Source: Myroides guanonis
GTDB lineage: Bacteria; Bacteroidota; Bacteroidia; Flavobacteriales; Flavobacteriaceae
Assembly (NCBI RefSeq): GCF_900114085.1
Contig: NZ_FORU01000002.1
Coordinates: 186,001-250,000 of the forward strand
DNA length: 64,000 nucleotides
Direction of reading: 5' to 3'
Both the position numbers and the translations under genes were made by a program. Below, in pieces: positions 1 to 64,000 of the stretch (positions are counted from its first letter, which is position 1; each line of letters opens with the position of its first letter). The notes below the pieces were generated by a model. It worked only from the letters and a program-made list of their open reading frames with translations. It was not told where the DNA came from and searched no databases.

Positions 1-1205
1 TTAACTGCCTCAACCATGCTCTGAGTTTCAATAATTGTATCTACTACTCCCGAATAAGCTGCTTGAATCTTATGGTTATCTACACCAAGACAGATAATAC
101 CTTTTACTTTCTCACGAACTAAAGGCATTAATTCATCATAATCATTTCCTTTATCAACACCACCAACAATCCAAACCGTAGCATTTTTCATACTATCCAA
201 CGCATAAAAAGTCGCATTGATATTAGTCGCTTTAGAATCATTGATATATTGAACGTTATTAATTTTAGATACTTGTTCTAAACGATGCTCAACTCCTTGA
301 AAACTTGATAAACTCTCGCGAATCGTCTGCTTTCTAATTTTCATTAATTGAGCTACTGTTGTTGCAGCCATAGCGTTCTTTACATTGTGTTTTCCTTCTA
401 AAGCAATATCTTCAACCGACACTGCTACTTTTTCACTATTCATATTTATTATTATTTTTTGGTCTTCCACATAAGCTCCAATATCAAATTTCTTAGTCAA
501 AGAAAAAGGTATCTTTTGAGCACTAATCTCATGACTATCAAGCCACTTTTCTATTTCAACATCATCCGCATCATAAATCAAATAATCTTCAGAAGTCTGA
601 TTCATCGTAATTCGAAACTTTGCGTCTATGTAATTCTCGTATTTATATTCGTAGCGATCTAAATGGTCTGGACTAATGTTTGTTATAACCGCAATATGAG
701 GTCTAAAAGTCTCAATGCCATCTAACTGAAAGCTACTTAACTCTAAAACATATCTCTTATCAGGATCTATAGCAACTTGACCAGCATAACTATCTCCGAT
801 ATTTCCCGCCAATCCAACATCTAACCCACCTTCTTTCAATAAGTAGTGCGTTAGCATAGTCGTAGTTGTTTTTCCATTACTACCCGTAATTGCAATTGGC
901 AAATCACTATTAAAAGTAAACGCAAACTCAATTTCTGAAATAATGCGAATCCCTTTCTCTTTCGCTTTTTTTATAATAGCAACCTTATCAGGAATTCCAG
1001 GACTCTTAACAATCAAAGAAGCATTTAGAATCAACTCCTCTGTATGTTTCTCTTCCTCCCAAGCAATTTCTTGCTCATCCAACATATTTTTAAACTTAGA
1101 AGCAATCTTTCCAAAATCGGAAACAAAGACCTCATAATCATGTGCTTTAGCCAATATAGCTGAACCAACACCACTTTCACCTGCACCTAAAACAACTAAC
1201 TTCAT
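1..1205 (-). CDS. murD: UDP-N-acetylmuramoylalanine--D-glutamate ligase MurD (3' end cut by window)
   Basis: This cytoplasmic ligase adds D-glutamate to UDP-MurNAc-L-Ala in peptidoglycan precursor synthesis. Read from an ATG at 1205 the protein begins MKLVVLGAGESGVG, a glycine-rich nucleotide-binding start typical of MurD, and carries the Mur-ligase ATP loop GSNGKTTT at about residue 107. The last residues inside the window (GIICLGVDNHKIQAAYSG and following) still match MurD, so the frame is open to base 1 and only some 40-50 C-terminal residues should be missing. It starts 3 bases after the mraY stop and is the last visible gene of the mraZ-to-murD run; ftsW and murG would be expected beyond the edge. 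Confidence 0.93.
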   Translation of the reverse strand, partial: MKLVVLGAGESGVGSAILAKAHDYEVFVSDFGKIASKFKNMLDEQEIAWEEEKHTEELILNASLIVKSPGIPDKVAIIKKAKEKGIRIISEIEFAFTFNSDLPIAITGSNGKTTTTMLTHYLLKEGGLDVGLAGNIGDSYAGQVAIDPDKRYVLELSSFQLDGIETFRPHIAVITNISPDHLDRYEYKYENYIDAKFRITMNQTSEDYLIYDADDVEIEKWLDSHEISAQKIPFSLTKKFDIGAYVEDQKIIINMNSEKVAVSVEDIALEGKHNVKNAMAATTVAQLMKIRKQTIRESLSSFQGVEHRLEQVSKINNVQYINDSKATNINATFYALDSMKNATVWIVGGVDKGNDYDELMPLVREKVKGIICLGVDNHKIQAAYSGVVDTIIETQSMVEAV

Positions 1206-1208
1206 CCT

Positions 1209-2420
1209 CTATCTCAATTTTAGTGATACCAAACAAAAAACACCTAATAATATGGCAATAATCCAAAAACGTGTCACTATTTTACTTTCGTGATACCCTT
1301 TCTTTTGAAAGTGATGATGCAAAGGAGCCATTAAAAAAATACGCCTCCCTTCACCATATTTCTTCTTCGTGAGCTTGAAATATGAAACTTGCAAAACCAC
1401 CGATAAATTCTCTGCTAAAAACACACCACATAACACCGGTATCAAAAGCTCTTTACGAACTGCGATTGCAAGAACTGCAATAATCCCGCCTATAGTCAAA
1501 CTTCCCGTATCTCCCATAAAAACCTGAGCAGGGAATGTATTATACCACAAAAACCCAATCAGAGCCCCTGCGAAAGAGGCAATAAAAATGGTCATTTCAC
1601 CGGAATTAGGTATATACATTATGTTGAGATAACCCGACAAAATAACGTTACCTGAAACAAACGCAAAAATCCCTAACACAAAGACCGATATAGCCGAGGT
1701 TCCAGCCGCTAACCCATCAATACCATCCGTAAGATTAGCACCATTAGACACTGCTGTAACAATAAATATTACGATAGGAATAAATATAAGCCATGCATAA
1801 CTCTCATAACCATCACCTAACCACGCCAATATTTGTCCATAATCAAATTCGTTATCTTTAAAAAAAGGAATAGTCGTTGCTGTAGATTTAATATCAAAAC
1901 GACTTACCTCTGCATCTACCATCATAGCGACAGAAGGAGCCTCTCTAACCGTAACACTTGGGTGAAAATACAATACTGAACCAACTATAAGCCCAAGCCC
2001 AACTTGTCCAATAACTTTGAATCTCCCTTTAAGCCCTTCTTTATCCTTTTTAAAAACCTTAATATAATCGTCTAAAAAACCAATTACTCCCATCCAAAGT
2101 GTAGTAAGTATCAATAATCCGATATAAATATTATCTAACTTAGCGAATAACAAAACAGGAATTAGAGTAGCTATAATTATAATAACCCCTCCCATAGTTG
2201 GTGTTCCAGATTTTTCCTTTTGTCCTTCCAAACCAAGCTCACGAACTGTTTCTCCAACTTGAAGTTTTCTCAAATAATTGATAATTCGCTTTCCGTAAAT
2301 AATTGATATCAACAAAGAAAAAATCACAGCCATACCCGAACGAAAGGTGATATATTGAAATACCCCAGTACCTGGAATAGCAAAATGTTGATCTAAATAT
2401 TCAAATAAATAATATAGCAT
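1209..2420 (-). CDS. mraY: Phospho-N-acetylmuramoyl-pentapeptide-transferase MraY
   Basis: This integral membrane enzyme transfers phospho-MurNAc-pentapeptide to undecaprenyl phosphate to make lipid I. At 403 residues it is longer than the roughly 360 of E. coli MraY. Family motifs are visible: the paired aspartates in GFLDDYIK, the [12 protein letters not shown] motif, FMGDTGSL, and the C-terminal PLHHHF histidine motif, separated by many hydrophobic segments. The extra length lies partly in a hydrophilic stretch around residues 155-205 (including [19 protein letters not shown]), an insertion I associate with Bacteroidota MraY. It lies between murE (15 bases upstream) and murD in the same transcription unit. 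Confidence 0.96.
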
Positions 2421-2435
2421 ACCGTCTCTTTTCTT

Positions 2436-3896
2436 CTAACTTCTTTTATCCAAAAACTCTTTTACAATCACCAAATCATTGAAGTCACTTCGAACTCCCT
2501 TAATTTCTTGGTATGTCTCATGCCCTTTACCAGCAATCAAAATAATATCTCCTGGCTTAGCTTCTTGGCAGGCTGCTTTAATAGCCTGTTTTCTATCTTC
2601 AATCAACAAGGTTTTCATCGCATTCTGTGGCTCAACACCAGCTTCCATTTCTTCTAGAATCACATATGGATCTTCGAATCTTGGATTATCTGAAGTAAGA
2701 ATCACTTTAGAACTCAATTCTGTTGCAATCTGCGCCATTATAGGACGCTTCGTTTTATCTCTATTTCCTCCACAACCAACAATTGTAATCAATCGTTCAT
2801 TATAAGTTCTTATTGAATTAATCGTATCCAAAACATTTTTCAATGCGTCTGGTGTATGTGCATAATCAACAATGGCAGTAATCTCATCTTTAGAAACGAT
2901 ATATTGAAAACGACCATCCACACTCTTCAACTTACTAATCCCTACAAGTACCTCCTCTTCGTTTGCACCTAATTCTATTGCAACCGCATAAACAGCCAAC
3001 AAATTAGAAGCATTAAAAGCACCAATCAACTGAACCCACAGTTCGTGTAATCCGATTTTCATCAACATTCCTGAAAACTGATTCTCTAAAACTTGAGCTT
3101 TATAATCTGCTACATTCTTTAATCCGTAAGTTTTAATCTTAGCAACGGTATTCTGAACCATCACCATACCATTTTTATCGTCCTTGTTTGTTATCGCAAA
3201 AGCCGATTTAGGTAATTGGTCAAAAAAAGTTTTCTTTGCATCTCTATAATCAGCAAAAGTCTTGTGGTAATCTAAATGGTCATGCGACAAATTCGTAAAA
3301 ACTCCACCTTTAAATTGTAACCCAAATGTCCTCTTTTGATCAATTCCATGAGAACTAACCTCCATAAAACAATAAGTACAACCCGCTAAAACCATCTCAT
3401 TCAAATATCTATTTATAGAAATTGAATCAGGCGTAGTATGTGTAGCTTCAAAAGTCTCATCACCCACTTTTATCTTAACAGTAGATAACAAACCTACTGT
3501 ATACCCCATATCTGTAAACATGTCATACAACAAAGTTGCAATCGTTGTTTTACCATTTGTTCCAGTAACTCCAACCAAATGTAATTTTGAAGAAGGATTG
3601 TCGAAAAAATTAGTTGACGCTATAGCTAATGCCTGATTAGTGTCCAAAACTTCAACATAAGTAACCCCTTCTCTCAAATCAGCAGGCAATTTCTCACATA
3701 AAACAGCTCCAGCACCAGATTCTATAGCTTGATCAATATAAGCATGTCCATCAACCTGAGTGCCCCTTAAGGCAACAAATAATGAGTTCTTCTCAATCTT
3801 TCTTGAATCAATAACCAAAGAAGATACAGATACGATAGTAGAACCCACTATGGATTCTATTGTCATTTTATATAATATGTCTTTCAGCTGTTTCAC
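2436..3896 (-). CDS. murE: UDP-N-acetylmuramoyl-L-alanyl-D-glutamate--2,6-diaminopimelate ligase MurE
   Basis: MurE adds the third residue of the peptidoglycan stem peptide. The 486-residue protein shows the Mur-ligase ATP loop GVTGTNGKTT at about residue 110 and the motif SDNPRFEDP near residue 380. The DNPR signature is known to mark specificity for meso-diaminopimelate rather than lysine, so a DAP-type cell wall is inferred. The start is a GTG that overlaps the ftsI stop as GTGA (3893-3896), suggesting translational coupling. It is followed 15 bases later by mraY. Confidence 0.96.
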   Translation of the reverse strand: MKQLKDILYKMTIESIVGSTIVSVSSLVIDSRKIEKNSLFVALRGTQVDGHAYIDQAIESGAGAVLCEKLPADLREGVTYVEVLDTNQALAIASTNFFDNPSSKLHLVGVTGTNGKTTIATLLYDMFTDMGYTVGLLSTVKIKVGDETFEATHTTPDSISINRYLNEMVLAGCTYCFMEVSSHGIDQKRTFGLQFKGGVFTNLSHDHLDYHKTFADYRDAKKTFFDQLPKSAFAITNKDDKNGMVMVQNTVAKIKTYGLKNVADYKAQVLENQFSGMLMKIGLHELWVQLIGAFNASNLLAVYAVAIELGANEEEVLVGISKLKSVDGRFQYIVSKDEITAIVDYAHTPDALKNVLDTINSIRTYNERLITIVGCGGNRDKTKRPIMAQIATELSSKVILTSDNPRFEDPYVILEEMEAGVEPQNAMKTLLIEDRKQAIKAACQEAKPGDIILIAGKGHETYQEIKGVRSDFNDLVIVKEFLDKRS

Positions 3897-5905
3897 GATA
3901 ATTCTAATATTACAGTTTGATCTCTTTGTATAACACTTCCCGCTATGATAGATTGTTTTTTAACACGTCCTACTCCACTTGCCTTAACAACCAGCCCCAT
4001 ATTTTCTAATAAAGGAATAGCATCCATCACAGCCATACCACAAACATCCGGCATACTTGCCACCTCTGCATTCGCTTTAGCATAATACTGCTCGTAACCA
4101 CTTTCTATTTTATCCGAAATTTGGTCAATATTCTTTACTTCTTCTGTTGAAGGAACATCTGTATAAATCTTTTGCGCAATACGTTTAAAAACGGGTCCTG
4201 ACACATCCGCTCCATAATAACTTTTTGCACGATTGGGTTTGTGAATTACAACTATACAAGAGTACTCAGGATTCTCAGCCGGAAAATAACCCGCAAAAGA
4301 AGATGAATAATACATATCGCTTCCCTTTCCTCCACCATAATTTACTTGAGCAGTTCCAGTTTTCCCTGCCATGGAAAAATTAGGAGAATACAATTTTCTT
4401 CCCGTTCCCTTTTTTACCACATTTGCTAAAACCGCTTGAACCTTTTTAATAACCTCCGGTGAAGCTATTTGAGGGTTTATCACCTCTTTTTCAAAGCGAA
4501 TTATTGTATTGTTATATTCTTTAACCTCAGAAACGAATTGAGGTTTAACCATCTCTCCATTATTAGCAACCGCATTATACAATGTCAAAGTTTGTAAAGG
4601 TGTTAATGCCAAACCATAACCAAATGCCATCCAAGGCAAAGCAACACCACTCCATCCTTTTTGTCCTGGTTTTGGAATATAAGGTTTAGCTTCTCCAACA
4701 AGGGAAATCCCCAAAGGTTTATCTAACCCCCATTTTTCAAGATATCCAATGAATTCAGATGGATTATCTTTGAATGCCTCACTAATTCCTTGTGTTATCA
4801 CAGTATTAGAAGAAACCTCAAAACCTCTAGCCAAAGAAACAACTCCATAACCACCTCTCTTAGAATCACGTACACTTCTTCTGTAGAACTTCACCAAACC
4901 TCCCTGTGTATCATAGGTTGTAGCAGTATCAGCTTTTCCTGATTCTAACAGTGCTAATAACCCCGCCAATTTAAAAGTTGAACCTGGTTCATGTTTTTCT
5001 CCCACAGCATAATTTACCGTTTCATAATAACCACCCCCATCAGCTCTTCCCAAATTTGAAATAGCTCGAATAGCTCCTGTTTTCGCCTCCATCACTATCA
5101 CACACCCATGATCCGCTTCGTAATACTCTAATTGCTTTAAGAGTGCATGATGAGCAATATCTTGTATGTAAACATCTATAGTTGAAACAACATCTTTCCC
5201 ATCTATTGGTTCCACTTCATTTCCATCACTAATAGGTTTATAGTGACTTCTCGACATTCTTTGCAGAACCTGTCTCCCATCTGTACCTTTCAAATAATTA
5301 GAAAACGCACCTTCAATTCCAACGCGCGTTACTGTATTATCCCCATTATCTCTTTCATACCCAATGGTACGTTGGGCTATTTTACCTATTGGATGTTGTC
5401 GAACCGTTTTTTGTTCCGCAATTATGCCCCCTCGATTAGGTCCCATCTTAAACAACGGGAACTTTTTCAAGCGCATATATTCCATATAATTCAAACCTCT
5501 TACAATCAATAAATATCGATTCTTTTCAGCACGAGCGGTACGCAACGCTACCTCGTAATGAGAAGCAGGCTTATGTAACATTACAGACAAAGAATCAGAC
5601 AAAGCTTTCACATTGCTATCAAAATCTTCTTTTTTTGGAGCTTGCGAGTCAAATCGAATTGTATACATAGGCATTGAAGTAGCCAAAAGACTTCCATCTG
5701 CCGAATAAACATTTCCTCTATTTGCAGGAATATCACGACTTATAATATTTCGCTCACGAACTTTATCCCGCAACTCCTCACCATCAAAATACTGTATCTT
5801 AACTAAACGATAAACCACCCCCAATGCCATCAAAAAGATTACACTAGAAACAATGTAGATATTGGCGTAAATATTTTTTCCACCTACTGCCATAGTCTTG
5901 TCCAA
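3893..5905 (-). CDS. ftsI: Division-specific penicillin-binding protein (FtsI/PBP3 type) with C-terminal PASTA domain
   Basis: This is the septal peptidoglycan transpeptidase that works with FtsW. The 670-residue protein has one N-terminal membrane segment (about residues 14-33), a PBP dimerisation region (about 50-220) and a transpeptidase domain with the active-site motifs STFK (309-312), SSN (365-367) and KTGT (515-518). Residues after about 614 form one PASTA-like domain, a feature shared with Gram-positive and many Bacteroidota FtsI proteins but absent from E. coli. It overlaps ftsL by 22 bases upstream and murE by 4 bases downstream. Confidence 0.96.
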   Translation of the reverse strand: MDKTMAVGGKNIYANIYIVSSVIFLMALGVVYRLVKIQYFDGEELRDKVRERNIISRDIPANRGNVYSADGSLLATSMPMYTIRFDSQAPKKEDFDSNVKALSDSLSVMLHKPASHYEVALRTARAEKNRYLLIVRGLNYMEYMRLKKFPLFKMGPNRGGIIAEQKTVRQHPIGKIAQRTIGYERDNGDNTVTRVGIEGAFSNYLKGTDGRQVLQRMSRSHYKPISDGNEVEPIDGKDVVSTIDVYIQDIAHHALLKQLEYYEADHGCVIVMEAKTGAIRAISNLGRADGGGYYETVNYAVGEKHEPGSTFKLAGLLALLESGKADTATTYDTQGGLVKFYRRSVRDSKRGGYGVVSLARGFEVSSNTVITQGISEAFKDNPSEFIGYLEKWGLDKPLGISLVGEAKPYIPKPGQKGWSGVALPWMAFGYGLALTPLQTLTLYNAVANNGEMVKPQFVSEVKEYNNTIIRFEKEVINPQIASPEVIKKVQAVLANVVKKGTGRKLYSPNFSMAGKTGTAQVNYGGGKGSDMYYSSSFAGYFPAENPEYSCIVVIHKPNRAKSYYGADVSGPVFKRIAQKIYTDVPSTEEVKNIDQISDKIESGYEQYYAKANAEVASMPDVCGMAVMDAIPLLENMGLVVKASGVGRVKKQSIIAGSVIQRDQTVILELS

Positions 5906-6231
5906 AAATTATCGTTAACTTCTTTTATTACCTTTATCTTCTGTGGCGGAACCTCAGAAGGATAAATTCCAATCTCTTCCATTTTTACCGAAATAGAAGA
6001 CTCCATCTTCATTTCCATCAAATCAGAACGCGTTTGAATGAATTCCGTTCGCAACTCCTTTAATTCATGATTCATATCCTCAATCATAAAGTTTTTACCT
6101 TCATACAAATGGATATTTCCAATCATAAACAAACACAGTACTATCAAAAAAATGATAAACAACCAGTTCTTAGTAGCATTCTCATCTACTAAGTACTTCG
6201 CCTTTACTATGTCATACAAACTCAATTTCAT
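5884..6231 (-). CDS. ftsL: FtsL-like cell division protein
   Basis: This is a 115-residue bitopic protein with a cytoplasmic N-terminus, one membrane helix at about residues 23-42, and a charged, probably coiled-coil segment at about 50-80 on the periplasmic side. Sequence is poorly conserved in FtsL proteins, so the call rests on size, topology and position: it sits exactly between rsmH and ftsI, where FtsL is found in division clusters of many bacteria. It overlaps rsmH by one base and ftsI by 22 bases. The expected role is as part of the FtsQLB-like complex that activates FtsWI. Confidence 0.8.
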   Translation of the reverse strand: MKLSLYDIVKAKYLVDENATKNWLFIIFLIVLCLFMIGNIHLYEGKNFMIEDMNHELKELRTEFIQTRSDLMEMKMESSISVKMEEIGIYPSEVPPQKIKVIKEVNDNFWTRLWQ

Positions 6232-7139
6232 TAATTCTTCTCTGCTATTCTCAACTTAGCCGAACGGGCTCTATTATTACTCTTTATCTCTTCATCACTA
6301 GGAACAATCAATTTCCCTAATTGTTTTAACGGCACTTCAAATCTTCCAAAGAAGTCTTTTTCAGGTTCCCCTTCAAACATTCCATTCTTCATAAAACGCT
6401 TCACCAACCTATCCTCTAATGAATGATAAGATATCACGCTCAATCTCCCTCCTTTATTTAAAATATCTAAACTCTGCTCCAACATTTCCTTCAGCACCTC
6501 GATCTCTTCATTTACCTCAATGCGTATCGCTTGATATATCTGAGCCAATATTTTATTGCTTTTATGAGCAGGTAAAAACCTACTCAAAATTTGCTTTAAC
6601 TCCTCCGTATTCTTTATAGGTTTTTCAGCCCTTGCCAACACAATTGTATTAGCCATTGCCCCAGCATTTTTCAAATCTCCATATTGAAAAAGCACTCTTT
6701 TTAAATCCTTTTCATCATATTCATTCACTACTTGAAATGCAGACAAAGTGCCCGATTGGTTCATTCTCATATCTAACTCAGCATCAAAACGAGTAGAAAA
6801 CCCGCGTTCAGCTACATCAAACTGATGAGACGAAACTCCCAAATCTCCCAAAACCCCATCCACCGATCTAACATTGTAAAAACGCAAGTATCTCTTCAGA
6901 AATCTGAAGTTTTGAGGAATTAATGTAAATCTTGGATCGTCAATTGCATTCTTAAGAGCATCCTCATCCTGATCAAACGAAAACAACTTCCCATCAGACC
7001 CCAATCGACTTAAAATCTCCCTAGAATGTCCACCACCACCAAACGTAACATCTACGTAAATTCCATCCGGTTTAATATTTAAACCATCCACGCTTTCCTT
7101 CAACAACACTGGGTTGTGATATTCATACTCTTTACTCAT
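6231..7139 (-). CDS. rsmH: 16S rRNA (cytosine(1402)-N(4))-methyltransferase RsmH (MraW)
   Basis: RsmH methylates N4 of C1402 in 16S rRNA using S-adenosylmethionine. The 302-residue protein begins HNPVLLKESVDGL, has the SAM-binding motif TFGGGGHSREIL at about residue 33, the DLGVSSHQFD motif near residue 100, and the NNRARSAKLRIAE C-terminal signature of the family. It overlaps mraZ by 8 bases upstream and ftsL by 1 base downstream, the usual arrangement at the head of the division cluster. Confidence 0.96.
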   Translation of the reverse strand: MSKEYEYHNPVLLKESVDGLNIKPDGIYVDVTFGGGGHSREILSRLGSDGKLFSFDQDEDALKNAIDDPRFTLIPQNFRFLKRYLRFYNVRSVDGVLGDLGVSSHQFDVAERGFSTRFDAELDMRMNQSGTLSAFQVVNEYDEKDLKRVLFQYGDLKNAGAMANTIVLARAEKPIKNTEELKQILSRFLPAHKSNKILAQIYQAIRIEVNEEIEVLKEMLEQSLDILNKGGRLSVISYHSLEDRLVKRFMKNGMFEGEPEKDFFGRFEVPLKQLGKLIVPSDEEIKSNNRARSAKLRIAEKN

Positions 7140-7590
7140 CGAAATTCAAATTACCCATTACGTCTTCTGCAAGCTCACCGAAATCAAAATCATCATTATT
7201 CAAGGTATTTTCATACGCTTGTTTATCCCAAATCTCAATTACATTCACCTTCGAAGACAAAACAATTTCTTTAGAAATAGATGCAAAATCTATCAAATCT
7301 TTAGCAATCAGCAATCGCCCTGCATCATCAATTTCCACCATTTTAACACCCGCCATAAAACGTCTGATAAAATCGTTATTCTTCTTTACGAAAGGATTCA
7401 ACGAATTGATTTTCACCATCATCTTATTCCATTCTTCCATCGGCCAAAGCTCTAAGCAAGGTTCAAATACAGAGCGCTTCAAAACAAACCCATCAGCAAG
7501 AGTTGGCAACTGCTTTTTCAACAAAGCAGGAACCAACACCCTTCCCTTGGCGTCAATCTTACACTCGTATGTACCGATGATAGAAGTCAC
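7132..7590 (-). CDS. mraZ: Transcriptional regulator MraZ
   Basis: MraZ is a ring-forming DNA-binding protein that represses its own division and cell-wall operon in several bacteria. The 152-residue sequence contains two AbrB-like MraZ repeats: one near residues 7-55 (GTYECKIDAKGRVLVPALLKK) split as GTYECKIDAKGR and VLVPALLKK, and one near 80-125 with DDAGRLLIAKDL. It is the first gene of the cluster. Just upstream are a TACATTTG promoter element at 7616-7623 and three AAAGTGG repeats at 7635-7661 that look like its own operator. Confidence 0.95.
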   Translation of the reverse strand: MTSIIGTYECKIDAKGRVLVPALLKKQLPTLADGFVLKRSVFEPCLELWPMEEWNKMMVKINSLNPFVKKNNDFIRRFMAGVKMVEIDDAGRLLIAKDLIDFASISKEIVLSSKVNVIEIWDKQAYENTLNNDDFDFGELAEDVMGNLNFDE

Positions 7591-7615
7591 TTAACTCAAT
7601 TTTACTATTTAATAG

Positions 7616-7623
7616 CAAATGTA
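7616..7623 (-). promoter_or_regulatory. mraZ promoter, -7 element
   Basis: On the minus strand the bases read TACATTTG, an exact match to the Bacteroidota -7 consensus TAnnTTTG. It lies 26 bases before the mraZ ATG. I see no clear -33 TTG at the usual spacing; the AAAGTGG repeats occupy that place. Confidence 0.65.
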
Positions 7624-7634
7624 CTTATTTTTCA

Positions 7635-7661
7635 CCACTTTTTACCACTTTCACCCACTTT
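7635..7661 (-). promoter_or_regulatory. Putative MraZ operator: three AAAGTGG direct repeats
   Basis: On the minus strand AAAGTGG occurs three times with exact 10-base spacing (plus-strand CCACTTT at 7635-7641, 7645-7651 and 7655-7661). MraZ of mollicutes is known to bind direct repeats of AAAGTG(T/G) with this period, and E. coli MraZ binds TGGGN repeats with the same 10-base step. The array lies directly upstream of the TACATTTG element, so a bound MraZ ring would block RNA polymerase. Autoregulation is inferred. Confidence 0.75.
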
Positions 7662-8468
7662 GTTGATAAGTTTTAGCACTTTAACGTTTTAAAGCCCCAC
7701 AACCACTTAAAACACTATAATTCAACACTTAGCACACATTCACAAAACCCAAAAAATTTCTTAACCAATTCGATTTTTAGTCACAAAAGGCGATTTTTCT
7801 CAAACAGAAAACACAGTCAAAAACTTAGTAAATCAAACCCAAATAAACTCGAAAACAAGAGCAAAATCCTCTTAGTAACACTATAAATTCAATGCAACAC
7901 AACCCTCTTTTAACATCTCTATAAAACAACAAAGCCCCACTCATCTCAGGACTTTTTACCCCTTAAATCAATCTCAAAACAGCAAGCTTCTACAAAGACC
8001 TAAGCAACATACTCACACCTCTACCAGTCTCTTTTATTTAGAATTTCAATTACAAATCCAAAAAAGAGAATTAACCAAATAACCACCAAACCATCTTAGC
8101 TTTAAAGCATATCCACAAAAACCTCAACCTTTATCAAACACTTTTCATCACCCTACACATTTCACGGATACTCCCACAAAAGAACACCCAATCCCCTTTT
8201 AACCTCTACTCAAAGTCCATTTAATCTCTACTAATTTCATAGAATTTAAATATACCTTGAATGGACTTTGAATTGACTTTGAACAGATATTACATGCTTT
8301 ACCTACACTTCATCACAACTTTCACTAAGAGCCTAAACAGGATTAAATACCAAGTTCCAACCTGATTTCACAATACGAAACAAATGCCTACAACCAACCT
8401 AACCACTTACATACCAACAACCTAATAAAAAACAATCCTACTTAAATAAAGAACAAAAAACTAATTAT
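7662..8468. other. Gene-free stretch with extreme C-over-G bias
   Basis: No reading frame here looks like a real gene. The plus strand is very poor in G: typical 60-base rows hold 1-6 G against 13-17 C (for example rows starting 8101 and 8401), stronger than in the flanking minus-strand genes. One inverted repeat stands out, CAAAGTCCATT at 8211-8221 and AATGGACTTTG at 8260-8270. The stretch separates the ends of purF and the start of mraZ and may hold the long untranslated start of the mraZ operon or decayed sequence. Confidence 0.5.
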
Positions 8469-8470
8469 AA

Positions 8471-8502
8471 AAACAAAAAAAAGCCCACTTTCACAAGTGG
8501 GC
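8471..8502 (-). terminator. purF terminator
   Basis: On the minus strand an 8-base-pair stem GCCCACTT/AAGTGGGC (8483-8490 with 8495-8502) is followed by a run of T (A run at 8471-8482). It lies about 30 bases after the purF stop. Confidence 0.85.
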
Positions 8503-8532
8503 TTCAAATTATATCAATCTATTACTTTTCAA

Positions 8533-10431
8533 CTAATATGGTTTCGCATCATTACCCTCGTAGTAATTTACAAAAGCTTGATTTACGACACGCTTACCTC
8601 CATCTGTTGGATAGTTTCCTGTAAAATACCAATCACCCTTATTCTTTGGACACGCAACATGAAGATTTTCAACTGTTTGAAATATAATTTTCACATCAGA
8701 CTTAATCCCCTCATCTTTCACCATCTCTGCGATTTTGGCCGAAATCTGCTCATCAGTGAACGGAGCATAAATCTCTTTCACATAATTCACTAAATCCCCA
8801 TTCGCTAAACCTTCTTGTGCTTTAGACTTCTTATAAACCTCTTCCACTATATCATATTGATCAGTATCTTGTAAAAGCTCTATCGCAGCTCTAAAAGCAA
8901 TCAACCCCTCTAAACGAGCCATGTCAATACCATAACAATCTGGATAACGAACTTGAGGTGCCGCAGAAACCACAACAATTTGCTTTGGATTTAAACGATC
9001 CAACATTCTGATAATACTTTTCTTTAAAGTAGTACCACGAACAATACTATCATCGATAATAACCAAATTATCAGTAGGTTTTATAACGCCATAAGTCACA
9101 TCATAAACATGAGCCACCAAATCATCGCGACTACTATCATCCGTTATAAACGTACGCAACTTAGCGTCTTTTACTGCTATTTTCTCTGAACGTAACTTAA
9201 CAGACAGAATCTCCTGCAACTTCTCTTCTGTTAAACCCTCTTTATTAGCTAATATATCTGCAATCTTACGCTGATTTAAAAAATCTTGTGCTCCCTCTAC
9301 CATTCCAAAGAAAGAAGTCTCAGACGTATTTGGTATGTATGAAAACACTGAATTATCCGTATCATTATCGATTGCCTTCAATACTTCTGGAAATATCAAT
9401 TTCCCCAAGTCTTTACGCTCTTGATAAATCTCCGCATCATTACCACGTGAAAAATAAACTCTTTCAAAAGAACAAGCCAACTCTGGTAGAGGCTCTAATA
9501 TTTGTTCAAAACTAACACTAGCATCCTTCTTTATCAAGATAGCCTGCCCTGGCTTCAACTCTTTAATAGACTCATATGGCACATTGAAAGCCGTTTGAAT
9601 TACTGGTCTCTCAGAAGTCACAACAACAATTTCATCATCTTCATAATAAAAAGCTGGCCTGATTCCCGCAGGATCACGAAACACAAAAGCATCTCCATGC
9701 CCTAACATTCCAGCCATCACAAATCCTCCATCCCAGTTCTTCGAAGCTCTGCGCAAGATTCTTCCAACATTCAAACGTTCCCCAATTAACGGAGAAGCAT
9801 CTCTTTTAGAAAAACCTTCTTTCTTAATATCATAATACAAATCATTGATTTCATCATCCAAGAAATGTCCGATTTTCTCCATAACAGTAACCGTATCCGC
9901 CATTTCTTTTGGATGTTGCCCTAAGCGAACTAAATCATTGAAAAGCTCTTTAACATTCGTTAAATTAAAGTTCCCTGCAACAATTAAATTTCTGTGCATC
10001 CAGTTGTTTTGACGTAAAAAAGGATGAACACTCTCTATCCCATTCTTTCCAAAAGTACCATAGCGAACATGTCCTAAATACACTTCTCCAACATATGGAA
10101 TATGCTTCTTCTGCAAATCCACATCATCAGCATACTCTGGATGATCTTCAAGTTCTTTATTAACACGATTATTCAACTGTGAAAAAATATCCTGAATAGG
10201 TTGAGCATCATTCGAACGAACTCTACTAATATAACGCTCACCCGGATTCATATCTAATTTTATACTTGCTAACCCTGCACCATCTTGACCGCGATTGTGC
10301 TGTTTTTCCATTAGTAAATACATTTTTTGAATCGCATAAAATGCCGATCCATATTTTTCTTTATAAAAAGATAGCGGTTTTTTAAGTCTTAAGAAGGCAA
10401 TTCCGCATTCATGTTTTAGCGCGTCGCTCAT
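8533..10431 (-). CDS. purF: Amidophosphoribosyltransferase PurF
   Basis: PurF catalyses the first committed step of purine synthesis, making phosphoribosylamine from PRPP and glutamine. The 632-residue protein begins MSDALKHEC, so the glutaminase nucleophile would be Cys9 after removal of a short propeptide; the glutaminase region includes NRGQDGAG and HVRYGT. The PRPP-binding loop VIIDDSIVRGTT is present in the C-terminal half. It is longer than E. coli PurF (about 505), as I expect for the Bacteroidota form. It stands alone with its own terminator, upstream of it being the terminator of the PfkB kinase gene. Confidence 0.94.
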   Translation of the reverse strand: MSDALKHECGIAFLRLKKPLSFYKEKYGSAFYAIQKMYLLMEKQHNRGQDGAGLASIKLDMNPGERYISRVRSNDAQPIQDIFSQLNNRVNKELEDHPEYADDVDLQKKHIPYVGEVYLGHVRYGTFGKNGIESVHPFLRQNNWMHRNLIVAGNFNLTNVKELFNDLVRLGQHPKEMADTVTVMEKIGHFLDDEINDLYYDIKKEGFSKRDASPLIGERLNVGRILRRASKNWDGGFVMAGMLGHGDAFVFRDPAGIRPAFYYEDDEIVVVTSERPVIQTAFNVPYESIKELKPGQAILIKKDASVSFEQILEPLPELACSFERVYFSRGNDAEIYQERKDLGKLIFPEVLKAIDNDTDNSVFSYIPNTSETSFFGMVEGAQDFLNQRKIADILANKEGLTEEKLQEILSVKLRSEKIAVKDAKLRTFITDDSSRDDLVAHVYDVTYGVIKPTDNLVIIDDSIVRGTTLKKSIIRMLDRLNPKQIVVVSAAPQVRYPDCYGIDMARLEGLIAFRAAIELLQDTDQYDIVEEVYKKSKAQEGLANGDLVNYVKEIYAPFTDEQISAKIAEMVKDEGIKSDVKIIFQTVENLHVACPKNKGDWYFTGNYPTDGGKRVVNQAFVNYYEGNDAKPY

Positions 10432-10463
10432 AGCTATATTGTGTGGTTTGTTGTATTTTAAAT

Positions 10464-10487
10464 AAAAAAAGCCCCATAATGAGGCTT
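10464..10487 (-). terminator. Terminator after the PfkB kinase gene
   Basis: On the minus strand AAGCCT and GGGCTT form a short stem (one G-T pair) followed by a T run (A run at 10464-10470). It starts 11 bases after the kinase stop and separates it from purF. Confidence 0.7.
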
Positions 10488-10497
10488 CGGAAATCCG

Positions 10498-11427
10498 TTA
10501 TTCTGATAATTCGATGTCGAATTGTGTTAACATTTTGAATTGTTGTAATCTATCCTTCACTTCAACTTTTGCAATCTCTTCCATTCGTTTTGTTCCAAAC
10601 TTTTCTACGCAAAAGGACGCTAAATTAGACCCATAAATAATAGCATTCTTCATATTCTTAAATGAAATATTACTACTCTGCGCTAAATATCCTGCAAATC
10701 CACCTGCAAATGTATCCCCTGCTCCTGTCGGATCAAATACTTCCTTTAAAGGCAATGCAGGAGCAAAAAAGACATCATGCTTATCAAAAAGCAAAGCTCC
10801 ATGCTCTCCTTTTTTAATAACTACATATCTCGGCCCCATTTGACGAATCACCTCTGCCGCTTTAACCAAAGAATATTCTCCAGATAACTGTCTTGCCTCT
10901 TCATCATTAATAGTAATAACATCTATGCGCTTCATAACTTCTTTAAGTTCTTCTAAAGCACAGTCCATCCAAAAATTCATAGTATCTAACACCACTAATT
11001 TTGGCTTCTCTGTCATTTGATCAAGTACGCTAATTTGAGTATTAGGATGTAAATTCCCCAACATCACCACATCTGCATCCTTGAAGTTTTCAGGAACTAC
11101 TGGATTAAATTCAGCCAACACATTCAGCTGTGTATCCAAAGTATCTCTTGAATTCAAGTCGTTATGGTATCTTCCACTCCAAAAAAACGTCTTTCCTCCA
11201 GATACTTTTTCAACACCTGTTAAATCGATATTTCTACTAGATAATAAATCCAAATATTCTTGTGGAAAATCATCGCCTACCACTGACACTATTGCTGACT
11301 GCACTTTAAAATGAGAAGCCGCAAGGCCAATATAAGTAGCTGCACCACCTAAAATCTTATCTGTTTTTCCAAAAGGGGTTTCAATAGCATCGAAAGCTAC
11401 AGTACCCACTATCAATAATTTATTCAT
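10498..11427 (-). CDS. PfkB-family sugar or nucleoside kinase
   Basis: This 309-residue cytoplasmic kinase belongs to the ribokinase/PfkB family. It shows the family start NKLLIVGTVAFD, the GGAATYIGLAAS motif near residue 30, and the signature DPTGAGDTFAGGFAGYL with its catalytic aspartate near residue 240. The substrate cannot be told from sequence; adenosine/inosine-type or sugar kinases are possible. I place the start at 11427 (MNKLLIV) rather than 27 bases upstream, because a TATATTTG promoter element at 11452-11459 overlaps the upstream ATG at 11454. It has its own terminator before purF. Confidence 0.88.
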   Translation of the reverse strand: MNKLLIVGTVAFDAIETPFGKTDKILGGAATYIGLAASHFKVQSAIVSVVGDDFPQEYLDLLSSRNIDLTGVEKVSGGKTFFWSGRYHNDLNSRDTLDTQLNVLAEFNPVVPENFKDADVVMLGNLHPNTQISVLDQMTEKPKLVVLDTMNFWMDCALEELKEVMKRIDVITINDEEARQLSGEYSLVKAAEVIRQMGPRYVVIKKGEHGALLFDKHDVFFAPALPLKEVFDPTGAGDTFAGGFAGYLAQSSNISFKNMKNAIIYGSNLASFCVEKFGTKRMEEIAKVEVKDRLQQFKMLTQFDIELSE

Positions 11428-11451
11428 GTTTATTACTAAGAAATGAAGATG

Positions 11452-11459
11452 CAAATATA
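11452..11459 (-). promoter_or_regulatory. PfkB kinase promoter, -7 element
   Basis: The minus strand reads TATATTTG, an exact TAnnTTTG match, 24 bases before the chosen ATG at 11427. It covers the alternative upstream ATG, which argues against that start. Confidence 0.65.
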
Positions 11460-11520
11460 CTGCAAACTACATAGAACACAAAAAAGGCGTTCCTAAATTA
11501 AACAGAAGTTTCAAAAAGAA

Positions 11521-11997
11521 TTATCCTTGTTCCTCTTTCTCATAATACTCATCAACCAAAAGTCGTGATTTCTGAGCCGCAGCAACCGCTAATTGATCAC
11601 AACGTTCATTCATAGGATGATTATTATGTCCTTTAACCCATTTAAAACTCACCTGATGCTGTCTATATGCTCTCAAAAAACGCATCCATAAATCTGGATT
11701 CTTCTTACCTGCATAATTCTTTTTCTCCCAATTAAATACCCAACCCTTAACAACAGAATCAATCACATATTTTGAATCCGACACCACCAATACCTTAGTA
11801 CCAGTATTCTTCAATTTTTCTAATCCTACTATGACAGCCAGCAACTCCATTCTATTATTAGTGGTCTTCCTATACCCCTCAGAAAATTCTTTAAAAATAC
11901 GACGTCCAGCCCATTCTAATATTAACCCATAACCACCTGGCCCAGGATTCCCCCTAGATGACCCATCAGTATATATAATAACTTGTACATCTGTCAT
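11521..11997 (-). CDS. rnhA: Ribonuclease HI
   Basis: RNase HI cuts the RNA strand of RNA-DNA hybrids. The 158-residue protein has the family start IIYTDGSSRGNPGPGGYG with the first catalytic aspartate, the NNRMELLAVI motif with the catalytic glutamate, VVSDSKYVIDS with the second aspartate, and KGHNNHPMNERCDQLA at the active-site loop. The ATG shares one base with the purN stop (TAATG), so rnhA is probably translated from a purN-rnhA message. Confidence 0.95.
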   Translation of the reverse strand: MTDVQVIIYTDGSSRGNPGPGGYGLILEWAGRRIFKEFSEGYRKTTNNRMELLAVIVGLEKLKNTGTKVLVVSDSKYVIDSVVKGWVFNWEKKNYAGKKNPDLWMRFLRAYRQHQVSFKWVKGHNNHPMNERCDQLAVAAAQKSRLLVDEYYEKEEQG

Positions 11998-12563
11998 TAT
12001 TTCGAATTCAATAATTTCTCAATAACCTCCGGAAAATATCGATGCTCTAATACCTGAACAGCTTTTGCAACATCTTCTGCTGTGTAAAAACTTTCCACCG
12101 GTGTATGAGCCTGAAAAATCACTGCCCCTTCATCATAATTTTCATTTACAAAATGAATGGTAATACCCGTTTCTTTTTCGTTATTAGACACAACAGATTC
12201 ATGAACATGCATCCCATACATACCCTTACCTCCATATTTTGGTAACAAAGCTGGATGAATATTAATAATTTTATTAGGATACGCCTTAACCAACTCCTCG
12301 GGAAACTTCCATAAGAACCCAGCTAAAACAATTAAATCTGGATTAAAATCCCTTAAACGATGCGCTATTACACCCTCTTGAAGGTCTTTCTTGTCAAAAA
12401 TAACAACTTCAAGTCCTCTTTTCTCCGCTTTTTCTATTATCTTAGCATTAGGTTTGTTTACCAAAACTATGTATTTGTTATTTTGATGTTTTTCTTCAAA
12501 ATAATTTACAATATTCTCAACGTTAGTCCCTGAGCCGGAAGCAAATAAAGCGATGTTTTTCAT
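11997..12563 (-). CDS. purN: Phosphoribosylglycinamide formyltransferase PurN
   Basis: PurN transfers a formyl group from 10-formyltetrahydrofolate to GAR in purine synthesis. The 188-residue protein begins KNIALFASGSGTNVENI, with the phosphate-binding GSGTN loop, and has the active-site IINIHPALLPKYGGKGMYG segment (Asn and His of the formyl-transfer site) and NYDEGAVIFQ with the catalytic aspartate. It is the first gene of a two-gene unit with rnhA, and diverges from acpP with about 200 bases between. Confidence 0.95.
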   Translation of the reverse strand: MKNIALFASGSGTNVENIVNYFEEKHQNNKYIVLVNKPNAKIIEKAEKRGLEVVIFDKKDLQEGVIAHRLRDFNPDLIVLAGFLWKFPEELVKAYPNKIINIHPALLPKYGGKGMYGMHVHESVVSNNEKETGITIHFVNENYDEGAVIFQAHTPVESFYTAEDVAKAVQVLEHRYFPEVIEKLLNSK

Positions 12564-12720
12564 TTAAAAAAGAATAAAAAATATTAGATTCGTGCAATTT
12601 GACTACAAAAAAAAGAATAATAACCGACAATAAACAGAAAAATAGGTAGAAGTATTAATTATTTTTATAATTTCGCACCGACAATTAACATGTAAAAAAA
12701 GGATTTAAAATAAAGTTTTT

Positions 12721-12728
12721 TATTTTTG
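12721..12728 (+). promoter_or_regulatory. acpP promoter, -7 element
   Basis: TATTTTTG matches TAnnTTTG exactly and lies 31 bases before the acpP ATG. No TTG is seen at -33. Confidence 0.6.
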
Positions 12729-12759
12729 CCTTTAGAAATTAAATTTAAAATTAAAAATT

Positions 12760-12996
12760 ATGTCAGACATTGCATCAAGAGTTAAAGCGATTATCGTTGA
12801 CAAATTAGGAGTTGACGAGAACGAAGTTGTAGCAGAAGCAAGCTTCACTAATGATTTAGGAGCTGATTCACTAGACACTGTTGAGCTTATCATGGAATTT
12901 GAAAAAGAATTTGATATTCAAATCCCAGATGACCAAGCAGAAAACATTGCTACAGTAGGTCAAGCTATCTCTTACATTGAAGAGGCTAAAAAATAA
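12760..12996 (+). CDS. acpP: Acyl carrier protein
   Basis: ACP carries growing fatty acyl chains as thioesters. The 78-residue acidic protein has the phosphopantetheine attachment motif [12 protein letters not shown], with the modified serine at about residue 38. It is followed by a strong hairpin terminator and then fabF, the common acpP-fabF order. Confidence 0.97.
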
Positions 12997-13005
12997 TAAC
13001 AAACA

Positions 13006-13033
13006 ACCCACGTGTTAATCTTATCACGTGGGT
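13006..13033 (+). terminator. acpP terminator
   Basis: A perfect 9-base-pair stem ACCCACGTG (13006-13014) / CACGTGGGT (13025-13033) is followed by a T-rich tract. It lies 10 bases after the acpP stop. Confidence 0.8.
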
Positions 13034-13116
13034 GTTATTATTTTTTAAATCAGACAGATTTTAAAAAACGGAAAAGGACGGATTGGAAACAATCTAAAAA
13101 ATAAAAAATCAAACAA

Positions 13117-13164
13117 CCCAATGTTTCCTTTTTGTTATAAAAGTGAAAATTGGGATTTTTTTTT
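13117..13164 (+). terminator. Second hairpin with T run in the acpP-fabF gap (possible attenuator)
   Basis: CCCAAT (13117-13122) pairs with ATTGGG (13149-13154), with TTT/AAA extension possible, and is followed by nine T. It ends about 32 bases before the fabF ATG, so it would terminate acpP read-through or act in the fabF leader. No good TAnnTTTG element is visible between it and fabF. Confidence 0.55.
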
Positions 13165-13195
13165 ATAATCACAAACAAACTATAAACATATTTTT

Positions 13196-14449
13196 ATGGA
13201 ATTAAAGCGAGTTGTTGTAACAGGTTTAGGTGCCCTTACCCCTATTGGAAATAATATTCAAGAGTATTGGAATAACCTAATTAATGGAGTAAGCGGAGCT
13301 GCACCCATTACATATTTTGACGCTACAAATTTCAAGACTCAATTTGCTTGTGAATTGAAAAACTTTAATGTTGAAGATTTTATAGATAGAAAGGAAGCTA
13401 GAAAGATGGACCATTACGCACAATATGCAATGGTAACTGCTGACGAAGCTATTCTAGATTCAGGTCTAGACCTAGAAACTTTAGATAAAGATAGAGCTGG
13501 TGTAATCTGGGGATCAGGTATTGGAGGATTAGATACTTTTCAAAATGAAGTAACTAACTTCGCTAATGGAAATGGTATTCCAAGATTCAATCCTTTCTTT
13601 ATACCTAAAATGATTGCAGATATTGCTGGTGGACATATTTCTATAAAATACGGTTTTAGAGGACCAAACTTTACAACAGTTTCTGCTTGTGCTTCCTCAA
13701 CAAATGCCATCATTGACGCATTCAATTACATTAGACTTGGACAAGCAGATATATTCTTAACAGGAGGTTCTGAGGCTGCCATCACTATAGCTGGTATGGG
13801 AGGTTTCAATGCAATGCACGCTCTTTCTACACGTAATGACGACCCGAAAACAGCTTCTAGACCAATGGATAAAAATCGTGATGGTTTTGTTCTAGGTGAA
13901 GGTGCGGGCGCTCTAGTTTTAGAAGAATACGAGCACGCTATAGCACGTGGAGCAAAAATTTACTGCGAAATTGGCGGTGGAGGTATGTCTGCTGATGCTC
14001 ATCACATTACCGCTCCTCACCCAGAAGGTTTGGGTGCTAAAAATGTAATGCTTAACTGCCTTAGAGATGCAGGTTTAAAACCTACAGATGTAGACTGTGT
14101 TAACCTACACGGAACGTCTACCCCATTAGGAGATATCGCTGAATCAAAAGCTATTCAACATGTATTTGGAGAACACGCATACACAATGAACCTAAACTCG
14201 ACAAAATCGATGACAGGACACCTACTTGGTGCAGCAGGAGCAATTGAAGCTATTGCTTCAATTCTTTCTATTAAGCACGGAATTGTCCCTCCAACTATTA
14301 ATCATTCTACACCAGACGAAAACATTGACCCTAAATTAAATTTCACATTTAACAAGGCTCAAAAACGCGATGTAAAAGTTGCTATGAGTAATACTTTTGG
14401 GTTTGGCGGTCACAATGCTTGTGTACTTCTAAAAAAAGTAGATCTATAA
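13196..14449 (+). CDS. fabF: 3-oxoacyl-[acyl-carrier-protein] synthase II FabF
   Basis: FabF condenses malonyl-ACP with acyl-ACP in fatty acid elongation. The 417-residue protein has the Cys-His-His triad of the thiolase fold: the cysteine in TVSACASSTNAI (about residue 164), the first histidine in NLHGTST and the second in MTGHLLGAAG. The ends (RRVVVTGLGALTPIG-like start and FGFGGHNACVLL near the C-terminus) are full length. It follows acpP and precedes rnc by 16 bases. Confidence 0.97.
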   Translation: MELKRVVVTGLGALTPIGNNIQEYWNNLINGVSGAAPITYFDATNFKTQFACELKNFNVEDFIDRKEARKMDHYAQYAMVTADEAILDSGLDLETLDKDRAGVIWGSGIGGLDTFQNEVTNFANGNGIPRFNPFFIPKMIADIAGGHISIKYGFRGPNFTTVSACASSTNAIIDAFNYIRLGQADIFLTGGSEAAITIAGMGGFNAMHALSTRNDDPKTASRPMDKNRDGFVLGEGAGALVLEEYEHAIARGAKIYCEIGGGGMSADAHHITAPHPEGLGAKNVMLNCLRDAGLKPTDVDCVNLHGTSTPLGDIAESKAIQHVFGEHAYTMNLNSTKSMTGHLLGAAGAIEAIASILSIKHGIVPPTINHSTPDENIDPKLNFTFNKAQKRDVKVAMSNTFGFGGHNACVLLKKVDL

Positions 14450-14465
14450 TAATTTTTTCGCTAAG

Positions 14466-15215
14466 GTGAACTTATTTAAAAAAATATTCAAAGGTTCCCG
14501 TACCGTTAAGGATAACGGGAACTTCTTGAAAGAAATACAATCCATTATTGGTGCCAAACCAATTTGTATTCGTTATTACGAAATCGCTTTCACTCATCGT
14601 TCTATGAACCTGACAGATGAAAACGGCAACGCAATTAACTACGAACGCCTAGAATTTCTAGGTGATGCAATGCTTGGATCCGTAATTGCCTCACATCTAT
14701 ATCTTCAAGTTCCAACTGGCGATGAAGGCTACCTTACCAAAATGCGCTCTAAAATAGTAAATAGAGAAAACCTAAACCGCATTGGCAAAAACTTAAAGCT
14801 TATTGACCGAATTGAAAGTAAATTGACTAATCAACAATTTGGTGAAAACATTCACGGAAATATTTTAGAAGCACTAATTGGCGCTATCTATCTAGACCGG
14901 GGATACCCTGCTTGTGAAAATTTTATTCAGGAGAAAATACTCGCTAACGAAACAGACATTCAGAGATTAGAGACCAAAATCACAAGCTACAAAAGCTTGC
15001 TAATTGAATGGTGTCAAAAAAACAAACATAGTTTCAAATACGACACCTATGAAGAAGAAACCGCCGAACACATAAAGTATTTTGGCGTTAAATTATTCAT
15101 CGACAATAAGGTAATTGCTAAAGCCAGAGCTACTTCTAAAAAGAAAGCAGAAGAAAAAGCTTCACAGAGAGCTTATTTTGTTCTACAAAATCAATTTACA
15201 GGCAAAAGGAATTAA
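14466..15215 (+). CDS. rnc: Ribonuclease III
   Basis: RNase III cuts double-stranded RNA in rRNA and mRNA processing. The 249-residue protein carries the signature ERLEFLGDAML at about residue 60 with the metal-binding acidic residues, a second acidic cluster in GNILEALIGAIYLD, and a C-terminal double-stranded RNA binding domain (about 165-245). The start is a GTG at 14466, 16 bases after fabF; an acidic N-terminal extension compared with E. coli is normal for the phylum. Gene order acpP-fabF-rnc is widely conserved. Confidence 0.95.
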   Translation: MNLFKKIFKGSRTVKDNGNFLKEIQSIIGAKPICIRYYEIAFTHRSMNLTDENGNAINYERLEFLGDAMLGSVIASHLYLQVPTGDEGYLTKMRSKIVNRENLNRIGKNLKLIDRIESKLTNQQFGENIHGNILEALIGAIYLDRGYPACENFIQEKILANETDIQRLETKITSYKSLLIEWCQKNKHSFKYDTYEEETAEHIKYFGVKLFIDNKVIAKARATSKKKAEEKASQRAYFVLQNQFTGKRN

Positions 15216-15274
15216 TTAATATTAGTTTAATACCGAAGCACATTCAATTCACTTCATTAAAGCAATAATTGTCG

Positions 15275-15282
15275 TATATTTG
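15275..15282 (+). promoter_or_regulatory. Promoter, -7 element, of the IPExxxVDY-pyk unit
   Basis: TATATTTG matches TAnnTTTG exactly. It lies 20 bases before the ATG at 15302 and overlaps the longer reading frame beginning at 15269, which therefore cannot be translated from this transcript. Confidence 0.65.
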
Positions 15283-15301
15283 CTCATTCATCAATGGCTT
15301 T

Positions 15302-15787
15302 ATGACTGCTCACAAAATAAACATAGACGATTTTGACGATTCTGATTATAAAGTAATAGCAATTCATTCTGGACTAGAAGATTTCAGAATAGCTTACTTT
15401 ATCAACAAAATTTTAAACACGCGTTTATCTATATGCCCTGAACAAATAGAGCTTAAAGTTGAAAACACATACGCCTTATTCAATCACTACAGTTATACAG
15501 ATTTAGATCATGACGTTTTATGGAATCTAATTCCTAATAAAACTCATTTTCAATCAGTAATAAAAGAAAGTACCTCTTTATTTAATGAGCAGGACACAGC
15601 CTTTAGGTCTTATATCTACTTATTACCTGAATTAAAATCAGTTGATTTCTTATTAAAAATAGATGATATTGACGAAGCTTTCGACATAGACTTGGTTATT
15701 GATAAAATTAAGACATTACGATTCGTTAGCTTGGTGTATGAATTGCAACAAAACAAAATAAAAAACAAAAACAATCTAATTTTCTAA
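15302..15787 (+). CDS. IPExxxVDY family protein
   Basis: This 161-residue protein has no known function. The motif YLLPELKSVDFLL near the middle fits the IPExxxVDY signature (here LPExxxVDF) of a Bacteroidota family that is commonly next to pyruvate kinase, as here: pyk follows after 3 bases. It looks soluble, with no signal peptide or membrane segment. The start at 15302 (MTAHKINIDDF) is chosen because a TATATTTG promoter lies at 15275-15282, inside the longer frame that would begin at 15269. Confidence 0.8.
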   Translation: MTAHKINIDDFDDSDYKVIAIHSGLEDFRIAYFINKILNTRLSICPEQIELKVENTYALFNHYSYTDLDHDVLWNLIPNKTHFQSVIKESTSLFNEQDTAFRSYIYLLPELKSVDFLLKIDDIDEAFDIDLVIDKIKTLRFVSLVYELQQNKIKNKNNLIF

Positions 15788-15790
15788 GAT

Positions 15791-17221
15791 ATGTTAACAC
15801 AAAAGAAAACAAAGATCGTAGCCACATTAGGACCCGCTTCAAGTAGCCGTGAAGTTATTCACAACATGATTAAAGCAGGTGTAAATGTTTTTAGGATTAA
15901 CTTCTCACACGCTGATTATGCCGATGTAGAAGAAAAAATTAAAATCATCAGAGATTTAAATAATGAATTCGGTTATGCGACTTCAATTCTAGCAGACTTA
16001 CAAGGACCAAAGCTCCGAGTAGGTATCATGAGTGAAGACGTAGTTGTTTCAAAAGGAGATATTATAACTTTCTCAACAGCGAGCGAATTCAAAGGAACAG
16101 CTTCAAAAGTTTACATGAACTACAAGAAATTCCCTACAGATGTAAACGTAGGTGAAACAATACTTTTAGATGATGGTAAATTAATTTTCGAAGTAATTGA
16201 AACCAATAAATCGGATGAAGTAAAAGCTAAAGTCATTCAAGGAGGTCCTTTAAAATCTAAAAAAGGAGTAAACCTACCTATGACTAAAGTCTCTTTACCT
16301 GCATTAACAGAAAAAGACATTCAAGACGCAATATTTGCAATAAAGAATCAAGTAGATTGGTTAGCACTATCATTTGTGAGAACCTCAGACGATTTAGAAG
16401 ACCTGAGAAACCTTATCAATCAACACTCTGAACACAAAATTCCTATTATTGCAAAAATAGAAAAGCCGGAAGCCGTTAAAAACATCAACAAAATAATTGC
16501 ATATTGTGATGGACTAATGGTAGCAAGGGGTGACCTAGGTGTAGAAATACCTGCACAAGAAGTTCCATTAATTCAAAAACAATTAGTTCGCGCTGCAAAA
16601 ACTGCTAGAATCCCTGTAATCATAGCAACCCAGATGATGGAAACGATGATTTCAAGCCTGACTCCTACAAGAGCTGAAGTAAACGACGTTGCAAACTCTG
16701 TAATGGATGGTGCAGACGCAGTAATGCTTTCTGGCGAAACTTCTGTTGGTAGCTACCCTGTTGAAGTAATAGAAAAAATGAGTCAAATTTTACAAAGTGT
16801 TGAAAACTCACCTTTGATTAAAGTTCCTCAAAGTCCACCGCAGATAAAAACTATTAGATATATCACTAAATCTATTTGTTTTCATGCTGCTACAATGGCC
16901 AATGACATCGAAGCTAAAGCAATTTGTACATTAACAAATAGTGGCTATACAGCTTTTCAAATTTCATCTTGGAGACCAAACTCAAACATATTGGTTTTCA
17001 CCTCAAATAAAAGAATCTTAACACAGTTAAGCCTTCTTTGGGGAGTTACTACCTTTTACTACGATAAATTCGTTAGTACAGATGAAACCATAGAAGATAT
17101 AAACAATCTTGCTAAAGAACACGGTTTTGCTCAAACTGGAGACATGGTTATAAATCTTGCAGCAATGCCAATTATTGAAAGAGGTATGGTTAACACTTTG
17201 AGAATCTCTGCAATAGAGTAA
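15791..17221 (+). CDS. pyk: Pyruvate kinase
   Basis: Pyruvate kinase makes pyruvate and ATP from phosphoenolpyruvate at the end of glycolysis. The 476-residue protein begins KKTKIVATLGPASS, has the active-site KIEKPEAVKNI lysine and glutamate, the MVARGDLGVEIP metal-binding motif, and PVIIATQMMETM. A C-terminal regulatory domain is present (about 350-476). It follows the IPExxxVDY gene by 3 bases and ends before a bidirectional terminator shared with the convergent HD-domain gene. Confidence 0.97.
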   Translation: MLTQKKTKIVATLGPASSSREVIHNMIKAGVNVFRINFSHADYADVEEKIKIIRDLNNEFGYATSILADLQGPKLRVGIMSEDVVVSKGDIITFSTASEFKGTASKVYMNYKKFPTDVNVGETILLDDGKLIFEVIETNKSDEVKAKVIQGGPLKSKKGVNLPMTKVSLPALTEKDIQDAIFAIKNQVDWLALSFVRTSDDLEDLRNLINQHSEHKIPIIAKIEKPEAVKNINKIIAYCDGLMVARGDLGVEIPAQEVPLIQKQLVRAAKTARIPVIIATQMMETMISSLTPTRAEVNDVANSVMDGADAVMLSGETSVGSYPVEVIEKMSQILQSVENSPLIKVPQSPPQIKTIRYITKSICFHAATMANDIEAKAICTLTNSGYTAFQISSWRPNSNILVFTSNKRILTQLSLLWGVTTFYYDKFVSTDETIEDINNLAKEHGFAQTGDMVINLAAMPIIERGMVNTLRISAIE

Positions 17222-17238
17222 CATTTCATAAAAATACC

Positions 17239-17310
17239 AGCTACTTTCAATTCAAAAGTAGCTTTAATAAAAAAGCGAGAGCTGCATCATTTGATACAGC
17301 TCTCGCTTTT
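17239..17310. terminator. Bidirectional terminator between pyk and the HD-domain gene
   Basis: A 9-base-pair hairpin (AGCTACTTT 17239-17247 with AAAGTAGCT 17255-17263) is followed by a stronger 14-base-pair one (AAAAGCGAGAGCTG 17271-17284 with CAGCTCTCGCTTTT 17297-17310). The A and T ends let the second serve both converging genes. Confidence 0.85.
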
Positions 17311-17338
17311 TTATTATTAAATCAGATTTAATCAGAAA

Positions 17339-17992
17339 CTATACAACACCGTCACATTCGGCATAAAACTGAGCTAAGAATCCTTCCATATATTTATGCC
17401 TACTCTCCGCTAGTTGCCTACCGGTTTCAGTATTCATCAAACCTTTTAACAACAACAATTTTTCGTAAAAATGATTAATTGTCGGTCCTGAATAGTTCTT
17501 ATACTCTTCTTTCGTCATATTCATTCTCGGCTCTATAGATGAATCATATATAGCTCGATTTTTAAAACCCCCATAGTTAAAAGCTCTAGCAATACCAATT
17601 GCCCCAATCGCATCTAATCTATCAGCATCCTGAACAATCTGAAGTTCCAAAGAATTAAAGTCTCTTTCGAAATTTCCGCCCTTGTAAGATATGTTTTTTA
17701 TAATTTGAACTACATGCTCAACAATCTCATCATCTACTCCCAAACCCACTAAAAACACTTCAGCTTTGCTAGGACCAATCGCCTCGTCACCTCCATTGAA
17801 TTTACTATCAGCAATATCATGTAATAAAGCCGCTAACTCAACTACAGTCCCATCACACCCTTCCTCACCTTTAGCAATCATCTTAGCATTAACATACACC
17901 CTATGTATATGATGCCAATCATGACCACCTTCCGCTCCTTCTAAGGTTTCTTTTACAAATAAAATAGTATCTTCTATATAATCCATAAACAA
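17339..17992 (-). CDS. HD-domain phosphohydrolase (YedJ-like)
   Basis: This 217-residue cytoplasmic protein is a metal-dependent phosphohydrolase of the HD superfamily. It shows GHDWHHIHRVYVNA near residue 23, the LLHDIADSKF HD motif near residue 53 and a later acidic VQDADRLDAIGAIG motif, the pattern of the YedJ-like group of predicted phosphohydrolases. The substrate is not known. It starts 2 bases after the desaturase gene stop, so the two are probably cotranscribed. Confidence 0.85.
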   Translation of the reverse strand: MFMDYIEDTILFVKETLEGAEGGHDWHHIHRVYVNAKMIAKGEEGCDGTVVELAALLHDIADSKFNGGDEAIGPSKAEVFLVGLGVDDEIVEHVVQIIKNISYKGGNFERDFNSLELQIVQDADRLDAIGAIGIARAFNYGGFKNRAIYDSSIEPRMNMTKEEYKNYSGPTINHFYEKLLLLKGLMNTETGRQLAESRHKYMEGFLAQFYAECDGVV

Positions 17993-17994
17993 CC

Positions 17995-18987
17995 TTACTT
18001 AATAAGCGCTGGTCTTACCCATTTGAAAATATGAGGTTCCGATTGAATTACCATTCTATCAGCAATACGAGTCATTCTATCAGGAAGCTTAATTAGATAA
18101 TCTCTAGCCTTTTCTGCTTCATCCGTAAGGTTATTAAGCTTTTCAATTTGCCATTTATCAATCAACTTCTTCATGATATCAATATAGTCATGAGCTGTGT
18201 AAACCCCTATTCTTTGTGCCGAATCAGAAAACAATTCAAACGCATCTCCCATTTTACCCCCTGATTCACGAATAAGGTTTGCAGGCATAACAATCTTCCT
18301 TTTCATCATATAATGAAATGCCAATAACATTTCACTAGGATCAACTTTAAAAATCCTATCCACAAACTCTGTATAAGCATGGTGATGACGCATTTCATCC
18401 CCTGCAATCAATCTACATATTTTTGACAACTTATGATCACCATATTTTTTAGCCAATTGAGCAACTCTATTATGTGAAATGTAAGTTGCTAACTCTTGAA
18501 AACTAGTGAAAACAAAGTTTTTATAAGGATCGCGATCTGTACCTGGATCAAAACCATCATTCAATAAATGGTGTGTAGTAATCTCTACTTCACGCATATT
18601 AACTCTTCCTGATAGATATAGATATTTATTTAATAAATCTCCATGTCTATTCTCCTCCCCTGTCCAATGACGAATCCATTTTCCCCAACCGTTTCCTTCT
18701 TCTTTCTGATCTACCCCTTCAACGTCCATCAACCAAGATTCATAGGTAGGAAGAGCTTCCTCTGTTACAGTATCACCTACTAAAACTACCCAAAAGTCGT
18801 ACGGTAGTTCTTTTGCATACTCACGTAACTCTTTTACGTCTTCCATAAATGTTTCACTTTCCGAATCCGGAAGTAAATCAGATGGTTGCCATATTTTCTC
18901 AACAGGTATCAAATAGTTGTCTACGAAAGTATCGATATTTTTCTCTAAGAAGTTCATAACTTCAAGACGAACATTTTTAATTGACAT
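17995..18987 (-). CDS. Acyl-[acyl-carrier-protein] desaturase
   Basis: This is a soluble di-iron enzyme that introduces a double bond into acyl-ACP, giving unsaturated fatty acids. The 330-residue protein contains the two ferritin-like iron-binding motifs, EENRHGD (about residue 110) and DEMRHHHAY (about residue 195), typical of the plant-type stearoyl-ACP desaturase family. It lies near other lipid genes (the acyltransferase upstream and the acpP-fabF unit) but is transcribed with the HD-domain gene. Confidence 0.92.
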   Translation of the reverse strand: MSIKNVRLEVMNFLEKNIDTFVDNYLIPVEKIWQPSDLLPDSESETFMEDVKELREYAKELPYDFWVVLVGDTVTEEALPTYESWLMDVEGVDQKEEGNGWGKWIRHWTGEENRHGDLLNKYLYLSGRVNMREVEITTHHLLNDGFDPGTDRDPYKNFVFTSFQELATYISHNRVAQLAKKYGDHKLSKICRLIAGDEMRHHHAYTEFVDRIFKVDPSEMLLAFHYMMKRKIVMPANLIRESGGKMGDAFELFSDSAQRIGVYTAHDYIDIMKKLIDKWQIEKLNNLTDEAEKARDYLIKLPDRMTRIADRMVIQSEPHIFKWVRPALIK

Positions 18988-19067
18988 AATTTAGATGTTT
19001 TTCCTACAAACAATTTTCTCCGAACTCAACGTCTCCTGATTGCACAGCCTGTAGCTTATTTATACTT

Positions 19068-19799
19068 TTATTTTACTGATGCTTTAATAGATTCTTCTGT
19101 TTTCATAAACAACTCCTCAAAGCTATAATCTTTTACTTTTAATGGTGCATGTACTAAAACTGAGACTTTACTACCTAACCCCATCGGAAAGTTTCCATAT
19201 CTCGTTAACTTCCATGAATTATTGATCGTTATTGGGACTACTAATGCGTTCGGAGCGTATTTACAAAGCATCTTCAATCCATTTTCAGAAAACCGTTTAG
19301 GTTTTCCATCCCTACTTCTCGTCCCTTCAGGAAAAATCACAGCCGACCTATTGTATTCTGTGATATATTGCCCGAGACTCTTAATTGCTAATAACGCTTG
19401 CTTCGCATCTTTCCGATCAATCAAAACGGAACCACCATGCTTTAAATTGTAAGAAATACTTGGAATACCTTTTCCCAACTCCATCTTACTAACAAACTTA
19501 GGATGCCATTGTCTTAAATTCCAAATGATATCAGGTACATCAAACATGCTCTGATGATTTGAAACAAATATCACCGCTTGATCTTTAGGTATTTCAGCCT
19601 CAAAATCAACCTTATAGGTAGTCCCTAAAAGATTCGTACATCTTAGTAAAAAGAAGTTTAGATAATCTACGCTTTTCTTATGAGCCTGGTAACCAAATAG
19701 ATTAAAACAAAGCCATTGTATTGGGTGAAAAACCAATAAGAAAAATATAAAAATCAAATAAAAAAGAACACTTATTGGATAAGAAATAATCTTTAGCAT
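19068..19799 (-). CDS. 1-acyl-sn-glycerol-3-phosphate acyltransferase (PlsC family)
   Basis: This membrane acyltransferase probably makes phosphatidic acid from lysophosphatidic acid. The 243-residue protein has a hydrophobic N-terminus (about residues 4-30), the HX4D catalytic motif SNHQSMFD and the substrate-binding motif FPEGTRSRDG. I prefer the start at 19799 (MLKIISYPISV): a TATATTTG promoter element at 19825-19832 leaves no room for a leader before the alternative ATG at 19820. Confidence 0.9.
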   Translation of the reverse strand: MLKIISYPISVLFYLIFIFFLLVFHPIQWLCFNLFGYQAHKKSVDYLNFFLLRCTNLLGTTYKVDFEAEIPKDQAVIFVSNHQSMFDVPDIIWNLRQWHPKFVSKMELGKGIPSISYNLKHGGSVLIDRKDAKQALLAIKSLGQYITEYNRSAVIFPEGTRSRDGKPKRFSENGLKMLCKYAPNALVVPITINNSWKLTRYGNFPMGLGSKVSVLVHAPLKVKDYSFEELFMKTEESIKASVK

Positions 19800-19824
19800 T
19801 GCATGTTGTTTGGTTTCCAATCAG

Positions 19825-19832
19825 CAAATATA
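19825..19832 (-). promoter_or_regulatory. plsC-type gene promoter, -7 element
   Basis: The minus strand reads TATATTTG (exact TAnnTTTG), 25 bases before the preferred ATG at 19799. Confidence 0.6.
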
Positions 19833-19840
19833 CATCTAAA

Positions 19841-19863
19841 AAAAAAACCACCTAAGGGTGGTT
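19841..19863 (-). terminator. Terminator after the bacilliredoxin gene
   Basis: On the minus strand ACCACC and GGTGGT (19847-19852 and 19857-19862) pair around a 4-base loop, with flanking AAA/TTT extension and a T run. Confidence 0.8.
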
Positions 19864-19870
19864 TAATTAT

Positions 19871-20281
19871 TTAACAATATTCGTTATAAGCATCCTTTAA
19901 GTTCTCCGCTATTGCTTCGGCTGGATTACCCTCAATGTGATGTCTTTCTAACATATGCACTAACTCACCGTCTTTGAACAATGCCATAGATGGAGAAGAA
20001 GGTGGAAACGGGAACATAAGCTCACGAGCTGCATTTACTGCATCCTTATCTACTCCTGCAAACACTGTTGTAATGTGATCTGGTTTTTTACCACCCACCA
20101 AACTCATCACAGCACCTGGTCTTGCATTTCTAGCAGCACAGCCACAAACTGAATTAACCACTACTAAAGTAGTACCTGTAGCTTTAACTGCTGATTCTAC
20201 TTCTTCTGCGGTATATAAATTCTTAAATCCTGCATCAACTAACTCTTGACGCATTGGGTTTACTATTTCTTCTGGATACAT
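19871..20281 (-). CDS. BrxA/BrxB family bacilliredoxin (YphP/YqiW type)
   Basis: This 136-residue thioredoxin-fold protein has the CGC active-site motif in VNSVCGCAARNARPGA, characteristic of the YphP/YqiW family. In Bacillus these proteins remove bacillithiol from mixed disulfides, and related Bacteroidota proteins are annotated as bacilliredoxins; whether this organism makes bacillithiol cannot be seen here. It is a single-gene unit with its own TAnnTTTG promoter (20309-20316) and terminator (19841-19863). Confidence 0.9.
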   Translation of the reverse strand: MYPEEIVNPMRQELVDAGFKNLYTAEEVESAVKATGTTLVVVNSVCGCAARNARPGAVMSLVGGKKPDHITTVFAGVDKDAVNAARELMFPFPPSSPSMALFKDGELVHMLERHHIEGNPAEAIAENLKDAYNEYC

Positions 20282-20308
20282 AATATTTAATTATAATAAG
20301 TTCTTTAG

Positions 20309-20316
20309 CAAAGTTA
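20309..20316 (-). promoter_or_regulatory. Bacilliredoxin promoter, -7 element
   Basis: The minus strand reads TAACTTTG (exact TAnnTTTG), 27 bases before the ATG at 20281. Confidence 0.6.
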
Positions 20317-20360
20317 CGTTATTTTGTTTAAGATGTATAATTCACTTTCATAAAGTAATG

Positions 20361-21521
20361 TTATTCCATGACACTATTACGGTTTTTTGGCTTTTTCTTC
20401 ATTTTATTTAACCAGATAAAAATTCCAGTTATAGGCAAACTAGTTGCTATTAAACACACTATAAAATACAACACTTTAGAAAACGTTCCATAAATAGTCC
20501 CTAAGTGTAAAGGTTTTATCTGTGCAGCTATCTTCTCACCTAGAGTTTTATCACCAAAATACTCTACCTTAATAATATCTCCTGAATACTGGTCAATGAA
20601 TACTTTGTCAAAAACAGTTTCATTAAAACGACTTAATTCGTTCTTATGAACCTCAATTACACCTTTAGATTCTTTTGGAAATGATATGGTTGTCGTTCTA
20701 GCATCATAACTCAATATCTCATTTGCCACATTTAAAGCTTCCTTTATATCTATCGTTTCCTCTCCTTCAACTTCAACAGATTCTAATTTCGTTTCTGATC
20801 TATCAAAAACCTCAGTACCCAATACTACACTCAACCCACTACGATACCAGTCAAACGACCAACATAACCCTGAAAAAGACATCACCAATATCAAAAACAA
20901 AGAATAAAACCCAAGTGTATTGTGTAAATCATGATTAATTCGCTTCCACTTAGCATTAAACTTGATTTTGAATCCTGATTTAAAGCTTTTCCATCCTTTT
21001 ATTTTCTTTGGAAGCCAAAGTATAAGTCCTGAAATAGAAAGTATCACAAAAATTATAGTTGCCCACCCTACAATTGGTCTACCAATACTAGAATCCAACA
21101 ACAACCATCTATGTAACTTAAATACAGTCATGAAAAATTCTGACGCAGGTCCTTTTCCAGAACCCAGTATTTCTTTCTTATAAGGATCTACATACAATGT
21201 TTCACCTCTTTTTCCTTTTTCTTTTGCAGCTACAGAAAACTGAACTGGTTCTAAAGGATTATTTCCTACTGTAACACGTTGAACTTTCAAACCCGATTCT
21301 TGAGCTACGAACGCTGTTAACGCATCTAAATCATAAGTCTCTACTATAGCTTCCTTTAAAGAATACTTGTCTGGCTCTATGAATCCTTCAATCTCTGATT
21401 TAAAAGTATAAATAGTACCTGTTAGACATACTATAAAAAGCACTAAAGCACTTGCAATCCCCAACCATAAATGCGCATCATTTATGAACTTTCTAAACGT
21501 GTAACTCTTCTTATTCCCCAT
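20361..21521 (-). CDS. PepSY-associated membrane protein, probably linked to siderophore iron release
   Basis: This 386-residue inner-membrane protein has four predicted membrane helices (about 18-38, 140-165, 195-220 and 345-368) and PepSY-type periplasmic regions. Histidines near membrane segments (KLHRWLLLDSS, NHDLHNTLGFYSLF) fit the PiuB/FoxB family, some members of which bind heme and reduce ferric siderophores. It lies 73 bases downstream of the siderophore-type TonB receptor on the same strand, so a joint role in iron uptake is inferred. Confidence 0.85.
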   Translation of the reverse strand: MGNKKSYTFRKFINDAHLWLGIASALVLFIVCLTGTIYTFKSEIEGFIEPDKYSLKEAIVETYDLDALTAFVAQESGLKVQRVTVGNNPLEPVQFSVAAKEKGKRGETLYVDPYKKEILGSGKGPASEFFMTVFKLHRWLLLDSSIGRPIVGWATIIFVILSISGLILWLPKKIKGWKSFKSGFKIKFNAKWKRINHDLHNTLGFYSLFLILVMSFSGLCWSFDWYRSGLSVVLGTEVFDRSETKLESVEVEGEETIDIKEALNVANEILSYDARTTTISFPKESKGVIEVHKNELSRFNETVFDKVFIDQYSGDIIKVEYFGDKTLGEKIAAQIKPLHLGTIYGTFSKVLYFIVCLIATSLPITGIFIWLNKMKKKPKNRNSVME

Positions 21522-21542
21522 TGTATGAATCTATAAAAGCAC

Positions 21543-21569
21543 AATACACGGCTCAGAAAACCGTGTATT
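21543..21569 (-). terminator. Hairpin between receptor and PepSY genes
   Basis: AATACACGG (21543-21551) pairs perfectly with CCGTGTATT (21561-21569) around a 9-base loop. It lacks a long T run on the minus strand, so it may stabilise or partly terminate the receptor message rather than fully stop it. Confidence 0.5.
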
Positions 21570-21594
21570 TAAGCAATGTAAAAACTAACTATAT

Positions 21595-23988
21595 TTAAAA
21601 CTTGTATGACAATTGTACTGCAACATTTCTAGGGTCTGTTTCATTGATATATCCTCCTCTATAATAAGAAGTATATCCTGTTTTATCAAAAATATTATTG
21701 AAGAAAACGCGAAGAGAAGCTCCTTTATACGCATAACCAATCTGTGCATTAACAGTAGTATAATCCGGCATATCAAACGGTTTCACACCTGGCTCAGTAC
21801 CGTGTCCATCTGATACCATCTGATGCTCATTAACTGGTCTTTCCCCAACAAAATAAGCTCCAGCTCCTATCGACAGCCCCTTTAAAGCTCCTTGTAAAAA
21901 ACGATAATGTAACCATCCATTTGCTGTATGCTCTGGAGCATTCATAGGCGCTGAACCTTCCACATATGCTGGACTATCTGTATATCTAGCAATAAGATTC
22001 GCATATCCCAGCATCACTTCTAAATTATTCGTAATTCTACCCGTCACATCTAACTCAAAACCATTTCTTTTCAAATCCCCTGCAAGTATAAATGTCTTGT
22101 CTAAGGGCAAGTTATTTTCATAATATTGAGCTGACAATCCAGAATTATTTATAAAGAAATAAGTAAAATTCACACCCAAACGCTCATTCAACCAATCTGA
22201 TTTAAACCCAAACTCTAATTGTTTTGTATCTGAAGCACCTGCAAAACCACCACCAAACAAGGCATTACTTGAAGTTCTTAAATTTGTTGTAGTTGTATAA
22301 GAAACAAATGTATTAATATTTTCTGTAGGTGATAATATGATACCTACCAATGGATTCCAACGATCAATAGTTGCATTTTCTTTCATATTACCATTCATTC
22401 TACTATAACGGATCCCTAGCATTAATTTTAATTGGTCAGAGAAATGTAGATAATCCTGCACCATAAACCCAATAGTTGGAGTGACCTCAACCACCTCACC
22501 TTGTCCTTCAAAACGAACATCAGAAGGTAGGTCGTTATCAATAGGTTTCGTAACATCTACAACATCAACGTACTTACCCTTATCAATTTCAACACCATCT
22601 TTAAAAGTTTTAAAAGTTTCTGTCCCTAGCCTTCCTTCTCGATAATCAAATCCAATTTGAAAAGTATGCTTTAAAAAACCTGTTTGAATATCTCTTCCTA
22701 CTAAATCAATCTGAAACAAAGAATTCTTATCATCTCTATAACTTTTAGAAACATTCCGAGCCCTTAACTCAGGTGTATTTTTAAATATACTTAAACCTAA
22801 GCCTAATGTTTCTGATTCTGCATTTGAAGTTACTGATGTTACGTTCAAACTCAACTTATCTGTCAACTGTCTTTGAACACGTGCAGTATAAGTCATGGCT
22901 TTAACATTATAATTATTCTCTTTAAACCCTAAAAAATTATCCTTAGGCATTTTATACAATCCATTTTGACTATCAGGACCTAAATTAACTGTACCATTAT
23001 CAGGAGTAGCATCACTATTTAAGTAATCCATTTCCAAAATAATAGATGTTTTATCATCTGGACGCCATTCCAAAGATGGATTAACATAAAACTTCTCATG
23101 CTCTACATTTTTTCTAAACCCATCTCCTTTTTCGTATGCTCCATTAAATCTAAAAGAAACTGTTTTTGCCTTATCTAATATTTGCTCGAAATCTATTGTT
23201 GGACGAATCTGATTCCAGCTTCCTGTACGGAAAGCGACCTCTGTTTGATTTCTGAAATTAGGTGTTTTAGTCACCATATTGATAACTCCACCTGCACTAC
23301 CTAAACCATTTCCAATCCCTTGTCCAATTGCAGCAGATCCTTTAATCACCTGAATACTTTCAATACCTTGCATATCGACAACTCCAGCTCCGGTTCTAAA
23401 ATCAGAGTCCATCACAACCCCGTTTCTTAATACTGGTGTACCTCTATAACCACGAATTGACATACTTTCACGTACACCACCATAACTAGCAAACTGTGTT
23501 ACCCCCGCGACGTTACGTGCTGCATCAGTAATACTCAAAGCTCCTTGTTCCTTAATAACAGCATCAGAAACTATTGAAATACTCTGAACTTGGTCTTTTA
23601 TTTTTAATGGTAATCGAGTTAAGTTCTGAACTTTCTTTTCGTTTTTATTACTTCTACTATAAAGCTCAATTGCATCTAATTCATTAGTAGAAGCCTTTAG
23701 TGTAAAATTCTGGATAGTCTCATTTTCTTTAACTACCAATATTCTAGATACAGACTCATATCCAATTAAAACAGCATTTATTGTATGTGTGCCATTTCCA
23801 ATTTTTTGAAGTTTATACTCTCCTTTATCATTAGTATGAACACCAATATTAGTTTCATTCACATACACCGTTACAAAACCTATAGGCTTATTGTTTTCAT
23901 CAACTACTTTTCCCTTAACAATTCCTGTTTGTCCGAAACCTAGGCTGATGACAAAAAGGGTCAATAAGATGCTTTGTAATAATTTCAT
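21595..23988 (-). CDS. TonB-dependent siderophore receptor
   Basis: This 797-residue outer-membrane receptor has a signal peptide ending near GFGQ, a carboxypeptidase-regulatory-like domain (about 22-95) with the usual GKVVDENNKPI start, a plug domain (about 115-235, including IESIQVIKGSAAIGQG and GGVINMVTKTP), and a beta-barrel ending in an aromatic residue (LSYKF). Plug and barrel resemble the FhuA/FecA-like siderophore receptors. It precedes the PepSY membrane gene. A TATATTTG promoter element (24024-24031) and a DtxR-like box (24001-24016) lie upstream. Confidence 0.93.
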   Translation of the reverse strand: MKLLQSILLTLFVISLGFGQTGIVKGKVVDENNKPIGFVTVYVNETNIGVHTNDKGEYKLQKIGNGTHTINAVLIGYESVSRILVVKENETIQNFTLKASTNELDAIELYSRSNKNEKKVQNLTRLPLKIKDQVQSISIVSDAVIKEQGALSITDAARNVAGVTQFASYGGVRESMSIRGYRGTPVLRNGVVMDSDFRTGAGVVDMQGIESIQVIKGSAAIGQGIGNGLGSAGGVINMVTKTPNFRNQTEVAFRTGSWNQIRPTIDFEQILDKAKTVSFRFNGAYEKGDGFRKNVEHEKFYVNPSLEWRPDDKTSIILEMDYLNSDATPDNGTVNLGPDSQNGLYKMPKDNFLGFKENNYNVKAMTYTARVQRQLTDKLSLNVTSVTSNAESETLGLGLSIFKNTPELRARNVSKSYRDDKNSLFQIDLVGRDIQTGFLKHTFQIGFDYREGRLGTETFKTFKDGVEIDKGKYVDVVDVTKPIDNDLPSDVRFEGQGEVVEVTPTIGFMVQDYLHFSDQLKLMLGIRYSRMNGNMKENATIDRWNPLVGIILSPTENINTFVSYTTTTNLRTSSNALFGGGFAGASDTKQLEFGFKSDWLNERLGVNFTYFFINNSGLSAQYYENNLPLDKTFILAGDLKRNGFELDVTGRITNNLEVMLGYANLIARYTDSPAYVEGSAPMNAPEHTANGWLHYRFLQGALKGLSIGAGAYFVGERPVNEHQMVSDGHGTEPGVKPFDMPDYTTVNAQIGYAYKGASLRVFFNNIFDKTGYTSYYRGGYINETDPRNVAVQLSYKF

Positions 23989-24000
23989 ATTGCTGTATTA

Positions 24001-24016
24001 TTTAGACTCATTTAAA
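24001..24016. promoter_or_regulatory. Putative metal-regulator box before the siderophore receptor
   Basis: TTTAGACTCATTTAAA is an imperfect palindrome lying between the receptor promoter element and its ATG. It shares TTTAGAC and TAAA with TTTAGACAGGACTAAA at 33019-33034, which sits in the same relative place ahead of the second TonB receptor, next to the DtxR-family gene. Confidence 0.5.
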
Positions 24017-24023
24017 ATTAAGG

Positions 24024-24031
24024 CAAATATA
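24024..24031 (-). promoter_or_regulatory. Siderophore receptor promoter, -7 element
   Basis: The minus strand reads TATATTTG (exact TAnnTTTG), 35 bases before the ATG at 23988. Confidence 0.6.
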
Positions 24032-24384
24032 TAGTAGCAGATAATTAACCACAAACTTTATTAAGACTTTTTTTAAATAAGCAAAATTCAAAATAAAACC
24101 AATTTATACATCATTAATAGTCTTTTTAAGTTTTAAATAAATAAACACAACATATTTTATCTAAAACATACAAACTATTGATTTTAATCTTAAAATAGTA
24201 ATTAAATAAAAAACACAACTCTACTCCTAATTCGCTACTTAGAGTCTATAAAAATCTAACATAACAAACAAATTCAACTCTTAAGCTCACTTTATAGACA
24301 ACATAAATTATTAATATGCATTGTAATATTTCTTTTTTAAACACAATGAATCTTAATACTTAGAAAAAAAGACAAGTTAATTTT

Positions 24385-24411
24385 AAAAAAAAAGCCAGCT
24401 TTGAGCTGACT
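24385..24411 (-). terminator. Intrinsic terminator just after a 17-20-codon ORF
   Basis: On the minus strand AGTCAGCT and AGCTGGCT form an 8-base-pair stem (one G-T pair) around a 3-base loop, followed by eight or more T. The G-T pair makes it directional for the minus strand. It begins 11 bases after the stop of the short ORF at 24423-24485. Confidence 0.75.
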
Positions 24412-24422
24412 TTTCACAAGGA

Positions 24423-24485
24423 CTATATAAGACGATCAACTCTTAACAAGCATCCTCGATTTAAATTATTAGACATTACTTTCAT
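24423..24485 (-). CDS. Candidate leader peptide, Cys-containing, 17-20 residues
   Basis: The frame reads MKVMSNNLNRGCLLRVDRLI, with a possible internal start at 24476 (MSNNLN). Nothing proves it is translated. It is noted because an intrinsic terminator follows directly (24385-24411), as in transcription attenuators, and because the RGCLLRVDRLI end has the character of short Cys-containing upstream peptides that precede sulfur-related operons in other phyla (HVDLLRV-type); homology is not established. The next gene downstream is the siderophore receptor, 430 bases away and with a promoter of its own. Confidence 0.4.
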   Translation of the reverse strand: MKVMSNNLNRGCLLRVDRLI

Positions 24486-24569
24486 CGAAAAGTCAATGAA
24501 AAAAATGTTTTTAAACATCTCTTTTTTAAACCCACACCCATTTTTCAATAACAATGCTTAATGTCTCCC

Positions 24570-24660
24570 AAAAAAAAGCACCATTCTGACAATGGATGTA
24601 AATTAAGAAATTACTGCACGTGGCTTAACATCCCGTTAAACACAACGCTTTAATGTGTAT
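24570..24660 (-). ncRNA. Candidate small structured RNA with terminator
   Basis: Read on the minus strand there are consecutive possible hairpins: ACACA/TGTGT (24640-24644 and 24654-24658), TTAAC/GTTAA (24625-24629 and 24635-24639), the near-palindrome GCCACGTGC (24616-24624), and then CCATT/AATGG (24581-24585 and 24591-24595) followed by a T run (A run 24570-24577). The last one looks like an intrinsic terminator. No exact TAnnTTTG element was found upstream, so the 5' end is unknown and the RNA is only a candidate. Confidence 0.35.
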
Positions 24661-24755
24661 CCACCTACTTGTTTCAATAGCAAATGTCTAATAACTATTA
24701 ACTAACAAATTCAAAATCAAATGATTTATCAAAAAAATACATTGGCTATAGAAAA

Positions 24756-24817
24756 AGAGAGACCCAAAATCTTTATGAGGATATGGTAACTATTTAAAAC
24801 TAATTGGGCCCCTCTCT
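24756..24817 (-). repeat. Imperfect inverted repeat, terminator-like on the minus strand
   Basis: AGAGAGACCCAA (24756-24767) faces TTGGGCCCCTCTCT (24804-24817). On the minus strand the closing arm is followed by TTTTT, so a long-loop terminator is possible. Two or three bases bulge in the stem. Confidence 0.45.
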
Positions 24818-25866
24818 AACAAGTTTAATTCATTATTTTTTGTTTTTGGGGTTTGGTTATTATTTTCTTTTTCAAATATTTAGAATTCAATTACTACAAA
24901 GAGCGTAGTGATTAAATCATTCAAGAAATAAACATAAAATAGGAATGAAGTGTTGATTGTTTAAAATGAAGTTATAAATATTGAGGACTATTAAAAACTC
25001 CCAAAACAACCAACAACTATTTACATTCCCTTTTTACAAATCCGCCCTGATATTAGATTGAAGAGATTAACATGCAAAAGGATTCGCTGTCCTAATACCA
25101 GAATTTATACTGTAATAAGAAAAAAACTTAAAACGAACTCGGTGTTTACAGATTGGCGGATTGTGTAATTATATATGATAGATAATAAAATCAAGAATTA
25201 ATGACTTTACAAAACACATCTTAATAACTTTAATATTTTAGAATGACCTAATAAGATTCCAAGTCCTATAGGAAATCATCACAAGAATTAATCAAATATT
25301 TATATTATGAATATTACTCTTTTAGATTGTAATAAAATCGAGACCAACTCGAAAATAGATCTTTATGACAATAACTAAACTTAATGAGTTTTAATTATTT
25401 CAATCACCATATACTGTGGAAAGTACAGCTATATACATCCAACTACCAAAAACACTGAAGAATATAGTGAATAGTAGTTGTTCATTTTAATCATCTACAA
25501 ATTAGTAACGTAGATAAAATTATGTTCAAAATTATTTTGGAAAGCACAATGGACAATCTATGCGTCATTAAAAATTAAACTTTCACTTTCTTTAAATATC
25601 ACACAATAAAATACTTCTGTAGTAATAAAGTATTTTCAATTATTCCAAAAGCATTTAAGATTACTCTAGGAATTTCGCTAGAACATAAAGATCATTAAAA
25701 GAATATTATCTAGAACTTATTCTTTTTCAAGGTTTAGACACCTTCAATTTCTTTATTTCCTTTATCAAAAGTGTATTTTTGTAATACATCTCAATCATTA
25801 AGTAGATTTCAAATTTCAAACCAGGTTAATCTGAATTCCCCTCTTAATTATCTTCTTTCTACTCCA

Positions 25867-25894
25867 CAAATATAATCAAAATACTTTGTTACAA
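25867..25894 (-). promoter_or_regulatory. Orphan promoter facing into the gene-free region
   Basis: The minus strand reads TTG (25892-25894), a 17-base spacer and TATATTTG (25867-25874), matching both parts of the Bacteroidota housekeeping promoter. No long gene follows for nearly 1.9 kb. Confidence 0.55.
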
Positions 25895-26060
25895 AAATGT
25901 TTTTCTATTTATTTTTTAATAATATGATTAATTTATGTTAGAACCCGTATATTCCGTGGCTTTATAAGGTATAATATTTTTAATAAATATTTTATTTTCA
26001 ATAATAACACCCTAAAAACTCCTATTCATTATCTTTTCTAGTCTGAATTAACTAAAGAAA

Positions 26061-26420
26061 TTAAAAGTAATAAAAGGCGTCCTCAATATGGTTTAACTCC
26101 CATAAATTCAAGTTTTTATAAACTCCTACAATATCAAAACGAACCTCTTCTCTTCGATTTTTAAAACAAATGTATTCGTTTGTCGCTTTAACTATCTTTC
26201 TTATTTTTCTCCTATCCACAAATAATTCTGGTTCTCCATATTCTAAAGAGGTTCTTGTTTTTACTTCAACAATAACCAACCTAGAATTAAAAAGTGCAAC
26301 TATATCTAACTCTCCGAAACGTCCACGCCAATTGACATCAAGTATACTATACCCCTTGTCTATTAAATATTCTACAGCTTTTAACTCCCCCTCTTTACCT
26401 AAATCGTTATGGGCAGCCAT
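26061..26420 (-). CDS. YraN/UPF0102 family endonuclease-like protein
   Basis: This 119-residue protein belongs to UPF0102 (YraN), which has a restriction-endonuclease-like fold but no settled function. The features visible are GKEGELKAVEYL at the N-terminus, GRFGELDIVAL with the acidic core and VIVEVKTRTS with the Glu-x-Lys of the nuclease-like site. It starts immediately after the stop of the LD-carboxypeptidase gene, so the two form one unit. Confidence 0.92.
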   Translation of the reverse strand: MAAHNDLGKEGELKAVEYLIDKGYSILDVNWRGRFGELDIVALFNSRLVIVEVKTRTSLEYGEPELFVDRRKIRKIVKATNEYICFKNRREEVRFDIVGVYKNLNLWELNHIEDAFYYF

Positions 26421-27317
26421 TTAACTCCATTTAATTTTAACAGAATTCTTATTCACATCAAGCTGCACAACAGACCCGAACCTTAAGGCCCAATTGTCTA
26501 TTCCGTGTCCAGCAGGAAAATCAAAAATAATAGGAAAACCGTATTCCTCACTTATTGCAGTAATAATTTCGACTGCATTTTGTCCAAAAGGAATACTATT
26601 ATCATGCATATCAGTCATCCCTCCAACAATCATCCCTCCCAATTCTTTGAAGTAACCATTCCTTTTCAAATTATACATCATTCTATCAATGTGATACAAA
26701 TATTCATCTAGATCCTCTATAAACAATATCTTATCGCTAGTATTTAATGAAGACCTCGAACCTAATAAACTGTAAAGAATAGACAAATTCCCACCAACTA
26801 GAATCCCTTTTGAAATACCTAATAGATTATTACAATTTGGACTTAGCTCATAACAAATTGACTCTCCAAACAAAGCATCTCTTAGAGAGTCTTTGCTCTT
26901 ATCGGTTGCCTTCGGGACACTAAATGCCATGATTCCATGAATACTTTGAACCCCTTCATTATGAATCTGACTGTGAAAAACTGTTACATCACTAAAACCT
27001 ATTATCCATTTTGGATTTGTCTTTAGAAGTTCGAAATCTATTACATCTACTATACGGACTGAACCATAACCACCACGTGCGCACCAAATTGCCTTAACAT
27101 CTCGGTTCTCTAACATAGCATTGAAATCCTCTGCCCTTAATTCATCACTACCACCTAGCTGATGATTATCTTCACCTATTGTCTTTCCATAAATTACTTT
27201 TAGTCCCCAACTTTCCATTAAGGAAGCAGCCGATTTTGCTTCTTCAAAACTAAACTTTCTAGCAGTACATACTATTGCAACTGTATCTCCTATTTTTAAA
27301 AATGGAGGTTGTATCAT
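26421..27317 (-). CDS. LD-carboxypeptidase (peptidase S66)
   Basis: This cytoplasmic serine peptidase probably releases the terminal D-Ala from tetrapeptides during murein recycling. The 298-residue protein shows the ARGGYGSVRI motif, the nucleophile-serine segment IIGFSDVTVFH, the glutamate in FIEDLDEYLYHID and the histidine in PAGHGIDNW, the Ser-Glu-His triad of family S66. The yraN-like gene follows without a gap. Confidence 0.92.
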   Translation of the reverse strand: MIQPPFLKIGDTVAIVCTARKFSFEEAKSAASLMESWGLKVIYGKTIGEDNHQLGGSDELRAEDFNAMLENRDVKAIWCARGGYGSVRIVDVIDFELLKTNPKWIIGFSDVTVFHSQIHNEGVQSIHGIMAFSVPKATDKSKDSLRDALFGESICYELSPNCNNLLGISKGILVGGNLSILYSLLGSRSSLNTSDKILFIEDLDEYLYHIDRMMYNLKRNGYFKELGGMIVGGMTDMHDNSIPFGQNAVEIITAISEEYGFPIIFDFPAGHGIDNWALRFGSVVQLDVNKNSVKIKWS

Positions 27318-27371
27318 AATTCGAATTTTTACAAACTTATAAATTTAAAACATATTGAAAGATCCTCCAGC

Positions 27372-28442
27372 TTAAAAATCAAAACGCAATTGCACTCCAA
27401 CAACCTTTTTATGCTCTTTATCATTTAAATTAGAAACGGACACTCCAATAAGTCTAACGGAATCTTTTAATCTTTCTTGGAAAAGCAATGCCTTAGTATT
27501 CTCTAATAAAATACTCTTATGTGACACAAAATAAGGCAGAGTAACACTTCGCGTTTGCTGCGAGAAGTCAGAATACTTAATTTTCAATGTTATTGTTTTT
27601 CCTGATAAGTCCTGTTTCTGAAGTCTTCGTTCTAAATCCCCAGTAATGCTCTCCAATCTATCTATTATGAAAATTTCTGAAGAAAGATTTTCTTCAAATG
27701 TCCGTTCCGTACTAATTGACTTTATCTTCCTATCAGGTCTCACGGCTGATAGGTGTATTCCTCTAACTATCTGATAATAATGTTTTCCTGATTTACCAAA
27801 ATGAGCCTCTAAGAACTCTTCAGTCTTCCCCTTTAAATCCCCTCCTGTAAAGATTCCAAGCTTATACATTTTATCTGCAGTAACTTTACCTACACCGAAG
27901 AATCTCTTAACTTCCAAATTTTCTAAAAACGGAATTACCTCTTCAGGATTAATAGTTTTTTGACCATTAGGTTTATTATAATCACTCGCAATTTTTGCTA
28001 AAAATTTATTAATTGAAATACCCGCGGAAGCGGTTAGACCAGTTGTTTCAAAAATCTTAGTACGAATTTCTTTTGCTATCAACGTAGCACTTAACATATT
28101 CTTTTTGTTTTCAGTGACATCTAAAAATGCTTCATCCAACGATAATGGTTCGACTAAATCCGTATATTCTAAAAATATACTTCTAATTTGACTTGATATT
28201 TCTTTATATCTAGCAAACCGAGGAGGCATGAAAATCAACTCAGGACATCTCTTCTTCGCCAAAACTCCACTTATAGCACTCCTAACCCCATACTTTCTCG
28301 CCTCGTAACTAGCTGCCGCAACAACACCCCTTAACTCACTTCCACCCACAGCAATTGGTTTCCCTCTTAATTCGGGAAAATCCAATTGTTCTACCGATGC
28401 ATAGAATGCATCCATGTCTATATGAATAATTTTACGGCTCAT
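27372..28442 (-). CDS. dinB: DNA polymerase IV (DinB, Y family)
   Basis: This translesion polymerase copies damaged DNA. The 356-residue protein begins RKIIHIDMDAFYASVEQLD with two of the catalytic acidic residues, has SLDEAFLDVT with the others near residue 100, a helix-hairpin-helix stretch near 175-200 and the little-finger domain at the C-terminus ending VGVQLRFDF, which resembles a beta-clamp binding tail. It is divergent from the KefC-type antiporter with about 300 bases between. Confidence 0.94.
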   Translation of the reverse strand: MSRKIIHIDMDAFYASVEQLDFPELRGKPIAVGGSELRGVVAAASYEARKYGVRSAISGVLAKKRCPELIFMPPRFARYKEISSQIRSIFLEYTDLVEPLSLDEAFLDVTENKKNMLSATLIAKEIRTKIFETTGLTASAGISINKFLAKIASDYNKPNGQKTINPEEVIPFLENLEVKRFFGVGKVTADKMYKLGIFTGGDLKGKTEEFLEAHFGKSGKHYYQIVRGIHLSAVRPDRKIKSISTERTFEENLSSEIFIIDRLESITGDLERRLQKQDLSGKTITLKIKYSDFSQQTRSVTLPYFVSHKSILLENTKALLFQERLKDSVRLIGVSVSNLNDKEHKKVVGVQLRFDF

Positions 28443-28565
28443 AAGGTTAGTTACATTACAAAAGTAACAAATATGTCAAACTACCATCATTTCATTGATT
28501 TAGTAATAATATAAAACATACTAATTTACCCTCAATTAAAACGTTACTGTAATAACAATTCTTTT

Positions 28566-28573
28566 TAACTTTG
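28566..28573 (+). promoter_or_regulatory. KefC-type antiporter promoter, -7 element
   Basis: TAACTTTG matches TAnnTTTG exactly. It lies about 167 bases before the antiporter ATG, leaving a long leader that contains the small hairpin TTTCC-TGCC-GGAAA near 28648. I recognise no known riboswitch in it. Confidence 0.5.
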
Positions 28574-28739
28574 TATTTACAAGCCGCATCTAGAATATGG
28601 ATTTCCACATATACATTCAGGAGATTTTTTCATACTCAAGTAAATTTTTCCTGCCGGAAAGATTATTTGTTTTATTACTATGGAAAATAATTTATAATCA
28701 ATATTTTGGATTCAAATTCCCTTTTAATAATTTTCGATT

Positions 28740-30608
28740 ATGAGTGATTTCTTACTTCAAGCATTTGTATTCTTATTCTCAGCAGTCATCTGTGTACCCA
28801 TTTCTAAGAAACTTGGAATGGGATCCGTATTAGGATATCTGTTGGCTGGAATTTTAATTGGCCCTTTCGTTCTAGGGTTTGTAGGAAAAGACGGAGCAGA
28901 CATTATGCATGCTACTGAATTTGGAGTCGTAATGATGCTTTTCCTAGTGGGATTAGAATTAGACCCCAGAGAGTTTTGGAAAATGAAAAGCCAGATAATT
29001 GGATTAGGAGGGTTACAAATCTTAGGTACAACCTTTATAACAACAATTGTTGCACTCTTTATTCTAGATTTAAGCTTTGCGACCTCGCTTACAATAGGTT
29101 TTATTGTAACGATGTCTTCAACAGCTATTATACTACAAACAATATCAGAAAGAGGGCTAACTAAAACAAGTGCAGGAAAATCAAGTTTTTCAGTTTTGCT
29201 ATTTCAAGATATAATGGTAATTCCAATTTTAGCTATTATACCATTATTAGCAGCTACTAATAAAATTGAGACAACAACAGGTCATCAAACGATACTTGAT
29301 GGATCTCCAGTTTTTACTAAGACATTAGTTATAATTGGTGCAATAGGACTCATATATTTCTGTGGAAACTTCATTGTTAACCCACTATTCAAGTCAATAG
29401 GAAGGTTGCAAGTAAGAGAGATTTTTACAGCTTCAGCGCTTATGCTTGTTATCGGAGTATCACTTTTAATGCAATTTGTAGGACTAAGCCCTGCACTAGG
29501 GGCATTTATAGGAGGTGTTGTATTGGCAAACAATCCTTTTAAACATCAATTAGAAAGTGATATTGAACCATTTAAAGCTCTCTTATTAGGTGTTTTTTTT
29601 GTAGCAGTTGGATCTACTATTAATTTTGGTATCATCATTGGTCAACCCCTTAAAATTGCAGGATTAGTATTCGGCTTTATGTTCATTAAAGCGTCTGTCT
29701 TATTCATAATTGGTAAATTAAAAAAGTTTAGTCGAGATCAAAACTTTCTTTTTGCAATATTACTTTCACAAATAGGGGAATTTGCATTCGTAATACTAGC
29801 ATTGAGTAAAAACATAAAGATAATCAATCAAGAATGGTACGACTTACTCTTAGCAACTACTGCCCTATCAATGGTAATTACACCTATTCTATTACTATTA
29901 AATGAAAAATGGATTTCTCCATACCTAGGACTAACCACCAATTCTATTCCCGATAAACCTTATGATGATTTATCTGATTCATCAATCACTGCAAGAAAGA
30001 AAATAATTATTGCAGGATTTGGTGACTTCGGAAACACTATTGGAAGACTTTTACAAGCTAATGGAGTACCAACATTAATTCTAGATAATGACCCCATTCG
30101 AGTAGAAAACCTCAGGAAACTGGGATTTAATGTCTATTATGGAGATGCCACACAAATAAACATACTAAAATCCGTCGATGCAGACGATGCAGATTATATT
30201 ATTGCGGCTATGGATCCTCCTGAACTAAACCAGCAATTGGTCGCAATCATGAGGAAGCACTTTCCTAAAACCGAAATTATTGTTAGAGCAAAAAACAGAC
30301 ACTACGCATACGAATACCTAAGAGATGGTTTGACTGAGGTGTATAGGGAAGCATTTTTTTCGGCAGTGTATGTCGGCGGTGTGATGTTAGAAAAAGTAGG
30401 CTTTACTCATGAAGAAGCTAGTGTACAAAGTGAATTATTTATAAAAAGTGATAGAGAGTCATTAAGAAAACTATCTCAACACACGCATAATTTAGAAGAC
30501 TATTTCAATCTATCACGAATGGAATTTCAAGAACAAAGTGAAATGTTAAAAAGAAATCTCAAAGAACGAAAGGAAAAGGACAAAAGCAATGATAAAGAAT
30601 CTTACTAA
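28740..30608 (+). CDS. Monovalent cation:proton antiporter, CPA2/KefC type, with RCK domain
   Basis: This 622-residue inner-membrane protein has about twelve hydrophobic segments in residues 1-385 (CPA2 exchanger fold, with GSVLGYLLAGILIGP at the start) and a cytoplasmic TrkA-N/RCK domain from about residue 415, where KIIIAGFGDFGNTIG is the nucleotide-binding loop. The tail (about 560-622) is charged. The usual role is potassium or sodium efflux against protons. It lacks the glutathione-regulated partner KefF in the neighbourhood. A strong terminator follows. Confidence 0.92.
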   Translation: MSDFLLQAFVFLFSAVICVPISKKLGMGSVLGYLLAGILIGPFVLGFVGKDGADIMHATEFGVVMMLFLVGLELDPREFWKMKSQIIGLGGLQILGTTFITTIVALFILDLSFATSLTIGFIVTMSSTAIILQTISERGLTKTSAGKSSFSVLLFQDIMVIPILAIIPLLAATNKIETTTGHQTILDGSPVFTKTLVIIGAIGLIYFCGNFIVNPLFKSIGRLQVREIFTASALMLVIGVSLLMQFVGLSPALGAFIGGVVLANNPFKHQLESDIEPFKALLLGVFFVAVGSTINFGIIIGQPLKIAGLVFGFMFIKASVLFIIGKLKKFSRDQNFLFAILLSQIGEFAFVILALSKNIKIINQEWYDLLLATTALSMVITPILLLLNEKWISPYLGLTTNSIPDKPYDDLSDSSITARKKIIIAGFGDFGNTIGRLLQANGVPTLILDNDPIRVENLRKLGFNVYYGDATQINILKSVDADDADYIIAAMDPPELNQQLVAIMRKHFPKTEIIVRAKNRHYAYEYLRDGLTEVYREAFFSAVYVGGVMLEKVGFTHEEASVQSELFIKSDRESLRKLSQHTHNLEDYFNLSRMEFQEQSEMLKRNLKERKEKDKSNDKESY

Positions 30609-30623
30609 TATATTTTTATAACT

Positions 30624-30662
30624 AAAAAAGGTCTGTAATAAAGTTAATTACAGACCTTTTTT
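30624..30662. terminator. Bidirectional terminator between the antiporter and beta-lactamase genes
   Basis: A 16-base-pair perfect stem (30624-30639 with 30647-30662, core AAGGTCTGTAAT) around a 7-base loop has A and T ends, so it serves both converging genes. Confidence 0.9.
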
Positions 30663-30689
30663 TATTTTCTAATCAAAACATTTAAGTTA

Positions 30690-31463
30690 TTACTTTCCAT
30701 GTTTAAACAATTCTATAGTATAATCAAGGAGTTCAGAAGTGCCTGGCGTCCCATGACCTGGAATAACTAAATTCACACTCGGAAACTCATGCTTAATTCT
30801 TTCTACAGTTTTAGACCATTCTACAACATTTGCATCCCCTAAATAACCTTTGTCAGCATTTAATTCTTTTATTAAACATCCACCAAAAAGAATATCCTCG
30901 CTTGGAAAGTAGCCTACAATATTATCCTCTGTATGTCCAGGACCAAAATATTTCGCCACTACAACCTTGTCACCAACATTTAAAGTCAGTGCATTATCAA
31001 AAGCATTGGTAGGGACAGAATAACCATGTTTTTTAGCCAATTCAATAGTTTTAGAATTAGCATACGAAGGAATATTATGATGCTTAAACGCGGAGAGCCC
31101 TCCTAAATTATCCTCATGAAAATGAGTAGTTATCACAGCTTTAACCGTACAGCCCAAAGTAAATCTAATCCAGCTAATTAATTCTTGAGAAGATTTATTA
31201 TCAGTAGTTGTATCAAAAATAACAACCTCATCGTTATTCTTTACAATCATTCCATTACATGGAACAAGACCAAAATCATTAGTTTTTAAAAAAGACGTAT
31301 GTAAGAAAGTGTTTTTCGATAATTCTGTAATTATTAAATCCTGAGATTTATAAACAACAATTGGAGTTACAATACTTGATCTCTGAGAATTACACCCTAC
31401 TAACAGTATGAAAAGCAACAACATTGAAATAGAGTGGAAGACATTTTTCATAGAATATTTCAT
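30690..31463 (-). CDS. Subclass B1 metallo-beta-lactamase, predicted lipoprotein
   Basis: This is a zinc hydrolase of beta-lactams, including by family expectation carbapenems. Numbering from the longest start, the zinc ligands are all present: H114, H116 and D118 in HFHEDNLGG, H177 in GPGHTEDN, C196 in GGCLIK and H237 in PGHGTPG. Lys199 corresponds to the conserved Lys224 of B1 enzymes, while the usual Asn233 position appears to be Tyr207. The N-terminus ends in the lipobox LVGC (Cys24), so it should be membrane-anchored. The start at 31451 (MKNVFHSIS) is equally possible and fits the promoter at 31482-31489 better. Myroides-type MUS/TUS enzymes are the nearest guess. Confidence 0.92.
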   Translation of the reverse strand: MKYSMKNVFHSISMLLLFILLVGCNSQRSSIVTPIVVYKSQDLIITELSKNTFLHTSFLKTNDFGLVPCNGMIVKNNDEVVIFDTTTDNKSSQELISWIRFTLGCTVKAVITTHFHEDNLGGLSAFKHHNIPSYANSKTIELAKKHGYSVPTNAFDNALTLNVGDKVVVAKYFGPGHTEDNIVGYFPSEDILFGGCLIKELNADKGYLGDANVVEWSKTVERIKHEFPSVNLVIPGHGTPGTSELLDYTIELFKHGK

Positions 31464-31481
31464 TTCGAATTATTTGTCTTC

Positions 31482-31511
31482 CAAATTTAGTACGCTTTAT
31501 TTGACAATCAA
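31482..31511 (-). promoter_or_regulatory. Metallo-beta-lactamase promoter
   Basis: The minus strand reads TTG (31509-31511), a 19-base spacer and TAAATTTG (31482-31489), matching both the -33 and -7 parts of the Bacteroidota promoter. The gene is therefore probably expressed constitutively. Confidence 0.65.
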
Positions 31512-31639
31512 AATATACCGAGCCTATAATTCTCTTAAAGTTCTAAAAGATTTGATAAATAATCATATTATAATCCCGCTTGAAGAATAAAATATCTTAA
31601 AAACTGAATTTTACACTATTTTAAATGTCTTTTTCATAA

Positions 31640-31683
31640 GATTAAGTTACATCTTTTTTGAGTAAAAAAGATGTAACTTAATC
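31640..31683. repeat. Perfect 20-bp inverted repeat
   Basis: GATTAAGTTACATCTTTTTT (31640-31659) is followed by GAGT and then its exact reverse complement (31664-31683). It resembles a bidirectional terminator, with T and A runs at the loop rather than after the stem, or the mark of a lost mobile element. It lies upstream of both the beta-lactamase gene and the amidohydrolase remnant. Confidence 0.7.
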
Positions 31684-31789
31684 CGAGAAATCTTATTAAG
31701 CGTAAAAGTATTCTCTCAAATATTTTATACTAGAATACTTTAAAATCCGTTATGGTTTGGTCTAGCATACTTCCATTAAGTATAAACAA

Positions 31790-32285
31790 ACTAAAAAGAA
31801 GATCTGACGATCTCAGCATCATGAAATCAAAAACTTAGGTGTAATTCCTTAAAGTTTTCCACTCATACATATTTATAGAGAGATTGGCATAACAAAAATG
31901 TTTTCGGTCCTGTCCCTACTGATTTTATAGGTCCCGCAAATTCAGTACTCAAAGCAGAAATACCATTTACTATTCATCACAATACTCCTTCTACCCCATC
32001 ATACCTAATGACTACTATATATGTAGCTGTAAACAGAAAAACAAAAATGGAAAGAATACTTGGTGAAGACGACAAACATCTCCACTTAAAGCTCTGAAAG
32101 CAATATCTGTCAAAGCCACATATCAATAACAAGAGGAGAAGATAAAAAGGTCTATAAAAGCCGGGAAATTTGCAGACTTAACTATCATCAATGAAAACCC
32201 GCTGAAAATAAATCCTAAAAAATTAAAAGATATTATAGTACTAGTGACAATAAAAGAAGTAAAAACAATTTTTCAACGAAATTAA
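31790..32285 (+). pseudogene. Decayed YtcJ-type amidohydrolase (C-terminal part)
   Basis: Pieces of an amidohydrolase can be read in shifting frames: RRSDDLSIMKS and LGVIP near 31800-31850, STHTYL-stop-RDWHNKN near 31859-31900, then VFGPVPTDFIGPANSVLKAE and FTIHHNTPSTP and VNRKTKMERILGEDD in one frame to about 32095, then ISPLKALKAISVKATYQ, and finally KAGKFADLTIINENPLKINP to the stop near 32284. These match, in order, the C-terminal third of YtcJ-like amidohydrolases. At least three frameshifts or stops break it and the N-terminal two thirds are missing. Confidence 0.8.
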
Positions 32286-32290
32286 AGTAA

Positions 32291-32944
32291 TCAAGATTTT
32301 ACATACAAATTACTTGCAATCTTCTTGGTAATAGTCAATTCCCTTTGGTCAATCTCCAATGTATATGATTGGTCAAAAGGTTCTATATTTAATATTTTTA
32401 TGTCACTACCTAAAGCAATCTTCTGCTTATCTAAATATTGAAGGAACTCACTTGAGGAATCTTTTACTCCTACACATACGCAAGCAGTACCAATTTCAAT
32501 TTCTGACAACAACTTTTTCTCTACTGATATTATCTCACCTTTTGAATTTGGAATTGGGTCACCGTGAGGATCTTCTGTAGGAAAACCTAGAAAAGCATCT
32601 AGCTTATTCACCAATTGCTCCGATTTAATATGCTCTAACTCTTCAGCTACTTCATGAACCTCGTCCCAATTAAAACCAAGCTTTTCAACTAAGAAAACCT
32701 CCCAAAGACGATGCTTTCTAACAATCATTTTGGCTGCCATCATACCTGAAGCTGTTAAACGAACACCTTGATATTTTTGATACTCTACTAAATCTTTATC
32801 ATCCAACTTTTTAATCATATCTGTCACCGAAGAGGCTTTAGTTTCAATACGTGAAGCAATTGCATTAGTACTAACCCCTTTCTTATTATTTAAGGAAAGA
32901 TGATATATAGTCTTGAGATAGTTTTCTTCTGAATAAGTAAGCAT
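32291..32944 (-). CDS. DtxR-family metal-dependent transcriptional regulator
   Basis: This 217-residue cytoplasmic repressor senses Mn or Fe. It has the N-terminal winged helix (MLTYSEENYLKTIYHLS, then SVTDMIKKLDDKDLVEY), a metal-binding and dimerisation domain with EVFLVEKLGFNWDEVHEVAEELEH split across about residues 85-110, and a C-terminal FeoA-like domain. I take the start at 32944 because homologues begin MLTYxEENYLK and a TAACTTTG promoter element lies at 32962-32969, inside the longer frame. It diverges from a TonB receptor across a palindromic operator, which it probably binds. Confidence 0.9.
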   Translation of the reverse strand: MLTYSEENYLKTIYHLSLNNKKGVSTNAIASRIETKASSVTDMIKKLDDKDLVEYQKYQGVRLTASGMMAAKMIVRKHRLWEVFLVEKLGFNWDEVHEVAEELEHIKSEQLVNKLDAFLGFPTEDPHGDPIPNSKGEIISVEKKLLSEIEIGTACVCVGVKDSSSEFLQYLDKQKIALGSDIKILNIEPFDQSYTLEIDQRELTITKKIASNLYVKS

Positions 32945-32961
32945 AAGCAAAATTTGAAATA

Positions 32962-32969
32962 CAAAGTTA
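32962..32969 (-). promoter_or_regulatory. DtxR-family gene promoter, -7 element
   Basis: The minus strand reads TAACTTTG (exact TAnnTTTG), 17 bases before the ATG at 32944. The palindromic operator begins 20 bases further upstream. Confidence 0.6.
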
Positions 32970-32988
32970 CACTCTTTTTTATTAACTA

Positions 32989-33041
32989 AATAATGTTTAG
33001 GTTTGCAATACATTTATATTTAGACAGGACTAAACATTATT
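32989..33041. promoter_or_regulatory. Palindromic operator and promoter between the DtxR-family and TonB receptor genes
   Basis: AATAATGTTTAG (32989-33000) and CTAAACATTATT (33030-33041) are perfect 12-base inverted repeats. Inside lies TTTAGACAGGACTAAA (33019-33034), itself a TTTAG/CTAAA palindrome. A TAGGTTTG promoter element for the receptor (32998-33005) overlaps the left arm, and the right arm ends 2 bases before the receptor ATG. Binding by the divergent regulator is inferred. Confidence 0.65.
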
Positions 33042-33043
33042 AC

Positions 33044-35320
33044 ATGAACAAACTAAACATTTATCTTATCCTATCTTACTGTCTATTTTTGTTTCCGTCT
33101 TTCGGAGTCGCACAACAAATAAAAGGCAATGTGTATTCGAACGAAAAACCTCTACCATTCGCATCTATATCAGTAGAGAAAACTAACATTGGAGTCCTAA
33201 CAGATGAAAATGGTTTTTATGAACTCTCTTTGAACACAGTCCAACCTGAAACCGATTCAATTATAATTAAAGTCGAATATGTAGGCTACAAAGCAAAATT
33301 CCATAAAATAATACTTACAGAAATCAATAGTTCAAACTTAAATTTTCAACTACAAGAAGACGACAACATGGATGAAATTGTAATTTCAACGAGTCTAAAA
33401 CCAATACTAAAATCTGACTCTGCTATACCTATAGAGATATACACACAAAAGTTTTTTCAAAAAAATCCATCTGCAAATCTATTCGAAGGTCTTCAACTAG
33501 TTAACGGTGTCCAACCTCAACTCAATTGTAATGTTTGCAATACCGGAGATATCCATATCAACGGAATGGAAGGCGCATATACAATGATACTCATTGACGG
33601 AATGCCTATTATATCATCTCTTGCCTCTGTCTATGGAATGAGTGGAATTCCTATGTCAATGATAGAACGAGTAGAAATTGTTAAAGGACCTGCCTCATCA
33701 TTGTATGGTACAGAAGCCATGGGAGGAATTATCAATATCATTACAAAAAAAACAGATACTTCTCCTATATTCAGTATGGACCTTTTTTCAACCTCTTGGC
33801 TAGAACACAATCTAGACCTTACAACCAAATTTAATGCTGGAGAAAAAACTCAAAGCCTTCTAGGTATTAACTACTTCAAGTTTGGAGAACGCTACGACAA
33901 AAACGAGGATGGCTTTACAGATGTTACACAACAAAACAGAATCTCTATTTTTAATAAATGGGACTTTGAAAGAAAACAAAACAGAATTGTAAATTTAGCA
34001 ATGCGTTATCTGTATGAAGATCGTTGGGGAGGACAAACAAATTGGGATAGAAAAGAACACCGAGGAAGTGATGAAATATATGCTGAAAGCATTTTTACTA
34101 ATAGAGTAGAAGTAATAGGTCAATATCAACTACCAATTTCTCAAAAGATAATGACCCAATTCTCGTATAATTGGCATAATCAAAACTCTTTCTATGGAAC
34201 TGAATCATACCAAGCTAATCAACAAGTTGTTTTTGGACAAGCTTATTGGGATTCTCAATATAAAAACCATAGTTTATTATTAGGAACTTCATTTAAATAC
34301 ACCTACTACGATGATGACACTCGAGGCACGGGGATATATGATGAAAATGGAATTGTCAAAAATAAACCAATGAAGAAACCCATAATAGGAATATTTATTC
34401 AAGACCAATGGGAAATACACAAAAATCACACAATATTACTAGGTTACCGATTAGATTATGACAAAACACATCAGTTCATACACTCACCTAGATTAGCATA
34501 TAAATATATGCCAAACCCTCAAAATACAGTCCGATTAAGTATGGGGACAGGTTTTCGAGTAGTTAATGTCTTTACAGAAGACCACAGAGCCTTAACCGGT
34601 GCGAGAGAAGTTATTATCAATTCAGATTTAAAACCCGAAGAATCTTACAATGCAAATCTAAATTATGTTTTTACTACCCCCTTCTCTTTCGGGATGCTTA
34701 ATTTTGACATAACCGGATTCTACACTTATTTTACTAATAAAATTGATGCTGATACAGATACTGACCAAACAAAAATAGTATACAATAACCTAGACGGTTA
34801 TGCAGTTTCTAAAGGTATATCTATAAATTTAGAAGCTAAATTTGACATCCCCTTACGCCTATTAATTGGAGGAAGCTACATGGACGTATATCGCCAAGAA
34901 GAAAATATCAGAAAAACCTTATATCATGCGCCAAAATGGTCAGGTACCTTCTTAGCTAGCTATCATTTTAAAAATGGATGGAATTCTGACTTTACAGTAG
35001 ATTGGAAAGGCCCAATGCGATTACCGAGAGTAGATAATGATTACAGAAATGAATACTCCCCAACAATATTCTTAGCAAACGTACAACTAACAAAGACCTT
35101 TGTCAATGGTATAGAAGTATATGGGGGGGTCAAAAATATTTTTAATATACTTCCAAAGTCAGATGCAATAGCACGTTGGTGGGATCCATTCGGAGAACCA
35201 GGAAACGGAATAACACCTCCAGAAGGTAGAACAGATGTAATTTTTGAACCCAATGACTACAGCTACACTCCAATGCAAGGTTCGCGAGTTTTTCTAGGAA
35301 TCCGCTATGCTTTAAGATAA
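33044..35320 (+). CDS. TonB-dependent receptor, probably for a metal complex
   Basis: This 758-residue outer-membrane receptor begins with a signal peptide (MNKLNIYLILSYCLFLFPS, cleavage near GVAQQ), then a carboxypeptidase-regulatory-like domain, a plug (ILIDGMPI, IERVEIVKGPASSLYG, GGIINIITKK) and a FepA/CirA-like barrel ending in LGIRYALR. The plug contains a Cys-x2-Cys pair in NCNVCNTGDIHING. The start at 33044 gives a proper signal peptide; the 17 codons upstream cover the promoter and operator. Divergence from a DtxR-family gene suggests import of iron, heme or manganese compounds; the ligand cannot be told. Confidence 0.9.
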   Translation: MNKLNIYLILSYCLFLFPSFGVAQQIKGNVYSNEKPLPFASISVEKTNIGVLTDENGFYELSLNTVQPETDSIIIKVEYVGYKAKFHKIILTEINSSNLNFQLQEDDNMDEIVISTSLKPILKSDSAIPIEIYTQKFFQKNPSANLFEGLQLVNGVQPQLNCNVCNTGDIHINGMEGAYTMILIDGMPIISSLASVYGMSGIPMSMIERVEIVKGPASSLYGTEAMGGIINIITKKTDTSPIFSMDLFSTSWLEHNLDLTTKFNAGEKTQSLLGINYFKFGERYDKNEDGFTDVTQQNRISIFNKWDFERKQNRIVNLAMRYLYEDRWGGQTNWDRKEHRGSDEIYAESIFTNRVEVIGQYQLPISQKIMTQFSYNWHNQNSFYGTESYQANQQVVFGQAYWDSQYKNHSLLLGTSFKYTYYDDDTRGTGIYDENGIVKNKPMKKPIIGIFIQDQWEIHKNHTILLGYRLDYDKTHQFIHSPRLAYKYMPNPQNTVRLSMGTGFRVVNVFTEDHRALTGAREVIINSDLKPEESYNANLNYVFTTPFSFGMLNFDITGFYTYFTNKIDADTDTDQTKIVYNNLDGYAVSKGISINLEAKFDIPLRLLIGGSYMDVYRQEENIRKTLYHAPKWSGTFLASYHFKNGWNSDFTVDWKGPMRLPRVDNDYRNEYSPTIFLANVQLTKTFVNGIEVYGGVKNIFNILPKSDAIARWWDPFGEPGNGITPPEGRTDVIFEPNDYSYTPMQGSRVFLGIRYALR

Positions 35321-35342
35321 TTATCTCCAATTCAATAAAAAC

Positions 35343-35383
35343 AAGAATGACCTACAGTGAACAAAAAACAATAGGTCATTCTT
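35343..35383. terminator. Bidirectional hairpin between TonB receptor and glutamate synthase-like gene
   Basis: AAGAATGACCTA (35343-35354) pairs perfectly with TAGGTCATTCTT (35372-35383) around a 17-base A-rich loop. Its place between converging genes fits a shared terminator. Confidence 0.7.
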
Positions 35384-35409
35384 TAAAAACTAAATAATTC
35401 TTAAACGTT

Positions 35410-37050
35410 TCAATTAGATAGAGGTTTTCTAGCCCAAGCTAAGTTATCCCAATCTAAATTGTCAAAATTAGGAGTGAAAGATTCTGCACTACTAATAGCC
35501 ATAATAGTCTCAAACTGTTTTGCATAGGGTTCCTGCAGAAGACTACCATTAGGAATATAAGGATAACTATCTAAATATGTTAGCACCTTGTCAGGAGAAA
35601 TACGTCTTTGAATGTATACTCGATGAATGTCACTTGGGTGCTTCAATCCAGCTGCGGCCAATAATTCAGAAGCACTTTTGACTGTTTCATTATGAAAATT
35701 AGCAACCCTCTTCTTTTTATCCTCTACCACAAGTCCACGAACTAATTTTGGGTTTTGGGTTGCCACACCAGTAGGGCAAGTGTTTTTATTACACTCTAAA
35801 GCCTGTATACAACCTATTGCAATCATCATACCTCTAGCACTGTTACACATATCTGCACCCAAAGCAAAGTTTTTAACTAAATCAAATCCGTTTGTAACTT
35901 TTCCAGAAGCGATGATTTTAATATGCCTTTTCAAATCAAAACCAGTCAAAGCATCATATACAAAAGCTAGAGCGTTTCGAAGTGGCATACCTACATGATT
36001 AGAGAATTCTAAAGGTGCCGCTCCCGTTCCACCTTCACCACCATCAACAGTGATAAAGTCAGGATATATTTTCGTCTGAACCATTGCTTTACAAATAGCA
36101 ACAAACTCACTTTTATGTCCAATACACAATTTAAACCCTATTGGTTTTCCATCAGAAAGCTCCCTTAATTTTTTAATAAAAGCAACAAACTCCAAAGGAG
36201 TAGTAAAAGCAGAATGATAAGATGGTGAATCTACATTCTTACCAACTTCTACTAACCGAATACGCGCTATCTCTTCCGAAACCTTAGACCCTGGGAGCAT
36301 ACCTCCGTGCCCAGGTTTGGCTCCTTGAGATAATTTTATTTCGATCATTTTCACGGTAGGCAATATTGCCTTCTCCCTAAAAGCATCTGGATTAAAAGTA
36401 CCATCTGGGTAACGACAACCAAAATATCCAGTTCCGATTTGCCATATTAAATCTCCACCTCTAAGATGATGATCGCTTATTGAACCTTCTCCAGTATTAT
36501 GAGCAAAATTACCTAACAAAGCTCCTTCGTTAAATGCCATAATTGCGTTTTTACTCAAAGAACCATAACTCATTGCAGAAATATTATATACACTTGCTGA
36601 ATAAGGCTGCTTACAATCAGGACCTCCAACCAAAACACGAGGATCTGTGTCAATAGTTTTCATTGAGAGCGCCTTAATACTGTGATTAAGCCATTCATAA
36701 TTATTCTCATACACGTCCAACTGCGTCCCAAACGGAACTGTATCCATCTGTCTCTTGGCCCTTTGATAGATCACATTCCTATGGATACGACTAAAAGGTT
36801 TTCCATCTGTATCACTCTCCACAAAATACTGATAGATCTTTGGTCTTAAATCCTCCATCACATAACGAAGTCTTCCCCAAATAGGGAAATTACGCCTAAT
36901 AGCTCTAGGAGATTGATACACATCAAAAACTCCCAGCCCCACTAGCGGCAATACTAGAAGTAAGGTCCAAAGTATAGGTGACCACCAAAAACTCAAGGCA
37001 ACAATAGCTAACACAACCAAAGAGGCAGTTGTAACAAAGTTTAATCTCAT
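35410..37050 (-). CDS. FMN-binding glutamate synthase-like protein, membrane-anchored
   Basis: This 546-residue protein is related to the FMN and iron-sulfur core of glutamate synthase (GltB central domain). Two hydrophobic segments occupy about residues 5-42. The catalytic part shows AMSYGSLSKNAIMA, KPGHGGMLPG, VDGGEGGTGAAP and a cysteine cluster CNSARGMMIAIGCIQ and CNKNTCPTGVATQ that would hold a 3Fe-4S cluster. It lacks the glutaminase domain, so it is not a full glutamate synthase; family members of this form have no well-established reaction. It stands alone. Confidence 0.88.
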   Translation of the reverse strand: MRLNFVTTASLVVLAIVALSFWWSPILWTLLLVLPLVGLGVFDVYQSPRAIRRNFPIWGRLRYVMEDLRPKIYQYFVESDTDGKPFSRIHRNVIYQRAKRQMDTVPFGTQLDVYENNYEWLNHSIKALSMKTIDTDPRVLVGGPDCKQPYSASVYNISAMSYGSLSKNAIMAFNEGALLGNFAHNTGEGSISDHHLRGGDLIWQIGTGYFGCRYPDGTFNPDAFREKAILPTVKMIEIKLSQGAKPGHGGMLPGSKVSEEIARIRLVEVGKNVDSPSYHSAFTTPLEFVAFIKKLRELSDGKPIGFKLCIGHKSEFVAICKAMVQTKIYPDFITVDGGEGGTGAAPLEFSNHVGMPLRNALAFVYDALTGFDLKRHIKIIASGKVTNGFDLVKNFALGADMCNSARGMMIAIGCIQALECNKNTCPTGVATQNPKLVRGLVVEDKKKRVANFHNETVKSASELLAAAGLKHPSDIHRVYIQRRISPDKVLTYLDSYPYIPNGSLLQEPYAKQFETIMAISSAESFTPNFDNLDWDNLAWARKPLSN

Positions 37051-37368
37051 AATTTCATTTTATTACAGGGTTGATAAAAGAATAAAATAGATACTTCCAA
37101 ATTCTTCTTTATTCTGTGTGTATTTAACGCATTGTTACGAAGTTATAAAAATTCACTGATTATCGTGTCTTTTTAACAATGCTAATTTACAGAGAATCTT
37201 AAACCTCAATATTTTCACTCAGTTTTCATTAATTATACTGTAAGTGAATAATCTGAAAGTATTTATAAAGTAAGATAATCGTTTTTCATAAAACACAGAA
37301 ATAATGCAGATTACACTTTATATTTTGGACTTAATCGTTATATTTGTTTCCAAACTAAAAACAACAAT
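37051..37368. other. Intergenic region between divergent genes
   Basis: I see no gene here. The only clear signal is the TATATTTG promoter element at 37339-37346 facing the plus-strand membrane protein gene. Confidence 0.5.
37339..37346 (+). promoter_or_regulatory. Small membrane protein promoter, -7 element
   Basis: TATATTTG matches TAnnTTTG exactly, 22 bases before the ATG at 37369. Confidence 0.6.
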
Positions 37369-37791
37369 ATGTATAACATTGTAAAACAGGCGCATTCAGG
37401 TATCGCCTACCTTGCTTTAATTTTGTTAGCAGTAGCAGCTATTAGTGCTATCATTGGACTTGTTTCAAAAAGGGAATTTAAAGAAAGTGACCGCAAACTA
37501 GCATTATTTGCTTTGATTTTCACTCACCTTCAATTACTAGGAGGAATTATTCTTTATTTCGTATCTCCAGTAGTACAAGGTTTTGGAGTAGCGATGAAAG
37601 ATAGTACACTGAGACTTTATGCACTAGAGCATCCTTTAATGAATATCATCGCAGTGATATTAATTACAATTGCATGGTCAAAACATAAAAAAGCAACAGA
37701 GAGTTCTAAAAAATTCAAATTGTTTGCTATCCTATACACCCTAGGTTTAGTCTTGATTTTATCGAGAATTCCTTGGAATGTATGGCCATAA
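37369..37791 (+). CDS. Small four-helix membrane protein (cytochrome b-like annotation in relatives)
   Basis: This 140-residue protein has four hydrophobic helices (about 12-32, 44-66, 85-102 and 113-132). Histidines occur at the helix ends or inside (IVKQAHSGIAY, IFTHLQLLGG, LEHPLMNI), which is why similar flavobacterial proteins are sometimes called cytochrome b, but heme binding is not shown by the sequence. No partner gene is adjacent: a terminator follows and rlpA-type genes come next. Confidence 0.7.
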   Translation: MYNIVKQAHSGIAYLALILLAVAAISAIIGLVSKREFKESDRKLALFALIFTHLQLLGGIILYFVSPVVQGFGVAMKDSTLRLYALEHPLMNIIAVILITIAWSKHKKATESSKKFKLFAILYTLGLVLILSRIPWNVWP

Positions 37792-37800
37792 TAATATACA

Positions 37801-37834
37801 AAAGAGAGTCTAGTTTTTAGACTCTCTTTTTTTT
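37801..37834 (+). terminator. Terminator after the small membrane protein gene
   Basis: A 12-base-pair perfect stem AAAGAGAGTCTA (37801-37812) / TAGACTCTCTTT (37818-37829) is followed by more T. Confidence 0.9.
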
Positions 37835-37875
37835 GGCACTTATTTTGTAGAAAGTAAGTAATTAAAAATAAATCA

Positions 37876-38394
37876 ATGAAAGAATATACAGCACTAATTT
37901 GGATACTGAGTTTCTTGTTATTTTCGAGTTTCACTACCGATAAACAATGGAGAAAATCGGACACTACACCCACTATTGCAATAGATACTTTGGGACTTGT
38001 TACAGTAGGGAATAAACAATTTGATTCAAACAATACTATAGAAGATTCAATACAAGCTGTAGAAGAAATCAACGAAGAATTAGAATTGATTGCACCAGAA
38101 ACAAAAGCCTCTTACTATCATGACAAGTTTATAGGCAAGAAAACCGCTAGTGGATTAGTATTTGATAACAAAGCATATACCGCAGCTCATAAGACTCTAC
38201 CATTCGGAACAAAAGTAAAAGTAACTAATTTAAAAAACCTTAAATCAGTCATACTAACGATTACCGACCGGGGTCCATATACTAAAGGTAGAGAAATAGA
38301 TATTACCAAAAAAGCCTTTATGGAATTAGCAGAAAACAGAGGTCACGGTACACTTAATGTAAAAGTAGAACGCATTACTAATGAAGATAGTTAA
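37876..38394 (+). CDS. RlpA-family septal lytic transglycosylase-like protein, first copy
   Basis: This 172-residue exported protein has an N-terminal hydrophobic signal (about residues 5-20) and a double-psi beta-barrel RlpA domain from about residue 75. Visible family motifs are ASYYHDKFIGKKTASG, AAHKTLPFGTKVKVTN and ITDRGPY, with the histidine and aspartate expected at the active site of RlpA glycosidases. It has no SPOR domain. A second RlpA-type gene follows with a 14-base overlap. Confidence 0.88.
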   Translation: MKEYTALIWILSFLLFSSFTTDKQWRKSDTTPTIAIDTLGLVTVGNKQFDSNNTIEDSIQAVEEINEELELIAPETKASYYHDKFIGKKTASGLVFDNKAYTAAHKTLPFGTKVKVTNLKNLKSVILTITDRGPYTKGREIDITKKAFMELAENRGHGTLNVKVERITNEDS

Positions 38395-38794
38395 GTCACT
38401 TTCCCACAAAACTTTCATATTTATCCTGCCTCTAGTAGCAGCTTTCTGCATAATAACATCTTGCTCAAGCTCCAAACAGCATATATCAAATTCCAAAATT
38501 TACGAAAAGAAAGCCGTTGCAGTATATTATCACGATAAATACAATGGAAAACCGACCGCTTCTGGCGAATTATTCTCAAATAATAAATACACAGCAGCAC
38601 ACAAGACACTTCCTTTTGGCACAAAACTACGTGTAACCAATCTTGTAAATCAAAAATCTACAGAAGTCAAGGTAAATGATCGAGGACCATTTACCAAAGG
38701 GAGAGACATCGACCTAAGCAAAAAGGCTTTTATGGAGATAACAGACAGTAAAAGTAAGGGGGCTCTAGATGTAAAAATAGAAATCATCAAATAA
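38381..38794 (+). CDS. RlpA-family lipoprotein, second copy
   Basis: This 137-residue protein has a signal ending in a lipobox (about residues 25-29, IITSC) and an RlpA domain with YYHDKYNGKPTASG, AAHKTLPFGTKLRVTN and VNDRGPFTKGRDIDLSK. It is clearly similar along its whole domain to the preceding gene, so the pair arose by tandem duplication. It overlaps the upstream frame by 14 bases, suggesting coupled translation. One copy is predicted to be lipid-anchored and the other secreted or membrane-tethered. Confidence 0.88.
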   Translation: MKIVKSLSHKTFIFILPLVAAFCIITSCSSSKQHISNSKIYEKKAVAVYYHDKYNGKPTASGELFSNNKYTAAHKTLPFGTKLRVTNLVNQKSTEVKVNDRGPFTKGRDIDLSKKAFMEITDSKSKGALDVKIEIIK

Positions 38795-38796
38795 GA

Positions 38797-39264
38797 CTAC
38801 CAATTTTTAAACGGCTTTTTAGCTATAAACGAATTGTAATAGCGGTTGTCACCCGTTACCTCCTCACCTAGCCAAATTGGTTTTTCAAAAACCTCATCCT
38901 CGGCACTCAATTCAATTTCAGCGATTAGCAAGCCCTCATTAGCCCCGTGAAATACATCTATTTCAAAACAATGCTTTCCATGTGGAATAAGATAGCGAGT
39001 CTTGTCAATAATGTAATCTTCGCATATACTTAAAAGCTTCAAAGCTTCTTCAAAAGGTATCTCTTTTTCCCATTCCATTCTCGAAGTACCTGATTCATTG
39101 CTCTTTCCTTTAACAGTAATGTACCCTTTATCATCTTTCGTTCGAATACGAACCGTTCGTTCTGCAACTGAACTAAGATACCCTTGTTTTATAAGGTATT
39201 GATTGGTAGCCAGTTTAGTAATGTTGGTATTGTCAATCAGAAACTTTCTTTCGATTTCAATCAT
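38797..39264 (-). CDS. CYTH domain protein
   Basis: This 155-residue cytoplasmic protein starts MIEIERKFLI, the ExExK signature of the CYTH superfamily, and has the alternating charged strands of the triphosphate tunnel (VRIRTKDDKGYITVKG, MEWEKEIP). Bacterial members include inorganic triphosphatases and thiamine triphosphatase; the substrate here is unknown. It is a single gene converging on the RlpA pair with 2 bases between stops. Confidence 0.9.
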   Translation of the reverse strand: MIEIERKFLIDNTNITKLATNQYLIKQGYLSSVAERTVRIRTKDDKGYITVKGKSNESGTSRMEWEKEIPFEEALKLLSICEDYIIDKTRYLIPHGKHCFEIDVFHGANEGLLIAEIELSAEDEVFEKPIWLGEEVTGDNRYYNSFIAKKPFKNW

Positions 39265-39346
39265 AGATTTTAAAATAATAGTGTAATTTTAATCCAAAAT
39301 AAGCAAATTAATACGAACTATTAAGAGTTTATCAATACTATTTCGG

Positions 39347-41428
39347 ATGAGATTAAGACAAAAGCAACAACCTATAGTAACAGTAGAGGAACTTTTTAGA
39401 AAATATATAATAAATGGCGAAGTTTATGCACAAGATGAGTTACTCTTTTTAATAGACCTCGTTCAAATTTTTAGACCAAAGAAAGTTAAAAATATAAAAC
39501 GGATATCTATTGAGGAATTGCTAACCTACTTAACTCAAAATCCTTCAGATTCATTAGCGTTTACAAAGTATTTAAAATCATTACTAGTAAACCGAAAGTT
39601 TAGCAGAATGATTTCGGATGCAGGTATTCTACAAGATTCTGATTTTATATATGAGATTAAAAAAAGACTCTCTGCAAAAATACTACCTTTTCAACCAGAT
39701 AAAGACACCTTTGAATATATCCTAAATCAAGTGTTTTATAAACATACTGATTCAGAATGGATTAATAAAATTCCAGAGGGACAGCTATTAAGTCTATTTG
39801 ATATATTACAATTCAACGATATTTTTAGCTCCACTAAGGACGAATCAATACTTGCTGAGCTAATGGCTTCTATGGGACTTATTACGCAACGTATGAGCGG
39901 TAGAGCTATGGAAAGTTATTTAATACGAATGGTACCTGAATACTCTCACTTCGAAAGTCCCTTTTTAGCATTTGAAAATGAGTTCCTTCTGATAGAACAC
40001 AACCTCAGACAAGGAAATATGCATTACATAACTCCTGAAGATTTAAACTACAAACAACTACTAATACTCCATAAACAATGCATCGACTTTGTAAATCAAG
40101 CTTTCAAAAATAGTTCCAAATATGGAATATCTTTAAAAGTTAATCAAAGTTTACTCCGCATTAGACAACAGCTACAACGAGTTAGGATTCTTTTATCATT
40201 ATTGGTCGTTTCCAATGAGCTTGACAAAAAGAAAAATTCAATCTATTTAGTATTGAAGCTAATAGAATATAATTGCTATAAAAATAATGTCACAAAATTA
40301 ATTGGAGAAAGCACCCAATTGATATCTTATGAAATTACACAGCATACTGCTAAAACTGGAGAACATTACATAACCAATACTGCTAAAGAATATTGGGATA
40401 TGTTTAAAACAGCAATGGGTGCCGGAGTAGTAGTAGGATTTCTTTGTGTTTTCAAAGTTCTACTATCAAAAGCTGACACAAGTGCTTTAGGATTTGCTTT
40501 CTTATACAGTTTAAACTACGCATTTGGATTCGTCTTAATATACCTATTAGGATTCACACTTGCAACCAAACAACCTGCAATGACTGCAGCTGCTTTAATA
40601 AAAGCAATTGAAGATGGAATGAAACAACATTTAAAAGTAAACGACGGGGACAAACACATTGCCTTTGCTAAATTGTTTGCTCGTTTATTTCGCTCACAGT
40701 TCATTGCGTTTATTGGTAACGTTATCCTAGCATTTCCTATTGCGTTATTAGTTGTATGGCTAATCGATATGGCTACCGGAATTAATATCGTCGATACGAA
40801 GTGGCATACATTATTAGAAGACTCAAGTCCAATACACTCACCTGGTTTATTACATGCCGCTATAGCTGGTGTATTTCTATTCCTTTCTGGATTAATTTCA
40901 GGTAGCGTAGCAAATAAACAAAAACACAACCGGGTTTACTATAGAATCCAAGAACATCCTTGGCTTAAACGTAACTTAGGAATTCGAAAAACAAAAAATA
41001 TAGCTAATTGGGTCGAAAATAAATGGCCAGGACTTATGTCGAATATATGGTTTGGTATATTTATGGGTAGTGCTAGCTCAATTGGTATATTTATAGGCTT
41101 AAATATAGATGTTCGTCACATTACTTTTGTAAGCGGAAATATTGCTCTAGGACTATATGGTGCCGATTTTGCAGTTAACAACTCTATGTTGATTTGGGCT
41201 TTTATTGGACTTTGGTCTTTTGGATTTGTTAACTTCATTGTAAGTTTCAGTCTTTCTTTAGGACTAGCGTTTAGATCTCGCAATATACCATGGACTGAAG
41301 TTTTTCCATTGATCCGTTCTATATGGATACATTTTAAAAACTTTCCTGCAGAGTTTTTCTTCCCTGTAAAAGGCTCCATGATTACAACGGAAAAAAAAGA
41401 AGAAGAAAAAGTAAAATCTGAAAATTAG
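39347..41428 (+). CDS. Gcr-type membrane protein (annotated site-specific recombinase family)
   Basis: This 693-residue protein belongs to the SpecificRecomb/Gcr family first named in Neisseria. The N-terminal half (to about 340) is soluble and helical; the rest has about seven membrane helices between residues 355 and 660. I see no integrase tyrosine-arginine set or serine recombinase motif, so a DNA recombinase role is doubtful and a membrane function is more likely. It is followed 8 bases later by a LytS-type kinase gene, with which it may be cotranscribed. Confidence 0.8.
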   Translation: MRLRQKQQPIVTVEELFRKYIINGEVYAQDELLFLIDLVQIFRPKKVKNIKRISIEELLTYLTQNPSDSLAFTKYLKSLLVNRKFSRMISDAGILQDSDFIYEIKKRLSAKILPFQPDKDTFEYILNQVFYKHTDSEWINKIPEGQLLSLFDILQFNDIFSSTKDESILAELMASMGLITQRMSGRAMESYLIRMVPEYSHFESPFLAFENEFLLIEHNLRQGNMHYITPEDLNYKQLLILHKQCIDFVNQAFKNSSKYGISLKVNQSLLRIRQQLQRVRILLSLLVVSNELDKKKNSIYLVLKLIEYNCYKNNVTKLIGESTQLISYEITQHTAKTGEHYITNTAKEYWDMFKTAMGAGVVVGFLCVFKVLLSKADTSALGFAFLYSLNYAFGFVLIYLLGFTLATKQPAMTAAALIKAIEDGMKQHLKVNDGDKHIAFAKLFARLFRSQFIAFIGNVILAFPIALLVVWLIDMATGINIVDTKWHTLLEDSSPIHSPGLLHAAIAGVFLFLSGLISGSVANKQKHNRVYYRIQEHPWLKRNLGIRKTKNIANWVENKWPGLMSNIWFGIFMGSASSIGIFIGLNIDVRHITFVSGNIALGLYGADFAVNNSMLIWAFIGLWSFGFVNFIVSFSLSLGLAFRSRNIPWTEVFPLIRSIWIHFKNFPAEFFFPVKGSMITTEKKEEEKVKSEN

Positions 41429-41435
41429 CAACACC

Positions 41436-42182
41436 GTGAGTCTTAGAATATATTTTGCATTAACAGTAATCATCCTACTAATTATCATAGGATATTTAAT
41501 TTATTTGTTAATAGGTTCCAATAGACAAAGAGTTCTTTATGAAAAAGAAAAACACCTATTTGATTCAAAACTAAAATATCTGCAATTAGAAACTTTAGAA
41601 TCTAGACTCGACCCACATTTATTTAAAAACATATTAAATTCTATTCAATCTCATGCGTATCAGACCTATTATGCATTAGATAAAATGGCAGGTGTCTTAG
41701 ATTACATTCTATATGACAGCCAGAAAAAATTAGTAAGCCTTCGAGAAGAACACGAATTTTCTCTACGACTCATCGATATAAATAAAATAAAATTAAGTCC
41801 ATTATTTGAATTACGTGTAAAATCTTTAATAGACGATGGAGACCCCTTATACGATCAATCACTAATTGCTCCATTACTTTGTGTTGAGTTAATAGAAAAT
41901 GCATTCAAACATGCAGATCTACAAAACAAAGATTCTTTCATATCGATATTGTTTGAGATAAAAAAAGGAACTTTTAATTTAATAGTAACCAACAAAATTT
42001 CAGGAAAGACAACATTAAAAAAAGAACATAGTGGTTTCGGATTAGAGGCCCTTTCTAAAAGATTAGAACTAATATATGGTCCTTATTTTAAATTAGAACG
42101 TTTCGTAAATGAAGACGTTTTCTCAATGCATTTAAAAATTCAACTCAATGATTTCAAAACTAAGATGCATACTCTTAGATGA
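41436..42182 (+). CDS. LytS/YehU-type sensor histidine kinase
   Basis: This 248-residue kinase starts with a GTG at 41436 and has one membrane helix (about residues 5-27) without any sensory domain. The phospho-acceptor region reads SRLDPHLFKNILNSIQ, the His-kinase (PF06580) box with Asp in place of the usual Asn before Pro-His. The N box is LIENAFKHAD and the G box GFGLEALSKRLE. It overlaps the response regulator gene by 35 bases. The lack of an input domain suggests that another membrane protein, perhaps the adjacent Gcr-type one, supplies the signal. Confidence 0.9.
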   Translation: MSLRIYFALTVIILLIIIGYLIYLLIGSNRQRVLYEKEKHLFDSKLKYLQLETLESRLDPHLFKNILNSIQSHAYQTYYALDKMAGVLDYILYDSQKKLVSLREEHEFSLRLIDINKIKLSPLFELRVKSLIDDGDPLYDQSLIAPLLCVELIENAFKHADLQNKDSFISILFEIKKGTFNLIVTNKISGKTTLKKEHSGFGLEALSKRLELIYGPYFKLERFVNEDVFSMHLKIQLNDFKTKMHTLR

Positions 42183-42861
42183 CGAACTACCTGGACTGAC
42201 ATACCTTAAAATGCTATGTGAACAAGTACCAGAAATCGAAGTAGTAAAATCATTTAATGACCCCTCAGATTTTTTAGAGGAAATCAATCAACTAGATTTC
42301 GATGCTATTATAACAGACATTGAAATGCCTGGAATAAATGGTTTAAGTTTAGCACAATTGCTATCAGATAAGGCGGTGATTTTCACAACCGCTTACAAAG
42401 AGTTTGCTGTAGAAGCATTTGAAATTGACGCAATAGATTACATTCAGAAACCAATTAAAAGAGAACGCCTCCAAAAAGCAATCCACAAAGCCTTACGATT
42501 TACGGAAGCTAAGCCGAAAAACAACTATATAACGACGAACTCTAATAAAGGGAAAGTAATATTACACTTTGAAGCAATACAATACATTAAAACTTCCGAA
42601 TTAGATAGTAGAGATAAATTAGTATATCTAATAGGAGATAGCAACCCAATTATATTAAAGAATATCTCTTTAGACAAACTTCTCCAAGACCTACCTAAAA
42701 GAGATTTCTGTAGAATCAATAAAAGTGAAATAATCTCGCTTAAAACCATCCACTACTTTAGTCATGATGAGATTACCACAACGCTGTTAGGAGAACAAGG
42801 AAAACCTATCGTACTAACACTCGGTGTAGCCTTTAAATCAGACTTTTTAACCAAGGTTTAG
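42148..42861 (+). CDS. LytTR-family response regulator
   Basis: This 237-residue regulator has a receiver domain (DDEL acidic pair at 11-14, phospho-acceptor Asp57 in IITDIEMPG, Lys in YIQKPIKRERL) and a C-terminal LytTR DNA-binding domain from about residue 135. It overlaps the kinase gene by 35 bases, so the pair is translated together. Targets are not visible; the antiporter gene follows after 117 bases. Confidence 0.92.
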   Translation: MISKLRCILLDDELPGLTYLKMLCEQVPEIEVVKSFNDPSDFLEEINQLDFDAIITDIEMPGINGLSLAQLLSDKAVIFTTAYKEFAVEAFEIDAIDYIQKPIKRERLQKAIHKALRFTEAKPKNNYITTNSNKGKVILHFEAIQYIKTSELDSRDKLVYLIGDSNPIILKNISLDKLLQDLPKRDFCRINKSEIISLKTIHYFSHDEITTTLLGEQGKPIVLTLGVAFKSDFLTKV

Positions 42862-42978
42862 AATATTCGTTACAATATTTTAGTGTTTCGTTACATCATT
42901 GAGGTTTTTCAAAACAGCAAGTACTTTTTCTAACACTTTAAGTTAGACTTTTGTCCTGAAATTTTAAATTTAATAGTT

Positions 42979-45255
42979 ATGGGTAAATACAAAAATCCAT
43001 TATTCTATACCGTAGTCATTGGTGCCTGTTCCGCGGCAATGTATTGGATTGTTAGCCAAGGAAGTCATATGGAACATAACGTAGTAAAATTAGTTTCGAA
43101 CCAAACGGTCTTTCAAGACTTTGTAGACTCAATGCTAAACAACCTACATCATCCTTTAGCAATCTTATTAGCACAAATCTTAACTATAGTTCTAGTTGCA
43201 CGCGCATTTGGATGGATATGTAAAAAGATAGGTCAACCTTCTGTAATTGGTGAAATAATAGCCGGTATAGCCTTAGGTCCCTCTTTATTAGGCACCCATT
43301 TCCCAGAGTTTTCAGCGACACTATTTCCTGTCGAATCACTAGGTAATTTAAGCTTCCTAAGTCAGATTGGTTTGATTTTATTTATGTTCGTAATAGGAAT
43401 GGAACTAGACTTAAAAGTTTTAAAAAACAAAGCCCATGATGCCGTTTTAATTAGTCATGCAAGTATAATCATCCCATTTACAATGGGAATGGGTCTTGCT
43501 TATTATATTTTCGATTCATTCGCTCCAGACGGAGTAGAATTTCTCTCATTCGCACTCTTCTTAGGTATTTCAATGAGTATAACGGCCTTTCCAGTCTTAG
43601 CACGAATTGTACAAGAACGTGGACTACAGAAAACTCGCTTAGGTACCATTGTTATAACTTGTGCAGCAGCGGACGATATCACTGCTTGGTGTCTATTAGC
43701 AGCGGTCATCGCAATCGTAAAGGCAGGAAGCTTTGTAAGCTCATTATACATTATAGGACTGGCAATCCTGTATGTCATCGTAATGCTAAAAGTAATTCGA
43801 CCATTCTTGGAACGTATAGGAAAATTACAATCTAAAAATAAAACTATATCTAAGTCAATGATAGCAATATTCTTGCTCACCTTGATAGTATCTTCTTATT
43901 GTACAGAAGTAATAGGTATTCATGCATTATTCGGCGCTTTTATGACAGGAGCTATTATGCCAGATAACATTAAGTTTCGAGCGCTGATAATTGAAAAAGT
44001 AGAAGATGTTGCTGTAGTATTATTCTTACCTCTTTTCTTCGTCTATACAGGTTTACGAACTGAGATTGGTTTACTAAACGAACCATATTTATGGAAACTC
44101 ACTGCTCTTATTATCATTGTAGCAACTGTTGGGAAATTTGCCGGTAGCGCTATAGCTGCAAAATTTGTCGGACAAAGTTGGAAAGATAGCTTAACTATAG
44201 GTGCTTTAATGAATACTCGAGGATTGATGGAATTGATAGTACTAAACATAGGATTTGACCTAGGCATATTAACCGGAGAAATATTTGCTATGATGGTTAT
44301 TATGGCATTAGCTACCACCTTTCTAACTGGCCCAACTCTCGATCTATTAAACAAAATCTTTGGAAAAAAGGAAGAAATACAATCAAATCTCGAAATAACC
44401 GACTCACCAGGAAGATTTAAAATTTACATCTTCTTTGAAGACATTTTAAATGCAAAAGCATTATTAAGATTAGCTCATAGTTTTGTAAACAAGAAATCTA
44501 CTAAGTCTGGTATTACCGCAATGCATTTAGTCGATAGTACAGAAATTAATCCATTTAATGTAGAATATTACGAAGAAGAGATGTTTGAACCTATTGTTGA
44601 AGAAACTAAGGAATTAAATCAATCTGTTCAAACACTTTTTAAAGTATCTAATCAAATAGAAAATGACATTGTAGAAATAATCAATGAAGATTCAAGTGAT
44701 ATTTTATTGTTAGAGATGGGACATTCCATATACAGAGGGACATTGCTAGGAAATATCCTTGGATTTACAACTAGTATTATAAATCCAAATACATTACTAA
44801 ACAAAGTTACTAGAAAAGAAAAGCTATTTGAATCGTCATTTTTTGATGAACGCACTGAACAAATACTACAACACGCTAAAACCCCTGTTGGTATATTTAT
44901 CAACAAAGAATTTGAAAAAGTAGAACAGGTATTCTTACCAGTATTCACTCAATCAGACTTGGTATTACTCAACTATGCACAACGATGGATAACACACTCC
45001 GAAGCTCAGATTACTGTATTAGATGCAACAGGAGAAGTTGACAGAAACCCAGATTTTAAAGAGACTATTAGGAGAATTGAACAGTTTAAACCTAATCACA
45101 TTCGCGTCTCCAATGAAAAGCTACTAAATAAAGAATATTTAAAAACTTACGACATCATGATAATAGGTATGGAAAGTTGGAAAAATTTAGTAGCCACAAG
45201 AAGTATATGGCTCAACCATGCACCGTCTATATTAATCATTAATGAAAAAACATAA
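42979..45255 (+). CDS. Cation/proton antiporter (CPA2 family) with large C-terminal domain
   Basis: This 758-residue inner-membrane protein has a leading membrane helix (about 8-25), a CPA2 exchanger fold of about twelve helices (residues 60-460; GQPSVIGEIIAGIALGPSLLG is characteristic, given here as GEIIAGIALGPSLLG), and a cytoplasmic C-terminal region of about 290 residues that may hold universal-stress-like folds. Unlike the KefC-type gene at 28740 it lacks a GxGxxG RCK loop. Sodium or potassium exchange for protons is the expected role. Confidence 0.88.
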   Translation: MGKYKNPLFYTVVIGACSAAMYWIVSQGSHMEHNVVKLVSNQTVFQDFVDSMLNNLHHPLAILLAQILTIVLVARAFGWICKKIGQPSVIGEIIAGIALGPSLLGTHFPEFSATLFPVESLGNLSFLSQIGLILFMFVIGMELDLKVLKNKAHDAVLISHASIIIPFTMGMGLAYYIFDSFAPDGVEFLSFALFLGISMSITAFPVLARIVQERGLQKTRLGTIVITCAAADDITAWCLLAAVIAIVKAGSFVSSLYIIGLAILYVIVMLKVIRPFLERIGKLQSKNKTISKSMIAIFLLTLIVSSYCTEVIGIHALFGAFMTGAIMPDNIKFRALIIEKVEDVAVVLFLPLFFVYTGLRTEIGLLNEPYLWKLTALIIIVATVGKFAGSAIAAKFVGQSWKDSLTIGALMNTRGLMELIVLNIGFDLGILTGEIFAMMVIMALATTFLTGPTLDLLNKIFGKKEEIQSNLEITDSPGRFKIYIFFEDILNAKALLRLAHSFVNKKSTKSGITAMHLVDSTEINPFNVEYYEEEMFEPIVEETKELNQSVQTLFKVSNQIENDIVEIINEDSSDILLLEMGHSIYRGTLLGNILGFTTSIINPNTLLNKVTRKEKLFESSFFDERTEQILQHAKTPVGIFINKEFEKVEQVFLPVFTQSDLVLLNYAQRWITHSEAQITVLDATGEVDRNPDFKETIRRIEQFKPNHIRVSNEKLLNKEYLKTYDIMIIGMESWKNLVATRSIWLNHAPSILIINEKT

Positions 45256-45258
45256 AGC

Positions 45259-45298
45259 AAAAAAAAGGTCTAGTTATTTCTAAACTAGACCTTTTTTT
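45259..45298. terminator. Bidirectional terminator between antiporter and CtpA genes
   Basis: GGTCTAGTT (45267-45275) pairs with AACTAGACC (45283-45291), flanked by A and T runs, between converging genes. Confidence 0.9.
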
Positions 45299-45313
45299 AT
45301 AAAACCCTATAGC

Positions 45314-46891
45314 TTATTTCGTTACTTTAAGCGGAATAGCTTTTAACATCGCATCCTCTCTAAAAAGCCAATGGTAATAATCTTTTTCATCTTTCAATTG
45401 ATTCACAAATTCAGCAATTAAATAAAACTCAATCATATCTTTCCGTTTGTCTAAATTAAAATTTAGCCCACTATGTCTAAGATGCTCTTTAAAAGATTTA
45501 AAAACCATAGCATTAGATTTAATATGCTTAGCTAAGGATTCAACGTCCATAGATTCGAACATTCCTCGATTGCTATCAATTTGTTCGAAAACAAAATAAC
45601 TCACAATACCAGACTGCATCAATAAAACCACCGCATCATCGCCATGTTTCACTCCTATAGGAACAAAAATATCAGGAACTATACCTCCGCCACCATAAAC
45701 CACCCTGCCTTCTAGAGTTTTATATTGTAGACTATCAGCTATTTTAATACTATCCGCAGCATATAACTCCCCTCGTTCATAACGAGTTATAAAATCATTA
45801 TTATACTCTTCAAAACCATGATTATAAGGCTTTTGTATAGAACGGCCAGAAGGTGTATAATATCGAGCTGTCGTTAAACGTATTGCAGAACCATCCCCCA
45901 ATAGCAACTCTCTCTGAACTAAGCCTTTTCCAAATGATCTTCTTCCGATTATAACACCCCTGTCATTATCCTGAATAGCACCAGCTATAATCTCACTTGC
46001 CGAAGCACTTCCCTCATTAACTAACACATATAATGGTCCCTTTTGAAAACTCCCCTTTGAAGAAGCCTTTGTCAGAACCTCTCTACCTCTTTTATTAATA
46101 GTCTTTACAATAATTAAATCCTTATCTAAAAACTCATCTAAAATCTTAATAGCTTGATCCATATATCCTCCTCCGTTATCACGTAAATCAAGAACTAAAC
46201 CATCGATACGATCTTCTCTCAATCGATTTAAAGCACTCATAAACTCGGTATAAGTGGAACCCGCAAAACGGTTAATCTTTATATAACCTAAACCATTTTC
46301 TAACTTCAAACCAACATCAACGCTCTTTAAAGGAATCATAGAACGAGTAACCCTGGTTGTGAAAAATTTATTTTCCTTCTTTCGATATACCTTCAATCTA
46401 ATATCCGACCCTTCTTCTCCTTTTAGTTTTGAAACTATTTCTTCGCTAGGTATTTTTTCTCCGTAAATTTTTAATGTATCCGCATAAAGTATACGATCAC
46501 CCGGTTGAATTCCAGCCTTTTGTGCCGGACCATTTGCAATGTCCTTAATAACAGCCAAGCTATCCTTATATACATAAAAACTAATTCCAATGCCGACAAA
46601 CTCCCCATTCATCGACTCTGAAACCGATTGCATAGACTCCTTCGCAATATAGACCGAATGGGGATCTAATTGCTCTAAAATAGAAGTAACAGTTTGGTCA
46701 ACTATTGAGTCTGTATTCACCTCATCAACATACTCCTGTTCAATAAAATCAATAAGTTTATTCAACTTTATTTTATTTACATTAGCAGTAAGCCCAGGTG
46801 TCCTAAAAGACGACGAAACCAAGAAACCACCTAATAAAACTCCTAAAGCCAAGGCGATAGAAAGTAACAGAGGCCAATATATTTTTTTCAT
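45314..46891 (-). CDS. C-terminal processing peptidase (CtpA family, S41)
   Basis: This 525-residue periplasmic serine protease has an N-terminal membrane anchor (about 7-27), a PDZ domain (about 90-170, with GIGISFY and AGIQPGDRIL) and a tail-specific protease domain. The catalytic dyad is visible as the serine in GSASASEIIAGA (about residue 297) and the lysine in FGKGLVQ (Lys322). It follows the deaminase gene by 7 bases and both probably share a message. Confidence 0.94.
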   Translation of the reverse strand: MKKIYWPLLLSIALALGVLLGGFLVSSSFRTPGLTANVNKIKLNKLIDFIEQEYVDEVNTDSIVDQTVTSILEQLDPHSVYIAKESMQSVSESMNGEFVGIGISFYVYKDSLAVIKDIANGPAQKAGIQPGDRILYADTLKIYGEKIPSEEIVSKLKGEEGSDIRLKVYRKKENKFFTTRVTRSMIPLKSVDVGLKLENGLGYIKINRFAGSTYTEFMSALNRLREDRIDGLVLDLRDNGGGYMDQAIKILDEFLDKDLIIVKTINKRGREVLTKASSKGSFQKGPLYVLVNEGSASASEIIAGAIQDNDRGVIIGRRSFGKGLVQRELLLGDGSAIRLTTARYYTPSGRSIQKPYNHGFEEYNNDFITRYERGELYAADSIKIADSLQYKTLEGRVVYGGGGIVPDIFVPIGVKHGDDAVVLLMQSGIVSYFVFEQIDSNRGMFESMDVESLAKHIKSNAMVFKSFKEHLRHSGLNFNLDKRKDMIEFYLIAEFVNQLKDEKDYYHWLFREDAMLKAIPLKVTK

Positions 46892-46898
46892 AGAAAAA

Positions 46899-47330
46899 TC
46901 AATTATCTAAATCAGGTAGATGTACAACTTCTACTCCAGCCTTTACCAAGAAAGATATACCTTCTGAATCCTTGTAATGCTCTTTATAAACAACCCTTTT
47001 AATACCAGATTGATGGATTAATTTACTGCAATCTCTACATGGAGACATCGTAATATAAAGTGTTGCATTTTGACAACTTTGAGTAGAACGCGCTACTTTA
47101 AGAATAGCATTTGCTTCTGCATGTAACACATACCATTTAGTAGAACCACTTACATCTTCACAACAATTCTCAAAACCAGAAGGAGTTCCGTTATAACCAT
47201 CCGAAATAATCATACGGTCTTTAACAATGATGGCTCCCACTTGTTTTCTAACACAGTAAGATAATTGCCCCCACTCTCTCGCAATCCTCAAATAAGCCTT
47301 ATCGTATTTTGCTCTTTTTATATCATCCAT
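46899..47330 (-). CDS. dCMP deaminase family protein (ComEB-like)
   Basis: This 143-residue zinc enzyme probably deaminates dCMP to dUMP for thymidylate synthesis. Zinc motifs are HAEANAIL (His and catalytic Glu) and SPCRDCSKLI (two Cys). The early sequence KYDKAYLRIAREWGQLSYC matches Bacteroidota dCMP deaminases. The ATG at 47330 (MDDIKRAKYD) fits the family better than the frame start six codons upstream. It precedes the CtpA gene by 7 bases. Confidence 0.9.
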   Translation of the reverse strand: MDDIKRAKYDKAYLRIAREWGQLSYCVRKQVGAIIVKDRMIISDGYNGTPSGFENCCEDVSGSTKWYVLHAEANAILKVARSTQSCQNATLYITMSPCRDCSKLIHQSGIKRVVYKEHYKDSEGISFLVKAGVEVVHLPDLDN

Positions 47331-47831
47331 AATACAACTATTACACACTGAGTGTCAAACTTTTTCAACGCTATTAAACTAGTTTTTACAGCGCAAAAAT
47401 AAGCATTAGTTTAACGCAACACACCAATCACAAAAGGATTCTATATCATTTAATCTTCGATTTTATTTAATTTAGCTTATAAGGTACAAAAAATAATAAA
47501 AAGCCCCAAACCATAAGTATACTCAAGAGATAATCTCTTCATCATAAACTGTACTACTACAGCATTTACTAATAAATAAGTTTAACAGTAAACCATTTCA
47601 AGTAAATTAATCATAATAGTGCATTCAAGTTCCCGTTATCACTTAATAAAATATGAAACATCTAATTAAAACCACAGCAATCACAAACAGTAATAACTTA
47701 TACACCTAGAGTAAAGTAATAACAAAGTAGAAATGATGGAAAAACATTTTATAGTTTTATAAGGACAATCCTTTTTTATTGCTAAATTAGGTTTCAAATT
47801 AACATTCAATAAAATCTAAAACTTATTAACT
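47331..47831. other. Intergenic region between divergent genes
   Basis: This 0.5-kb AT-rich stretch has no convincing gene. A small hairpin AAGGACAATCCTTTT occurs near 47760. I see no exact TAnnTTTG element. Confidence 0.4.
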
Positions 47832-48260
47832 ATGGCATATTCAGATTTATTCGACCCAGGCTTTAAAGATCGTAACAGAGGACACTTTGCGTCAATTGTT
47901 AGAGTTGCCATTGCTGATGGAGCTATATCAGACCAAGAAAAAACTTTTTTAGACCATTTAGCAGACCGTTTAGAAATATCCGATGAAGACTATACTAAAA
48001 TACTAGAAAGTCCTGAAAAATACCCCGTAAACCCACCTTACCTTCAAATCAATCGTATTGAACGCCTATATGATTTAGCAAGAATGGTTTATGCAGATCA
48101 TATATTAGGACCTAGACAGAAAGAAATACTTAAAAAGTTTGCAGTCGCATTAGGATTCACAGGCAATATAGAAGATTTAGTAGACAAGTCATTATCTCTA
48201 CTAGTACTCAACGTAGATAGTGACACCTTTATTTTCGAAATTCAAAATTTAAGTAGATAA
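47832..48260 (+). CDS. TerB-like protein
   Basis: This 142-residue helical acidic protein matches the TerB (tellurite resistance B) fold: RVAIADGAISDQEKTFL near residues 25-42 with the conserved acidic residues, and YDLARMVYADHILGPRQKEIL near 75-95. There are no other ter genes here, so a link to tellurite is not supported. It is a single-gene unit with a strong terminator. Confidence 0.82.
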   Translation: MAYSDLFDPGFKDRNRGHFASIVRVAIADGAISDQEKTFLDHLADRLEISDEDYTKILESPEKYPVNPPYLQINRIERLYDLARMVYADHILGPRQKEILKKFAVALGFTGNIEDLVDKSLSLLVLNVDSDTFIFEIQNLSR

Positions 48261-48297
48261 AAAAAGGCTGTTCAAATTGAACAGCCTTTTTTTATCT
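48258..48297. terminator. Bidirectional terminator between TerB-like and fbp genes
   Basis: GGCTGTTCA (48266-48274) pairs with TGAACAGCC (48278-48286) around three bases, flanked by A and T runs. Confidence 0.9.
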
Positions 48298-48307
48298 ACT
48301 ATAATAT

Positions 48308-49318
48308 TTATTTATTCAAGCTCATAAATTCTTCCGCTTTCTCTACCATATTCTTACTACCACAGAAGAAAGGTACACGTTGATGTAATTCAGTAGGTTC
48401 AATCTCCATTATTCTATTAAATCCATCTGAAGCTTTTCCTCCTGCTTGCTCTATAATAAAAGCAATTGGATTACATTCATACAGTAGACGCAACTTTCCA
48501 TTAGGAGCCTTAGCGCTAGTAGGATACAAATAAATCCCCCCCTTTAGAATATTACGATGAATATCAGACACCAAGCTTCCAATATATCTAGAAGTATAAG
48601 GTCTGTTTCCCTCTTCCGCCTGACAATACTTAATGTAATCTTTCACTCCTTGTGGAAAGTGTACATAGTTCCCTTCATTCACAGAATAAATTCCCCCATC
48701 TTCGCTAATTGACATTTCTGGATGCGACAAATAGAATGTACCAATAGCAGGATTTAAAGTAAAACCGTTAACTCCATTACCTGTAGTATAAACCAACATA
48801 GTTGAAGAACCATAAATCACATAACCAGCAGCCACTTGATTCTCCCCTTTTTGAAGAAAATCCTCTTTTGTAACCGGTGTTCCAATAGGGGTCACACGTC
48901 TATAAATTGAAAAAATAGTACCTACAGAAACATTTACATCAATATTTGAAGAACCATCTAAAGGATCCATTAAAACGATATACTTATTTTCATTATTTCC
49001 ATCCTTACCTTCTATAGAAATAAAATCATCATTTTCCTCTGAACCTATTCCACAAACAATCTCACGATTTATAAGAGTCTGAATAAAAACCTCATTAGCA
49101 TAAACATCTAACTTTTGCTGCTGCTCTCCTTGAATATTTTCTTGACCGAAGGCTCCTATAATATCAACCAGCCCCGCTTGATTCACTTTGTGACTAACAA
49201 TTTTTGCAGCTAATCTTATAGAATTGAATAATCGTGTTAACTCTCCAGACGAGTATTTAAAATCCTCTTGTCTATCGATAATAAATTCTCCAAGCGTTTG
49301 TTTACTTTGTGCGGACAT
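48308..49318 (-). CDS. fbp: Fructose-1,6-bisphosphatase class I
   Basis: FBPase removes the 1-phosphate of fructose 1,6-bisphosphate in gluconeogenesis. The 336-residue protein contains the metal-binding core [13 protein letters not shown] (near residue 120) and the substrate-binding [13 protein letters not shown] and [15 protein letters not shown] segments. I start it at 49318 ([12 protein letters not shown]), the normal length for the family. The reading frame is open 84 codons further upstream, but that part is antisense to the GNAT gene and has no family similarity. Confidence 0.95.
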
Positions 49319-49363
49319 ATAAAAATGATTCTTTAGTTGTGTATATTGCGTGGCAAATATCGT

Positions 49364-49371
49364 TAATTTTG
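49364..49371 (+). promoter_or_regulatory. GNAT gene promoter, -7 element
   Basis: TAATTTTG matches TAnnTTTG exactly, 23 bases before the ATG at 49395. A near match for fbp (GATATTTG on the minus strand, 49354-49361) lies beside it, so the two divergent promoters overlap. Confidence 0.55.
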
Positions 49372-49394
49372 TCTGAATAATAAATTTATCCTCA

Positions 49395-49871
49395 ATGATA
49401 ATAATCCGAAAAGCTACTGAAGGAGATTTACCAACCATATTAGAGCTAATCAATGAATTAGCACACTTTGAAAAGGAACCAGATGCTGTAGAAATTACAG
49501 TAGAAACTTTGTTGGAAAACGGATTCGGTATTAACCCACTTTTCCAAATACGCGTCGCAACCCAAAACAATATGATTATTGGAATGGCACTTTTTTACTT
49601 CCGCTTCTCTACTTGGAAAGGAAAAACAATACACCTAGAAGATTTAATAGTACGTGAAGATGCAAGAGGCACTGGAGTAGGTAGCAAACTATATTCAGAA
49701 GTGATGAAAACAGCATTTGATGAAAACGTAAAAAGAGTAGAATGGGTTGTTTTAGATTGGAACCAAAACGCAATTGATTTCTACAACAAAACTGGCGCTC
49801 AAGTACTGCAGGATTGGCGAACAGTACAAATGGACGAACAAGGATTACAAAAATACATCAAAACACTATAG
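49395..49871 (+). CDS. GNAT family N-acetyltransferase
   Basis: This 158-residue acetyl-CoA-dependent acetyltransferase has the GNAT motif A in [19 protein letters not shown] and motif B with [18 protein letters not shown]. The start [24 protein letters not shown], given in part as [19 protein letters not shown], resembles diamine (spermidine/thialysine) acetyltransferases, so a polyamine-like substrate is possible but unproven. The aspartate kinase gene follows with no gap, so both are probably on one message. Confidence 0.9.
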
Positions 49872-51125
49872 ATGAAAATTTACAAATTTGGAGGGGCATC
49901 AGTAAAAGATTCAACAAATGTAAAAAACGTTTGTAACGTTCTACAAACAGTAGGGTATAATAATTCATTAATTATAGCTTCTGCAATGGGCAAAACTACC
50001 AATGCATTAGAAAGTGTCACACATAATTATTTTTACAATAAAGAAGCTATTGAAACTTCAATTCAAGAAGTAAAAGATTTTCATTATACTATTATAAATG
50101 AACTATTTGAAAACGAAACACATCCAATCTATGTTTCTATTCAAAATCTCTTTGAAAAATTAAGTGCATTTTTAAACAATAACAAATCACCTAATTATAA
50201 TTTTGTTTATGATCAAATAGTATCTTATGGAGAATTACTTTCCACTACTATTCTCCACTACTACTTATTGGATTGTAATATCGTAAATATTTGGGCGGAT
50301 GCAAGAGATCTTATCAAAACCAACACAACCTATAGAGATGCAATAGTAGATTGGGAATCTACTGAAAAGTCCATACAAGAAAGAATAACAACAAATCAAC
50401 TTTATATTTCTCAAGGATTTATAGGCTCAGACCCAAATGGTTTTTCAACTACGTTAGGCAGAGAAGGCTCCGACTACACTGCCGCTATTTTCGGAAACAT
50501 ACTTAATGCAGAAAGCGTAACAATTTGGAAAGATGTTCCAGGTGTTCTTAATGCAGATCCACGATATTTTGAAGATACAATCCTATTAGAACACATCTCT
50601 TATCAAGAAGCCATAGAACTAGCTTTTTACGGAGCTTCGGTTATACATCCAAAAACACTACAACCCTTACAACAAAAAGAAATCCCATTATATGTAAAAT
50701 CCTTTTTAAGTCCCGAACTAGAAGGAACTGAAGTTTCTAAAGGGGCAACATTGCAACCACAAGTACCTTGCTATATAGTAAAGAAGAACCAACTATTAAT
50801 ATCACTAGCTACTAAAGACTTCTCTTTTATTATGGAAGAAAACATCAGTGATATTTTCAAATTATTCCATCAATTCAACATAAAAGTTAGTGTGATACAA
50901 AACTCTGCAATCAGTTTCTCAGTATGTGCAGAAGATAAGTTCAATCACTTTCAAGAACTACGTGGACTTCTATCCTCGCAATTTAAAATGAGTTATAACG
51001 AGAACGTGTCACTATACACTATACGTCACTTCGAATTCGAAGGTTTGGAAAAAATCCTTGGAGATAAAACGCTTTTATTAAAACAAGTAAACAGAGAAAC
51101 CATGCAAATGGTTACAAAAGAATAA
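49872..51125 (+). CDS. Aspartate kinase
   Basis: Aspartate kinase phosphorylates aspartate at the head of the lysine, threonine and methionine pathways. The 417-residue protein begins MKIYKFGGASVKD, has TTLGREGSDYTAAIFG, VTIWKDVPGVLNADPR and the ASVIHPKTLQPL motif, with an ACT-type regulatory domain in the last 120 residues. It is monofunctional, with no homoserine dehydrogenase part. It directly follows the GNAT gene. Which isoenzyme it is (LysC- or ThrA-like feedback) cannot be told. Confidence 0.93.
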   Translation: MKIYKFGGASVKDSTNVKNVCNVLQTVGYNNSLIIASAMGKTTNALESVTHNYFYNKEAIETSIQEVKDFHYTIINELFENETHPIYVSIQNLFEKLSAFLNNNKSPNYNFVYDQIVSYGELLSTTILHYYLLDCNIVNIWADARDLIKTNTTYRDAIVDWESTEKSIQERITTNQLYISQGFIGSDPNGFSTTLGREGSDYTAAIFGNILNAESVTIWKDVPGVLNADPRYFEDTILLEHISYQEAIELAFYGASVIHPKTLQPLQQKEIPLYVKSFLSPELEGTEVSKGATLQPQVPCYIVKKNQLLISLATKDFSFIMEENISDIFKLFHQFNIKVSVIQNSAISFSVCAEDKFNHFQELRGLLSSQFKMSYNENVSLYTIRHFEFEGLEKILGDKTLLLKQVNRETMQMVTKE

Positions 51126-51191
51126 TACGATTTAAAAAAACTAGTCCTATCTCAAAATACTACTTTTGACAATTCTTAGTTATAATGAGTA

Positions 51192-54100
51192 ATGATTAAA
51201 AAGTGGTTATACATACTTCTACTACTCTCTGTTTCTAGCCATTATGCACAGGAACAAGAATCTCTATACAAGTCGTTGATATGGATTGCGAGTCAAGATA
51301 CCCTCAACATAGAAACAAAAGGGTTAAACCCCTCCTATTTTGAAATATTAAAAAATGATGCACTACTAGTTCCCTCGGAGTCCTATGAAGTGGATTTCAA
51401 AAATAGTCAAGTCATCTTAAAGGATCAATCTTTAAAAAAGGACACACTAGTAATAAAATATCTAAAACTCCCTAACTTCATAACAAAAACCTATAGTTTC
51501 TATGATCCAGATCGAATCGTAGCCAATGAAGCAGGACAATACGTCTTTCAACATCAAGATCGAAAAACTTATAACTTCATTCCTTTTGAAGGACTACAAA
51601 CCTCTGGAAGTCTCTCTCGTGGACTAACTATGGGAAACAATCAAAACGCTGTAACCAATTCCAATTTAGATCTTCAAATAACCGGAAAATTATCAGACAA
51701 AATTAGTCTTAGAGCCTCATTACAGGACAGCAATGCCCCGCTACAAAATGGAGGATACTCTCAAAAAATAAATGAATTTGATCAAATATTTATAGAGCTA
51801 TTCTCTGACACTTGGTCAATAAAAGCAGGTGATATATTTTTAGAAAATAGGAGTTCAAAATTCTTAAATTTCAATAAAAAAGTACAAGGACTAGCTACAA
51901 AATTCACGTTTGGAAATGAAGAATCTGAAACAACTATTGAAACTGCAGGAGCACTAGCAAGAGGACAATATGCTAAAAGCACATTTCAAGGTCAAGAAGG
52001 AAACCAAGGTCCTTACAAACTTAAAGGCCCAAAAGGAGAGCTATTCATCCTAATAATATCAGGTTCCGAAACAGTTTACGTAAACGGAGTGACACTACAA
52101 AGAGGAGAGAACAACGACTATGTAATTGATTACAACTCTGGAGAGATTCGATTCACAACACAATTTCCAATAACAGAAGATATGCGAATTGCTGTAGAAT
52201 ATCAATTCACTGACCGAAATTACACTCGATTTGTAGCGTACAATAACATACAACATAAAAGAGAAACGTGGAACGTGGGAGGAGCTTTCTTCATCGAATC
52301 CGATTTAAAAAACCAACCCCTTCAACAAAGTCTAACCCAAGAACAAGTTGAAGTTTTAAAGAATGCTGGAAATGACCCCAATAAAATGACTGCCCCATCA
52401 GCCTACTTAGATAGCTATGCAGAAAACAAAATATTATACATCAAAAAGATGAACGATGATGGAAGTTTCTATTTTGAATTTTCCAACAATCCTAATGACG
52501 AGCTCTATACTGTATACTTTAGTTTAGTTGGGAATAACAATGGAGATTATATCATAGAAAACAGTCAAACAAACGGAAAAATATATAAATACACATCACC
52601 AATAAATGGACAACCCCAAGGTAACTACGCACCTATTTCAAAACTCATTGCTCCTATAAGAAATACTGTTGCCAGTTTAAACGCCAGTTATCATCCAACA
52701 GAAAAAACTGAAATAAAGGTTGAGGGAGCCTTTAGCAATAGCGATCAGAACCTCTTTTCTACAATAGAAGATGAAGATAATCAAGGATGGGCTACTGAAA
52801 TAATAGCTAAACAACAACTTTGGAATAACATTAATTTAAAACTTGAAGCCTTTGCTAACCTACAATTCGTTGACAAACGATTTAAGTCATTGGAAAACCT
52901 ATATTCTATTGAATTCGATAGAGATTGGAATCTTCAATACACAGAAGGAAGTCAAAGTTTGTTTACAACAGGATTAAAAACTAGTTTTAGAGAGTTTGGT
53001 ACTCTTACCTATCAAATAGAAACACTAAAATATGGGACAACTTTTAAAGGAAAAAGACATCGCCTATTTGGTTCCATTAGAACAAATAGATGGTTAGGTC
53101 ATACTGAAAATAGTTTGTTAGAAGCAACATCATTAGACAATAAAACTTCCTTTGTAAGAGGAAATTTACAAGTAAAATACCATTTTGGTAAAAATTGGAT
53201 AGGCAGTTCTCTTGCCTATGAAAACCAAGAAGAAAAGAATCAAAATACAAAACAACTCAACCCACTCAATCATAGATTCTCAGAATTCAAAAACTTTATT
53301 GGAAGAGGTGATTCCTTGAGCGTATACGCAGAATTTGGATGGATTCACAGAATCAACGATAGCATCCACAACCAGAGATTTAAGAAAGTATCAACAGCCA
53401 ATACCTTTTATTTTAAATCAAAGTTAATTCAGAATGAGCGTAGAGATTTAAGCTTTTATGTAAACCATAGAACCGTAAACTACACACTTCAAAAACCCAA
53501 TCAAGAACAGACATTAAATTCAAGAGTCAACTATAACGATCAATTTTTTAATGGTTTCATACAAACCAATACAGCATACGAAACAAGTTCAGGAACTATT
53601 GCGCAACAAGAATTCACCTATTTAAAAGTTGAACCAGATCAAGGCGTATATATGTGGAATGACTACAACAATAATGGAATACAAGAACTTGAAGAATTTG
53701 AAGTCGCACCCTTTCCAGATCAGGCAATTTATGTTCGACTATATCTTCCCAATCAAGTTTTCGTTCAAACACATCAAAATAAATTCTCACAATCTATCAA
53801 TCTAAATCCAACACAATGGCAAAATAGTGATGGACTGAAGAAAGCACTTTCACACTTTCACAACCAAACCTCTTTTTTGGTAGATAGAAATGAATTTAAA
53901 ACAGGAAACAAAACAAATTTTAATCCATTTAATAAAAACGATGACAACTTAGCTGGTTTAAATCAAAGCTTTCGAAATAGTTTGTTTTACAATCGTGGAA
54001 AGCAGAAACACTCTCTAACCTATACATATTTAAATACCCGTAGTAAAAACCTTCTATCCTATGGCTCTCAAGAAAACAGTATAACTTCTCAACAATTATT

Positions 54101-54602
54101 CTATAATCATCTTATAAAAAAAACATGGCTATTATCCTTTAGTTCTAAAATATCAAATCAAGAAACACTTTCAGAAAACTATGATGCTAAAAACTATGAA
54201 CTAGAAATATATAGCATAGAACCAAAAATATCATACCTGTTCACCCAAAACACAAGTTTAGATATCTTCTATGAATTTCAGCAAAAAGAAAATATTATTT
54301 CTAAAACTGAGTTATTAAAGCAACATCAATTAGGTATATCTTTTCAGTATAATTCAAAACAGAAAATGTCTATAAATGGAGAACTTGCATTCTATGAAAA
54401 TATATTCAAAGGAAATTCATACTCACCCGTAGCATATCAAATGTTAGAAGGTTTACAAGTAGGTAAAAATCTTACTTGGAGATTAATGTTTCAAAAAAAA
54501 CTAACTGAATATCTAGATATGAGCATTAATTATCAAGGAAGAAGTAATGAAGAAACCAATACCATACACACCGGCACAGTACAATTAAGGGCATTCTTCT
54601 AA
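51192..54602 (+). CDS. Large outer-membrane beta-barrel-like protein of unknown function
   Basis: I recognise this only as a large conserved flavobacterial-type protein without a known role. The 1136 residues start with a signal peptide (MIKKWLYILLLLSVSSHYAQ, cleavage near residue 20) and contain many alternating short strands rich in Asn, Gln, Tyr and Ser. A region near 135-210 (SLSRGLTMGNNQNAVTNS, LQITGKLSDKISLRAS, IKAGDIFLENR) looks like the start of a barrel, and the protein ends in a terminal Phe (LRAFF), as outer-membrane barrels do. An EF-hand-like acidic stretch (DYNNNGIQELEEFE) lies near residue 825. It sits between aspartate kinase and a 2H phosphoesterase gene. Confidence 0.75.
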   Translation: MIKKWLYILLLLSVSSHYAQEQESLYKSLIWIASQDTLNIETKGLNPSYFEILKNDALLVPSESYEVDFKNSQVILKDQSLKKDTLVIKYLKLPNFITKTYSFYDPDRIVANEAGQYVFQHQDRKTYNFIPFEGLQTSGSLSRGLTMGNNQNAVTNSNLDLQITGKLSDKISLRASLQDSNAPLQNGGYSQKINEFDQIFIELFSDTWSIKAGDIFLENRSSKFLNFNKKVQGLATKFTFGNEESETTIETAGALARGQYAKSTFQGQEGNQGPYKLKGPKGELFILIISGSETVYVNGVTLQRGENNDYVIDYNSGEIRFTTQFPITEDMRIAVEYQFTDRNYTRFVAYNNIQHKRETWNVGGAFFIESDLKNQPLQQSLTQEQVEVLKNAGNDPNKMTAPSAYLDSYAENKILYIKKMNDDGSFYFEFSNNPNDELYTVYFSLVGNNNGDYIIENSQTNGKIYKYTSPINGQPQGNYAPISKLIAPIRNTVASLNASYHPTEKTEIKVEGAFSNSDQNLFSTIEDEDNQGWATEIIAKQQLWNNINLKLEAFANLQFVDKRFKSLENLYSIEFDRDWNLQYTEGSQSLFTTGLKTSFREFGTLTYQIETLKYGTTFKGKRHRLFGSIRTNRWLGHTENSLLEATSLDNKTSFVRGNLQVKYHFGKNWIGSSLAYENQEEKNQNTKQLNPLNHRFSEFKNFIGRGDSLSVYAEFGWIHRINDSIHNQRFKKVSTANTFYFKSKLIQNERRDLSFYVNHRTVNYTLQKPNQEQTLNSRVNYNDQFFNGFIQTNTAYETSSGTIAQQEFTYLKVEPDQGVYMWNDYNNNGIQELEEFEVAPFPDQAIYVRLYLPNQVFVQTHQNKFSQSINLNPTQWQNSDGLKKALSHFHNQTSFLVDRNEFKTGNKTNFNPFNKNDDNLAGLNQSFRNSLFYNRGKQKHSLTYTYLNTRSKNLLSYGSQENSITSQQLFYNHLIKKTWLLSFSSKISNQETLSENYDAKNYELEIYSIEPKISYLFTQNTSLDIFYEFQQKENIISKTELLKQHQLGISFQYNSKQKMSINGELAFYENIFKGNSYSPVAYQMLEGLQVGKNLTWRLMFQKKLTEYLDMSINYQGRSNEETNTIHTGTVQLRAFF

Positions 54603-54632
54603 AAAATAGTTGAATTAAAAGAAAATAAAATT

Positions 54633-55193
54633 ATGATTGATAAATACTCAATTGTTTTTCAACCAAACGAAAACTTAGTAGAATTAGTCAGAGCAATGAA
54701 GCTAGAACTAGCCGAAGAAATAGGTTGGTATAACAGTAAGAATTCACTTGCTCATATAAGTATAGTTGAATTTAAAGCTCAAGTAGATGAAATATCACGC
54801 ATTCATAAGCAAATCACACGTTGTTCCGAACGATTCAAACCAGTAACAATTCATTTCCAATCATTCGGAACCTATCCAAATGGAGCATTGTATTTAGAAG
54901 TTGATACTAAGTCCAAGGAGATATTAAAAGAGTATAGTCTTCAACTTATAGAGGAATTTCAAATTAAACTATTGGAAAAATCAAATGACCCGCACCTTTC
55001 TATAGCAAGAAAGCTCGACGAAAAAAAAATCGAAAAAGCACTTAAATTATTTAGTACTCCTCATATAACCTCGGAAATAACCAACATATCACTTCGAAAA
55101 TTCAACCCTATTAAAAAACAATACGACATTATTCATTCCTATCCATTACTTAACCTAGGAGACAACAGAGACAAACAACTTGAACTATTTTAA
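54633..55193 (+). CDS. 2'-5' RNA ligase family protein (2H phosphoesterase)
   Basis: This 186-residue protein has the two H-x-(S/T) motifs of the 2H phosphoesterase superfamily, AHISIVEF near residue 48 and PHLSIARKL near residue 120. Such enzymes act on 2'-5' or cyclic phosphodiester bonds of RNA or nucleotides; the substrate is unknown. It begins 30 bases after the large outer-membrane protein gene, so the two may be cotranscribed. Confidence 0.85.
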   Translation: MIDKYSIVFQPNENLVELVRAMKLELAEEIGWYNSKNSLAHISIVEFKAQVDEISRIHKQITRCSERFKPVTIHFQSFGTYPNGALYLEVDTKSKEILKEYSLQLIEEFQIKLLEKSNDPHLSIARKLDEKKIEKALKLFSTPHITSEITNISLRKFNPIKKQYDIIHSYPLLNLGDNRDKQLELF

Positions 55194-55265
55194 GTAATTA
55201 TACATTCTTAAAGAATAACAAAACAGGAAGATTGAACCCAACTTTTCGAGCAAAATAAAAATGTG

Positions 55266-55273
55266 TACTTTTG
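55266..55273 (+). promoter_or_regulatory. DUF3109 gene promoter, -7 element
   Basis: TACTTTTG matches TAnnTTTG exactly, 24 bases before the ATG at 55297, and lies inside the longer frame that would start at 55261. Confidence 0.6.
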
Positions 55274-55296
55274 CAGAAAATAAATATCAAACAACA

Positions 55297-55863
55297 ATGT
55301 TTCAAATAGGTAAAACCATAGTATCAGACGAATTATTAGAAAAAGAATTCGTTTGTAATCTAAGCGCATGTAAAGGTCAATGTTGCGTAGATGGAGATGC
55401 AGGAGCTCCATTAGACGAGGATGAATTAGAAATTATGGAAAAAATTTATCCTATTGTAAAACCATTCCTAAGACCAGAAGGTATAGAGGCCATTGAAAAA
55501 CAAGGAACCTCTATAAAAGGCGAAGATGGAGATTGGGAAACACCTTTGATCAACGGAGCAGATTGTGCATATGTAATTTTCGATAGAGACACTGCTCTTT
55601 GTGGAATAGAACAAGCTTACAACCAAGGTCTAATTGATTGGAAAAAACCAATATCTTGTCATTTATATCCTGTTAGAATTCGTGAATTTACAGATTTCTC
55701 CGCCGTAAATTACCATAGATGGCATATATGCAGTGATGCTTGTGAATTAGGTAAAGAACTAGAAGTACCAGTTTACAGATTTTTAAAAGACGCTTTGACT
55801 AGAAAATTTGGAGCTGCATGGTATAACGAACTAGACACTATTGCAAAAGACCTTAAGAAATAA
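55297..55863 (+). CDS. DUF3109 family protein, Cys-rich
   Basis: This 188-residue protein belongs to DUF3109, a family common in Bacteroidota with no proven role. Cysteines cluster at the N-terminus (VCNLSACKGQCCVDGDAG) and recur at GADCAYVIF, ALCGIEQ, ISCHLYPVRI and HICSDACELG, suggesting a bound metal or iron-sulfur centre. The start at 55297 (MFQIGKTIVSDELL) is preferred because a TACTTTTG promoter element overlaps the frame upstream. Confidence 0.85.
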   Translation: MFQIGKTIVSDELLEKEFVCNLSACKGQCCVDGDAGAPLDEDELEIMEKIYPIVKPFLRPEGIEAIEKQGTSIKGEDGDWETPLINGADCAYVIFDRDTALCGIEQAYNQGLIDWKKPISCHLYPVRIREFTDFSAVNYHRWHICSDACELGKELEVPVYRFLKDALTRKFGAAWYNELDTIAKDLKK

Positions 55864-55865
55864 CA

Positions 55866-56303
55866 CTACTTTATATACAAAAAACTATTCTTATAATCAA
55901 TAATAGCTTCACCACGTAAAAGTACATCTGCACCTATGATACCGTGAACCGTTTTTACTTTATATTCGATTAAAGCTGTGTTTACATGTGATAAATCTAA
56001 AAGAACAAAATTAAAGTCAGTACATTTCCAACGTCCCAATTGTAATTTATTATCATAAGTTACTTGTGTAAACATACCATTTGCACCAGCACCAGAAGCT
56101 TTAGTTGGTGAATCAGTGGCAACTAATTCAAAAAAATCTTTAGAACCAAAATCCACACAGCTATTTGAAGCTCCAGTATCTAAAATAAAATCACCCACAA
56201 TTCCGTTTATTTTCACTTTAATAAAAAGATGCTGTGTTTTAGAAACTTTAAACCCAATTCTCTTATAACCATCTTTTTTTAATATGTCTTGTAAGTTTTC
56301 CAT
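55866..56303 (-). CDS. Retropepsin-like aspartic protease
   Basis: This 145-residue protein has a single DTG-type aspartic protease motif (FILDTGASNSCVD, near residue 42) and a later GIIGADVLLRG motif, the pattern of retropepsin-like clan AA proteins that work as dimers. No signal peptide or membrane segment is seen. Substrate and role are unknown. Its stop lies 2 bases from the converging DUF3109 gene, without a terminator hairpin between them. Confidence 0.85.
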   Translation of the reverse strand: MENLQDILKKDGYKRIGFKVSKTQHLFIKVKINGIVGDFILDTGASNSCVDFGSKDFFELVATDSPTKASGAGANGMFTQVTYDNKLQLGRWKCTDFNFVLLDLSHVNTALIEYKVKTVHGIIGADVLLRGEAIIDYKNSFLYIK

Positions 56304-56336
56304 AAGCTAAAAATAGTTTAAAATCTTAATTTGAGG

Positions 56337-56344
56337 TAATTTTG
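56337..56344 (+). promoter_or_regulatory. tatD promoter, -7 element
   Basis: TAATTTTG matches TAnnTTTG exactly, 38 bases before the ATG at 56383. Confidence 0.55.
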
Positions 56345-56382
56345 CAGTCAAATTTGTTTAAAAACACAAACTAAAAGTACGA

Positions 56383-57150
56383 ATGATTTTAACAGACACC
56401 CATACACATTTATATTCCGATGCCTTTGAAGACGATCGCAAAGAAACGATAAATAGGGCAATATCAAATGGAGTCACTCGTTTTTTTATTCCGGCTATAG
56501 ACTCTGGATATACACAAAGCATGTATGATTTAGAAACTGCTTATCCAGAAAACGTGTTTCTAATGATGGGATTACATCCAACTAGCGTAAAAGAGAACTA
56601 CCTAGAAGAATTAGCCTTTGTAGAAAGTGAATTAAACCGTCGTTCTTTTTATGCAGTAGGTGAAATAGGGATAGATTTGTATTGGGACAAAAGTACTTTA
56701 GGTATTCAACAAGAAGCCTTTCAATATCAAATACAATTGGCAAAGAAACACCAGCTTCCCATCAACATACACTGTAGAGATGCCTTTGACGAAGTATTTG
56801 AAGTACTTGAAAAAGAAAAAGGAATAGGGCTAAAAGGTATTTTTCATTGTTTTACTGGAACCGAGGAACAAGCTCATCAAGCCACATCCTACAATCTAAA
56901 ATTAGGAATAGGAGGAGTAGTAACATTTAAAAATGGTAAGATAGACCAGTTCCTAAACAAAATTTCAATTGAAAACATCGTGCTAGAAACAGATTCTCCT
57001 TATCTTGCACCCGTCCCATTTAGAGGCAAAAGAAATGAGAGCGGACACTTGGTATATGTAGCCGAAAAAATTGCGGAAATTTACGATTACCCGATAGAAA
57101 AAGTAGCTGAAATAACTACTGCAAATTCAAAAGCAGTATTTGGCATTTAA
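56383..57150 (+). CDS. tatD: TatD family deoxyribonuclease
   Basis: TatD proteins are metal-dependent 3'-5' exonucleases linked to DNA repair. The 255-residue protein shows the metal ligands ILTDTHTHLY at the start, AVGEIGIDLYWD near 95, INIHCRDAFDEV near 128, IFHCFTG near 153 and VLETDSPYLAPVPFRGK near 203, covering the full family pattern. It has its own promoter and is followed by the acyltransferase gene, whose promoter lies just after the tatD stop. Confidence 0.93.
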   Translation: MILTDTHTHLYSDAFEDDRKETINRAISNGVTRFFIPAIDSGYTQSMYDLETAYPENVFLMMGLHPTSVKENYLEELAFVESELNRRSFYAVGEIGIDLYWDKSTLGIQQEAFQYQIQLAKKHQLPINIHCRDAFDEVFEVLEKEKGIGLKGIFHCFTGTEEQAHQATSYNLKLGIGGVVTFKNGKIDQFLNKISIENIVLETDSPYLAPVPFRGKRNESGHLVYVAEKIAEIYDYPIEKVAEITTANSKAVFGI

Positions 57151-57167
57151 AAATGATAAACTTGCAA

Positions 57168-57175
57168 TACATTTG
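57168..57175 (+). promoter_or_regulatory. Acyltransferase gene promoter, -7 element
   Basis: TACATTTG matches TAnnTTTG exactly, 28 bases before the ATG at 57203, and lies inside the longer frame that would start at 57140. Confidence 0.6.
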
Positions 57176-57202
57176 CAAAAAGATATAATACAAAACCATA
57201 CA

Positions 57203-58339
57203 ATGTTAAAGTTCGATTCAATTCGTCATTACCACGATCACGAGGTAAATGAGGTGCTACAAAACATCTCCAAACACCCTATGATCAAAGCCTTGATGGG
57301 TTTTACTTTTCCAGAAAAAACGGAAGAACAATGGAGTGAAGAATTTAAGGAAGTGAATTCTATTCAAGACTTTCAAAAAAACTTCATTTACCATTCCATT
57401 CAAAAAGTACTCGAAAAGAGTTCTGAAGGATTGACTACTTCTGGATTTGAAAAACTAGACAAAAACACTGCCTACTTTTTCATATCAAACCATCGCGATA
57501 TCATATTAGACACCTCTTTATTGAACGTAGCTCTTAAAGACCATGGTTTAATAATGACTGCTTCAGCAATTGGCGACAATTTAGTACAAAAAAGTTTTCT
57601 ATTAGCCCTAGCAAAACTAAATCGCAATTTCCTAGTAAAAAGAGGTCTTGCACCTAGAGAATTATTAGAAAGCTCAAAACTAATGTCCGAATACATTAAT
57701 CATCTACTATTTGAACAAAATCGCTCAGTATGGATTGCACAAAGAGAAGGTCGAACAAAAGATGGAAATGACACAACGAATCCAGGTGTATTAAAAATGC
57801 TTGCTATGGCATCGGATGAAGCAAATCTAATGGATTACTTCAAAAAGATCAAAATCGTACCCGTATCAATTTCATATGAGTATGATCCAACAGATGCATT
57901 AAAAATCCCACAACTATTAGCTAAAGCAAAAGACGAAATCTACATCAAGGAAAAAAACGAAGACTTCGTGAATCTTTTAAGTGGTGTAATAGGTCAGAAA
58001 AAGAGAATCCACATTCATGTAGGAGATGTACTTGATAAATCACTGAATGAAATTCAGAGAGGAAACTGTAATAACAATAAGCAAATACAAGCATTGGCTC
58101 AACTTATAGATGAGTCAATCTACGAACACTATCACTTATGGCCTACGAATTATATAGCTTATGATTTGATGCATGGTGGTAATCTCTTCAGCAATAAATA
58201 TACAGAGAAAGAAAAACAACTATTCTTAAGACGTTTAGAATTGAGAGTAGACAAAGACAACGACATTGTTTTTGACGGATTCTTAGCTATGTATGCAAAC
58301 CCAGTAATCAACAAATTAAAACTTAATAATGAGCTATAA
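57203..58339 (+). CDS. PlsC/PlsB-like acyltransferase
   Basis: This 378-residue protein carries the glycerolipid acyltransferase motifs: FISNHRDIILD with the HX4D catalytic set near residue 93, NFLVKRGL, and WIAQREGRTKDGND as the substrate-binding EGR motif. It has no clear membrane helix, so it is probably peripheral. I prefer the start at 57203 (MLKFDSIRHYHD); the longer frame overlaps tatD and contains the promoter element. The asparaginase gene overlaps its end by 11 bases. Confidence 0.82.
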   Translation: MLKFDSIRHYHDHEVNEVLQNISKHPMIKALMGFTFPEKTEEQWSEEFKEVNSIQDFQKNFIYHSIQKVLEKSSEGLTTSGFEKLDKNTAYFFISNHRDIILDTSLLNVALKDHGLIMTASAIGDNLVQKSFLLALAKLNRNFLVKRGLAPRELLESSKLMSEYINHLLFEQNRSVWIAQREGRTKDGNDTTNPGVLKMLAMASDEANLMDYFKKIKIVPVSISYEYDPTDALKIPQLLAKAKDEIYIKEKNEDFVNLLSGVIGQKKRIHIHVGDVLDKSLNEIQRGNCNNNKQIQALAQLIDESIYEHYHLWPTNYIAYDLMHGGNLFSNKYTEKEKQLFLRRLELRVDKDNDIVFDGFLAMYANPVINKLKLNNEL

Positions 58340-59363
58340 ACCAGCCATACTACTGATTTACACCGGTGGAACTATCGGTATGGTAAAAGACTTTACAACA
58401 GGCGCATTAAAAGCATTTAATTTTGACCAATTACTAGAACGAATACCAGAATTACATCTATTAGAATGTACCATAGACACGTATTCATTTGAAGAACCTA
58501 TAGATTCTTCAGACATGAAACCCGAACACTGGGTAACAATGACAGAAGTAATCCAAAAACATTACAATAAATTTGATGGTTTTGTAATTCTCCATGGCTC
58601 AGACACTATGTCTTACTCAGCATCGGCGTTGAGTTTTATGTTGCAAAACCTATGTAAACCAGTAATATTAACTGGCTCTCAATTACCAATAGGAGATTTA
58701 CGAACGGATGCAAAAGAAAATCTAATAACTGCAATTCAAATAGCATCACTTCAGAAAGGCAATAGACCCCTCATACAAGAGGTTTGTCTATACTTTGAAT
58801 ACAAGCTATACCGAGGAAACAGAACCTCCAAGGTTAGTGCTGAATTGTTCAATGCATTTACATCACCTAATATCTCATATCTAGTAGAATCAGGAGTAAA
58901 CCTTAAAATAAAAGAAGAATCCTTATTAAAAGGAGATACTGATAAACCACTTCAAGTATATACGAATATGTTTGCCACTGTGCTCATTCTGAAAATTTAT
59001 CCAGGAATGAAACAAAACGTATTTGAATCCATTTTAAACATATCAGGATTAGAAGGAATCATATTAGAAACATATGGAGCAGGAAATGCACCAACAGAAA
59101 ACTGGTTCTTAACTACTTTAAAAAACGCAATCACAAATGGATTGAAAGTTATTAACGTAACACAATGTTCTAGTGGAAGTGTAGATATGGGCAAATACGA
59201 GACAAGCACAGAGATGAAGCAACTAGGAGTTATATCTGGAAAAGATATAACAACCGAAGGAGCCATAACTAAGTTAATGCATCTTTTAGGTAGAGGTAAC
59301 ATGAATAATGAGGAGTTCAAACAAGCATTTGAAAATCCTATATGTGGAGAATTAGACATATAA
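58329..59363 (+). CDS. ansA: L-asparaginase, type I (cytoplasmic)
   Basis: This enzyme hydrolyses asparagine to aspartate and ammonia. The 344-residue protein shows the first catalytic threonine in ILLIYTGGTIGM and the second in ILHGSDTMSYSASAL, and has no signal peptide, which fits the cytoplasmic type I enzyme. It overlaps the acyltransferase gene by 11 bases. No hairpin is seen before the tRNA gene 61 bases downstream. Confidence 0.94.
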   Translation: MSYKPAILLIYTGGTIGMVKDFTTGALKAFNFDQLLERIPELHLLECTIDTYSFEEPIDSSDMKPEHWVTMTEVIQKHYNKFDGFVILHGSDTMSYSASALSFMLQNLCKPVILTGSQLPIGDLRTDAKENLITAIQIASLQKGNRPLIQEVCLYFEYKLYRGNRTSKVSAELFNAFTSPNISYLVESGVNLKIKEESLLKGDTDKPLQVYTNMFATVLILKIYPGMKQNVFESILNISGLEGIILETYGAGNAPTENWFLTTLKNAITNGLKVINVTQCSSGSVDMGKYETSTEMKQLGVISGKDITTEGAITKLMHLLGRGNMNNEEFKQAFENPICGELDI

Positions 59364-59401
59364 TATTCCCCTAAAAACAGATTAAAAACAAATATATATT
59401 C

Positions 59402-59409
59402 TATATTTG
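59402..59409 (+). promoter_or_regulatory. tRNA-Ser promoter, -7 element
   Basis: TATATTTG matches TAnnTTTG exactly, 15 bases before the mature 5' end of the tRNA. Confidence 0.65.
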
Positions 59410-59424
59410 CCGTCATAGAAATTT

Positions 59425-59509
59425 AGAGAGGTGGCCGAGTGGTCGAAGGCGCACGCCTGGAAAGTGTGTATATGGTAATGTATCGAGGGTTCGAATCCCT
59501 TCCTCTCTG
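59425..59509 (+). tRNA. tRNA-Ser (anticodon GGA)
   Basis: The 85-base gene folds as a type II tRNA. The acceptor stem is AGAGAGG with CCTCTCT and discriminator G. The D arm contains GCCGAGTGGTCGAAGGC. The anticodon loop CTGGAAA gives anticodon GGA (59459-59461), which reads UCC and UCU. A long variable arm and the T loop TTCGAAT follow. CCA is not encoded. A promoter element and a terminator flank it. Confidence 0.97.
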
Positions 59510-59518
59510 CAAAGAAAA

Positions 59519-59547
59519 ACCGATAGTTTTCACTATCGGTTTTTTTG
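59519..59547 (+). terminator. tRNA-Ser terminator
   Basis: ACCGATAG (59519-59526) pairs with CTATCGGT (59533-59540) and is followed by seven T. Confidence 0.9.
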
Positions 59548-59749
59548 CTTTATAAACCTCACTCAAATACTCCACTTACTTAAAAAGGTGTAACAACAGC
59601 AATAATTCCTTAATCCCTATAAAGGAGAGCTTATTTTATAAAATATTTCCAAATCTAAAATGAACTCAACAAAGCGAAAGAAACCTATAGTTATTTAAAT
59701 CAATACAAACTACAAATACAGTATTCCTAGTTAGAAAGTAATATTAAAA

Positions 59750-59780
59750 CAAAAAACCGTCTCTAATTAAAGAGACGGTT
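59750..59780 (-). terminator. Terminator after the SusCD locus
   Basis: AACCGTCTCT (59755-59764) pairs perfectly with AGAGACGGTT (59771-59780); on the minus strand a T run follows. It ends the transcript that includes the DUF4302 gene. Between 59548 and 59750 I see nothing. Confidence 0.88.
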
Positions 59781-59806
59781 CTTAATTTATAGAAATCTAA
59801 ATTTTG

Positions 59807-60685
59807 TTATTGAATAATGACTGTATTTCCATTAGCCTCACCAACAAAACGATTACCATCTAAAACAAGTTCAGAAACTGAAGAACCATCTTCAAATTCT
59901 ATAGCTGGACTTACTTTAATAGAAGTAGGCGTAAAACCAACTCCAATACCTCCATTTTCATTCACAGACATTGTTCTATCAGCAGATAAAACTGTAGCAT
60001 AACGAGTAGTCTTAGTATATTTAAAATTATAAGTCATTGTTTCACCATTCTCAATAGTAAACAAAGTCTTTTTTGAAGCCACGACATCCATCATGACCCT
60101 GTTTAATCTTAAATCACTCCAATCCTCAGCCGTAGCACGTTCAAATTTGATATCGATTTTATCTCTATTTGATTTAAAATTGATTCCTTCGGAATCAAAT
60201 CCATAATATAAATATTGAAAATCACCTTTATAACCTTTTCCTGCAAACTTAAATGTACCGTTAGGGTTTTTTACATTAGGAAGCACTTCTGAATCACCTA
60301 ATAGATGTATATACGTACCTTGAGAAAACAACAAACTAACAGTACTACCTAATGCTATACTATATTCTGATGTATCAGGAACTAAAGGATTACCACTCCA
60401 ATCATATCCCAAATAAGGATCAAAATCAGAAATCATCGTCACATTATATCCATCGACAAACTTAAACAAATATGTAAATCCTCCTAATTGAGAATCATCT
60501 GTGAAGTATGTCATTTTCCATCCATCAACAGCAGATGTCAGTTCATTACTTAATTCTAGTTTTCGCTTTTCAAGTCGTTCAGTAGAATTTTCTTCAAACT
60601 TATTTTCAAAATTATCACCTTGACAAGCCCCAAGCGAAAGCACTAAACCTAATGCTATGAAACTTTTTATTAATCTTTTTTTCAT
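59807..60685 (-). CDS. DUF4302 family lipoprotein
   Basis: This 292-residue lipoprotein has a signal ending in the lipobox LGAC (Cys21) and a body matching DUF4302 (KLELSNELTSAVDGWKMTYF near 45-65 in part, with GGFTYLFKF). The family is found with SusC/SusD-like pairs in Bacteroidota and is presumably on the cell surface, but its ligand is unknown. It is the last gene of the locus, 26 bases after the HExxH lipoprotein gene, and a strong terminator follows. Confidence 0.85.
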   Translation of the reverse strand: MKKRLIKSFIALGLVLSLGACQGDNFENKFEENSTERLEKRKLELSNELTSAVDGWKMTYFTDDSQLGGFTYLFKFVDGYNVTMISDFDPYLGYDWSGNPLVPDTSEYSIALGSTVSLLFSQGTYIHLLGDSEVLPNVKNPNGTFKFAGKGYKGDFQYLYYGFDSEGINFKSNRDKIDIKFERATAEDWSDLRLNRVMMDVVASKKTLFTIENGETMTYNFKYTKTTRYATVLSADRTMSVNENGGIGVGFTPTSIKVSPAIEFEDGSSVSELVLDGNRFVGEANGNTVIIQ

Positions 60686-60711
60686 CTTTTTTAAATTAAG
60701 AACAATAAAGC

Positions 60712-61569
60712 TTATTTATTTACAACCATATCTGTTTGAGATTTAGCAATTTTACATAGCTCATATAAATCAATTCCCATAGAATTTTTATAATAACTTA
60801 CTGCATAAGCTTCTTTCTCACGTATTTTTGAACGCCCAAATTCACTCGGAATTGCATCTACCATAGCATTGTACTTCTCAACATCTTGTAACATTGTTGC
60901 TACCATTTCTGCGAAATCCTCCCCTGGAGCACTTCTAGAATAAGCAGAAATGAATCCCAAGGAATTTGCTTCAGCGTTACTTGCATTTTGCCAATCGGCG
61001 CGATAACTCCCAGGTGTGATCTTAAGAAAAGCTCCTTCGTCAAATGGCCATTTCATGTTTAAGATATGAACATACTCATGTTGAATTGTATGAATAAACT
61101 GCTCCACTTGACTTCTATTCTTTGTATCTAACTTATTTAACTCAAATAAAGAGATTCTAACTCCTTGCTCAGCTACCCCTAACGTAACGGTACCATTAGT
61201 GTTAGAATTCACACTACCAACCAAAACCAATTCTTTAGCAGCAGTTTCTTTTACAAACATCTCTCCCGCTATTTTCTCATAACTATCTAACCAAATAGCT
61301 TTTACAACTTCAAGAGTAGGCTGAACTCTATCAACTCTTGGAGGAGTTAAATATCTATTCATATCTACTTTATATTGATCCCATCGATAAAATACTTGCA
61401 TATTATAAGTTTCCAAATAATTCTTGTCAATCCAATTATCTAATTCTGTTTTACGCTCAGGTGTTAAATCTATACGAGTTTCTCCTAAACTGTCCTCTTT
61501 ACTACAAGATGCAAATCCCAAAGTACCCAAAAGGCAAGCTAAACTAAATATTTTTAATGTACTCTTCAT
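60712..61569 (-). CDS. Substrate import-associated zinc metallohydrolase lipoprotein
   Basis: This 285-residue lipoprotein (lipobox FASC, Cys22) contains the zinc-protease motif HEYVH at 164-168 and a later acidic GEDFAEMVA segment (about 216-224) that could supply the third zinc ligand. It matches the family of HExxH lipoproteins that accompany SusC/SusD-like systems (TIGR04549). It probably clips a peptide or glycoprotein substrate at the cell surface before import. It lies 7 bases after the SusD-like gene. Confidence 0.88.
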   Translation of the reverse strand: MKSTLKIFSLACLLGTLGFASCSKEDSLGETRIDLTPERKTELDNWIDKNYLETYNMQVFYRWDQYKVDMNRYLTPPRVDRVQPTLEVVKAIWLDSYEKIAGEMFVKETAAKELVLVGSVNSNTNGTVTLGVAEQGVRISLFELNKLDTKNRSQVEQFIHTIQHEYVHILNMKWPFDEGAFLKITPGSYRADWQNASNAEANSLGFISAYSRSAPGEDFAEMVATMLQDVEKYNAMVDAIPSEFGRSKIREKEAYAVSYYKNSMGIDLYELCKIAKSQTDMVVNK

Positions 61570-61576
61570 AATCTTA

Positions 61577-63073
61577 TTAATTTCTTGGATTATCTATAAG
61601 CCCCGCAGAAACTACGTGCAAAGGCAAAGGTAATTGACGTTTCAAGTCTCCTTTTTCTAATACAATTTCTGTTCCACCTGCAAATTTGTGAATTACTTTA
61701 ATATCAAAACGCTTAATATCAAACCAGCGCTTTCCTTCCTGTATAAATTCCCTTCTTTTTGCTTCAAGAATTGATTTCAAAACGACAGTTTGCTCAATGG
61801 TCATGCTATAAAACGGAGTTAACTCATCACTCACATATGGCGTCAATTCGACTAATTTTGCATAAGTTAACTTGTCAGTCAATTCATTATAACCATTTGT
61901 ACGAGTTCCTAAGAAAAATTCTAACCCCTTAATAGCTTCTTCAATACGCCCTTCCATCACCAAAGCTTCTAATCTATTCAAATAAACCTCATCATTACTA
62001 AACAACACATAATTAACAAAAGGCATACCTGTACCAGCAGATGGATCATCAAGTCTAAAATACTCTCCTAATTTTGGATAAACAACTGTAACATTACTAT
62101 TGTAAGAAGCTCCTTCATATAACCATTCTTTCTTAAAAGGATTAAGTGCTCTACCCATTATAGATGCCTCATCCTTACCGGTTAAGAAAAATCTTGAACC
62201 ACCAACATATCCATATCTCCAATATGAGGATATTTGAGTGTTAACTAACAAATTTGTAACATGCTCAGGTCTACTATAATACTGAAATTTCTCATTTGTT
62301 CCAACCAACTTGAATGCTTTATAATCTCTAATAAATGCTTTAGGATTAGCAGCTAAATAATCTGAATACTCCAATACTTTCGCCCAATTTGCTTTTGCTA
62401 AATAAAATTTAGTAGCAAATGCATAAGCCGCATGTTTATTAAAATGGAATTTAGGCTGCCTATAATTATCACTAACGGATTTCAAACCTTCTTCTAAATC
62501 TGCTTCAATCTTAGCATAAACATCAGCAACACTTTCTCGTTCATATAATTTAATCAATTCTCGTTCTGGAGAATCAACATAAGGAACCCCTAAATCACTT
62601 TCTGCAGTTGCAGGATCATATGCTTTCCCCCATATTTGAACCAATTCAAAATGAGCAAAAGCACGAGCAATTAAGGCTTCTGCACGTAACCCTGAATATT
62701 CTGGATCATCAGACACTCCCATTTTTTCCATTGCATCTAAGGCTTCATTAGCTGCAGCGATTGCAGCATATGATGAATCCCAAAATCCAGTTGGAGTATC
62801 TTGAGTAATACCTTCTTCCAATTTCCAACTATACTGATCTAACTGATTATCCTTGGTCAAGGTTAAATTTTCAGAATCAAAGACATTATCAGACATCAAT
62901 TCTAAAAAAGGAGTTGCACTAGTTTGTGAATAAGCAGTTACTAAAAGTTCACCAACTTTTTCTTTGCTATCTACTTGCGTCCTATTATCAGGAACTTCAG
63001 AAAGAAACTCATCACACGAAGAGAACCCTGCTGCAAGAATCAAACAAGATATATATATATTAATTTTTTTCAT
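61577..63073 (-). CDS. SusD/RagB-like nutrient-binding lipoprotein
   Basis: This 498-residue surface lipoprotein (lipobox GFSSC, Cys20) has the SusD/RagB helical repeats (ALDAMEKMG, RAEALIARAFAHFELVQIWG as a TPR-like helix) and the C-terminal ILEAKRREFIQEGKRWFDIKR motif typical of the family, given here as RREFIQEGKRWFDIKR. With SusC it forms the lid-and-barrel import complex. It lies 12 bases after susC and 7 before the HExxH gene. The absence of sugar-degrading enzymes and presence of a metalloprotease suggest a peptide-like substrate. Confidence 0.93.
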   Translation of the reverse strand: MKKINIYISCLILAAGFSSCDEFLSEVPDNRTQVDSKEKVGELLVTAYSQTSATPFLELMSDNVFDSENLTLTKDNQLDQYSWKLEEGITQDTPTGFWDSSYAAIAAANEALDAMEKMGVSDDPEYSGLRAEALIARAFAHFELVQIWGKAYDPATAESDLGVPYVDSPERELIKLYERESVADVYAKIEADLEEGLKSVSDNYRQPKFHFNKHAAYAFATKFYLAKANWAKVLEYSDYLAANPKAFIRDYKAFKLVGTNEKFQYYSRPEHVTNLLVNTQISSYWRYGYVGGSRFFLTGKDEASIMGRALNPFKKEWLYEGASYNSNVTVVYPKLGEYFRLDDPSAGTGMPFVNYVLFSNDEVYLNRLEALVMEGRIEEAIKGLEFFLGTRTNGYNELTDKLTYAKLVELTPYVSDELTPFYSMTIEQTVVLKSILEAKRREFIQEGKRWFDIKRFDIKVIHKFAGGTEIVLEKGDLKRQLPLPLHVVSAGLIDNPRN

Positions 63074-63085
63074 AATACTCGTTTA

Positions 63086-64000
63086 TTAAAATCCAACATT
63101 TAACGTTAAAGTGTATTGTGTTGTAACTGGCATAGCCACACCACCACTTCTAAAAAACTCCGGATCTTGTCCATTCAATTTCTTATCAGCATAGATCAAC
63201 CATGGATTAGAAGCAGTAGCTCTTAATGTCAAATTTGATAGTTTTAATTGTTTCTTAACCAAATCAGGAAATTCATATCCTAAAGAAACGTCTTTTAATC
63301 TCACAAAACCACCGTCAGCAATACGAGCATCAGAATAATTATAAGAATTATAAGCTTTTGCAAGTCCACTACTTCCATAATATCTTGACAAAGCACCATC
63401 AGCAATAACTGGAATATCAGTTGTCAACTCATCTCCAGGATTAATCCATCTATTTTCAAAGTCTCTAGTAAATACATCTAAATCTGAGTATCCACTTTTA
63501 AAAGTTGGTGCCATACGAATTTTATTACCACCAGAAGCAACAATAAATACATTTAATGACCAATTTTTGTAGTTAAATGTATTAGATAAACCCAAAGATT
63601 TATTAGGTTCTACAGACCCTTCATATTTTAAATAATCTGTAATATTATTTCGATCTTGGAAGTTAGCTCCTGATACATTATCTGTAACACCATCCGCTTG
63701 AATAAATGTAGGCATACCGTCATCATTTAATCCAGTAAATTGATAAGAATAAATTGAATTTCTTGGTCTTCCAACAACATTTCCACCAGTTTCAGTAACT
63801 AGATCAATAACTCTTGATACATTTTGCAATTTATCAATACGTTGATCATAATAAGAAGCATTAATAGTTGTTGACCATTTAAAATCTTCTGAAACTATAT
63901 TACGCGTTGTAATACCGAATTCGATTCCTTTAGTAGTCATATCCGCATTATTTCCAAGCTTGCTTCTTTGTCCTCCAATACCAGATGTAGTAACCACATC
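63086..64000 (-). CDS. SusC/RagA-like TonB-dependent receptor (5' part beyond window)
   Basis: This is the C-terminal third of a SusC-type outer-membrane receptor, at least 304 residues inside the window with the frame open to the edge. It shows the late SusC features: ATGI-type turn (here TTKGIEFGITTRNI), RPRNSIYSYQFTGLNDDG, the LGLSNTFNYKNWSLNVFIVASGG barrel segment in part, ADGGFVRLKDVSLGYEFP, LRATASNPWLIYADKKLNGQ in part and the closing QYTLTLNVGF with terminal Phe. The signal peptide, plug and most of the barrel lie beyond 64000. Confidence 0.93.
   Translation of the reverse strand, partial: DVVTTSGIGGQRSKLGNNADMTTKGIEFGITTRNIVSEDFKWSTTINASYYDQRIDKLQNVSRVIDLVTETGGNVVGRPRNSIYSYQFTGLNDDGMPTFIQADGVTDNVSGANFQDRNNITDYLKYEGSVEPNKSLGLSNTFNYKNWSLNVFIVASGGNKIRMAPTFKSGYSDLDVFTRDFENRWINPGDELTTDIPVIADGALSRYYGSSGLAKAYNSYNYSDARIADGGFVRLKDVSLGYEFPDLVKKQLKLSNLTLRATASNPWLIYADKKLNGQDPEFFRSGGVAMPVTTQYTLTLNVGF

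Follow-up and report, generated by a model that had tools for sequence, protein, structure and literature searches.

A predicted membrane-anchored B1 metallo-beta-lactamase of Myroides guanonis in the Bacteroidota CHM/CIM/CJO/MYO group

Introduction

CJO-1 from Chryseobacterium joostei and CIM-2 from Chryseobacterium indologenes were shown in a 2025 study to be membrane-anchored beta-lactamases, both of which raise the MICs of most beta-lactams tried. In the same study, 71 Chryseobacterium B1 enzymes were found to carry a lipobox, Tyr was observed at position 233 of CJO-1 and the poor cefepime activity of CJO-1 was attributed to Lys59. CIM-1 was described in 2024, and lipoprotein homologues were noted, among them two Flavobacterium jejuense proteins whose lipoboxes are canonical (PMC10920655). 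Tyr233 was also reported in MYO-1 and SHD-1 (PMC7443720). CJO-1, CIM-2, ECV-1 and MYO-1 have been measured as active, the last in PMC7443720. In SPM-1, zinc binding and substrate profile are both modulated by the residue at position 121, where changes alter activity and zinc affinity (PMC3879351).

Here, we analyzed a B1 metallo-beta-lactamase gene in a 64,000-nucleotide stretch of Myroides guanonis DNA (the window). We assign a probability of roughly 0.93 to its product being a functional chromosomal B1 metallo-beta-lactamase of the Bacteroidota CHM/CIM/CJO/MYO group.

Results

The gene is an intact and complete open reading frame on the minus strand. Because the Met5 column is nearly invariant in family alignments, translation may start at this residue (31451), which would leave a signal of 19 residues ahead of the lipobox Cys. 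The composition of the gene (GC 32.7%, GC3 23%) matches that of its neighbors and of the genome.

30690..31463, minus: B1 metallo-beta-lactamase coding sequence, 257 aa (253 aa from the alternative start at 31451)
31482..31512, minus: Bacteroidota-type promoter TTTG-N19-TAAATTTG, ending 18 nt ahead of the ATG, from pattern counts
30624..30662, strand not assigned: terminator-like hairpin separating the beta-lactamase gene from the Na+/H+ antiporter gene that converges on it
31392..31403, minus: lipobox LVGC, with residue 24 (20 from Met5) as the Cys predicted to be lipidated, from the sequence and the relatives

The promoter had been described as a consensus match, and this description held. 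TTTG-N19-TAAATTTG fits the Bacteroidota consensus, the exact pattern occurs four times in the window versus 0.7 expected, and the looser TTTG-N17-21 form has a chance of ~0.5% per 100-nt upstream stretch. Overlapping this promoter is a 12/12 match to sigma-70 TTGACA/TATAAT with an 18-nt spacer (31501-31530, plus strand). It was rejected as the promoter of the gene as it points away from it, and it is probably a chance match, given that the phylum uses a different consensus.

Two further elements lie upstream. An inverted repeat with perfectly matched 20-bp arms and a 4-nt loop (31640-31683) is located ~180 nt ahead of the start codon of the beta-lactamase gene. It was examined as a sign of a mobile-element origin; no further copy was found elsewhere in the genome, and on the basis of this single occurrence it was rejected as the signature of a repeat family. 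The remnant of a decayed amidohydrolase gene (31750-32290, clearest at 32133-32285 on the plus strand) sits between the beta-lactamase promoter region and a DtxR-type regulator, and its C-terminal piece matches Amidohydro_3 with an E value of 4e-6, just below the cut-off.

The B1 identity of the protein, as well as the presence of six zinc ligands and the substrate-binding lysine, had been proposed in the first-pass annotation, and all were confirmed. With the NCBIfam B1 equivalog model NF033088 the score was 270 bits, above the cut-off of 200. By alignment, the ligands H116, H118, D120, H196, C221 and H263 correspond to local residues 114, 116, 118, 177, 196 and 237, while Lys224 and Tyr233 are local residues 199 and 207.

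31110..31124, minus: HFHED, containing zinc ligands His116-x-His118-x-Asp120 followed by Asn121, from alignment
30933..30935, minus: zinc ligand His196, from alignment
30876..30878, minus: zinc ligand Cys221, from alignment
30867..30869, minus: Lys224, contact to the substrate carboxylate, from alignment
30843..30845, minus: Tyr at BBL position 233 in loop L10, from alignment; also Tyr in CJO-1, CIM-2 and MYO-1
30753..30755, minus: zinc ligand His263, from alignment

Among the NCBIfam subfamily models, the best score was obtained with CHM (NF041758), at 364 bits under a cut-off of 475 bits; the protein is therefore not a CHM allele. It shares a lipobox with CHM-1. The scores for the CIM family (NF041441, 322 bits) and the BMHC family (NF045721, 337 bits) also fell below the respective cut-offs of 490 and 550 bits. 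A search of the genome for another B1 enzyme found none. One scan of a contig collection for named relatives returned only a distant 25% match. Assignment as an anti-phage defense protein was rejected in the absence of a PADLOC match.

The structure was modeled with AlphaFold2 from a 29-sequence alignment, from which two rows from plasmid records were left out, with a mean pLDDT of 94. The best PDB match was CJO-1 (9GX9), with a TM score of 0.97 by target, an rmsd of 0.7 A and 64% identity, followed in order by CIM-2 (9GX8, 59%), a Dyadobacter enzyme (9C3D), ECV-1 and MYO-1. Apart from the last two, the sequence search returned the same order. CJO-1 shares with the window protein the B1 ligands, lipobox, Tyr233 and fold at ~64% identity over the mature domain, and CIM-2 shares membrane anchoring, as predicted here, and Tyr233 at 59-60% identity. 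Both differ from it in having Lys59-Gln60 and Ser121 instead of Leu59-Lys60 and Asn121, and their lipoboxes read LLNC and ILSC, respectively, rather than LVGC. MYO-1 (Myroides odoratimimus, PDB 6T5L; 52-54% identity) likewise has Tyr233, a shortened loop L10 and a lipobox-like FISC, but is plasmid-borne and contains Cys121. NDM-1 is also a lipoprotein B1 enzyme, but it is only 29% identical, contains Asn233 and Lys121 and is far off in the tree; an NDM-like origin was rejected. No characterized enzyme was found close enough for the window protein to share its name.

The lipobox L21-V-G-C24 is canonical, fitting [LVI][ASTVI][GAS]C, and the protein is predicted to be lipidated. Under a simple rule, lipobox-like Cys residues were found in 48 of 54 collected relatives, eight of them canonical. 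They occur in most of the CHM/CIM/CJO/MYO group and in few enzymes outside it, NDM being the clear outsider. JOHN-like enzymes (a label used here after JOHN-1 of Flavobacterium johnsoniae, not the outcome of a test) are common in the same genus; they mostly lack a lipobox but often have Tyr233. The six relatives in which the lipobox is weak or absent would allow a secreted, soluble enzyme that is processed by signal peptidase I and leaves Cys24 unlipidated. We consider this highly improbable, as LVGC is fully canonical, follows a hydrophobic stretch and is nearer to consensus than the lipoboxes of two enzymes known to be membrane-bound, CJO-1 and CIM-2.

Anchoring and the replacement of Asn233 by Tyr had both been regarded as unusual. 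The lipobox and Tyr233 are present as described, but neither is unusual, as the closest homologues are named enzymes with the same signal and the same residue. Of the 58 relatives, 32 have Tyr at position 233, 19 have Asn, five have Phe and one has His; Tyr was also found in GIM-1 by alignment and structure comparison.

Rarer residues were found elsewhere. The protein departs from residues at least 85% conserved in the group at three positions, Thr86, Asn121 and Pro175. Residue 86 is Pro in 55 of 58 relatives. Second-sphere position 121 is Cys in 53 and Ser in four, CJO-1 and CIM-2 included, and Asn in one other row of the 58, a truncated match. Leu59, part of the Leu59-Lys60 pair in loop L3, is the majority state among relatives. 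In a relative from the same genus (L014), Asn121 occurs together with an in-frame stop; that gene is apparently decaying, and its genome also has the distant B1 type.

The rare Asn121 and Thr86, along with an end branch of 0.55 that is the longest in the subclade, could indicate that the enzyme, in an environmental host that seldom selects for it, has kept an intact B1 fold while its activity became weak or narrow or shifted to a different lactam or an ester. This is very unlikely, since the reading frame is intact, the zinc ligands, Lys224 and all columns invariant across the group are kept, and three departures are an ordinary number for the group. A functional beta-lactamase is the reading we retain. 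Because position 121 modulates SPM-1, a modest kinetic difference arising from Asn121 is possible. We propose only tentatively that the protein merits a B1 family name of its own inside the anchored Bacteroidota group, and that Asn121 and Leu59-Lys60 together with Tyr233 would alter zinc affinity or substrate profile relative to CJO-1 and CIM-2.

In the tree, the window protein falls with the CHM/CIM/CJO/MYO enzymes in a 58-row group (SH-aLRT 96) apart from the JOHN-type, CfiA, IMP, VIM and NDM enzymes. Its inner position is weakly supported (82). Its neighbors are CJO-1, CIM-2 and proteins of other families and classes, joined by weak inner branches, and host families are mixed. Relatives with at least 47% identity were detected in nine other genomes among 150 of the genus; the B1 enzyme of most remaining carriers is of the distant type. 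At E <= 1e-45, relatives were found in 66 of 397 genomes in a family search and in 25 of 395 in a phylum search.

The closest genome found by comparing neighboring genes (G019; antiporter 73%, DtxR 75%) is collinear with the window over the UPF0102-S66 peptidase-DinB-antiporter block, after which the genes are reversed in order and orientation. Accordingly, a ~10.8-kb block of the window (~30.6-41.4 kb, about 30600-41430) is inverted relative to G019 (L098). The beta-lactamase gene is absent from G019 at this site, an inversion junction. In the window, the gene and the amidohydrolase remnant lie together at one junction of the inverted block. Apart from the beta-lactamase itself, four other carriers in the genus have no gene of this neighborhood in common with the window, nor any with one another.

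No transposon or integron genes were detected among the scanned neighbors, in agreement with the earlier description of a chromosomal gene lacking such signs. The further suggestion that the gene is intrinsic is consistent with this setting, but is made doubtful by the patchy distribution, the unshared location and a tree in which host families are mixed. Vertical inheritance fits less well than old horizontal moves or frequent loss; any direction of movement is inferred.

Discussion

The residues present suggest a mechanism and mode of anchoring already described for the group. Two zinc ions, held by H116/H118/H196 and D120/C221/H263, would activate a hydroxide to open the beta-lactam ring, while Lys224 would bind the substrate carboxylate and Tyr233 would stand for the usual Asn in loop L10. 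Most likely anchored in the membrane, the enzyme is predicted to hydrolyze beta-lactams and would make its host less susceptible, probably to a moderate degree, to penicillins, cephalosporins and carbapenems.

No current view is changed by this enzyme. It extends the known environmental reservoir of anchored Bacteroidota B1 enzymes by a further natural sequence, from outside the genera in which such enzymes were characterized. The relatives surveyed here suggest that neither anchoring nor Tyr233 is out of the ordinary in the CHM/CIM/CJO/MYO group and that the gene has often been moved or lost.
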